Shown here: piece by piece, positions 1 to 31,546 of the stretch
Layout: every line of letters begins with the position of its first letter
How positions within the stretch are numbered: the first letter of the stretch is position 1
Virus record (IMG/VR): IMGVR_UViG_3300030388_001250
Location: 1 to 31,546 of that record
Strand: one strand, 5' to 3'
Source: a virus
DNA: 31,546 nucleotides
The notes under the pieces: generated by a model
Told to the model about the DNA's origin: nothing
Seen by the model: the letters and a program-made list of their open reading frames with translations, nothing else
Databases searched by the model: none
Program-made: the position numbers and the translations under genes

Positions 1-57
1 CTTGAAAACGGTTATCTATTTGCATTCGATAATGATTTAAATTCTATTGATATATAA
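1..57 (+). CDS. 3' end of an unidentified gene (partial)
   Basis: An open frame runs from the first base to a TAA at 55-57. It encodes an 18-residue acidic tail ending in NSIDI. A rightward hairpin with a T-rich tail follows within 10 bases, which supports this being the true end of a gene. The fragment is too short to recognise a family. It continues off the left edge. Confidence 0.5.
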   Translation, partial: LENGYLFAFDNDLNSIDI

Positions 58-65
58 TTTTAACA

Positions 66-89
66 GGGGCTATTTCTAGCCCCATTTTT
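66..89 (+). terminator. Rho-independent terminator
   Basis: A perfect 7-bp stem (GGGGCTA/TAGCCCC) with a TTTC loop is followed by ATTTTT. It sits directly after the partial gene that enters from the left. The Shine-Dalgarno site of the next gene (GGAGG at 90-94) begins right after the T-run, so some read-through may be used to express the next genes. Confidence 0.7.
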
Positions 90-101
90 GGAGGTGTAAC
101 A

Positions 102-293
102 ATGATTAGTCTAATAAGTAATGAGAAAAACAGCGATATACATATATGGGAAGGCGTAAATAAAACTATCTTAATATCTTTTGAGGATACAAAAAGTTTG
201 TATTCTTATAAGAGCTTAGACGATGCTATTAATAGCCTTTATATAGATGGATATAAAAACACGGCTCGTAAACTACATATGGAGAATAAATAA
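102..293 (+). CDS. Small hypothetical protein
   Basis: A 63-residue protein that I do not recognise. GGAGG at 90-94 with 7-base spacing decides the ATG. It has no signal peptide, membrane segment or cysteine motif. The middle is hydrophobic and aromatic (ILISFED) and the end is basic (KNTARKLHMENK), consistent with a small soluble domain. Its stop overlaps the next start as TAATG, so it probably heads a three-gene translationally coupled unit that ends at the terminator near 603. No separate promoter is clear, so it may be expressed by read-through of the upstream terminator. Confidence 0.6.
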   Translation: MISLISNEKNSDIHIWEGVNKTILISFEDTKSLYSYKSLDDAINSLYIDGYKNTARKLHMENK

Positions 294-433
294 TGAATAT
301 AGATAAAAATAATGAAGGGGCGTGGCGTATATCAGATATTATTAATGACCAACTTATTACGAGAGTTTATTATTATTATACTAAAAAGGAGGCTATACAA
401 TTATTTAAACTACAATATGAGGTGTACCAATGA
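293..433 (+). CDS. Small hypothetical protein (46 aa)
   Basis: The ATG at 293 overlaps the previous stop (TAATG) and the gene ends in a TGA that overlaps the next ATG (ATGA). Such overlaps on both sides are typical of coupled phage genes. The product is 46 residues with a Tyr-rich stretch (VYYYYTKKEA) followed by a short amphipathic helix. There is no good Shine-Dalgarno site, so start by re-initiation is likely. The family is unknown. Confidence 0.5.
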   Translation: MNIDKNNEGAWRISDIINDQLITRVYYYYTKKEAIQLFKLQYEVYQ

Positions 434-579
434 ATAACAAATACAAATTCCCATTATATAATAAACTGATGTTTAATTTTACGTGTTGGATATATAAAGG
501 CAATACAGAAAAACAAATAGCTATGATTTTTAAATATGGTGATCCATACGGTTTATTTGATATGGTCAAATGCAAGTAA
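430..579 (+). CDS. Small hypothetical protein (49 aa)
   Basis: It starts at an ATGA overlap with the previous gene; TGAGGTG a few bases upstream can serve as ribosome-binding site. The 49-residue product is basic and aromatic (KYKFPLYNK, FTCWIYKGN, ending MVKCK) with two cysteines. It is the last gene of the unit and is followed within 25 bases by a strong hairpin terminator. I do not recognise the family. Confidence 0.5.
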   Translation: MNNKYKFPLYNKLMFNFTCWIYKGNTEKQIAMIFKYGDPYGLFDMVKCK

Positions 580-597
580 GGTAAGGAATACCTCGAG

Positions 598-628
598 AAA
601 AAGCCTGGCATAGTCCAGGCTTTTTTTT
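598..628. terminator. Strong bidirectional rho-independent terminator
   Basis: A GCCTGG/CCAGGC stem (603-608 and 615-620) is followed by eight T on the + strand and preceded by five A, so it can also stop leftward transcription. It ends the small rightward unit 102-579. Confidence 0.85.
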
Positions 629-724
629 GTCCTGATCTCGCTAACTGTCCCCAATTGCCAGAAAAACAAGGCTCTTATTTGCGCATATTCAATTATCAGG
701 GTGCTGGACTACCTCGAATAAGAT

Positions 725-748
725 AAAAAAAACCCCTCTAATGAGGGG
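725..748 (-). terminator. Terminator of the leftward gene 823-1218
   Basis: Read on the minus strand, CCCCTC-ATTA-GAGGGG is followed by eight T. It lies about 75 bases past the end of the leftward gene, in the 580-822 gap, where I see no gene. A second imperfect GCCC/GGGC inverted repeat lies just to its right (759-770). Confidence 0.8.
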
Positions 749-822
749 TAAGGGGTTGCCCTTAGAGGGCATGAGGCCTAATGAAACCTATAGGATTAGT
801 ATGAGCTTAAAAAAATTTAATT

Positions 823-1218
823 TCAATAGGCTAGTTTACTAGCCATTAAGGTATCACCTACAATATCATTTTCAACATCATCTCTCTGATTTTTATCAAA
901 ATAGTATTTTGCATTTCTAGCTAATATTTTTTTAATGAGAGGGATATTTTCTATACCTTTTTCTTTAAAAGATAAAGACATTGAGATTTTATATAAATAA
1001 GCTGTTGCTTCAAAATCAGTAGGAAAACAAAGATGAATTAATTCTTTAATAAAATTCTTTTCCGACATTTCTAAAGGTATTCTTTTCATATCTATATCGG
1101 ACATTTCTTGGTCTCTACCTTCAAAACTCCATATAATATTAAGTTTTAAAAGGGGCTTTTCGTTTTTTGATTTCATTACCATACCCTCGTACGGTGATTT
1201 TACTTTAATAATAGTCAT
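823..1218 (-). CDS. Hypothetical protein (131 aa)
   Basis: The product is mixed alpha/beta, with many Lys, Glu and Met, and I do not recognise it. The first ATG of the frame (1224) lies only 2 bases from the GAGG site, whereas the ATG at 1218 has normal 8-base spacing, so I use 1218. There is no signal peptide, membrane helix or metal motif. It is a stand-alone leftward gene with its own extended -10 promoter and its own terminator, flanked by rightward genes, so it is an independent cassette. It is probably soluble; the N-terminal third (KLNIIWSFEGRDQEM) suggests a beta-rich start and the rest looks helical. Confidence 0.65.
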   Translation of the reverse strand: MTIIKVKSPYEGMVMKSKNEKPLLKLNIIWSFEGRDQEMSDIDMKRIPLEMSEKNFIKELIHLCFPTDFEATAYLYKISMSLSFKEKGIENIPLIKKILARNAKYYFDKNQRDDVENDIVGDTLMASKLAY

Positions 1219-1255
1219 TTTCATTACCTCTTTTCATTGTTGTTTAAGTAGTACC

Positions 1256-1305
1256 ATTCTACCAGAATATAAAGTATTTGCAATATATCATTTATATGGT
1301 ATCAT
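1256..1305. promoter_or_regulatory. Back-to-back promoters sharing one palindromic -35 box
   Basis: TTGCAA at 1278-1283 is its own reverse complement. Rightward it is followed by a 16-bp spacer ending in TGG and then TATCAT (1300-1305). Leftward it is followed by a 16-bp spacer also ending in TGG and then TAGAAT (1256-1261 on the minus strand). Both arms are therefore extended -10 promoters that use the same -35, one for the gene at 1339 and one for the leftward gene 823-1218. Confidence 0.7.
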
Positions 1306-1330
1306 TAGGGGGTATTTAACAACGGTGAGG
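1291..1330 (+). repeat. Promoter/leader repeat, copy 1
   Basis: The block TTTATATGGTAT-ATTA, GGGTATTT, AACAACG-TGAGG carries the -10 box, the start of the leader and the ribosome-binding region upstream of 1339. A near-identical copy stands at 2393-2434 upstream of 2442. The leader part alone (ATTTTAACAACGATGAGG) recurs at 1641-1658 before the gene at 1669. This looks like a duplicated expression cassette. Confidence 0.7.
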
Positions 1331-1338
1331 GTAGGAAG

Positions 1339-1641
1339 ATGACAATTAACGGTAATTTTTTTGATAGTTGGGATAAAAAAAATCTAGCAGATTTAGACAT
1401 CCCTAAAGAATGGGCGGATGTAAGCTACGGCAACGACCTTCACCCATCCTTCCTAATTAAAGGATTTCAAATATTTATAGCAGAGGCTAATAAAGATGAT
1501 AGGGAATGGGAAGGAATGCCTAGATTCGGTATACAACATTGGAACTATTACGGTGATTGCTATACCACTCGCACCATGGAAGATTTTAGCGAGGTTTTGG
1601 AATATGTATCCAATAATTTTGGTGCATGGATAGTAAGATAA
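1339..1641 (+). CDS. Hypothetical protein (100 aa)
   Basis: A 100-residue acidic, Trp-rich protein (WDKK, KEWADV, REWEGM, QHWNYYGDCY, GAWIVR) that I do not recognise. The many aromatics and the conserved look of the middle (GFQIFIAEANKDDREW, IQHWNYYGD) suggest a small folded beta-rich domain, not a random frame. It has no membrane segment. It is the first gene behind the extended -10 promoter at 1300 and is followed by four small genes with overlapping or abutting ends, probably one transcript. A ribosome-binding region (GAGGGTAGGAAG) directly precedes the ATG. Confidence 0.7.
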   Translation: MTINGNFFDSWDKKNLADLDIPKEWADVSYGNDLHPSFLIKGFQIFIAEANKDDREWEGMPRFGIQHWNYYGDCYTTRTMEDFSEVLEYVSNNFGAWIVR

Positions 1642-1658
1642 TTTTAACAACGATGAGG
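1641..1658 (+). repeat. Leader repeat, partial copy 3
   Basis: ATTTTAACAACGATGAGG matches the leader half of the repeats at 1291 and 2393 but lacks the promoter half. It provides the ribosome-binding site of the gene starting at 1669. Confidence 0.6.
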
Positions 1659-1668
1659 TGAATAAATA

Positions 1669-1818
1669 ATGAGGAAACTAACACAAAGACAATTTGAGGA
1701 ATTATTAAATTTAATAGAAGATATGGGGTGGGATTTCGATAGATTTTCAAATTCTGGTCAAGAAAATTTTAACAAGATTTGTAAGCTATTAGGTTGGGAG
1801 GAAAATAATGAAGAATAG
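1669..1818 (+). CDS. Small hypothetical protein (49 aa)
   Basis: The ATG at 1669 is preceded by GATGAGGTG, part of the repeated leader. The product is 49 residues, helical and charged, with RQFEELLNLIEDMGWDF followed by FNKICKLLGWEENN; the two short amphipathic helices each end in a Gly-Trp. It overlaps the next gene by 11 bases, as expected for coupled translation. The family is unknown. Confidence 0.55.
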   Translation: MRKLTQRQFEELLNLIEDMGWDFDRFSNSGQENFNKICKLLGWEENNEE

Positions 1819-2065
1819 AGTCTATGATTATAAAGGAAAAAAAAATTTTAATAAAACGGTTACCGAAAATGAGTATCTGTTGGAATGGGAAGTAGAGGGG
1901 GACTATAACAATTGGAAAGGCACAGCTTATTTTATGGATTTTTTATTGGAAGAGTTTAATTTGGGTATTGAGGACTTGCGCAAGATCGCCAATTTAAAAG
2001 AAGATGAATCAATAAAAATTTATGGTATGGCAGAATATTTTACCGTTACCAATAGGGGGACATAA
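1808..2065 (+). CDS. Hypothetical protein (85 aa)
   Basis: GGGAGGAAAATA just before the ATG gives a good ribosome-binding site inside the end of the previous gene. The product is 85 residues, acidic and aromatic (EYLLEWEVEGDYNNWKG). The C-terminal half (FNLGIEDLRKIANLKEDES) looks like a short helical segment. I do not recognise the family. It joins the next gene through a TAATG overlap. Confidence 0.6.
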   Translation: MKNRVYDYKGKKNFNKTVTENEYLLEWEVEGDYNNWKGTAYFMDFLLEEFNLGIEDLRKIANLKEDESIKIYGMAEYFTVTNRGT

Positions 2066-2253
2066 TGGAAAATAAAAAATTGTATATGCAAGATAATTTA
2101 CTAGGGTTTGAGCATGAAGGGGTTTTTATTACTGACCCCCTTACTTCGGAATGTCAAAGATTCGAAGTGAACCCTATAGAATATTATGAATTGACACCTT
2201 GGCAAGTTCAAGACATTTATAAATATAACGAATTAAAAATTGGGGGAACATAA
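2065..2253 (+). CDS. Hypothetical protein (62 aa)
   Basis: It starts at a TAATG overlap and has GGGGGA upstream as ribosome-binding site. The 62-residue product contains a compact aromatic core (NPIEYYELTPWQVQDIYKY) and a Gly-rich end. It has no membrane segment and no known motif. It is the fourth gene of the 1339-2377 unit. Confidence 0.55.
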   Translation: MENKKLYMQDNLLGFEHEGVFITDPLTSECQRFEVNPIEYYELTPWQVQDIYKYNELKIGGT

Positions 2254-2254
2254 A

Positions 2255-2377
2255 ATGATGATGATGTTTATAGTGGGCTTTGCCCTGGGGCTAATTGTAA
2301 CGGCCACAGGATTATTGATCGTGTTGCACCACCAGGACATGAAGGACCTAGAAAACCGTACCGGTCGATATAGATGA
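2255..2377 (+). CDS. Small single-pass membrane protein (40 aa)
   Basis: Four consecutive ATG codons start the frame behind GGGGGAA. The product has one clear hydrophobic helix (FIVGFALGLIVTATGLLIVL) followed by a short charged, His-containing tail (HHQDMKDLENRTGRYR). The likely topology is N-out, C-in, by the positive-inside rule. Its role is unknown; single-pass phage microproteins of this kind can act on host membrane proteins or in superinfection exclusion, but nothing here decides. It ends immediately before the -35 box of the next promoter. Confidence 0.55.
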   Translation: MMMMFIVGFALGLIVTATGLLIVLHHQDMKDLENRTGRYR

Positions 2378-2378
2378 T

Positions 2379-2407
2379 TTGAGCATAAATGATTTATATG
2401 GTATTAT
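2379..2407 (+). promoter_or_regulatory. Sigma70-type promoter with extended -10
   Basis: TTGAGC (2379-2384), a 17-bp spacer ending in TGG, and TATTAT (2402-2407). It drives the gene at 2442 and belongs to the duplicated promoter/leader block also seen at 1291. Confidence 0.75.
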
Positions 2408-2434
2408 TAACGGGTATTTTAAACAACGATGAGG
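2393..2434 (+). repeat. Promoter/leader repeat, copy 2
   Basis: Nearly identical to 1291-1330, including the TGG-TAT--T -10 region and the AACAACG-TGAGG leader. It differs by a few substitutions and 1-2 base insertions in the A/T runs. The shared leader may let both units be co-regulated, or may be the footprint of a duplicated cassette. Confidence 0.7.
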
Positions 2435-2441
2435 AAAGAAG

Positions 2442-2801
2442 ATGGATCACAAAAGAAAAGAAATTGAAGATTATTTTAAGGATTTTATAGAAGACGACAG
2501 GCAGCACGGCTATTCCTGGGTGTTTGAGAATATGCATGACTTACACCATCACGCTTTTAATAACGACTATTACATTATTGGCAGATATAAAGCTAAACAA
2601 TGGTTAGGCGATGAGGCGCTAAACGTGATTCAATTTATAAAAGAGTATGAAACGTTACATTTTGGGGAAGTATCTACAGATTTTAGCGAACCGGAGCAAA
2701 TTGTTAATATGTACACTTACATTATTGGCGAGGAAGTGGTTAATGATTGGTTAGAGAAACACTATCACCCGGTTTCTAACACGTTGTTAATTAATTGTTA
2801 A
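2442..2801 (+). CDS. Conserved hypothetical phage protein (119 aa)
   Basis: The protein looks like a small globular domain. A charged N-terminus (HKRKEIEDYFKDFIEDD) precedes the best-looking core (NDYYIIGRYKAKQWLG), then FIKEYETLHFGEVSTDFSEP and VNMYTYIIGEEV. I recall similar YYIIG--KAK-WLG proteins from marine phages, but they have no assigned function. It has its own promoter (2379-2407) and a GAGGAAAG site before the ATG. It overlaps the convergent nuclease gene by 4 bases at the 3' end, with no visible terminator between them. Confidence 0.75.
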   Translation: MDHKRKEIEDYFKDFIEDDRQHGYSWVFENMHDLHHHAFNNDYYIIGRYKAKQWLGDEALNVIQFIKEYETLHFGEVSTDFSEPEQIVNMYTYIIGEEVVNDWLEKHYHPVSNTLLINC

Positions 2802-3196
2802 CTAGCGATCAGTACCAATGCGTCATGGACCCTGGCTTCGAGTTCCAGGGAACCTGGCTCTTGGCCAAAGGTCCATTCTTGGACTTGGTGCAGGTCTCTC
2901 GGCTCATGGATCGCTAGAAGTTCGAGCTTGGATTGCGTGGCATGGTAATTAAGAATAAAAGATTTGCCACCAGAACGTAAATAATCGATATGCCAGTTCC
3001 ATTGAAATTTAGAAAGCCCTTTATCCTTAGCATTTGAGCACTTTAATTCGAGCCAAAATGATGTATTTCTAATACACCCGTAAACATCTGGAATACCGTT
3101 GATAGTATTGGATTCTAGGCGAAAAAGAAACCAATCTGGGTAGGGCTTTTGAGCTACCTTGATTCTTTTCCACAGTTTTGACTCATTTATTGACAT
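2798..3196 (-). CDS. VRR-NUC-like PD-(D/E)XK nuclease
   Basis: The protein has the layout of small phage VRR-NUC endonucleases: a Leu-Glu-Ser lead-in, GIPDVYG with Asp37, WLELK with Glu50 and Lys52, then Gln65 in LSKFQWNW. At 132 residues it matches the single-domain family. Members cut structured DNA such as junctions or flaps, or act in repair. The C-terminal part (QEWTFGQEPGSLELEARVHD) has no assigned role. The gene runs against its rightward neighbours, convergent with 2442-2801 and divergent from 3252. No clear Shine-Dalgarno site precedes the ATG. The active-site assignment is from motif reading only. Confidence 0.75.
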   Translation of the reverse strand: MSINESKLWKRIKVAQKPYPDWFLFRLESNTINGIPDVYGCIRNTSFWLELKCSNAKDKGLSKFQWNWHIDYLRSGGKSFILNYHATQSKLELLAIHEPRDLHQVQEWTFGQEPGSLELEARVHDALVLIAS

Positions 3197-3217
3197 TTTG
3201 AGTTAAAATATTATCAT
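3190..3217 (+). promoter_or_regulatory. Sigma70-type promoter
   Basis: Consensus TTGACA (3190-3195), 16-bp spacer, TATCAT (3212-3217). It starts inside the first codons of the divergent nuclease gene and drives the gene at 3252 with a leader of about 28 bases. Confidence 0.75.
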
Positions 3218-3251
3218 AAATGTTAACAAAAGAACATTTTAAGGTGGGTTT

Positions 3252-3542
3252 ATGCGACAAACAATCGATAGAAATGGCAATTTAACAATAGCTCTTTTTG
3301 ATATTGTAGATAAAAAGTGTGAAGATAAATTTATATATTTTTATTTAGGTCTAGATCGAGATGTTAAGAAAATAATAGAAAATGCTTTTTTCAAATGTTA
3401 TACCCAAAAATTGTTAATAAAAGAAGAGCCTGATATTATCCACCATGAAGAAAACGGTGTAACTCATATTGAAGTACACCCAAAAAACATATTAGATAAT
3501 ATAGAGATTATTAAGAAAGTTTTATCAAGTGAAATAAAGTAA
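3252..3542 (+). CDS. Hypothetical protein (96 aa)
   Basis: AAGGTGGG precedes the ATG and a good promoter lies just upstream. The product starts with a beta-like stretch (TIDRNGNLTIALFDIVDK) and continues as a charged alpha/beta fold (FIYFYLGLDRDVKKIIENAF). It is soluble, with two cysteines and no recognised motif. It forms its own transcription unit and ends one base before the end of the convergent terminase small subunit gene. The family is unknown. Confidence 0.65.
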   Translation: MRQTIDRNGNLTIALFDIVDKKCEDKFIYFYLGLDRDVKKIIENAFFKCYTQKLLIKEEPDIIHHEENGVTHIEVHPKNILDNIEIIKKVLSSEIK

Positions 3543-3543
3543 T

Positions 3544-4059
3544 CTAACCTGTACTTTTTTCTTCAATAACTTTTCCTTGTACAATAATAGTGTTTGCGCC
3601 AATTTTATTCTCTAATTCTTTTAATCTGTCCTCTAGCTGTTCCCTGGACATACCCTCTAATGTTGTATGTTGTATTTCTTTTTTATCAATAAATAATCCG
3701 GCTAGTTGGCCTGATCGGTACTCTGAATTAATAGCTGCCGTAAACTGGCCTTTATCTTCTGCGCCATCTCTTAACCTTTCAAAAGTTTTATACCTGGCTA
3801 ATTTATCTTTTTCATATTTTTCAGATTCTTTAGCCAACATATTTTCTAAGGTTCTAGCAATATGTGGATTTGCATTTGGATCTAACATTTTACTGGCCAT
3901 TACTGCTGCCGACCTCTCATTCTTCCCATATCCAGCTTTTTGAGCAGCTTTAGTTTGAGTAATCGTACCCCAATTCTTAACCAACAAAGATAAAAACTTC
4001 TTTTGCTTAGAAGTTAAGTCTTTTTCAGTCCTTAAAGTTACAGATTTATGTGATCCCAT
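3544..4059 (-). CDS. Terminase small subunit-like DNA-binding protein
   Basis: The N-terminal region (LTSKQKKFLSLLVKNWGTITQTKAAQKAGYG, about residues 15-45) is the helix-turn-helix of small terminases, which recognise the packaging site and recruit the large subunit. The middle (NANPHIARTLENMLAKE) and the end (FIDKKEIQHTTLEGMSREQLEDRLKELE) follow the usual oligomerisation and tail pattern. The frame opens 20 codons earlier at 4119, but that extension is hydrophobic and Cys-rich (SSFCIKSCYLTLILYNLL). I start at the ATG at 4059, which lies 6 bases after a TATAAT box, so the message may be leaderless. No large terminase gene is adjacent; it is probably outside the window. Another HTH regulator is the main alternative. 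Confidence 0.75.
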   Translation of the reverse strand: MGSHKSVTLRTEKDLTSKQKKFLSLLVKNWGTITQTKAAQKAGYGKNERSAAVMASKMLDPNANPHIARTLENMLAKESEKYEKDKLARYKTFERLRDGAEDKGQFTAAINSEYRSGQLAGLFIDKKEIQHTTLEGMSREQLEDRLKELENKIGANTIIVQGKVIEEKSTG

Positions 4060-4065
4060 AAGCAA

Positions 4066-4093
4066 ATTATATAAAATTAACGTTAAATAGCAA
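4066..4093 (-). promoter_or_regulatory. Putative leaderless promoter of the terminase small subunit gene
   Basis: On the minus strand TTGCTA (4088-4093), a 16-bp spacer and a perfect TATAAT (4066-4071) are followed by only 6 bases before the ATG at 4059. Transcription would start at or within a base or two of the start codon. No Shine-Dalgarno sequence is present. AT-rich DNA makes chance matches possible. Confidence 0.6.
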
Positions 4094-4190
4094 CTTTTTA
4101 TACAAAAACTACTAAGCACTCCCTTAGAAACATAAAAAAATAAATAAAATATCTATTGTTTAAGTCGGTTTTTTGTCTTATTTGCTGTTT

Positions 4191-4284
4191 ATTCCTAGTT
4201 TTTAGGAATCTGTCCTAAAATATTCCTAGTTGTAAATCCTTGAAACCCTATTCTTATAGTATTTTTCCTAGTTTCCTAAAATAT
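4191..4284. repeat. Phased iteron-like repeats upstream of the terminase small subunit gene
   Basis: TTCCTAGTT occurs at 4192, 4223 and 4265, spaced 31 and 42 bp, close to 3 and 4 helical turns. CCTAAAATAT occurs at 4214 and 4275. The first copy is also half of a perfect inverted repeat, ATTCCTA-GTTTT-TAGGAAT (4191-4209). The block lies in a 290-base AT-rich gap (4060-4351) with no gene. The position suggests a packaging (pac/cos) site, a replication origin, or binding sites for the protein encoded at 4352-5020. Confidence 0.65.
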
Positions 4285-4351
4285 CTGTCTATTCTTCACT
4301 CTATTAAAAAAAAAACAATCTCTAAGGAGGTGCATAGTAGAAAACAAGGAA

Positions 4352-5020
4352 TTATTGATATATTTGCTCATTATGTTGACCCATGAGCCGTGAAACTTGC
4401 ACATCTGACTCCCTATAAATGCAAAAACGACTAATTAACTCCAATAAATAAGCATTTTTCTTAAAATATTCACCACCTTTGATACGAAAGGCACGATAAA
4501 TGTAATGTAATTTAGCCTCATTGATATATTTTGACTCTTTTCTTAGCCCTAACAGCACCACACCTTGTTGCGTGGCTACTAAAGAATTAATCCTGTTCCA
4601 CACATCGGTTGAATGACCTATTTTTATTTCCCCATTTTCCGTCATCAAAAAATACAAGTAACTTGGCAAACGGTGAATTTCAAACAAATCATCGTAATTT
4701 TTATCACCCTGGATACATTCTTTATTAATTTCAATGGCCCTGAGCCGTGCTTTTTCTACCGTCATACTCGGAAAATAACCAAAGACCTTAGACTTATGTA
4801 CCTTTCCTTTGCGATAATCGTAACTAAACGAATGAGTACCCTTTCTAGAGTAGTTAACCAATAAACAAGGCACTTCATTGTCCCTTAGATAGAAACTGCG
4901 CCTACCGGCCATCTCTACGTCCCAAGTGGCTAAAAAGTCGTTGTTAAGATCCATTGATTTATCTATAGATTTAGAGCGAGGCGTAACTTCCTGTTTTTGA
5001 TAGTCCTTGTTCAATATCAA
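4352..5020 (-). CDS. Chimera: integrase arm-type DNA-binding domain plus GIY-YIG (MUG113/T5orf172) nuclease
   Basis: Residues about 31-105 follow the DUF4102 arm-binding domain of tyrosine integrases: NYSRKGTHSFSYDYRKGK, then VFGYFPSMTVEKARLRA and a short helix. No recombinase catalytic domain follows. Instead residues about 119-200 match the MUG113/T5orf172 branch of GIY-YIG nucleases: YLYFLMTENGEIKIGHS, Arg143 in DVWNRINSL, Glu168 in NEAKLHYIYRAFR, and GGEYF with Glu184. A site-specific endonuclease or regulator is therefore inferred. The frame opens with a TTG at 5020; the first ATG is at 4954 and would keep both domains. A consensus promoter stands at 5050-5079. Phased repeats lie immediately downstream and could be its target. 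The fold assignments come from motif reading. Confidence 0.65.
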   Translation of the reverse strand: MILNKDYQKQEVTPRSKSIDKSMDLNNDFLATWDVEMAGRRSFYLRDNEVPCLLVNYSRKGTHSFSYDYRKGKVHKSKVFGYFPSMTVEKARLRAIEINKECIQGDKNYDDLFEIHRLPSYLYFLMTENGEIKIGHSTDVWNRINSLVATQQGVVLLGLRKESKYINEAKLHYIYRAFRIKGGEYFKKNAYLLELISRFCIYRESDVQVSRLMGQHNEQIYQ

Positions 5021-5049
5021 CCACTTATTTTTTTTATTCTTCTTAATCT

Positions 5050-5079
5050 ATTATAAATAAGCTCTTTCTAACCTGTCAA
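5050..5079 (-). promoter_or_regulatory. Consensus sigma70 promoter for the chimera gene
   Basis: On the minus strand TTGACA (5074-5079), an 18-bp spacer and TATAAT (5050-5055). Both boxes match consensus perfectly. The predicted start is near 5043, about 23 bases before the TTG at 5020. Confidence 0.8.
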
Positions 5080-5248
5080 GTAACAAAAAGGTAGTATGTA
5101 TAAGGTTTTTATGGTAATTTTGCCCTGAAGTTCTTTTTCATTGGAAGAACCTCTTAAGTTGTTAAGTAATGAGGGCTATCAAGGTTGAACTACCTCATCA
5201 GTTTTTTTCCTGGTGGCCCTCTCTTCAAATACCAATCAAATAAAATAC
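5080..5248. other. Structured noncoding control region
   Basis: Together with its flanks this is a 320-base gap (5021-5340) without a gene, between a strong leftward promoter and a strong rightward promoter. It holds inverted repeats: GTTCTT (5130-5135) with AAGAAC (5145-5150), and GAGGGC (5171-5176) with GCCCTC (5216-5221), which enclose a small AGGT/ACCT hairpin followed by seven T. It may encode a structured RNA or hold operators for a divergent switch. I cannot assign a known RNA family. Confidence 0.4.
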
Positions 5249-5277
5249 TTGCCATATACCTCTATATTGTTTATTAT
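5249..5277 (+). promoter_or_regulatory. Sigma70-type promoter of the rightward small-gene operon
   Basis: TTGCCA (5249-5254), 17-bp spacer, TATTAT (5272-5277). It is the only good promoter upstream of the tightly overlapping genes 5341-7372 and gives a leader of about 57 bases. Confidence 0.75.
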
Positions 5278-5285
5278 AAATCCTA

Positions 5286-5326
5286 GTAGACAAATACGTC
5301 TACGTTTAACCACCGGACGAGAGTCC
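5286..5326 (+). promoter_or_regulatory. Two hairpins/dyads in the operon leader
   Basis: GTAGAC-AAATAC-GTCTAC (5286-5303) is a perfect 6-bp dyad just after the predicted start of transcription, and GGAC-GAGA-GTCC (5315-5326) is a 4-bp stem with a tetraloop. The first could be a repressor operator or an mRNA 5' stabiliser; the second lies just upstream of the AAGGAAA ribosome-binding site. Confidence 0.5.
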
Positions 5327-5340
5327 AGGAACCAAGGAAA

Positions 5341-5688
5341 ATGGATAATGATGAATGGCAACAACTAACAGGTGATAGCGTAGTGCAAGACTTAGATAAT
5401 CATATGAATGAACAAGACCAAGAGGAGGCAGAGCATAACAAGGAGTTAGAACAAGCAGAAGATACGGTATCAGATTTACACACTACTATTAAGAGTCTAG
5501 AAAATCATACGTACGAGGATAACACAGAGGTTATATATAACAGCGCACATGATCAGCTTGTTATTACTATTGATATGAGTGAGGTAGAGGGCGAGGCTTT
5601 CCTTGAATCTTTAACTAGAAAATCCACGTCTAAATATGTAACTGAGAAAACGCAGAAGATATATTGGTACGGGAGAGGAGGTGAATGA
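5341..5688 (+). CDS. Acidic coiled-coil hypothetical protein (115 aa)
   Basis: AAGGAAA precedes the ATG. The first 60 residues are very acidic and Gln-rich with a heptad-like pattern (DQEEAEHNKELEQAEDTVSDL), likely a coiled coil. The second half looks like a small beta-alpha unit (QLVITIDMSEVEGEAFLESL, then KTQKIYWYGRGG). It is the first gene of the rightward operon and so probably expressed early. The family is unknown. Its stop overlaps the next start within a GGAGGTGAATGATGAGT junction that recurs 172 bases later. Confidence 0.65.
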   Translation: MDNDEWQQLTGDSVVQDLDNHMNEQDQEEAEHNKELEQAEDTVSDLHTTIKSLENHTYEDNTEVIYNSAHDQLVITIDMSEVEGEAFLESLTRKSTSKYVTEKTQKIYWYGRGGE

Positions 5689-5693
5689 TGAGT
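5675..5693 (+). repeat. Repeated gene-junction cassette, copy 1
   Basis: GAGGAGGTGAATGATGAGT contains a strong Shine-Dalgarno site, the stop of one gene and the start (ATG ATG AGT) of the next. The identical 19 bases recur at 5847-5865, and the ATGATGAGT part again at 6039. In copy 1 the upstream gene reads it as RGGE-stop, in copy 2 as EEVNDE-stop, so the match is at DNA level, not protein level. Confidence 0.7.
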
Positions 5694-5867
5694 AAAAAAT
5701 ACACAGTATGGGCGGGTGGTGTAGAAGTAAACGACTATTATCTAACATTAGAAAATGCTACAAGATTATCTGATGAGTGGAAAGGAAAAATACTAGCACT
5801 AGAAGCATGTTTTGGGAAAGATGATGGATACGATGACGTTACAATAGAGGAGGTGAATGATGAGTGA
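5685..5867 (+). CDS. Small hypothetical protein (60 aa)
   Basis: Double ATG start behind GGAGGTGA, overlapping the previous stop. The product begins with a two-strand-like segment (YTVWAGGVEVNDYYLTLENA) and then a helix (TRLSDEWKGKILALEA), giving an acidic beta-beta-alpha miniprotein. The VWAGGVEVNDYYLTLE segment resembles short phage proteins whose role is not known to me. It ends in the second copy of the junction repeat. Confidence 0.6.
   Translation: MMSKKYTVWAGGVEVNDYYLTLENATRLSDEWKGKILALEACFGKDDGYDDVTIEEVNDE
5847..5865 (+). repeat. Repeated gene-junction cassette, copy 2
   Basis: Identical over 19 bases to 5675-5693. Here it supplies the end of the 5685 gene and the start of the 5857 gene. 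Confidence 0.7.
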
Positions 5868-6042
5868 TTACGAATTAGACTGCGAGTGCAGAATTATATC
5901 ATTCGAACAATGGTTAGAAAAATGTCCAGAAAATATTTCAACAGTAGATTATCCAAAATCAAGATATAACGGACGTAGTTTTTGGACTTCTGTGCATATA
6001 ACAACTGACACATCATTAGATAAAAACTTAGGGGAAGAATGA
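5857..6042 (+). CDS. Small hypothetical protein (61 aa)
   Basis: Starts at a double ATG within the repeated junction, with GGAGGTGA upstream. It encodes 61 acidic residues with two closely spaced cysteines (ELDCECRI) and another in EKCPEN, followed by an aromatic stretch (YNGRSFWTSVHITT). The Cys spacing is not a recognised zinc motif. It is the third gene of the operon, and its end overlaps the next ATGATGAGT start. Confidence 0.55.
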   Translation: MMSDYELDCECRIISFEQWLEKCPENISTVDYPKSRYNGRSFWTSVHITTDTSLDKNLGEE

Positions 6043-6179
6043 TGAGTAACGATAGCAACACACAGTATTTAGAACACAAGTACGAAGAAGGACTAGACAT
6101 GGGCATGTCTGAGCAAGAAGCTACCCAGTACGCCCTTGACCAATTGCAAGAAAATCAATGTTACCCACAGGAGGGTTAA
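6039..6179 (+). CDS. Small hypothetical protein (46 aa)
   Basis: GGGGAAGA precedes ATG ATG AGT at 6039. It encodes 46 residues, acidic and helical (YEEGLDMGMSEQEATQYALDQLQENQ), resembling a small UBA-like helical segment, though this is only a visual impression. It is joined by TAATG to the next gene. Confidence 0.5.
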   Translation: MMSNDSNTQYLEHKYEEGLDMGMSEQEATQYALDQLQENQCYPQEG

Positions 6180-6391
6180 TGAACCAAGAAAAGGAAGTTA
6201 CAAAATGGACTACAATGGCGATTCGTAAAAATACTATGGATAAGGTAAACGAAATGGCAAACTACGAACACCGTACGGCAGGAGAAATGGTATCGGTGAT
6301 GTTAAGGCTCTACAACGAAAAAATGTGCAAGGAACTTAATTTGTCTGCCAATGAGTTAAAAACATTTTTACAAAACTACGAGAGGGACTAA
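6179..6391 (+). CDS. Ribbon-helix-helix-like small regulator (70 aa)
   Basis: I start at 6179, where AGGAGGGTTA gives ideal spacing and TAATG couples it to the gene before; an in-frame ATG at 6158 has no such site. The layout resembles Arc/MetJ/CopG proteins: a short strand (KWTTMAIRK), a first helix (NTMDKVNEMANYEH), a Thr-Ala-Gly turn, and a second helix (EMVSVMLRLYNEKM). Such dimers bind operator DNA, so it may control this operon or the promoter at 5249, whose leader holds a perfect dyad. The match is by pattern only. Confidence 0.6.
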   Translation: MNQEKEVTKWTTMAIRKNTMDKVNEMANYEHRTAGEMVSVMLRLYNEKMCKELNLSANELKTFLQNYERD

Positions 6392-6714
6392 TGGATAAAG
6401 TAATGGAAGAAGAAGTCATGGGCTTAATAGACGAACTAAGACATCAGTTAGCAGAGGAAAGAGCCGAGATATTGGGTTTAATGGGTATTATTCACCACTA
6501 TGAAGCCGTGCTATTAAGTTTTAGTCTCCAAACTAAACTGGAGTATCTTGATAAAGGAAGTGTAGTCCAGGCTATGGAATTTGCTGAAAAAGTATCCAAT
6601 AAAAGTTTAGGTGGTTTATATAAAGATCAGGAGTCAATTAGTGAACTTAAAATTAGCATACTTGACTTTAAAGATTTACCTAACAATAAATCAACAAAGA
6701 AGGAGGTGCATTGA
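6391..6714 (+). CDS. Helical hypothetical protein (107 aa)
   Basis: It starts at a TAATG overlap with GAGAGGGA upstream. It is strongly helical, with a likely N-terminal coiled coil (MGLIDELRHQLAEERAEILGL) and a second helical stretch (KLEYLDKGSVVQAMEFAEKV). There are no cysteines, membrane helix or enzyme motif. The function is unknown. It ends in an AAGGAGGT site that serves the next gene. Confidence 0.6.
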   Translation: MDKVMEEEVMGLIDELRHQLAEERAEILGLMGIIHHYEAVLLSFSLQTKLEYLDKGSVVQAMEFAEKVSNKSLGGLYKDQESISELKISILDFKDLPNNKSTKKEVH

Positions 6715-6980
6715 TGAGCGCTAGTGATGAAAAATTCGAAAAACTTACTAAAAATTTACATGGCCTTGGGGAATATGCCATAGCCTGTCAAAGAATTTCG
6801 GCTTGGCATGATTTATATTTTAAGTTGCACCAACAACTTAATTCAACACAACACGATTTTGTTAGGTTAGAGACGGATAAAGAAGTAGGTATTGATATTG
6901 ACCAACTTAGAAAAGAACACAATGAACTTAAAAAACAACTACTTAATGAGGACAAAGACAATGGAAAAACCACAAACTGA
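6714..6980 (+). CDS. Helical hypothetical protein (88 aa)
   Basis: The frame opens with a TTG at 6711, but AAGGAGGT at 6700-6707 is better placed for the ATG at 6714, which overlaps the preceding stop (TGATG). The product is a likely coiled-coil protein (HQQLNSTQHDFVRLETDKEVG, DQLRKEHNELKKQLLNEDK), so it may be an oligomer or an adaptor. The family is unknown. It overlaps the next gene by 20 bases. Confidence 0.6.
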   Translation: MSASDEKFEKLTKNLHGLGEYAIACQRISAWHDLYFKLHQQLNSTQHDFVRLETDKEVGIDIDQLRKEHNELKKQLLNEDKDNGKTTN

Positions 6981-7179
6981 ATTAGATTGGCACAAACTAC
7001 ACCGTTTTGACGAACTACCTAAAGCCCAGCAACAAGCCGTGGTTCGTTTAGTTGACACTCTGGCAAGTTATAACAGAAATGTTGAGATGAACAACCAACA
7101 ATTAGCTGATTTAATATCTGAAGAGATGTACAGTCTGACAGAACTGAACAAGGAGTTTGGTAAACCTAATGTCGAATAA
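6961..7179 (+). CDS. Hypothetical protein (72 aa)
   Basis: I start at the ATG at 6961, preceded by GAGGACAAAGACA; upstream in-frame ATGs would lie deep inside the previous gene. The product is hydrophilic and helical (QAVVRLVDTLASYNRNVEMNNQQLADLI), with no cysteines. It is likely soluble. The family is unknown. It overlaps the zinc-motif gene by 11 bases. Confidence 0.6.
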   Translation: MEKPQTELDWHKLHRFDELPKAQQQAVVRLVDTLASYNRNVEMNNQQLADLISEEMYSLTELNKEFGKPNVE

Positions 7180-7372
7180 AACTAAAAAACTTGTTATATG
7201 TGAGAAATGTAAGGGCAACGGCTTCTTTAGCTATGAATTGGAAAACAAAGTAACCCAATTCGAAGAACAGAATTGCAGAGTAGGTAGAATCACCAAGGTC
7301 CGTGAGCGATGTATCGAGTGTAAGGGGTCTGGCCACACAGGTTCATCTTTAGATGAAGAAGAAAATAACTAA
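7169..7372 (+). CDS. DnaJ-type zinc-finger mini-protein (67 aa)
   Basis: Two CxxCxGxG repeats are plain: CEKCKGNG near residue 12 and CIECKGSG near residue 50. This is the zinc-ribbon unit of the DnaJ Cys-rich domain; full DnaJ has four repeats and two zincs, so this protein would bind a single zinc. No J domain is present. Phage proteins of this type are seen as stand-alone binders of unknown target. I start at the ATG at 7169; a TTG at 7157 is less likely. It is the last of the overlapping operon genes; the next gene has its own promoter. Confidence 0.75.
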   Translation: MSNKTKKLVICEKCKGNGFFSYELENKVTQFEEQNCRVGRITKVRERCIECKGSGHTGSSLDEEENN

Positions 7373-7382
7373 ATGTCAAGTC

Positions 7383-7411
7383 TTGTGCTTTAATTAATGT
7401 ATGCCTACAAT
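7383..7411 (+). promoter_or_regulatory. Putative leaderless promoter
   Basis: TTGTGC (7383-7388), 17-bp spacer, TACAAT (7406-7411), then five bases to the ATG at 7417. No Shine-Dalgarno sequence precedes that ATG. The arrangement matches those at 4066 and 16370. Confidence 0.6.
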
Positions 7412-7416
7412 TGTGT

Positions 7417-7641
7417 ATGGCTAACAAAAAAACAATTTGGGAAGATATCTTCGGTAAGGATCAAAGCCTTTTTCTTAACGAAATGGTAGATCCGGAATCT
7501 TTAGATGGCTTCTCAAGAACCCACATGATAGACACTCTTTACAGAGATTACGTCTTTTATGTCGATCAAGAATATGATGAAGATGTTATACGACTGTACG
7601 AGCAAACATTATCACATTTGATTAAAGTATACGGACACTAA
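7417..7641 (+). CDS. Hypothetical protein (74 aa)
   Basis: I choose the ATG at 7417 over an in-frame TTG at 7411, because the TTG overlaps a good -10 box and neither start has a ribosome-binding site. The acidic product has a compact alpha-helical look (KTIWEDIFGKDQSLF, TLYRDYVFYVDQEYDEDVIRLYEQTLSHL). The family is unknown. The next gene follows after 3 bases. Confidence 0.6.
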   Translation: MANKKTIWEDIFGKDQSLFLNEMVDPESLDGFSRTHMIDTLYRDYVFYVDQEYDEDVIRLYEQTLSHLIKVYGH

Positions 7642-7644
7642 TAA

Positions 7645-8109
7645 GTGGAGACTTATAGAGAAGAAAATAAAAGGTATCAGATAGCCCCTGAAGCCTTTAC
7701 CACTAAACCTCTTTTACCTGAAGAGAGGTTGTGGCGCTCCGTAATAGTCAATGCCCTAGAAGATACACAAATTACTCACGTTGATCGTAAAAGTTCTATT
7801 ACCAAACTTAAAGCCCACAACTGGATCATCAGTAACTGTGGTGATTTTCAAGATATTTGTACCTGGGCCGAGCTTCAACCAGATGTTATCAATACTCATT
7901 ATCGTGGGCTACTTAAAAAAAAAGTAGTTAGGTTTACCGATAAACAGATCCTCTGGTATCAATACGACTTGTTTTCTCAAACTTTAAATGAAATGACTGA
8001 TGATAGGCAGAAAAAAGCGCAAAGACGTAAAATGAAAGACATGAGAGAGCTTATATGCCAAACACCAGGGGAACTACTCTCCACTATTTTCTTGAGCGTT
8101 TTGAGCTGA
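7645..8109 (+). CDS. Hypothetical protein with helical DNA-binding look (154 aa)
   Basis: It opens with GTG at 7645, three bases after the previous stop, with a weak ribosome-binding site, so coupled initiation is likely. The pattern LWRSVIVNALEDT, then AHNWIISNCGDFQDICTWAELQPDVINTHY recalls a family of small phage proteins in which a Trp-x-x-Asp-Phe segment leads into a helix-turn-helix-like Cys-x-x-Ala-x-Leu-x-Pro-Asp helix; I know of no assigned function. A basic C-terminal helix (DDRQKKAQRRKMKDMREL) could contact nucleic acid. Its end overlaps the convergent methyltransferase gene by 36 bases. Confidence 0.65.
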   Translation: METYREENKRYQIAPEAFTTKPLLPEERLWRSVIVNALEDTQITHVDRKSSITKLKAHNWIISNCGDFQDICTWAELQPDVINTHYRGLLKKKVVRFTDKQILWYQYDLFSQTLNEMTDDRQKKAQRRKMKDMRELICQTPGELLSTIFLSVLS

Positions 8110-9099
8110 AACAATAGCGTTACCAATGAACCATGCGATCTGAGGAATTATCGCATTACCTAGTCCTTTGATTCTTCCGACTCGACCTTTGTCCAGTCCA
8201 TAGGAAACCCCATGAGGAACTCCACAAAATTCGGATTCAGTTTGCCACCAGTTCTTCTCGCTTGAGCTTCCAGACAATTCGATGCTTGACTGTTGCCCTT
8301 CAAGCGATACTTGTGTTCGCTGCTGGTCGGTGTCGGATACATCTTCTCTAGATGATGTACTGCGTCCTTCAACTTCACCCCGTATCTCACACCCTTCTTG
8401 TTCTTCCTGGAAAAACTGCCATTGCGGAGATCGACATTCTTCACCACCCCTCCTTCTAGATCGCAAGCTCTCGGTGTCGGATACATCCTCATGGTTTCTG
8501 GGTCTACTTGCTCCCTTAGATTGCTCGGCTTGGTTCTGCCCTTGCGATGACCTTCCTGCAGCTTCTTGGTCCCTTCTGGACTTCTCGGAGGCAAGTGATC
8601 CATTGTGTTCGGAGTAGCCCACAATCCAGATTCTTTTCCTTTGGTGCCATGCACCGATGGATGAAGCTGAAATAACAAATGTCCTTGTGTCGTAACCAAT
8701 ACTCGCCAAGTCCTCAAGGACGGTGTCGAGACCGAGTTTAATGTGTCCACCAACGTTTTCTCCAACAAACCAAGTGGGTTTGCACTCTTGGATAATTCTA
8801 AAAGTATCTGGCCAGAGGTGTCTTGGATCTTCTTCGCCTTTTTGCCTGCCTGCGACACTAAAAGGTTGGCAGGGGTAGGAACAAGTGACGAGATCAATGT
8901 CTCTAGTTCCTGTTCTCTCTTTGATTTGTTCATACGTTAACTCCTTCAAGTCGTTAAAAATTGGAATATTAGGGAAGTTTTTTTGTAATACTCGTTGTGG
9001 ATATTTATCTATCTCACAAAAGGCAACGGTGTTGATACCAAGCTCACGAAAAGCTAATGCCCAACCACCAATACCTGAACATAGGTCGAGATGATTCAT
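8074..9099 (-). CDS. dcm: DNA (cytosine-5-)-methyltransferase
   Basis: A 341-residue C5-methyltransferase that transfers methyl from S-adenosylmethionine to cytosine. Motif I DLCSGIGG is at residues 5-12, motif IV PCQPFS at 76-81 with nucleophile Cys77, motif VI ENV at 114-116, motif VIII QRKRIWIV at 153-160 and motif X GNAIIPQ at 314-320. The frame extends upstream to 9174, but the ATG at 9099 directly precedes motif I and follows the stop of the PP-loop gene. Between VIII and X, where target recognition lies, the protein is unusually hydrophilic and low in complexity, with two VSDT repeats. This stretch and the catalytic core are overlapped by another long frame (8160-8933). Base composition here is GC-richer than the neighbours, suggesting acquisition by transfer. 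Confidence 0.9.
   Translation of the reverse strand: MNHLDLCSGIGGWALAFRELGINTVAFCEIDKYPQRVLQKNFPNIPIFNDLKELTYEQIKERTGTRDIDLVTCSYPCQPFSVAGRQKGEEDPRHLWPDTFRIIQECKPTWFVGENVGGHIKLGLDTVLEDLASIGYDTRTFVISASSIGAWHQRKRIWIVGYSEHNGSLASEKSRRDQEAAGRSSQGQNQAEQSKGASRPRNHEDVSDTESLRSRRRGGEECRSPQWQFFQEEQEGCEIRGEVEGRSTSSREDVSDTDQQRTQVSLEGQQSSIELSGSSSEKNWWQTESEFCGVPHGVSYGLDKGRVGRIKGLGNAIIPQIAWFIGNAIVSAQNAQENSGE
8160..8933 (-). CDS. Nested second-frame protein inside the methyltransferase gene
   Basis: This 257-residue frame lies wholly inside the methyltransferase gene, shifted by one base. It has its own start signal: AAGGAG at 8941-8946, seven bases before the ATG. Its sequence looks like a folded, conserved protein: TWRVL/GHLLFQL, then ESGLWATPNTMDHLPPRSP, NLREQVDPETMRMYPTPRACD, a second MYPTPTSSE, and a C-terminal GGKLNPNFVEFLMGFPMDWT. 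I recognise the (W/Y)PTP repeats and LNPxFVExLMGFPxxWT ending from uncharacterised proteins encoded near or within phage cytosine methyltransferases. The two YPTP motifs coincide at DNA level with the two VSDT motifs of the other frame. The function is unknown; a role beside the methyltransferase is inferred. Confidence 0.65.
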   Translation of the reverse strand: MNKSKREQELETLISSLVPTPANLLVSQAGKKAKKIQDTSGQILLELSKSANPLGLLEKTLVDTLNSVSTPSLRTWRVLVTTQGHLLFQLHPSVHGTKGKESGLWATPNTMDHLPPRSPEGTKKLQEGHRKGRTKPSNLREQVDPETMRMYPTPRACDLEGGVVKNVDLRNGSFSRKNKKGVRYGVKLKDAVHHLEKMYPTPTSSEHKYRLKGNSQASNCLEAQARRTGGKLNPNFVEFLMGFPMDWTKVESEESKD

Positions 9100-9100
9100 A

Positions 9101-9919
9101 TTAGTTCCCACACATACCTTCACATTCATCCATAAAGTCAAATTTAAACTGATCATCACCTTTATTGAAATCAATCTGGTCTATAGGCTCACAACTGTTG
9201 TGTAAAAACATTTTACTTTTCATGTTAATCTTAGCTTTAAATTTATCAGTGTCTCTGATCATATAATCTATCTTGACTACCTCCTCCCATTCTTCTTTGT
9301 TTCTTTTTATTTTGGACCATTCCTCACTAGAATGATAAGGGCAGAAAGTACAAGCACTTCTTGGTGGTTGTGGGTAATTATTTTTTTTCATCCATTCAAA
9401 ACAATGCATGCGTGTAATATCTTTGTCAACCAAGGGGTAGACATTGGTAATGTATTTTAAACGATTAGGCTTCATTCGTTGCATCTCATCAGTAGAAATA
9501 CCCATGATATTCTCTACTCTCCATTCTTTTAAATCTACACGTTGACCTTTACTATAACCCATCAGCTCTCTAGTCTTTTTAACCACTGGTTTAATTTTAT
9601 AATCTGCGGTGCATTGTCTCATTAAAATACCTTTCTTACCTGTATCACTTAGTGTGTAAAAAGGAGCTGTAAAACCTTTATACTCACCTACAGCAGCAGC
9701 CATCACATCTTCCTTAAGATTTCTCCATTGCACTCGATGTAAAGGGTAAGACAGTTGTTTTTCTAACCAGTTTAAATGATCGTAAACTTCTTTAGGCTCT
9801 GCCCCAGTGTCTGCAAAAATAGCCCCATCCACCATTGGTATTTCGCCTTGTTCAATCATCAAGGCTAAGGTAGTGCTTTGTACCCCCGCCCCTAATGATA
9901 GTAGTCTTAATGTTTTCAT
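9101..9919 (-). CDS. PP-loop ATP pyrophosphatase, PAPS reductase-like
   Basis: SLGAGVQST at residues 8-16 is the PP-loop of the adenine nucleotide alpha hydrolase/PAPS reductase superfamily, followed by the FADTG strand end at 35-39. Cys103 (RQCTADYK), Cys190/Cys193 (SACTFCPYH), Cys243 and C-terminal Cys266/Cys270 could bind a metal or iron-sulfur cluster. Phage members are usually labelled PAPS reductase, but true sulfate reduction is unproven; relatives adenylate or thiolate nucleic acids (DndC, TtcA, queuosine enzymes). It sits between DNA polymerase (ATGA overlap) and the cytosine methyltransferase, so a role in DNA or tRNA modification or anti-restriction is a fair inference. Confidence 0.8.
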   Translation of the reverse strand: MKTLRLLSLGAGVQSTTLALMIEQGEIPMVDGAIFADTGAEPKEVYDHLNWLEKQLSYPLHRVQWRNLKEDVMAAAVGEYKGFTAPFYTLSDTGKKGILMRQCTADYKIKPVVKKTRELMGYSKGQRVDLKEWRVENIMGISTDEMQRMKPNRLKYITNVYPLVDKDITRMHCFEWMKKNNYPQPPRSACTFCPYHSSEEWSKIKRNKEEWEEVVKIDYMIRDTDKFKAKINMKSKMFLHNSCEPIDQIDFNKGDDQFKFDFMDECEGMCGN

Positions 9920-11790
9920 ATAGCTTCTCCAAAGTTTTGCCCTAAAGCAATATCTACTTTGCTTGGGACTTTTAATTCAATACAAGTTTCCATTATATTT
10001 TTAATTTTATCTACCTGGTCTTGACTCTCAATATTAAAACACAATTCATCGTGTATTTGTAGTAAAGGTAAAAAGCCCTCTTCAACACAACTAACCACAG
10101 CTTGTTTAGTTTGATCTGCAGCACTTCCCTGAATTAAACGATTCAATGCTTTGTAAGTAAATGCTCGTTTGATATTAGCTTGGCCATACTTAGCTGAAGC
10201 GTTCTCAAATTTCTCAGCAGTGTGTATACCAAAGTCTTTAGTTTCCCACATATCAAAACGACACTTGCGACCTAACTTAGTTCTAATAGTCCCTTCGTTG
10301 TTAGCTTTCTTCATGCACATATCTGACAGTTCTTTAACAAATGGAACTTTCTTATTGTATAAGCCAATCAACTCACTGGCTCTATCGTTATCAACACCAA
10401 GCATAACCCCTAACTTATTCTTACCCATACCGTACATCAACCCTAAGCCAATAGTCTTAGCTGACTTACGATCAATACCTACTAATTCAGCAACAGTTTG
10501 GTGAAAGTCTGCACCTTCATTTTCATAAGCTTTAACAAGTTCTTTTGACCCACCTAAACCATTGTTAACAGAAGCTGCATAATGAGTAACAATCCTAGGC
10601 TCTTGTTGTGAATAGTCAAAGCTACCCCACTGACAACCCTCTTCAGGTAAGAACAAACCCCTAATCAATGGACCAAACTCTTTAGAACGAGCAGGTAATT
10701 GTTGTAAGTTTGGGTTAGACATAGCTAATCTACCACTCACCGTGCCACCCAGATCATTCTTAATTTGTCTAATCTCACCGTGTATTCGACCTTTCTTTTC
10801 AAACTTTAGTATGGAGTTTATAAACGTGCTTTGAAATTTGTTTACTTCTCTAGCCTGGACAATAAGCCTACTAATTTTATGCTCGGAATTATTTAACCAA
10901 CTTTGCGTAAAGCTAGGCTCTCCTGTTTTTGTCCTAGGGTATTCAATCTTTAATTTATCAAAGGCTTGGCCTATTTGTCTTGCTGCCCATATATCAACAT
11001 CTACCCCAGATAACTTCCTAATATCTTTTAGGATAATTTTTTCTCTACTGGCAAAGTCTTTCTTCAAGTAACTGGCCTTCTCGACATCCACCCTAATACC
11101 TCTCATACGCATATCAATTAACGAGGGTAATAGTTTAGTTTCCAAAGTCCAAATTGTTTCTAAACTCTGCGTGTGTATCTCAGTTTTAAATCGTTGCCAC
11201 AACATAAGCGTGAGCCGTGCATCTTGTTCTGCGTAAAACCCAACATGTTCTGCTGGTAACTTCCACATCTCCCCTTTAGGATCGACCCCATGCTGTAGTG
11301 CCGCTTCTCTTAAATCAGTCTCAGCTTTAAGCTCACCTAAATAATCTTTTGATAAAGAGTTTAACGTAAAGCTAAAACGGTTCTCATCAATCAAAGCTCC
11401 TGCAACCATAGTATCTACAATTTCACCATTTACCGGAATACCACTTGCAAGTAGCCACCCTACATCGTACTGAGCGTTGTGAAATATTTTTCTGGAAGGT
11501 AGGGCACACACATCTTTCATGTAATTCAAAACTTGTTCTCTGATTAGATTACCTCCACCGAAATGAGCGTAAGGGTAATAACCTTGCCAACCTGCTACTG
11601 CTACAGCAAAGCCTACAATCTCACCTGATTGGGTAGCCCAACCTGCACCCATACCAGCATTAATACCATCATCACGAGTTTCTAAATCAATGGCTATCTC
11701 GTCATAACCTGATAAATCCTTATACTCACTTGGCGCTGACCAAATGCTTTTCTTAAAATTAAAGTTAAGCTGTAGTCCTTTATCAACCAT
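9916..11790 (-). CDS. polA: Family A DNA polymerase with 3'-5' exonuclease, Leu762 type
   Basis: Replicative polymerase of 624 residues. Exonuclease motifs: IAIDLETRD (Asp35, Glu37), HNAQYD (Asp109) and YAEQDARL (Tyr186, Asp190). Polymerase motif A is FDYSQQEPR (Asp392), motif B RKSAKTIGLGLMYG (441-454) and motif C QIHDE (Asp581). The residue matching E. coli Phe762 is Leu449. There is no 5'-3' nuclease domain, as in T7 polymerase. The open frame reaches 11916, but AGGAG precedes the ATG at 11790 and the extra residues are hydrophobic and lie inside the helicase gene. It overlaps the helicase by 8 bases, placing both in one operon. Confidence 0.93.
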   Translation of the reverse strand: MVDKGLQLNFNFKKSIWSAPSEYKDLSGYDEIAIDLETRDDGINAGMGAGWATQSGEIVGFAVAVAGWQGYYPYAHFGGGNLIREQVLNYMKDVCALPSRKIFHNAQYDVGWLLASGIPVNGEIVDTMVAGALIDENRFSFTLNSLSKDYLGELKAETDLREAALQHGVDPKGEMWKLPAEHVGFYAEQDARLTLMLWQRFKTEIHTQSLETIWTLETKLLPSLIDMRMRGIRVDVEKASYLKKDFASREKIILKDIRKLSGVDVDIWAARQIGQAFDKLKIEYPRTKTGEPSFTQSWLNNSEHKISRLIVQAREVNKFQSTFINSILKFEKKGRIHGEIRQIKNDLGGTVSGRLAMSNPNLQQLPARSKEFGPLIRGLFLPEEGCQWGSFDYSQQEPRIVTHYAASVNNGLGGSKELVKAYENEGADFHQTVAELVGIDRKSAKTIGLGLMYGMGKNKLGVMLGVDNDRASELIGLYNKKVPFVKELSDMCMKKANNEGTIRTKLGRKCRFDMWETKDFGIHTAEKFENASAKYGQANIKRAFTYKALNRLIQGSAADQTKQAVVSCVEEGFLPLLQIHDELCFNIESQDQVDKIKNIMETCIELKVPSKVDIALGQNFGEAI

Positions 11791-13399
11791 TATTTTTCTC
11801 CTGTAGATATACGAAATAATCTTCACCCATAGGGTAATTATAACGATGATCTGTAGATAGTAAATGCAACGAACCTTTAGCCCTAGTTGCACCAGTGTAG
11901 TAAACCCTCTTCTCATCCGCTTGTTCTTCTAAATTTTTATTAGAGTAAGCAGAAGGCCAATTTGTTTTTGAATACAATAAAACGTTATCGGCTTCGCCAC
12001 CTTTAACAGAATGTATTGTATCTATAATTATTTTAGGATTACCATCTAAATTCTTTTGACCGTATCTTTGAAGTAAACGAATAAAGTAATTAACTTGCTC
12101 AGGCTTAAAGTTTCTTTGTAGTATCTGCCACCAAGATAACTTATTTGCTTCTTCAGGTAAATCTAAACCACACCACTCTTGTAAATGTTTAAAGTCATAC
12201 TTTTGAGTGCTTGGCTCTTTCATCCAAAACTTAGGTTGTCTAAAAGCAATATCTTTTAAATCACGAATAAAGGTATACATATTCTCAGCCTGTACTTTAT
12301 TAATCTTTTTACCGAGACTGATTGTTGTCCAAGCTTTAATAGCATCCCATTGTTTTTTATCAAAAGATTTATTACCTTTGTTATTAGAAAAATAAAGACC
12401 TGCATCTTTAGCGCACATCCTCAATTCATTAACCGTTGTGTTAACCCTGCCTAAGATATACCAAGTTCCAGGTGTATCACCTATAGGTACTTCATTAAAA
12501 CTTAAATACCTTTTTACACTCCCTTCTTTATCCAGATAGTCATAATCTTTCTCAACACTGTCATATATACCTCTTCTAATAATTTGCGAGAAGTGGTGTA
12601 TAGCTTCACCAAAACGTCTTGTCTTTCTTAAAAAAACCTCTCTACCTGGAAAGTAAGTTGTAAAATATTTAGGGTCAGCCCCATTCCATTTATAGATACC
12701 TTGATCATCATCACCCGCAAGATAAACACGTTTAACATTCTCAGCTATCTTGTATATAACTGACCACTGTAGGGGTGTAAAGTCTTGGGCCTCATCAAGT
12801 ATTAAAACTTCTAAAGGTGGAAACTCTACTTCATCGATAGCACGTTGTATCATATCGGTAAAATCAATAAACGAACCTTTCTTATAATGCTCATAGGTAG
12901 CTATCTTTCTTAAATATATATCCATATTATCTTTCTTATAAGATTCTTTTTTGTATATGAGCCGTGGGTCTTCTAACATGTTTCTTGCTTTATCATACAC
13001 CCCTAGCGACCAATCCTTATATGTGAAGTTATCGTCAGCCAATCTGTTATCTGATGTCTTAATTATCTTAGCTTCCATTGCATAATCCAACATACAGTTC
13101 TTAGGATCAAATACTTCTTCTGTAAAGTATCGGCGACAATATTTATGTAAGGTTTTAAAACGAGCAAAGTCCTCATCTGTAAATTGAGGGAAAGCAGCTA
13201 AGGCTCTATCTCGTGCCGTGTTGACAGCTTTGTTAGTAAAAGAAATAAAGGCGATGTTGCTAGGGTGTACGCCACGTTTAAGGTAGCCTTTTAAAACTCT
13301 CTCTATCAAAGTATACGTTTTACCTGTCCCTGGAGGACCAAAGATTTTAATTGTCTTGTGGTAAATCGCTTTCTGTTTTTGAATTCCTGAATTTATCAT
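11783..13399 (-). CDS. UvrD/Rep-like superfamily 1 DNA helicase
   Basis: A 3'-5' type SF1 helicase by motifs. Walker A is IFGPPGTGKT near residue 20-28, followed by motif Ia FISFTNKAV. Walker B is LILDEAQDF, motif III is LAGDDDQGIYKWNGAD, motif V is TIHSVKGGEADNVLL and motif VI is YYTGATRAKGSL. About 540 residues is shorter than bacterial UvrD (about 720), with a reduced 2B region, as is common in phages. It likely unwinds DNA for the phage fork, since no DnaB/gp4-type helicase is seen. In-frame ATGs at 13420, 13408 and 13399 have no decisive ribosome-binding site; all overlap the primase gene by 53-74 bases in another frame, so translation is probably coupled. Confidence 0.88.
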   Translation of the reverse strand: MINSGIQKQKAIYHKTIKIFGPPGTGKTYTLIERVLKGYLKRGVHPSNIAFISFTNKAVNTARDRALAAFPQFTDEDFARFKTLHKYCRRYFTEEVFDPKNCMLDYAMEAKIIKTSDNRLADDNFTYKDWSLGVYDKARNMLEDPRLIYKKESYKKDNMDIYLRKIATYEHYKKGSFIDFTDMIQRAIDEVEFPPLEVLILDEAQDFTPLQWSVIYKIAENVKRVYLAGDDDQGIYKWNGADPKYFTTYFPGREVFLRKTRRFGEAIHHFSQIIRRGIYDSVEKDYDYLDKEGSVKRYLSFNEVPIGDTPGTWYILGRVNTTVNELRMCAKDAGLYFSNNKGNKSFDKKQWDAIKAWTTISLGKKINKVQAENMYTFIRDLKDIAFRQPKFWMKEPSTQKYDFKHLQEWCGLDLPEEANKLSWWQILQRNFKPEQVNYFIRLLQRYGQKNLDGNPKIIIDTIHSVKGGEADNVLLYSKTNWPSAYSNKNLEEQADEKRVYYTGATRAKGSLHLLSTDHRYNYPMGEDYFVYLQEKNNG

Positions 13400-14930
13400 G
13401 ATACCCATCGTCCATTTCATTTAAAGTGTCTTCTTTCATCTTAGTCTTAATTGCTTGGTGGTTTACAAAATCAGGCATCTCAACATACCAAACATTTTTC
13501 TCATGCTCATAATAATCCTTACGCTCACATTTTAATAAACGAAGAGCATCGGCGGTTGTGTTAAAAATACCATTGGCTTTCTTTTTCAAGAAGTTAGACA
13601 AGGTAATCTTTTTAAAATAACAAATATTTGTTTTAGAGTCTAAGACCACATAGCCGTCTTTTAACTTATCAAACTTATCTTGTTCAACGTGGGACTCAAA
13701 GAAATCTTTTAATACTTTGTACCTTTCTTCTTCCAAGGTATCCTCATAGGTATGTTCTTTATTTTCAATTGCTTTCTCCACAAGACCTTTCATCAATAGC
13801 TCAAAAGGTGAAGGACCTTTAGAAGGTTTTGGTAGCGTCATCCAATACAACCGATGTCGTAACAACTTGACTCTAAAGGACTTTTCATCCTTCATATCTT
13901 CCGGAGTAACCATGACATGTTGTTTTTTAAAATCAAACTCATACCAAACATTTTTAGGATCTTGTATGTAAGTTATGTTTTCAAAAGCATCTATTATTTC
14001 TGGTATAGCTTCACCAATACCAAGCCTTCTTGATTTACAAAGCTCTTTATTACAAATGGGTTGTAACTCTGCATGTTTAGGTGGGCATTGAAATTCATAG
14101 CCTTGTTTATGTACGGACTTGCATAAAGCACTAACTTCGTTTCTTGGTAGAGGGGTGGCAAATATCTCTGAGTTACGTGTTACGCCGATCTCTTCTAAGT
14201 TTTTTACAGCCAGTGTAGTATTCTTTTTCATTTCTAAAACCATAACATTGAATAAATAATTGTTACGATTGTTGCCCGACCAACCCTCTTGTATTAATTT
14301 TTGTACGCAAGGTGGGTAATGATTCCATTCTGACTCGGCATCATAATTCTGAACTTTAAATTTAAAAAAATCATCAGGCTTTATTTGCTTATCTTTAGCT
14401 AAATCAATAAAACCACCACACATGACAGGAGTGTTGTTTTCATCAAAAGCATATTCCATAGTTCTATTAGAGTTAAAATAAGGCATGTTAACTGCTTTGT
14501 TCATTGGAAACACTTCATTAGATAAGAAGTACTGCTCATTGATTTCATTAAGCTTTTTAGAAACTTTCTTTACAGAAGCTAACTCAGTAAAGAAAACAAA
14601 TATGTGTAGGCCACCTGACTTTGATTTTACTGGAACAAAAGGTAATTTATATTCTTTAATAATTTCTACATATTTTTTTTCAGAATAATCTTTATAATTA
14701 TTTGGATCAACATCTATACATCCCCATAAACAATCCTCACCTATTTCAGGTCTGATCCCTATACGAGACTTTCCGTCAAGATGAGCTTTCCAATGCTTGG
14801 GTGTAAGCTTCTCATGTATCGTTTGATATTGAGCTTTCTTCTTACCCCTCTCATCGTCCTCGCCAGTTAGCGAGGACTTGAGATAACAAGTATCGTCACC
14901 TTGAAAAAGTTTAAACAGTTCTTTATGCAT
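13347..14930 (-). CDS. Archaeo-eukaryotic-type (AEP/TOTE-like) DNA primase
   Basis: Residues about 55-160 carry the AEP primase core: GCIDVDPNN with Asp73 and Asp75 (metal-binding DxD), then SKSGGLHIFVFF with His109 (nucleotide-binding sGxH), then NMPYFNSNRTMEYAF. This order matches TOTE-conflict-system and phage AEP primases. A Cys/His cluster (QCPPKH, ICNKELC, about residues 280-300) may form the zinc element of the PriCT type. The C-terminal third, with LYWMTLPKPSKGPSPFELLMKG, is an unassigned helical region. At 527 residues it lacks a helicase domain, which the next gene supplies. It primes DNA synthesis for the phage polymerase. The ATG at 14930 lies 4 bases after the SSB-like gene with no clear ribosome-binding site. 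Confidence 0.8.
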   Translation of the reverse strand: MHKELFKLFQGDDTCYLKSSLTGEDDERGKKKAQYQTIHEKLTPKHWKAHLDGKSRIGIRPEIGEDCLWGCIDVDPNNYKDYSEKKYVEIIKEYKLPFVPVKSKSGGLHIFVFFTELASVKKVSKKLNEINEQYFLSNEVFPMNKAVNMPYFNSNRTMEYAFDENNTPVMCGGFIDLAKDKQIKPDDFFKFKVQNYDAESEWNHYPPCVQKLIQEGWSGNNRNNYLFNVMVLEMKKNTTLAVKNLEEIGVTRNSEIFATPLPRNEVSALCKSVHKQGYEFQCPPKHAELQPICNKELCKSRRLGIGEAIPEIIDAFENITYIQDPKNVWYEFDFKKQHVMVTPEDMKDEKSFRVKLLRHRLYWMTLPKPSKGPSPFELLMKGLVEKAIENKEHTYEDTLEEERYKVLKDFFESHVEQDKFDKLKDGYVVLDSKTNICYFKKITLSNFLKKKANGIFNTTADALRLLKCERKDYYEHEKNVWYVEMPDFVNHQAIKTKMKEDTLNEMDDGYHDKFRNSKTESDLPQDN

Positions 14931-14933
14931 GAG

Positions 14934-15773
14934 TTAAAAAGGAACGTTGTCTTTACTCTCGCCTTCTAAAACTTCAGAACTGGCTTTTACATTAGATGCT
15001 GCTTTGTCATCATTAAAATCAACACCGCTAACCATATCTAATTTCTTAGCATTCTCACTAAAACTTTTAGTAATCTGCAATAGATCAGAATCAGTTGGTT
15101 GATCTAGGAACCTATCAAATGATGTAGCCCAACCATACCAAGTACCTTTTGAGTTAGACTCCTGTACGGTAGTCATACGGTATACACTAGCCCATGAAGG
15201 AGGTGTAAAGAAACCTTTTTTACCCTGCATTCTTTTAGACATCATCATTGAATTCCAAAGTCTTGATTTCTTTTTCTGGGTAGATTTCATAGTAATTAGC
15301 GCACTCTCTACAGGGTTGTAGTCTTCATCTAGTATGTAAACAAAATGATTACCAGTGTCCTCGATGTAAGTTCCGCTTTCAGTTCTATCTCTACCGTCAT
15401 CTGCTCTTTGTGTGGTTTTCATAATTGAAGGATCTCCATGAATAGCAACAGGTCTTCCAGCAGAATCCCCTCTATCAGCCCACTCATTAAAAGTGTTTAC
15501 ATATAAACAAGGTACAACCAACATACCCTCTTTACCTTTGTAAACAGTATTAGATACTTCATTAAATATATCACCGGGTTTTGCATCCTTATTATATTTA
15601 GCATCACTCTCATTAAGTGCGGGAGAGTTAGATGTTAATACTTTAATGATTGGTAACTTCACATCTCGTGCAGTTACATTTTCAAGACCGTCATTTGCAA
15701 ACTGTTCTAATTCGCTCATAACATCGGTTGATATCTCAGTATTTTCTTTAGTCGCTACTTCTTTCTTCGTCAT
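14934..15773 (-). CDS. ssb: Single-stranded DNA-binding protein-like
   Basis: The protein ends in an acidic tail tipped by KDNVPF, very like the DDDIPF tip that bacterial SSB and functionally equivalent phage proteins use to recruit repair and replication partners. The body is beta-rich (GMLVVPCLYVNTFNEW, HFVYILDEDYNPVESALITM, WNSMMMSKRMQGKKG, TWYGWATSFDRFL), consistent with an OB fold. CAGGAGTAAATT gives a good start. Its place between a coiled-coil protein and the primase supports a role in coating ssDNA at the fork. Similar proteins in marine phages are usually annotated only as hypothetical or putative SSB. Confidence 0.7.
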   Translation of the reverse strand: MTKKEVATKENTEISTDVMSELEQFANDGLENVTARDVKLPIIKVLTSNSPALNESDAKYNKDAKPGDIFNEVSNTVYKGKEGMLVVPCLYVNTFNEWADRGDSAGRPVAIHGDPSIMKTTQRADDGRDRTESGTYIEDTGNHFVYILDEDYNPVESALITMKSTQKKKSRLWNSMMMSKRMQGKKGFFTPPSWASVYRMTTVQESNSKGTWYGWATSFDRFLDQPTDSDLLQITKSFSENAKKLDMVSGVDFNDDKAASNVKASSEVLEGESKDNVPF

Positions 15774-15776
15774 AAT

Positions 15777-16322
15777 TTACTCCTGGTTACGTTTTACCGT
15801 GGTTCTGTTTGATGTGTATACTCCAAAAGTTTCCATAGGTACGTCTTTCCCATTCTGTATTTGCTCTTTAACAAATGCTTTCAAGGTCATTGGTTCTACT
15901 TTCATTTTTTGAGATACGTTATGCCCTTTACTTTTCAACTCACCGACAAGATCAGATGCTTCCCCATCTTGTGATTTACCAAATTGTAAGGTGACATTAT
16001 TTTTAATAAGATCGCCAAACCCATTAGAACGAAGCCAATCGAAGGCTTCCTCTTGTTTGGATACGGGTATCTTAGCGGCATAGTAAGGTTTAACTTCGAT
16101 AGATGTACCATCGGTAAGTTTTAAAGTTCTTACACCTGCCTGTTGCATCAAGTTAGGAATAGTTTGCTCAGAATACTCACGCTCAGTTTCTTTCAACTTT
16201 TTTAGTTGTTCTTCAAACTTGGCTACTTCATTCTGAGTCTCTATCAACTTGTTGCATGATGTGGCAATGTCATTTGTCATTACCGTGTCTACTGTTATAG
16301 TAGATTCAGCTTCAAGATCCAT
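15777..16322 (-). CDS. Conserved coiled-coil protein heading the replication operon
   Basis: Residues about 20-55 form a predictable coiled coil (NKLIETQNEVAKFEEQLKKL, then KETEREYSEQTIPNLM). This leads into a compact alpha/beta region (GVRTLKLTDGTSIEVKPYYA, then EEAFDWLRSNGFGDLI). This layout is frequent next to SSB and primase genes in marine podoviruses but has no proven function known to me; a Gam-like end-protection or recombination role is only a guess. GGAGGG before the ATG gives a strong start. It is the first gene behind the leftward promoter region shared with the SNF2 gene and is followed by the SSB-like gene after 3 bases. Confidence 0.7.
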   Translation of the reverse strand: MDLEAESTITVDTVMTNDIATSCNKLIETQNEVAKFEEQLKKLKETEREYSEQTIPNLMQQAGVRTLKLTDGTSIEVKPYYAAKIPVSKQEEAFDWLRSNGFGDLIKNNVTLQFGKSQDGEASDLVGELKSKGHNVSQKMKVEPMTLKAFVKEQIQNGKDVPMETFGVYTSNRTTVKRNQE

Positions 16323-16352
16323 AGGACCCTCCTATATATTTATAGAACTTAC

Positions 16353-16381
16353 ACCTTATTAAATTTCTCTTGCAATGTCAA
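16353..16381 (-). promoter_or_regulatory. Leftward promoter of the replication operon
   Basis: Consensus TTGACA on the minus strand (16376-16381) with a 17-bp spacer to TAAGGT (16353-16358), a poor -10. An alternative -10 (TATAAA) lies further downstream. It overlaps the rightward promoter on the opposite strand, so firing may be mutually exclusive. Confidence 0.45.
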
Positions 16382-16398
16382 CAGTCGGAGAATAAAAT
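16370..16398 (+). promoter_or_regulatory. Putative leaderless promoter of the SNF2 helicase gene
   Basis: TTGCAA (16370-16375), 17-bp spacer, TAAAAT (16393-16398), then six bases to the ATG at 16405, so transcription would begin about at the A of the start codon. A GGAG at 16387 is 14 bases away and would not be in the transcript. Confidence 0.6.
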
Positions 16399-16404
16399 AC
16401 TGCA

Positions 16405-17805
16405 ATGTATGAATATAAAACTAAACCTTTCGAACATCAAAGGGAAGCGTTAATACAGGGGGCTCACAGGAAAGGTTTTGCTTACCTCATGGAAATGGGA
16501 ACAGGTAAAACTAAAGTAACTATAGATAACGCTGCTTATTTATATTTAGAGAATAAAATAAGCCTAATGGTAGTTGTAGCTCCCAATTCAGTTTATCAAA
16601 ACTGGAAAGATGAAATTTCTTTGCATTGCCCTTGCGACACTAATATTTTTACTTATAAGATAGATAAAAAGTTTTTATACGATGAGGGCAAACTCAATGT
16701 TGTTTTAATGAATGTAGAAGCTTTTAGCCATAAGTCGGGGGTCAAGTATCTTGAAGAGATACTTAAAGTTTGTGGCGCTGATGTTATGATGGTTATTGAT
16801 GAGTCTACTACTATTAAGAACCGTACTGCGCAAAGAACTAAGTCATTGATTAAACTAGGTAAGATGACTGAATACCGTAGGATTTTAACAGGGTCTCCTA
16901 TAACTAAATCACCTTTAGACTTGTTCGCTCAATTTGAATTCTTACAATCCGGGTTACTTGGAACAGATAACTTTTATGTGTTTCGAGCTCGTTATTGTGT
17001 CATGCATGATATAGCCTCGCCAAGTGGTAAAAGACTTAGCATACCTAGCTATTATGTAAACCTGGAAGAGTTAGAAAAAGTAATTAAAAAAAATTCATTT
17101 AGGGTATTAAAAAAAGATTGTTTAGATTTAAAACCAAAAGTTTATACCAAGCGTATGGTTAATTTAAAACCCCAACAAGCAGAAGCTTATAAAGAATTGG
17201 CTGATCGAGCCAGAACAGTAATTTTTGATGATGAAGTTAGTTACAGTAATAAACTTACAGAAGTACAGAAGTTGCGTGAGCTGACTGATGGTTTTTATAC
17301 AACAGATACTGGAGAGAAAAAAGATTTACCTTCAGCCAAGCTAGAGGAACTTTTTAATGTTTTAGAAGAGACAGAAGGCAAAGTAATTATTTGGGCTAAT
17401 TATATTATTACGCTTGAGAAAATTATTAAGGCTCTACAAAAAAGATACGGGGCAGATAGCACCGTTGCTATTTATGGAAAGATACCTGCAAAAGATAGAC
17501 CTGAAATTATTAATCGTTTTCAAAATGATGACGCTACAAGATTCTTTGTTGGTAACCCACAAACAGCGGGATACGGTTTAAATCTTACCAGTGCCAATAC
17601 TGTTATCTATTATAGTAATTCTTTTAACTTAGAAGAAAGACAACAATCAGAAGATCGAGCGCATCGAGTTGGTCAAAAAAAGAGTGTCTTGTATATCGAT
17701 TTAATTGTCAAAGGCACCGTTGATGAAATGATTATTAAATCTTTAAAGAGTAAGATACAAATTAGTGCAAAAACTCTTGGAGAGGAGATTTTAGAGTATT
17801 TGTAA
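16405..17805 (+). CDS. SNF2-family DNA translocase/helicase
   Basis: A 466-residue superfamily 2 ATPase. The Q motif is KPFEHQ (7-12), motif I MEMGTGKTK (29-37), motif Ia VVVAPNSVYQNW, and motif II VIDESTTIKN (130-139) has DEST, not DEAH. These are followed by RRILTGSPI, motif V GYGLNLTSANTVIYY and motif VI QQSEDRAHRVGQ, giving both RecA lobes of the SNF2 type with little insertion. Phage SNF2 proteins are thought to remodel or anneal DNA during replication and recombination. It is the only rightward gene in a long leftward region, divergent from the replication operon and convergent with the exonuclease gene. The family's conserved N-terminus starts right at this ATG, supporting the start. 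Confidence 0.9.
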   Translation: MYEYKTKPFEHQREALIQGAHRKGFAYLMEMGTGKTKVTIDNAAYLYLENKISLMVVVAPNSVYQNWKDEISLHCPCDTNIFTYKIDKKFLYDEGKLNVVLMNVEAFSHKSGVKYLEEILKVCGADVMMVIDESTTIKNRTAQRTKSLIKLGKMTEYRRILTGSPITKSPLDLFAQFEFLQSGLLGTDNFYVFRARYCVMHDIASPSGKRLSIPSYYVNLEELEKVIKKNSFRVLKKDCLDLKPKVYTKRMVNLKPQQAEAYKELADRARTVIFDDEVSYSNKLTEVQKLRELTDGFYTTDTGEKKDLPSAKLEELFNVLEETEGKVIIWANYIITLEKIIKALQKRYGADSTVAIYGKIPAKDRPEIINRFQNDDATRFFVGNPQTAGYGLNLTSANTVIYYSNSFNLEERQQSEDRAHRVGQKKSVLYIDLIVKGTVDEMIIKSLKSKIQISAKTLGEEILEYL

Positions 17806-17828
17806 AAAAAACAACGCTCTGAAAGAGC
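17804..17828 (-). terminator. Terminator of the leftward exonuclease operon
   Basis: Read leftward, GCTCT-TTC-AGAGC is followed by GTTG and eight T; the T-run overlaps the stop codon of the SNF2 gene on the other strand. On the + strand the same hairpin has no T-run. I see no separate rightward terminator in the 17806-17896 gap. Confidence 0.65.
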
Positions 17829-17896
17829 CAGTATTAAGTTTTAAGATAGTACCTGATGTCATGACAAGCCAGAAATATTAAGCCCTGTGTATAAGC

Positions 17897-18619
17897 CTAT
17901 TTAACACCTCTATAGTAATCCTCTACTCTAGCAAACCATTTTTCCTCGTATTCAGACAACAAATCTTGATTCATCATAAATCTTTGGAAAAGAAGGTCTT
18001 TGGTGCAAACCAGAATCATCCCTTGGACAATTTCACCGTACTGTTTTTTGTGAGCTAAACTATAAGCTGCAATTTGATAATAATAATCTTCAATCCATTC
18101 TTCTCGTTTTGGTTTATTAGATTGTTTAAAATCTGCAATCGTAGGTTTGCCATCATACACACAAACTAAATCAGTAGAACCCGCCCATTGATCTTCATAA
18201 GCAAGACCCACTTCTGTCCCATACACTTCAGATAGTTTATCTAAGTTCTCTACAATTTGATGCGCCATCATTCTAGGTTGAGAACCCTTTTTACTTAAAT
18301 TCAAATAACCTTGACCCTTCATGTACTGCTCTAACACATAGTGCATTTCTGTACCACGAGTTGCCGCTTGGTTCGTGATCCGTGCTGCTTCTTCATAGCC
18401 CACTCGTTCACGCCACTTGTCTAGTGCTTCTCGTTTTTGTTTTGATTGCGTACCCGATAAGATAGTTGTGACACTAGGTACTTTTTTATCTTTGACGTTA
18501 TAGGTCCGTGGCCCGTCATTATCATTTCGAGTGTATTCCCCGTAATGATATTTGTGATTTACTTTAAACCCATCAATCGTAAAGCTGGTATCAGTTCTTT
18601 TTATCCTCATGATCCTCAT
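17897..18619 (-). CDS. RecB/MGME1-type PD-(D/E)XK exonuclease
   Basis: Motifs of the Cas4/RecB/MGME1 nuclease group occur in order: PSVTTILS (about 48-55), RGTEMHYVLE with His93, Glu136 in GTEVGLAYED, WAGSTDLV with Asp150, IADFKQSNK with Asp163 and Lys165, and YYYQIAAYSLA with Gln182. At 240 residues it is the usual length of phage single-domain exonucleases, which resect DNA ends for recombination, maturation or host DNA breakdown. Starts at 18619 or 18610 are both possible, as the ribosome-binding context is poor; both overlap the dehydrogenase gene, which suggests coupling. A terminator follows the gene. Confidence 0.85.
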   Translation of the reverse strand: MRIMRIKRTDTSFTIDGFKVNHKYHYGEYTRNDNDGPRTYNVKDKKVPSVTTILSGTQSKQKREALDKWRERVGYEEAARITNQAATRGTEMHYVLEQYMKGQGYLNLSKKGSQPRMMAHQIVENLDKLSEVYGTEVGLAYEDQWAGSTDLVCVYDGKPTIADFKQSNKPKREEWIEDYYYQIAAYSLAHKKQYGEIVQGMILVCTKDLLFQRFMMNQDLLSEYEEKWFARVEDYYRGVK

Positions 18620-19358
18620 CTTTTAAAAGTTTGTTATACTCAGCGGCTTCTTTAATTATACTTAAATTAACACCATAATATAAAGCAGATTGTTTAATTG
18701 CCGCAGTGTCTTTAGGAAAACAATGCCCACCAAACCCACGTTCTTTAGTAACCTGGCTGTGGCTGGCCCCTACCCTGCGATCAAGGACTACTCCTTTTCT
18801 TACATGTTCAAAATCAATGCCGGAAGCTTTACAAAGGTCGTGTATTTGATTGAAGAAAGAAACTTTAGTTGCCAAGAAAGAATTTCTAAAATACTTAATC
18901 AATATAAGTTCTTTTGGTTCTGCCTGTATTATATGAGGGCAACTGGGAAAAACTTCTTTGAATAACTTTGACCAAAATTCTACTTCTGCCCCACCTAGCA
19001 TAATAGTATCTTGTTGACGTAAATCTTCTAAAGCGGTAGCCCCTCTTAAAAACTCTGGGGAGAAAGACATACGCTTTTCATAGAAACTTGTTAAATGATC
19101 CCACCCTTCTATAGATATCGTGCTTTTGATTAGAATAGGTACATCGGGACAGTCCCGCATGACTTCAGAGACGTGTCTTATATTACAGCTTCCGTTGTTA
19201 CCTTCTGGGGTAGGTACACAAATAATGACAGCCTCTGTGTCTTGGCTGACTTTTCTGTCGTAATGTTTTGGATCTACTATTTCAACTTCGTGATAGTTTT
19301 GTAAAACGGCGGCGTAAGCTCTGCCAACAAAGCCGTAGCCTGCTATAGTTATTTTCAT
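18591..19358 (-). CDS. Short UDP-glucose 6-dehydrogenase-like enzyme
   Basis: The NAD-binding Rossmann motif GYGFVG is at residues 7-12. FSPEFLR (Glu102), KYFRNSFLATKVSFFN (Lys155, Asn159) and GFGGHCFPKD with catalytic Cys213 are the hallmarks of UDP-glucose/GDP-mannose dehydrogenases, which oxidise the nucleotide sugar to the uronic acid in two steps. At 255 residues it is much shorter than bacterial enzymes (about 390-450): it ends soon after the central helix and lacks the C-terminal UDP-binding domain. All visible catalytic residues are kept. Two glycosyltransferases lie in the same transcription direction (28089, 28891). It may make uronic sugars for virion or host-surface glycans, or act on another nucleotide sugar. 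Confidence 0.85.
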   Translation of the reverse strand: MKITIAGYGFVGRAYAAVLQNYHEVEIVDPKHYDRKVSQDTEAVIICVPTPEGNNGSCNIRHVSEVMRDCPDVPILIKSTISIEGWDHLTSFYEKRMSFSPEFLRGATALEDLRQQDTIMLGGAEVEFWSKLFKEVFPSCPHIIQAEPKELILIKYFRNSFLATKVSFFNQIHDLCKASGIDFEHVRKGVVLDRRVGASHSQVTKERGFGGHCFPKDTAAIKQSALYYGVNLSIIKEAAEYNKLLKDEDHEDKKN

Positions 19359-19529
19359 TTATTTTTTCTTCAACTTAGTTTTAACAGTTGCGGATAGATC
19401 TTTTAAATGAAATAACTTTTTACTTGATTTGGTATGAGCTGCACCTGTGTGCAACGAGCCGTCAGCCATCTTATGTGTTTTACCTTTGAACAACGTACCT
19501 GATTTAGTATAATGATTTACACCTTTCAT
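19359..19529 (-). CDS. Small basic protein (56 aa)
   Basis: GAGGAATTAATATT precedes the ATG at 19529, and the TAA abuts the dehydrogenase ATG. The product is very basic (16 Lys in 56 residues) with the pattern YTKSGTLFKGKTHKMADGSL and HTGAAHTKSSKKLFHLKDL, ending in Lys-Lys-Lys. I recall similar 50-60 residue proteins beside lysis genes of marine phages; no function is known to me. Nucleic-acid binding or an association with the lysis cassette is possible. Confidence 0.65.
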   Translation of the reverse strand: MKGVNHYTKSGTLFKGKTHKMADGSLHTGAAHTKSSKKLFHLKDLSATVKTKLKKK

Positions 19530-19546
19530 AATATTAATTCCTCACT

Positions 19547-19924
19547 TTAAGATTTGAATTTGCCTATAGATTTTAGTCCAAAACTGGCCCCAATGGAAGC
19601 CATAACTGACCATTGTAACCAGTCTGGAAATGTTGATAAGAACTCAATACCTTTTGCTACATGTGGTTGAAAGTATGGAATGAAAGAAAGAATTATTATA
19701 GCAATAAAACAAATAGTCCAGGCTTCATCTTTCCACGAATCGTCAGAAGCCTTTGCCATAGTGGTTTCCCACTCAACTTTACCCTCTGCAACTTTCTTTT
19801 GTACTGCTACTTTAGCGTCAATCTCTGCAATCTTTAAATTACTTTTAGCTACAGACTGCTTGCTTTTGTTATCAAGATACTGTGTTGCTATTTTACTTAC
19901 GCCTGAAAATATAAGCCCAATCAT
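19547..19924 (-). CDS. Holin of the 3-TM (GTA-holin-like) type
   Basis: A short amphipathic N-terminus is followed by a charged linker helix (KSNLKIAEIDAKVAVQKKVAEG) and the marker segment EWETTMAKASDDSWKDE. Two strong hydrophobic helices follow (WTICFIAIIILSFIPYF and WLQWSVMASIGASFGL), with a basic C-terminal end. This is the pattern of the GTA_holin_3TM family, small membrane proteins that open the inner membrane at lysis. GGAGG precedes the ATG, which overlaps the stop of the next-upstream gene as ATGA. The two genes upstream are also small membrane proteins. No endolysin is recognised in the window. Confidence 0.75.
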   Translation of the reverse strand: MIGLIFSGVSKIATQYLDNKSKQSVAKSNLKIAEIDAKVAVQKKVAEGKVEWETTMAKASDDSWKDEAWTICFIAIIILSFIPYFQPHVAKGIEFLSTFPDWLQWSVMASIGASFGLKSIGKFKS

Positions 19925-20127
19925 GGATTTCCTCCGTATTTTGCTATACCTGCTATAATACCCAACACAGAGCCTAACCAGACCAGAGTTTTAACTGCGC
20001 CCTTGCCCATGGATACCTGTTGCTGGAGTTCTTTAATATCTATAGAGTTTTGTTCAACGTCTTTGTGGATGTGCTCTAATTTAGATTCTAGTCTTGCTAA
20101 ACACTGTTCTGTTTTACTAATAGCCAT
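19921..20127 (-). CDS. Small coiled-coil/membrane protein of the lysis cassette
   Basis: A 68-residue protein: an N-terminal coiled coil (EQCLARLESKLEHIHKDVEQ) followed by one membrane helix (TLVWLGSVLGIIAGIAKYG). This is the topology of XhlA/hemolysin-like holin partners. An AGGGAAC site precedes the ATG. It lies between the 113-residue membrane protein and the holin, with a 4-base overlap to the holin. A role as anti-holin or holin partner is inferred from topology and place only. Confidence 0.6.
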   Translation of the reverse strand: MAISKTEQCLARLESKLEHIHKDVEQNSIDIKELQQQVSMGKGAVKTLVWLGSVLGIIAGIAKYGGNP

Positions 20128-20128
20128 A

Positions 20129-20470
20129 TCAGTTCCCTAAAGGGTTATCGTTAATTATGTCATAGACTTTACCAATCTCTTTTTCCATCCAACCGGATAA
20201 TTTTTCTTCCGTACGCTTAATTTCAGCATCTAATTTATCCATATTACCGTAGACTTCTTTTAGGGAGTCGTTATTGAATTGAGTTAAGCTTTCGTTTGTG
20301 GTTAATCTGTCGTTTAAGGTACCTGTATCACTACCCGCTACTTTACCTTCCATAGCCACTAAACGTGTGCTTAGGTCTGACATCCACCATACGAACCCAC
20401 CTGCTGCTGGAACTACTGATAAGACTATCGTAAGTATCACTGCTGGTGAAAGCACCAATGTCTTGTTCAT
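20129..20470 (-). CDS. Membrane-anchored coiled-coil protein
   Basis: One N-terminal membrane helix (LSPAVILTIVLSVVPAAGGFVWW) is followed by an extended, mostly helical outer domain (DLSTRLVAMEGKV, then ESLTQFNNDSLKEVYGNMDKL). AGGAG with 7-base spacing marks the ATG at 20470. The first 128 bases lie inside the 3' end of the 500-codon gene in another frame. Placement next to the holin and the topology would fit an inner-membrane spanin-like or other lysis-related role, but no Rz motif is visible. Confidence 0.65.
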   Translation of the reverse strand: MNKTLVLSPAVILTIVLSVVPAAGGFVWWMSDLSTRLVAMEGKVAGSDTGTLNDRLTTNESLTQFNNDSLKEVYGNMDKLDAEIKRTEEKLSGWMEKEIGKVYDIINDNPLGN

Positions 20471-21845
20471 ATATCATCTCCTGTGTTAATACTACTGTTT
20501 CTTGAATTGTAATTGTTTCAGGTATTATTTGCAAATAGACCATACTGGTAATGCTTATTTGCCCCAAGGGCTCAGTGCGGATATCAGATTTTGCAGTTTT
20601 ATCCACAGGTTGTTTAGTAGATTTAACGGTTGTTTTTTCTTCAACTGTTTCTTTTTTTGCACTAGTTTTTTTGCTATTACTTTTTTCTTTACTACTTTTT
20701 TCTTTTTTATCATCGCTTTTCTCTGTTTTATTGTCGGACTCATCTTCCCCTCCGTCTGATAAGTCGCCGCTTTCATTTGCTGCAATCTTTGTTTTTGTCT
20801 TTGGCTCTGTCTTTGTTTCTGGTTCTGGTTCGGCTTCTGGTTCTGGTTCTGGTTCTGCTTCAACAACTTCAATTTCGGGCTCTGGTTCTGATGGTCCTTC
20901 AACGTTAATCTCCTTGATCTCTTCGATAGGTTGCACCTCTGCTATTTCAGGTAAGTCAGAAGGCATCTCTATTCTTATTTCTCTGGTTTGAGGAATGTCG
21001 ATTATATCAGGCATCTCTTGAACTTGCATATTATCGGTTACACTATTCTCAGGCATTTCAACATTCATTTCCATCTCAGGCATATCCATATTTATTTCCA
21101 TAGGCTGCATATCCATTGGCATCTCTATCATCTCCATCTCTGGCATAATTTGTATGTCTGAAATCAAGTCCAAGGTTACTGATGTATCTAACTGTAACCC
21201 ACCTATCATAGTCTCCTGGACTATTTGTTCTTGGGCTTGTTGCTGTACATAATCTTGGTATGTTATAGCAAACTCATAGTTGTCTGTAATGGGAGCTAAC
21301 CAGTTGTTACCTGTATGACTATCCTGTCCGGTTAGTTCAAAGTTAATAGCAACCATCCCTGTTAAGAAGGTATCGTTGATAGATTTAGTAAAGGTGTGGT
21401 GAGTAAAGCCGTCTTCATATATAACACTGGTGCTATGACTAGATACTTCTGTGTTAGTACCATCAGTAAAGCTAATGTTAGTTATAATCTTATCGTGGTT
21501 CTCTTGTGTACAATGTCCGTTAGCATCGTTACCACAACCGTACCCGTGGTAGCTAATGGTATAACTTAAAATTTCTTTGCCTTCTTCTACCGCAGTTAAG
21601 TTAACAAGCTGACTAATAGTAGAGTCTTGTCCTTTGAATCGTATGATTTTTGAGTTGCCTGCATCTGAGTAAGGCCCATCAATCTTGACACCCTTATCAG
21701 ATAGAGTCCATCCAACTATATTATCCTCAAAGTCTGAGTTAGTTAGAAGGTTGCCCGTAGTAGTCTCTGCGCCTGTTGCTTGGTTTAATAACGTCAAACT
21801 TAACAGGCTTGCGACTAGGGTTTTTAATAACATTATTTTGTTCAT
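20343..21845 (-). CDS. Large exported low-complexity protein with lectin-like N-domain
   Basis: A Sec signal peptide (LLKTLVASLLSLTLLNQATGA) is followed by a beta-rich domain that resembles carbohydrate-binding jelly rolls (NLLTNSDFEDNIVGWTLSD; two Cys in YGCGNDANGHC), to about residue 195. Then come Met-Pro-Glu repeats (about 235-275), acidic Pro-Glu runs (about 320-350), a Lys/Ser/Asp-rich stretch (about 365-420) and a folded-looking C-terminus ending VRPKHTFSGYGR. The PE/KT-rich middle recalls TonB and could span the periplasm. It overlaps its upstream neighbour by 107 bases and its downstream neighbour by 128 bases in other frames. Weak ribosome-binding context at 21845. A surface or lysis-stage role is inferred from position beside the holin genes. 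Confidence 0.7.
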   Translation of the reverse strand: MNKIMLLKTLVASLLSLTLLNQATGAETTTGNLLTNSDFEDNIVGWTLSDKGVKIDGPYSDAGNSKIIRFKGQDSTISQLVNLTAVEEGKEILSYTISYHGYGCGNDANGHCTQENHDKIITNISFTDGTNTEVSSHSTSVIYEDGFTHHTFTKSINDTFLTGMVAINFELTGQDSHTGNNWLAPITDNYEFAITYQDYVQQQAQEQIVQETMIGGLQLDTSVTLDLISDIQIMPEMEMIEMPMDMQPMEINMDMPEMEMNVEMPENSVTDNMQVQEMPDIIDIPQTREIRIEMPSDLPEIAEVQPIEEIKEINVEGPSEPEPEIEVVEAEPEPEPEAEPEPETKTEPKTKTKIAANESGDLSDGGEDESDNKTEKSDDKKEKSSKEKSNSKKTSAKKETVEEKTTVKSTKQPVDKTAKSDIRTEPLGQISITSMVYLQIIPETITIQETVVLTQEMIYEQDIGAFTSSDTYDSLISSSSSRWVRMVDVRPKHTFSGYGR

Positions 21846-22272
21846 CTAATATTCCACGTTTACGGTACTCGGCTATAGCTTTATCGCCTATCAAACCATT
21901 GACAGGACAAGGGCTACCTGCCGCTATCATACTCTCAAATACTCTTGGGTCTCTGCACAACATAGCAGTCGCTGAGACTTTCATCCCAAGTTGAGCCAAT
22001 GCTCTACTAAGTTTAATCATTTGACAGTTCTTATCTACCACTTGGATACCAGCAGAGATACCAATGAACCCACCTGATACACCACCTGCTCTAGCTACTA
22101 CACAGATATCAGAGTACGCACCTGAACTTCCCATTGATGGTACGGATGGTGGAGTTACCGGCATATCTTTGTATCGGATATTGGAATCTGCTGCTTTTAC
22201 GCCTGTAGATAAAAATACTACTAACATAGTTATTATTGAGTATATGTATAAAGTTTCTGCCCAATCTTTCAT
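21739..22272 (-). CDS. Exported hypothetical protein (177 aa)
   Basis: AGAGG precedes the ATG at 22272. A signal peptide or anchor (YIYSIITMLVVFLSTGVKA) probably ends at Ala-Ala. The mature part has a Gly-rich segment (RAGGVSGGFIGISAGIQVV) and four cysteines (DICVV, DKNCQ, MLCRD, SPCPV) that could form two disulfides in the periplasm. The C-terminus is basic. Proteins of this pattern stand beside internal virion and lysis genes in marine phages, with no assigned role. Its last 107 bases overlap the start of the 500-codon gene in another frame. Confidence 0.7.
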   Translation of the reverse strand: MKDWAETLYIYSIITMLVVFLSTGVKAADSNIRYKDMPVTPPSVPSMGSSGAYSDICVVARAGGVSGGFIGISAGIQVVDKNCQMIKLSRALAQLGMKVSATAMLCRDPRVFESMIAAGSPCPVNGLIGDKAIAEYRKRGILDEQNNVIKNPSRKPVKFDVIKPSNRRRDYYGQPSN

Positions 22273-22274
22273 AA

Positions 22275-24647
22275 TTAACCTCTAAATAGGGGAAGTCCAA
22301 CTTGTTCCATTCTTGCTAATTGATCTGACTGATTACCGCCCGATTGATTACCTAACGATGCAATCCCTGAACCTTGAGCCTGGGGTGCTTGACCTTGAGG
22401 CTGTGGTGTTGGAGCAGGAGCCGAGGACATTGGCCCTAGTGAATCGAGTGCTTCATCAAGTGGGTCTGGTCTTCTAAGAGGTGCTGTTTCAAGATTAGTA
22501 TCTGTACCTACAGCATCTTCTTCATCAACGGGGTCTCCTTGTTCTTCTGCATTTTTTCTTTTAATAATATCTTTACTATATTCTAATAAGCCTTCATCTA
22601 TGTTTCTATCGAATTTTTCTTGTTGGTCAAAGGTTATTAAACCTTCTGCCGCTAAACCATTAATAACTCTTCTCCAAGCTGTCGCTGTTTTTCTCATGGG
22701 GTTAACTGTAATATCAGCTACGTTACCTGTTTTGTTATAAATTTGTAAAGCCTCGTCTGTCATTTCTTGATAACCTTTTTCAAGAAACTTACTAAATTTT
22801 GGACTTGTAAACAGCCTACTCATAGCCATCGGTGCTAATAATATACCAGCACTAGGGGCACTAAGAACTCCAGTAAAAGCTCCAACGATTGCTCCACCTT
22901 GTGTAAGTTGAATCAACATAGCACCGGGTAGTCTACCTTTTTTATTTAAAGAACCGTATGCAGTTGATAAAGCATTAGCCGCTCTTTGAATACTTTCTAT
23001 TTCACTTTTATTGTAAACTTGTTTCATAGCACTGTAGGCTGAACCATCCTCTTTTCCAAGAGCCCCTACAAAATCTTTGAACTTACCATCATTAATCATC
23101 TTACCAAAGCTACCCGCATCTCTTTCAGAACGAGTAATTATATCTTGAAACAATTGAGCTTTAAGACCTTGACCTATTGCAAGTTTATCTTTTGGTTTAA
23201 TAAGTCCAGTAGTTATACCTTGATCTAATGCCTCCTTTAATTTACCAATTATTTGAGGTTTATCAAATTTTACAAGCATTTTATAAGCGTTAGCCCCTAA
23301 ACCACTGCTTTCATGTTCTTTTAAAATTCTTGCAAGTAAATCGTTGTTAACAAATAGTTTATTACCTTTTTCTGTTAAAGCATCCGCTTCTTTTAAAGCT
23401 GTTTTAATTTTTGCTGGAACGGCTGCATTTGTTAACATGTTATCAACAGTTCCTTTTAATTGTTCAATAGCTTCAAGGTACATTTGTTTATTTTGTGTAT
23501 TCAAGAAAGCAGAACTAGCTAAACCATTTAATTGCCTTTTCATGGTTATGACTTCCTTGTATGTCATTTTGCCTGGACCTCTTGTCTCTGCCTTAGCTAT
23601 AACTTCTCTTATTGTCCTTGCAATACCTTGAGCTTCAGGAGCTAATGGGCCTGTAACACCTAGTAAATCGTCCTCTATTTTTATTAGTGTATTTTCAAGT
23701 GGAGCTAAATTCATCATTCGATCATCCCCACGTCTATTGCTAACTTCGTCAAAATGTTTTTTTATTTGATCGTCAACTTTAGTATATTTTATTTTTTGTA
23801 AATTTCTATACTCCTTATTTTTACCAGCTATAGTATTTATTAAAAGATTCCCAAAATCTTCGCCTTGTGGGTCAACTCTTTTCATAGTATCTAAAACATT
23901 TTTGTTATGAAATGCACCAATTTTTCGTGCATAATCTTCTGCTACAAATTGTGCTCCTTCTTTTGCTTTTACTATGCTTTTTCCACCTAGTAACGAGCTT
24001 TCAGCTACGTTCTCAGCTACGTTTATAGGATAATTGTTATATGCAATACCAGGAGTTATAAAAGAGTCCGCAGCCATTTGTTTTTCAACATCAGAGTATT
24101 TACCTGTGGTGTCTTTTAATATTTCTTTTTTTTGAAATTCAATTGTTTTTTCACCTTCTTCAACTAATTTAAGTTTATCTAATTTTGGTTTTAAAGCTTT
24201 ACCAATAATATCAAAACTTTTAATTGCAATAGGGCCACCAATTAATTCAGCAACTGCCATTGAAGTTCCAGCATTGATAGCTGATTTGACTGGATCAGAA
24301 GTAGGGTCAAAGGTTTCAGAAACTACAGAACCTCCTGCACCACCTACACCACTAAGCCCAGCAGTCTTTGCTAATTGCATTAAAAAAGGTTTTGCAAAAT
24401 AACCTGCACGAGCTAACAACGGTAGTTGTCCACCTGGCACGAAAGCAAGGCCTACCCCACCTAAAACTTCTAATGCGGTTCTTCTCCAATCATTACCACC
24501 TACAAATTTATCAGCTTCTTTTTGAGCTTGAGCATCTTGATATTCATCAGATTTAAGAAAATTTTTAATCTTACCTAATTCTTCTTGAGTAGGCTTATCA
24601 CCTTGTGTTTTAAATCTACCATGTCCTTTTATAAATACTTCGCCCAT
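22275..24647 (-). CDS. Internal virion-like protein (790 aa)
   Basis: AAGGAGTAAAAC marks the start. It is a large, helical, Ala/Lys-rich protein with several Gly/Ala hydrophobic stretches (ALEVLGGVGLAFVPGG, GLSGVGGAGGSVVS, LTQGGAIVGAFTGVLSAP). A Pro/Gln-rich linker near the C-terminus (APAPTPQPQGQAPQAQG) leads to a short conserved-looking tail (LARMEQVGLPLFRG). Size, composition and position after smaller virion proteins fit the ejected internal proteins of podoviruses, which form a channel across the host envelope. I see no lysozyme or transglycosylase motif. It may work with the 344- and 395-residue proteins encoded upstream. Confidence 0.7.
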   Translation of the reverse strand: MGEVFIKGHGRFKTQGDKPTQEELGKIKNFLKSDEYQDAQAQKEADKFVGGNDWRRTALEVLGGVGLAFVPGGQLPLLARAGYFAKPFLMQLAKTAGLSGVGGAGGSVVSETFDPTSDPVKSAINAGTSMAVAELIGGPIAIKSFDIIGKALKPKLDKLKLVEEGEKTIEFQKKEILKDTTGKYSDVEKQMAADSFITPGIAYNNYPINVAENVAESSLLGGKSIVKAKEGAQFVAEDYARKIGAFHNKNVLDTMKRVDPQGEDFGNLLINTIAGKNKEYRNLQKIKYTKVDDQIKKHFDEVSNRRGDDRMMNLAPLENTLIKIEDDLLGVTGPLAPEAQGIARTIREVIAKAETRGPGKMTYKEVITMKRQLNGLASSAFLNTQNKQMYLEAIEQLKGTVDNMLTNAAVPAKIKTALKEADALTEKGNKLFVNNDLLARILKEHESSGLGANAYKMLVKFDKPQIIGKLKEALDQGITTGLIKPKDKLAIGQGLKAQLFQDIITRSERDAGSFGKMINDGKFKDFVGALGKEDGSAYSAMKQVYNKSEIESIQRAANALSTAYGSLNKKGRLPGAMLIQLTQGGAIVGAFTGVLSAPSAGILLAPMAMSRLFTSPKFSKFLEKGYQEMTDEALQIYNKTGNVADITVNPMRKTATAWRRVINGLAAEGLITFDQQEKFDRNIDEGLLEYSKDIIKRKNAEEQGDPVDEEDAVGTDTNLETAPLRRPDPLDEALDSLGPMSSAPAPTPQPQGQAPQAQGSGIASLGNQSGGNQSDQLARMEQVGLPLFRG

Positions 24648-24650
24648 GTT

Positions 24651-25838
24651 TTACTCCTTAATATCTTTTAAATCAATAATTTCAATACCTTCTTTCTTAG
24701 CGTCTTTCTCATCTTGCTCCATAATCGCAAGGTCGTCTCTAACACCAGGACTTGCAAATTCTGCAAAAGGAGAGATATCAAAAGAACGAATGCCGGCTAA
24801 TTGATCTGTTATAGAGTTTTCAAAACCTTTGTAAGATTTAATGTACACATCGTTACCCTTTTTAGCAACCGCTCTTGCTCTAACTAAAAAGTTTACTAAA
24901 TCTTGTTCAGTAGAGAAGCTTCCTTCGTTAAACGCTTTTGCTAATCTTTCCGCCTCTGCCGCAGAAACCGCAGCACCAGATAATTCTTTGATTTTTAAGT
25001 TTTTCATATCTTGCAAGATACCTCTAATTTCTTTAGCATCAGCATCAAAAACACCTTCCATATAACCAGAGCCAAGCGGCCCTACACCAGGGATAGCTTC
25101 TCCATTCTTAACATATTTTTCTATCTTATTTTCTAATTGAGTTAAAGTAGATAACCAATTTACTCTGGCAGGTTTTAAAATATCTTTGCTAGCTTTTGGT
25201 AAAATATCTTTAGAGAAACTTTCAGTAATATTTGGAGCATCAGCTAATTGATTTCTTGTAACGCCATCGGCTGATACAACTGTTTTTATTTTTACAAAAC
25301 CTTTGCTGTCAACAGGTATACCATCAAGTCCAGAAACTTTTAATTGACGAGCTTGTTCCAATGATACTATTTGTTCACTACCTTTAGCCGCAGCATCAGC
25401 TTCTACTTTACCAAGCTTTCTAGCTTCTAAATCAGATTTATTTATTGCAGCAATAGCTGTTGGTATTTGAGCCATACCTAAACCTAGCGCTCTTAATGTA
25501 CCTGCCCCTTTACCTTCACCCGCACGTTGCTCGCCAGTTAATAAAGCTGCAGCGATTGGAGCTAGATATGTTTGTAATTTTTGGTTTCTTGTCAGACCAC
25601 CCGTGTTGTTATCTAGACTTAATAACTTAGATATACCTTCAGTAAAAGATTTAGGTTCCGTAGATTCTACTTCAGGTTCTACTTTAGGCTCTGTTTTTTC
25701 TATGTTTAACTCTTTTTCGAGTTCTTCATCCGATATATCTAAGTTAGCTTCTGCCACACCACCCTTTTGAAAACCTGAAGGCTTTTGTGACTCAAGGTAC
25801 TTTTGTCTAAACATTTTTCTACTTAAAATTTTATTCAT
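24651..25838 (-). CDS. Internal virion-like protein (395 aa)
   Basis: An N-terminal basic segment (LSRKMFRQKYLESQKPSGFQ) and a Gly-Gly turn are followed by an acidic Glu/Pro linker (EKTEPKVEPEVESTEPKS). A long helical body includes one hydrophobic stretch (YLAPIAAALLTGEQ). The order N-terminal KYLESQKPSGFQKGGV is seen in small peptides at the head of marine phage virion proteins. The gene lies 3 bases from its neighbours on both sides, within one virion operon. Function as an internal or ejection protein is inferred from context. Confidence 0.6.
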   Translation of the reverse strand: MNKILSRKMFRQKYLESQKPSGFQKGGVAEANLDISDEELEKELNIEKTEPKVEPEVESTEPKSFTEGISKLLSLDNNTGGLTRNQKLQTYLAPIAAALLTGEQRAGEGKGAGTLRALGLGMAQIPTAIAAINKSDLEARKLGKVEADAAAKGSEQIVSLEQARQLKVSGLDGIPVDSKGFVKIKTVVSADGVTRNQLADAPNITESFSKDILPKASKDILKPARVNWLSTLTQLENKIEKYVKNGEAIPGVGPLGSGYMEGVFDADAKEIRGILQDMKNLKIKELSGAAVSAAEAERLAKAFNEGSFSTEQDLVNFLVRARAVAKKGNDVYIKSYKGFENSITDQLAGIRSFDISPFAEFASPGVRDDLAIMEQDEKDAKKEGIEIIDLKDIKE

Positions 25839-25840
25839 AA

Positions 25841-26875
25841 TTAAGAACCTAAGTAAGCTGTGTATGCAGTTAACCCTGTGCCGAGCGCCTGTGACAATGG
25901 GTTAGCTTGTGGTGCTCGTGGAGCTGTTGTAATTGAACTTAGAGTAGTAGGTAATGCTGTCATGATACCTTTTTCAAATTCTGCTCTAGCGTAAGGGTCT
26001 GCTATAACTTGTTCTCTAGTTTTTCTATCTGCATCCAATTGAGCTTGAGCAATGCCTCGTTGAGTCTGCCCCATTTGAGCTAAGTTAGTAGTGTCTACTC
26101 CCGCCATAGTTTGTTGTTGTCTACCAAGACTTGCTAACTGTTGAGCAGTATAGCCTTGTGTTTGAGCAGCAAGTTGTTGTTGGTTTTGAGCGGCTGTAAG
26201 TGCTTGTCCGTAATTTTGTTGTTGTGCTAGCCCTACTTTTTCTAAAGCACGACCACCTAACTCTGCTCTTTGTACACCTTCTCTACCACCACCAAAAGCA
26301 CCAGCGCTAACAGCGTCTGATGATAGTTGATTTTGTTGTATACCGGCTTGTCTAGTAATCTCATCAATCACAAAACTGTTCATAGGGTTTAAATACTGTG
26401 AAATGTTTGGAGCCTCTAACGCTGTTTGTGATGCACCTTGTGATGCAGCAATTGCTTGATTAGTAGTATTTTGACCTACACCTAATTGACTAATCCCTCT
26501 ATCAAAAGCAAGTTGTTCCATTGTTCCGGGAGTCGCTATTTGATAAGCAGGTATGTCTCTAGGTTGTTGTGCCAATGCGGTTGTACGATCAAACAAGGCA
26601 AGTTTTCTTGCTTCAATTTCTGGAGCCTCACGAGAAAAATTAGTTGTGACATCGGACGGAGAACTACCCCCACCCCCACCACCGAAGTATTGTGGTAAAC
26701 CTGTTTCATCATTTACAGTGCCACACCCACCATGAGCAATAAGTAACTTTCTTTCGTAGTCATTAATATGGGATAAATGCACATCACCATTCTTACCGTG
26801 ATCCGTGATATCAGAATAGAGTTTATTGAATAACTCTACCTTCTCTTTCATACTTAATTGTTTTAAATCTATCAT
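25841..26875 (-). CDS. Gln/Ala-rich virion protein (344 aa)
   Basis: GAAGGAATT precedes an ATGA overlap with the GNAT-like gene. The N-terminal 55 residues (MKEKVELFNKLYSDI, NDYERKLLIAHGG) form a small domain. A run of six glycines follows, then a long low-complexity helical region very rich in Gln, Ala and Thr (QQQLAAQTQGYTAQQLASLG) with FGGGREG in the middle. The C-terminus has a hydrophobic segment (LSQALGTGLTAYTAYLGS). Composition and position suggest an internal virion or tail-associated protein that unfolds for ejection. The family is not named. Confidence 0.6.
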   Translation of the reverse strand: MIDLKQLSMKEKVELFNKLYSDITDHGKNGDVHLSHINDYERKLLIAHGGCGTVNDETGLPQYFGGGGGGSSPSDVTTNFSREAPEIEARKLALFDRTTALAQQPRDIPAYQIATPGTMEQLAFDRGISQLGVGQNTTNQAIAASQGASQTALEAPNISQYLNPMNSFVIDEITRQAGIQQNQLSSDAVSAGAFGGGREGVQRAELGGRALEKVGLAQQQNYGQALTAAQNQQQLAAQTQGYTAQQLASLGRQQQTMAGVDTTNLAQMGQTQRGIAQAQLDADRKTREQVIADPYARAEFEKGIMTALPTTLSSITTAPRAPQANPLSQALGTGLTAYTAYLGS

Positions 26876-27285
26876 AATTCCTTCTCTAGTTGTACATGCG
26901 TTTTTTCGTACCCTTTGGTTTTCATTAGCTTACTCCAACCAGGTCTTGCAAATAACTCCATTTTTTTACAACCTTTGCCTTTAGCCCATGTTTCTAAATC
27001 TTTAACATGGTGCTGCCATTTATGCATATCTCTACCGGTTACAATTCTTGCATCACAAACTTTATAGTTTGGGTAAATCCTTAACTCCGTTACAACGGTT
27101 GCAAGAACTTCATCGTTTTCACCAAGAACCAGCCAAAGTTGCATAGCCCCTTGTTTACATAAAGCTTTGATATCTTCGGCATCAAACGCTCCGTTGGTAT
27201 CACATGCAAGTTGTACTAAATCTCTTGCCAAAGGCCAAACATTTTCTATCTCAAACTTCTTAAAGTTAATAAATTTAGTTTGCAT
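26872..27285 (-). CDS. GNAT-like protein in the virion operon
   Basis: A 137-residue protein with the outline of an N-acetyltransferase fold: WLVLGENDEVLATVVTELRIYP as the beta2-beta4 part, MHKWQHHVKDLETWAKGKGCKKMELFARPGWSKLMKTKGYEKTHVQLEKEL as the later helix and strands with a typical GWSKLMKTKGY end. The classic acetyl-CoA loop (Q/RxxGxG/A) is not clear. Small GNAT-like proteins occur among podovirus internal virion genes (T7 gp13 is similar in size and outline), so it may be structural and not an enzyme. It overlaps the upstream gene by 11 bases. Confidence 0.6.
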   Translation of the reverse strand: MQTKFINFKKFEIENVWPLARDLVQLACDTNGAFDAEDIKALCKQGAMQLWLVLGENDEVLATVVTELRIYPNYKVCDARIVTGRDMHKWQHHVKDLETWAKGKGCKKMELFARPGWSKLMKTKGYEKTHVQLEKEL

Positions 27286-28054
27286 TCACTAGATCGTGTA
27301 TGCGTTTCATTTGATCTTGTTGGTTGTAAAAAAAGGTAGCTCCTTTCTTTCTCATTTCTTTCATGTCTTTTGGATCAGCTCCAGCCATAATGCCAGCTCC
27401 AAGTATTGCATCAGCACGAGATACAAATTCACCATCAGCTAGTTGCGCCAACATAGTGTCTTCATCTTTGTCACCTACACCTGTGCCATCTTCTACATAA
27501 CCTTCTGCTCTGACATAATTGTTTGAATCTTTTTCGTCATGTTCCATTTTACTCGGTAAGTAATTAATACCCCCCTCAGCATAATGTGGGATAGCATTAA
27601 CAATACCACCTTTGTTGTATGCAAATTGACCCGTTGGATTTGCTCCGTACTGAAAAAGGTTATCTGGGGCAGTTCTTGCCACTTCACCCATTTCGTAACC
27701 TTGAGGTTTTAAATTTTCTCTTGCAAGAGCGTCTTCATAATCACCTTGAGAATAAGTAGGCTTGGGTTGTGTTGGGTCAGGCATAGAACCTACACCTACA
27801 CCAGTCCCTACTGTTGAACCTATCGCAATATTAGTCCCGCCTTGAAAACCTTTCCCAAGATTTTGTAACAATGTATTTGATGCAGCGTCTTTACCAGCGC
27901 CTACAGCCAGGTTTCCACCAAGTTTACCTAACCCAAAAGATGTTCCACCACCTACGATTCCAGCAAACAATGAGTTACGGGTTGAAGCCCCTGACGCTTT
28001 AGCGGAAAGAAAACTAATTCCACCTGATAAAAGTGCTAATGTCAATGGATCCAT
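27275..28054 (-). CDS. Gly-rich structural protein (259 aa)
   Basis: AGGAG precedes the ATG at 28054. The N-terminal 90 residues are Gly/Ala/Ser-rich and weakly hydrophobic (LLSGGISFLSAKASGAS, GGGTSFGLGKLGGNLAVGAG). The C-terminal part carries a segment common to marine phage virion proteins: DEDTMLAQLADGEFVSRADAILGAG, then KKGATFFYNQQDQMKRIHDLV. The same ADGEFV-type motif appears near the ends of tape-measure and internal proteins in many phages. A structural role is likely; the exact role is unknown. Confidence 0.65.
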   Translation of the reverse strand: MDPLTLALLSGGISFLSAKASGASTRNSLFAGIVGGGTSFGLGKLGGNLAVGAGKDAASNTLLQNLGKGFQGGTNIAIGSTVGTGVGVGSMPDPTQPKPTYSQGDYEDALARENLKPQGYEMGEVARTAPDNLFQYGANPTGQFAYNKGGIVNAIPHYAEGGINYLPSKMEHDEKDSNNYVRAEGYVEDGTGVGDKDEDTMLAQLADGEFVSRADAILGAGIMAGADPKDMKEMRKKGATFFYNQQDQMKRIHDLVNAN

Positions 28055-28088
28055 TTACGGTTCTCCTAATATATATATAGTATTAAGT

Positions 28089-28907
28089 TTACCTTGATTT
28101 ATCGGGTGTATCAACACTCGAAGGCTTCATTTCGTCCCATAAACGTCCTGTATATTGAAATTCACCTACATGAGTGATGTAGTCCATAATGTAACAGTAG
28201 CATTTGCCACCTGTATTACGCCATAACCTACAAAAAGCAAAGTCCTCGCCTAGAAAACGTTTGTTCTCTTTATCGTAATAAGTGTCAAAGAAGTTATACA
28301 AATGAGGCTTTTTCTGTAGTTTTCCGTCAATGATATTTTCTTGGTGTATTTCCATATCGGGGTACGCTTCAATCAAGATATCAAATACTTCTCGTTTAAT
28401 CAGCATACAACCAGTTGGGGCGTGGGTGACTTCAATAACGCCGTCACCTTCTACTTCAATTGATTCGCTATCCTCTAATCTTAACGGGTAGCTATTACAA
28501 TTGACATGAGCTTCGTGAGCCGTGGTCACTTCACCGTGTATTATTTTCTGTATAAGTCTGTCGAACTTAATGTGTTTAAGAGGATAAGGCACAGAGATGA
28601 CGTCCTTGTCGGCCTCAAGCATACTCCATATGCTGTCAGAGGAAAACGCTATATCTGAGTCTATAAAAAGCATATGCGACATCTCGCTTTGTAAAAAAGA
28701 GGCAGTACATAAGTTCCTACCTTGTGTCACTAAAGATGATTTTATCATTTCAAACATAACTTTTATACCTTTTTCCATACAAGCTTTTTGAAACTCTAAT
28801 AAACTTTGTGTGTAGTGAATTGAAACATCCGAATGCACTGGTGTTGCTACATAGATACCTAATTCTCTTTCTTTATTTAACCATAAGGGCTTACTTGAAT
28901 CTGGCAT
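28089..28907 (-). CDS. GT-A-type glycosyltransferase
   Basis: AAGGAGCCTTAA marks the start. GIYVATPVHSDVSIHY begins the Rossmann-like part. LFIDSDIAF carries the DxD motif (Asp83-Ser-Asp85) that binds metal and the nucleotide sugar, VPYPLKHIKF follows, and GEDFAFCRLWRNTGG (about 219-233) is the acceptor-side ED motif. At 272 residues it fits compact phage GT2-like enzymes. It overlaps the GT-B-type enzyme gene by 17 bases, so both are probably made together within the virion operon. Substrate unknown; the sugar could decorate virion proteins or host glycans. Confidence 0.8.
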   Translation of the reverse strand: MPDSSKPLWLNKERELGIYVATPVHSDVSIHYTQSLLEFQKACMEKGIKVMFEMIKSSLVTQGRNLCTASFLQSEMSHMLFIDSDIAFSSDSIWSMLEADKDVISVPYPLKHIKFDRLIQKIIHGEVTTAHEAHVNCNSYPLRLEDSESIEVEGDGVIEVTHAPTGCMLIKREVFDILIEAYPDMEIHQENIIDGKLQKKPHLYNFFDTYYDKENKRFLGEDFAFCRLWRNTGGKCYCYIMDYITHVGEFQYTGRLWDEMKPSSVDTPDKSR

Positions 28908-29826
28908 TTAAGGCTCCTTCTAAAAATGAAGTCCACTCAAACGCTCTTTTATCCCAATTGTAAAAACGCTTAACGTAGTCTTGTTGAACTAAAAGATGTT
29001 CGTGAATGTAGTCTTCGTGTAAATGATTAACCGCATTTTTAATAGCGTAAGCAAAGTTCTCTGCTAATTTCTTATAGTTATCAGTGTAGTTAACATAAAT
29101 AGGGAACTCAGCACAGGTCTCATACAAAGCACCGTAGTTTGTCGTAACACAATACAGTCCAGCAGCCATTGCTTCAAGGGCCGAGATACATGAGGTTTCT
29201 TCCCAGATACTGGGATATGCAAACATGTGGTAGTCCTTCATCTTAGTTAAGATAAAGTCATTAGACTGATAGCCGATATAATTAACATTAGGCAACTCTC
29301 TTGCTTGATCAAAGAGTTCTTGCCAATCAGAGTTGTTGTCTTTAGCAAACTTATCACCGTATAGTTCGCAATTGCTGTAAACGTCTAATACTATATTCTC
29401 ATCCTGTAGATGTTGCATGGCTAGCAACAGTACATTTAGCCCACGCCAGGGTGTGGGTTGAAAGACTAACCTAACGGTATCGCCTTGTTTGTATTGTTTT
29501 CTTTCTGGAAAATTAGTAACCCCATTTTTAATGACATGGCATTTATTAGTAGGCACGTCATACATCATCCTAAATTTCTCGTAGTTCCAATGAGAGTTAA
29601 AGACATACCAGTCGTACTTGCCGTGGTTAGACTTGTCTTCAAAAAAAGGTCTTATGTTGGGTTGGTCGTAACTGTTTTTCTGCCACAAGATGTTTATCTT
29701 GTTTTCATTAATAGGGACTTTGCCTGGGATCGAGGTGCATATTTGAAAATTGTCTAGCAGGTCTTGATCGACTCGTGCTTGTAAAAAACGGTGTTGTAGT
29801 TCAGTTCCGCCTTTTGGCTCACTCAT
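28891..29826 (-). CDS. GT-B-type (GT4-like) glycosyltransferase
   Basis: The C-terminal domain has the retaining GT4 layout: VRLVFQPTPWRGLNVLLLAM, then the donor-site EX7E motif in IWEETSCISALEAMAAGLYCV, followed by TNYGALYE. The N-terminal domain starts at RMSEPKGGTELQHRFL, where Gly-Gly-Thr-Glu is the usual acceptor loop. The open frame begins with a TTG at 29859; I use the ATG at 29826, which overlaps the upstream gene by 8 bases and directly precedes that loop. It sits in the virion operon next to a GT-A enzyme, and a nucleotide-sugar dehydrogenase lies further downstream. Target unknown. Confidence 0.8.
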   Translation of the reverse strand: MSEPKGGTELQHRFLQARVDQDLLDNFQICTSIPGKVPINENKINILWQKNSYDQPNIRPFFEDKSNHGKYDWYVFNSHWNYEKFRMMYDVPTNKCHVIKNGVTNFPERKQYKQGDTVRLVFQPTPWRGLNVLLLAMQHLQDENIVLDVYSNCELYGDKFAKDNNSDWQELFDQARELPNVNYIGYQSNDFILTKMKDYHMFAYPSIWEETSCISALEAMAAGLYCVTTNYGALYETCAEFPIYVNYTDNYKKLAENFAYAIKNAVNHLHEDYIHEHLLVQQDYVKRFYNWDKRAFEWTSFLEGALNARFK

Positions 29827-30010
29827 TCGTATCGCCGTGAAGGTCAAGTTGAGGAACAATGATAATTACATCACGTTGAATATCCTCTTCTTTAGTTTCA
29901 GTACCTGAACTTGATACATCGGCTTGAGCTAACTCTTCCGACTCGTACACCACGCCAGTTTTGTTATTAGTTATCTTTGTTTTTGTTTCACAATCTATAG
30001 TAATAGTCAT
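29819..30010 (-). CDS. Small acidic hypothetical protein (63 aa)
   Basis: A 63-residue acidic protein with beta-like ends (TITIDCETKTKITNNKTGVVYES and RDVIIIVPQLDLHGD) around a Ser/Thr/Glu-rich middle. I recall similar short proteins beside tail genes of marine podoviruses. No strong ribosome-binding site; it follows the upstream gene by 9 bases. Possibly a minor structural or chaperone-like product. Confidence 0.55.
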   Translation of the reverse strand: MTITIDCETKTKITNNKTGVVYESEELAQADVSSSGTETKEEDIQRDVIIIVPQLDLHGDTNE

Positions 30011-30019
30011 GGCTGTATT

Positions 30020-30361
30020 CTAACCATTTTCTTGCGATCTGTCTAATTGAGCGTAAGAAATAATTCCTGATATTTTAGCACCTGTTTCTGCTGTCATTTT
30101 AAGAATATCACCTTCTTCCAATACCAGCGTGTTCGTTATAATATCAACCGTGCTGACTGCTGCAATATCTTGATTACCAATCGTATGCGTAGCTGTTGCT
30201 GACGTATCGGTTACTTGAGTTGTCAAAGTTACCGCACTGCTGTGTATATTAACAGCCTGTATTTGTTTAATTAAAAGTCTTGCGTTACCGGGTGCGGTTA
30301 ATACCGAAGTAGCCGCAGTGTTAGCTAAGGTAAACCCTTGATTTTTATATTGTATTGTCAT
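30020..30361 (-). CDS. Small beta-rich structural protein (113 aa)
   Basis: A beta-sandwich-like pattern: YKNQGFTLANTAATSVLTA, LLIKQIQAVNIHSSAVTLTT, NTLVLEEGDILKMTAE, ISGIISYAQLDRSQENG. The ending SYAQLDRSQENG is one I recall from conserved small structural proteins of cyanophages and pelagiphages, probably head or tail decorations. It starts at an ATGA overlap with the 54-residue gene. No cysteine or signal peptide. Confidence 0.65.
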   Translation of the reverse strand: MTIQYKNQGFTLANTAATSVLTAPGNARLLIKQIQAVNIHSSAVTLTTQVTDTSATATHTIGNQDIAAVSTVDIITNTLVLEEGDILKMTAETGAKISGIISYAQLDRSQENG

Positions 30362-30522
30362 GATATAAACCAGTTAAATGTATCTTGTTCGTTTTTAAAA
30401 TCCGTCTGAAACGAAAAGTTAAGTTGATTCTTTATAGTATTTAAAGACTCCAACAACTGTCTTTGATTAGAGACATCATATTCTTGTTTTGGCTCTGGTA
30501 TAGTTACGGTTATTTTAGCCAT
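30358..30522 (-). CDS. Small conserved protein between structural genes (54 aa)
   Basis: The ATG overlaps the stop of the tail protein gene (TAATG) and the TGA overlaps the next ATG (ATGA). The product begins with a strand (KITVTIPEPKQEYDVS) and continues as a helix (NQRQLLESLNTIKNQLNFSF), ending WFIS. Its tight coupling on both sides supports it as real. Similar short proteins sit at this place in other marine phages. The role is unknown. Confidence 0.6.
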   Translation of the reverse strand: MAKITVTIPEPKQEYDVSNQRQLLESLNTIKNQLNFSFQTDFKNEQDTFNWFIS

Positions 30523-31546
30523 TATCTTTTCCCATCGGGTTGTACGTCTGCTCTAAATGAACCGAATCTCCAATTTTCATCCACGTCCTTGTTCTCTATT
30601 TTTAATGAAGCAAATCTACCACGCACTCGGGTGTCTACTTTTTTAGTTGACGAGGTGACCGTGAAAGGACCTAACAGTGAACTAGCTTCAGTATCTGCTG
30701 GAAAGTCTTTTAACTTTATAGTCACTGTAGCGTTGCCAGCTAGTATTTTAAAGTCAGGTATAAATCTTCTTATCTTAATAAAGCTTTCACCTTGCCCACC
30801 TCCGGAATCAAAACTAAAGTCGCCCGACTCAATAAACGCATCGATACTGGCTGTAGCATTTCCGTTTTGATCTGCTTCATTTACTCCTTTTTCGTGCTCG
30901 AACAAAGTACTTGCACCGAGAGCCGAGGTCGCTCCTTGAATAGTTGGAAACGTAGGTACTCCAGTTGTTGCAAATTCTGACGCAAGAGGGTTATCAAATA
31001 AATACTTGTCTATGTAAGTAGTTCTTGCTAATGAGCTAGTTGTCCACGAACCTTCTCGATAATTTAAAGTAACGCATCTATCAATAACAGAAGAACTTGC
31101 TTTTGCATAAAACCAATTTATTTCAGTAAACAGTGAATTATAATTACAATAAACCAATTCACCTGTATCGTAATTTATACCTAAATCGTCAGAATCAACA
31201 TCGGTAAATACAAAATCCTCAACTGTACAAGGTAGTCTTTTAACCGTACCGTCAAAAACAAAGAAACCACCGGACTCACCCATCCAGTAAACTGCACCAT
31301 CAACGTAGACTACTGCATGCTGTCCAATCAAACCACAGTTAGATCCTACTTGTTGTATGTTAAAAGTAAACGGAGGTCCTACAAACTGCATCGTATAAGC
31401 AGAAGTATCGGTTAATATAAAAATATAATCTTTTGCTCGTAACCCGCCTACGATAGCGTTACCAGAATCTAATCTAAAAGTACCTGCTGTATTTGTAGAT
31501 ACAGGCGTATAATCTGCACGGTCTTCTTGATCGCTAAAACGAATAA
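30522..31546 (-). CDS. Tail/structural protein, N-terminus beyond the right edge
   Basis: The frame stays open to the window edge, so the gene is partial at its 5' end; the in-frame ATG at 31391 is internal. Visible motifs are RFSDQEDRADYTP, TAGTFRL, GGLRAKDYIFILTDTSAY, MQFVGPPFTF, GSNCGLIGQHAVV, VYWMGESGGFFVFDG and LPCTVEDFVF. Read in order, they are typical of a conserved beta-propeller-like tail or head-tail connector protein found in podoviruses and some siphoviruses. The C-terminal part (FIKIRRFIPDFKIL, FTVTSSTKKVDTRVRGRFASL) is beta-rich. It heads the part of the virion operon visible here. Confidence 0.75.
   Translation of the reverse strand, partial: IRFSDQEDRADYTPVSTNTAGTFRLDSGNAIVGGLRAKDYIFILTDTSAYTMQFVGPPFTFNIQQVGSNCGLIGQHAVVYVDGAVYWMGESGGFFVFDGTVKRLPCTVEDFVFTDVDSDDLGINYDTGELVYCNYNSLFTEINWFYAKASSSVIDRCVTLNYREGSWTTSSLARTTYIDKYLFDNPLASEFATTGVPTFPTIQGATSALGASTLFEHEKGVNEADQNGNATASIDAFIESGDFSFDSGGGQGESFIKIRRFIPDFKILAGNATVTIKLKDFPADTEASSLLGPFTVTSSTKKVDTRVRGRFASLKIENKDVDENWRFGSFRADVQPDGKR

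Follow-up and report, generated by a model that had tools for sequence, protein, structure and literature searches.

M.AquI and M.EcoHK31I are, to our knowledge, the known C5-cytosine DNA methyltransferases that consist of two polypeptides. In literature from 1995, the small-chain gene of M.EcoHK31I is reportedly nested within the large-chain gene in another reading frame. Motifs I-VIII and X of M.EcoHK31I have been assigned to the large chain together with a predicted target-recognition domain (TRD), and motif IX to the small chain (PMC3404938). Here we analyzed a 31,546-base virus record from IMG/VR, hereafter the window, in which a cytosine methyltransferase gene (alpha) contains a second long open frame (beta) that an earlier, sequence-only reading had put forward as a nested gene. 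Our results make it very probable that the locus encodes a split C5-cytosine DNA methyltransferase, with alpha and beta as its two subunits and one stretch of DNA read in two frames.

Layout of the locus

Alpha runs on the minus strand from an ATG at 9099 to a stop at 8074, and beta lies wholly inside it, in frame +1 to alpha, where it covers alpha residues 56-312. The features of the locus, with the evidence for each in parentheses, are as follows.

8074-9099, minus strand: alpha, C5-cytosine DNA methyltransferase catalytic chain, 341 aa, motifs I-VIII and X (PF00145, phrog_363, AF2 model)
8605-9099, minus strand: alpha residues 1-165, catalytic domain, motifs I-VIII (alignment to M.HhaI, pLDDT, alpha dN/dS 0.08-0.20)
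8248-8604, minus strand: alpha residues 166-284, translated spacer, neutral in the alpha frame (dN/dS, pLDDT)
8086-8184, minus strand: alpha motif X region, RIKGLGNAIIPQIAWFIGNAI (alpha dN/dS 0.13 after the overlap; modelled helices)
8941-8946, minus strand: Shine-Dalgarno site of beta, AAGGAG, within alpha codons (sequence; counts of Shine-Dalgarno-like sites)
8160-8933, minus strand: beta, 257 aa with an ATG start, putative target-recognition/motif IX chain (phrog_1008, shuffles, dN/dS, alpha-retrieved loci)
8625-8933, minus strand: beta residues 1-103, overprinted on the alpha catalytic core, including TWRVLVTTQGHLLFQL (conserved in A3; dN/dS)
8247-8624, minus strand: beta residues 104-229, (W/Y)PTP region, putative TRD (homologous segment in Mycobacterium phage IrishSherpFalk)
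8190-8243, minus strand: beta motif IX, KLNPNFVEFLMGFPMDWT (spacing as in the one-chain LTPRECWRLQGFPD; pattern counts)
8473-8484, with a second copy at 8329-8340, minus strand: 12-mer GGTGTCGGATAC, read as VSDT in alpha and YPTP in beta (sequence)

The AAGGAG that the sequence-only reading had placed ahead of the beta ATG is visible in the sequence. Directly upstream of the methyltransferase lies a phosphoadenosine phosphosulfate reductase-like gene (9101-9919, minus strand; phrog_424, E 1.4e-48), and such a gene also adjoins the methyltransferase of phage C72C1 (L085). Elsewhere in the window, five long ORFs of 259-790 aa (20346-28054, minus strand) are without a PHROG match at 1e-5, which suggests poorly sampled proteins, possibly of the virion.

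Conservation and rearrangement of the nested frame

We searched IMG/VR, GTDB genomes and phage records for relatives of beta. Beta was located at +1 of the alpha frame in 239 of the 243 loci found with beta; three of the exceptions (L134, L199 and L228) are rearranged or frame-broken copies, and the fourth (L081) corresponds to the window, which is apparently stored on the strand opposite to the one scanned. A second scan used the alpha alignment alone, to avoid selecting on beta, and returned 77 new loci down to ~34% identity, all with beta at +1, at full length in 75 and cut by contig ends in the other two. The same nested arrangement occurs in E. coli prophages and in phages K-02, PMG1 and KPN U2874. 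Chance-level stops in the nested frame of homologues, which the sequence-only reading had named as grounds for giving up the gene, are not what these two samples contain, since the frame is open at +1 in 239 of 243 and 77 of 77 loci. As for independent homologues of beta, on which the same reading also meant to judge it, no non-nested full-length copy was found among the loci examined, though rearranged relatives with the C-terminal part of beta do exist (see below).

Among 136 beta starts, ATG was used in 110, TTG in 15 and GTG in 11, and a Shine-Dalgarno-like site was present upstream of 68% of them compared to 3.1% of control windows taken within the upstream alpha gene. The beta frame runs past the alpha stop in 11 of 136 non-redundant loci, including L040, L062, L065 and L071. 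In an uncultured marine phage record (L083, KT997847, 2225-3168), the alpha frame is broken, reflecting either a sequencing error or a decayed copy.

Some relatives are built differently. In gp71 of Mycobacterium phage IrishSherpFalk (L321), the region equivalent to beta residues 103-241 is read in the alpha frame and is flanked by motifs VIII and X (E ~1e-16). At 1538-2068 of that locus a segment resembling the beta N-terminus is kept in the +1 frame (66 bits) while the recognition segment is in the alpha frame, which suggests that segments can change frame during evolution. A Bacillota MAG (L199) has a complete beta fused to motif X, and in Mycobacterium and Gordonia phages (L326, L327 and L331) the second chain comprises the C-terminal part of beta plus motif X. 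These rearranged relatives tie beta to the methyltransferase enzyme.

Programmed ribosomal frameshifting would offer another route to the +1 frame, with ribosomes entering it from alpha to make a fused alpha-N/beta-C protein. Phage methyltransferases are among the genes reported with frameshifts in the PRFect paper (PMC10885494), and motif X is carried in the +1 frame in some relatives (L327 and L199). However, the beta start codon is conserved and its Shine-Dalgarno-like sites are far above background, and the standard beta stops before motif X, such that a shifted product would be without this motif. We therefore regard frameshifting as very unlikely.

Domain content of the two chains

Alpha matched PF00145 over residues 2-330 (E 9.4e-42) and phrog_363 (E 1.2e-77), and the five C5-methyltransferase motifs that the sequence-only reading had recognized are all present, namely DLCSGIGG (I), SYPCQPFS (IV), ENV (VI), a QRKR motif (VIII) and GNAIIPQ (X), with the motif residues invariant in A4. 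The alpha profile aligned to residues 8-171 only of M.HhaI. Structure models were generated from input in which rows from annotated phage records were left out, and the AF2 model of alpha was an HhaI-like catalytic domain (Foldseek match to M.HhaI, E 4e-15) with pLDDT >90 in most blocks of that domain. Residues 168-278 had pLDDT <50 and are predicted to be disordered, and helices were modelled at 306-314 and 319-339 in the motif X region. Unlike a one-chain enzyme, alpha does not combine its catalytic motifs with a TRD and motif IX.

Beta belongs to protein family phrog_1008 (E 6e-29), so that the profile search proposed in the sequence-only reading did return a match, while beta had no significant hit in Pfam or NCBIfam and no beta member matched PF00145. 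The beta profile had chance matches only when compared with the sequences of solved structures, and the AF2 model of beta, which was moderate (pLDDT 69.6, pTM 0.40), matched nothing in the PDB below E 0.3 using Foldseek. Because of this lack of a structural match, the assignment of the TRD to beta is based on sequence position and the rearranged relatives and not on fold. The motif IX pattern was detected in 214 of 215 beta chains and in 0 of 215 alpha chains, in which it was sought after residue 150. Its start lies at a median of 140 nt before the alpha stop, and 147-177 nt before the gene end in one-chain enzymes (n = 5); KLNPNFVEFLMGFP in the window and the one-chain KLTPRECWRLQGFP have equal spacing. 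Position and motif content thus point to beta being, most likely, the target-recognition/motif IX subunit.

Beta could also be a real protein with an unrelated role, e.g., an anti-restriction or regulatory effector, that became overprinted by chance, which would agree with the lack of any match to the DNA-methylase model among beta members and with a predicted fold that resembles nothing solved. This would leave alpha without a TRD and motif IX, whereas beta supplies motif IX at the position where it is expected, and in both one-chain and fused relatives this segment is part of a methyltransferase. We consider an unrelated role very unlikely, and of the possibilities raised by the sequence-only reading, i.e., a partner, a specificity factor or an unrelated effector, the evidence favors the partner or specificity roles and disfavors the last.

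Selection in the two frames

Synonymous codons were shuffled such that one protein was preserved and the other was scored. When alpha was preserved, beta scores fell from a median of 205 bits to 68 bits, as determined with a profile built from distant bacterial loci only, and the reciprocal shuffle, with beta preserved, decreased the alpha score from 219 to 54. In both directions, no shuffle reached the real score at any of the 74 loci. With the alpha protein and codon usage fixed, shuffled genes carried ~4.5 stops in the beta frame, a number that is descriptive only since the cores were drawn from open frames and are thus subject to ascertainment bias; the HMM-score shuffle, the dN/dS analysis and the alpha-retrieved sample are independent of this bias.

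For dN/dS, we took sequence pairs with 70-97% nucleotide identity and sorted the substitutions according to what each one changes in the two frames; estimates were pooled over 13 sequence clusters with bootstrapping over clusters (ranges in parentheses). In the alpha frame, dN/dS was 0.08 before the overlap, 0.20 in the core (motifs II-VIII), 0.93 (0.78-1.15) in residues 166-284 and 0.13 at motif X. In frame +1, it was 0.75 before beta, 0.41 (0.36-0.48) over the alpha core, 0.21 (0.16-0.29) in the spacer zone and 0.83 after the beta stop, so the nested frame is at ~0.2-0.4 inside the ORF and ~0.8 outside in the comparison of homologues that the sequence-only reading had called for. The third frame was at ~1-1.5 throughout. 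Selection thus switches frame along the gene, such that each chain owns a different half of the shared DNA.

A conserved protein does cast a conserved shadow in other frames, and shuffled genes still score ~68 bits, but the idea that the nested frame is an untranslated by-product of methyltransferase conservation is contradicted by a real score ~3 times that of the shuffles, by dN/dS that switches frame at the beta boundaries and by the strongest constraint on beta falling where alpha is neutral, and we give it next to no credence. Both frames are under separate constraint as measured on the sequences, which amounts to dual coding. The proposal that the 257-codon frame is a real gene has therefore held up against its match to phrog_1008, its presence in 77 of 77 alpha-retrieved loci, the shuffles in 74 of 74 loci and dN/dS. 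The remark that low complexity in alpha coincides exactly with the part in which the nested frame looks most protein-like was also accurate, with dN/dS of 0.93 for alpha vs. 0.21 for beta. The shared bases of the VSDT and YPTP segments had been taken to indicate co-evolution of two functional readings. The segments are indeed the same 12-mers in two copies, but only PTP in beta is constrained and VSDT in alpha is neutral (dN/dS ~1), so co-evolution does not apply there; the PTP motifs conserved in beta are passively read as VSDT repeats in alpha.

A probable split enzyme encoded by one stretch of DNA

A split C5-methyltransferase is the most likely interpretation because alpha has no motif IX and a neutral middle, beta has motif IX, and one-chain and fused relatives exist. 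Alpha would contribute motif X and the domain for AdoMet binding and catalysis (motifs I-VIII), and beta the target-recognition domain and motif IX. Translation of beta would start separately, at an ATG with a Shine-Dalgarno site of its own within alpha, with both chains made from one message. Opposite the recognition part of beta, alpha would be a flexible spacer that must stay free of stops to reach motif X, and opposite the catalytic core of alpha, beta would carry an overprinted N-terminal region. Dual coding, separate selection in each frame, the partition of motifs and the conservation of the start site can be read from the sequences themselves; from these we infer that the two chains would form a complex that methylates phage or host DNA at a specific site. 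Phage methyltransferases usually protect phage DNA from host restriction, and shielding phage DNA in this way would be the likeliest role of the pair.

We slightly favor a broader view in which these loci represent a widespread class of C5-methyltransferases that arose by reciprocal overprinting, with a one-chain enzyme losing frame on both sides of its recognition segment, which is now read in +1 from an internal start. If so, the beta N-terminal extension was overprinted on the catalytic core, while the catalytic chain reads the recognition DNA as neutral spacer, and recognition modules could change without altering the catalytic chain, with both chains still produced from one message. Fully nested genes of ~250 codons in which each frame is functional are rare and usually have one genome behind them; here, the support for dual coding comes from hundreds of loci in phages and bacteria, and selection passes cleanly between the frames.

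The two-frame layout is usually missed or mis-annotated, and a nested split arrangement would account for the many phage 'DNA methyltransferases' that seem degenerate or are listed as a hypothetical protein. If both chains are needed, cloning or assays based only on the annotated frame of such an enzyme would not succeed. In the prophage of E. coli ECCTRSRTH03 (L334), the alpha frame is open throughout 2833-4044, and RefSeq has two 'incomplete' pseudogene fragments (2878-3478 and 3586-4047) that omit the spacer and the nested beta.

Comparison with known enzymes

The principle of a split enzyme is already known, and what is new is the breadth of the arrangement, the frame-by-frame evidence for selection and the revised domain assignment. 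A literature search, which covered few subscription journals, found no paper on a phage-wide nested arrangement. Overlapping genes with both frames annotated as DNA cytosine methyltransferase occur in Paenibacillus larvae phages, and a term search of the report on these phages (PMC6070908) found no passage that addresses the overlap or the roles of the subunits. The 'Mte8-like' name in PMG1 was dropped as a link to EcoHK31I, as a name alone is unverifiable.

Compared to the one-chain enzymes M.HhaI and M.HaeIII, alpha has an HhaI-like catalytic domain, but the TRD and motif IX lie outside alpha. M.AquI (CYCGRG) is similarly split between motifs VIII and IX and has a second chain with motif IX, but its small chain also carries motif X, which stays in alpha in the window; L199, L326, L327 and L331 are AquI-like in having motifs IX and X in the second chain. 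The closest likeness in motif partition is to M.EcoHK31I (YGGCCR), compared here with alpha and beta by its published description, in which the large chain has motifs I-VIII and X and the small chain motif IX, both of which apply to alpha and beta. The published TRD of M.EcoHK31I is in the large chain, whereas here the TRD-like segment belongs to beta, and the corresponding part of alpha evolves neutrally and is predicted to be disordered; if our reading is true, the published placement of the M.EcoHK31I recognition domain would have to be revised.
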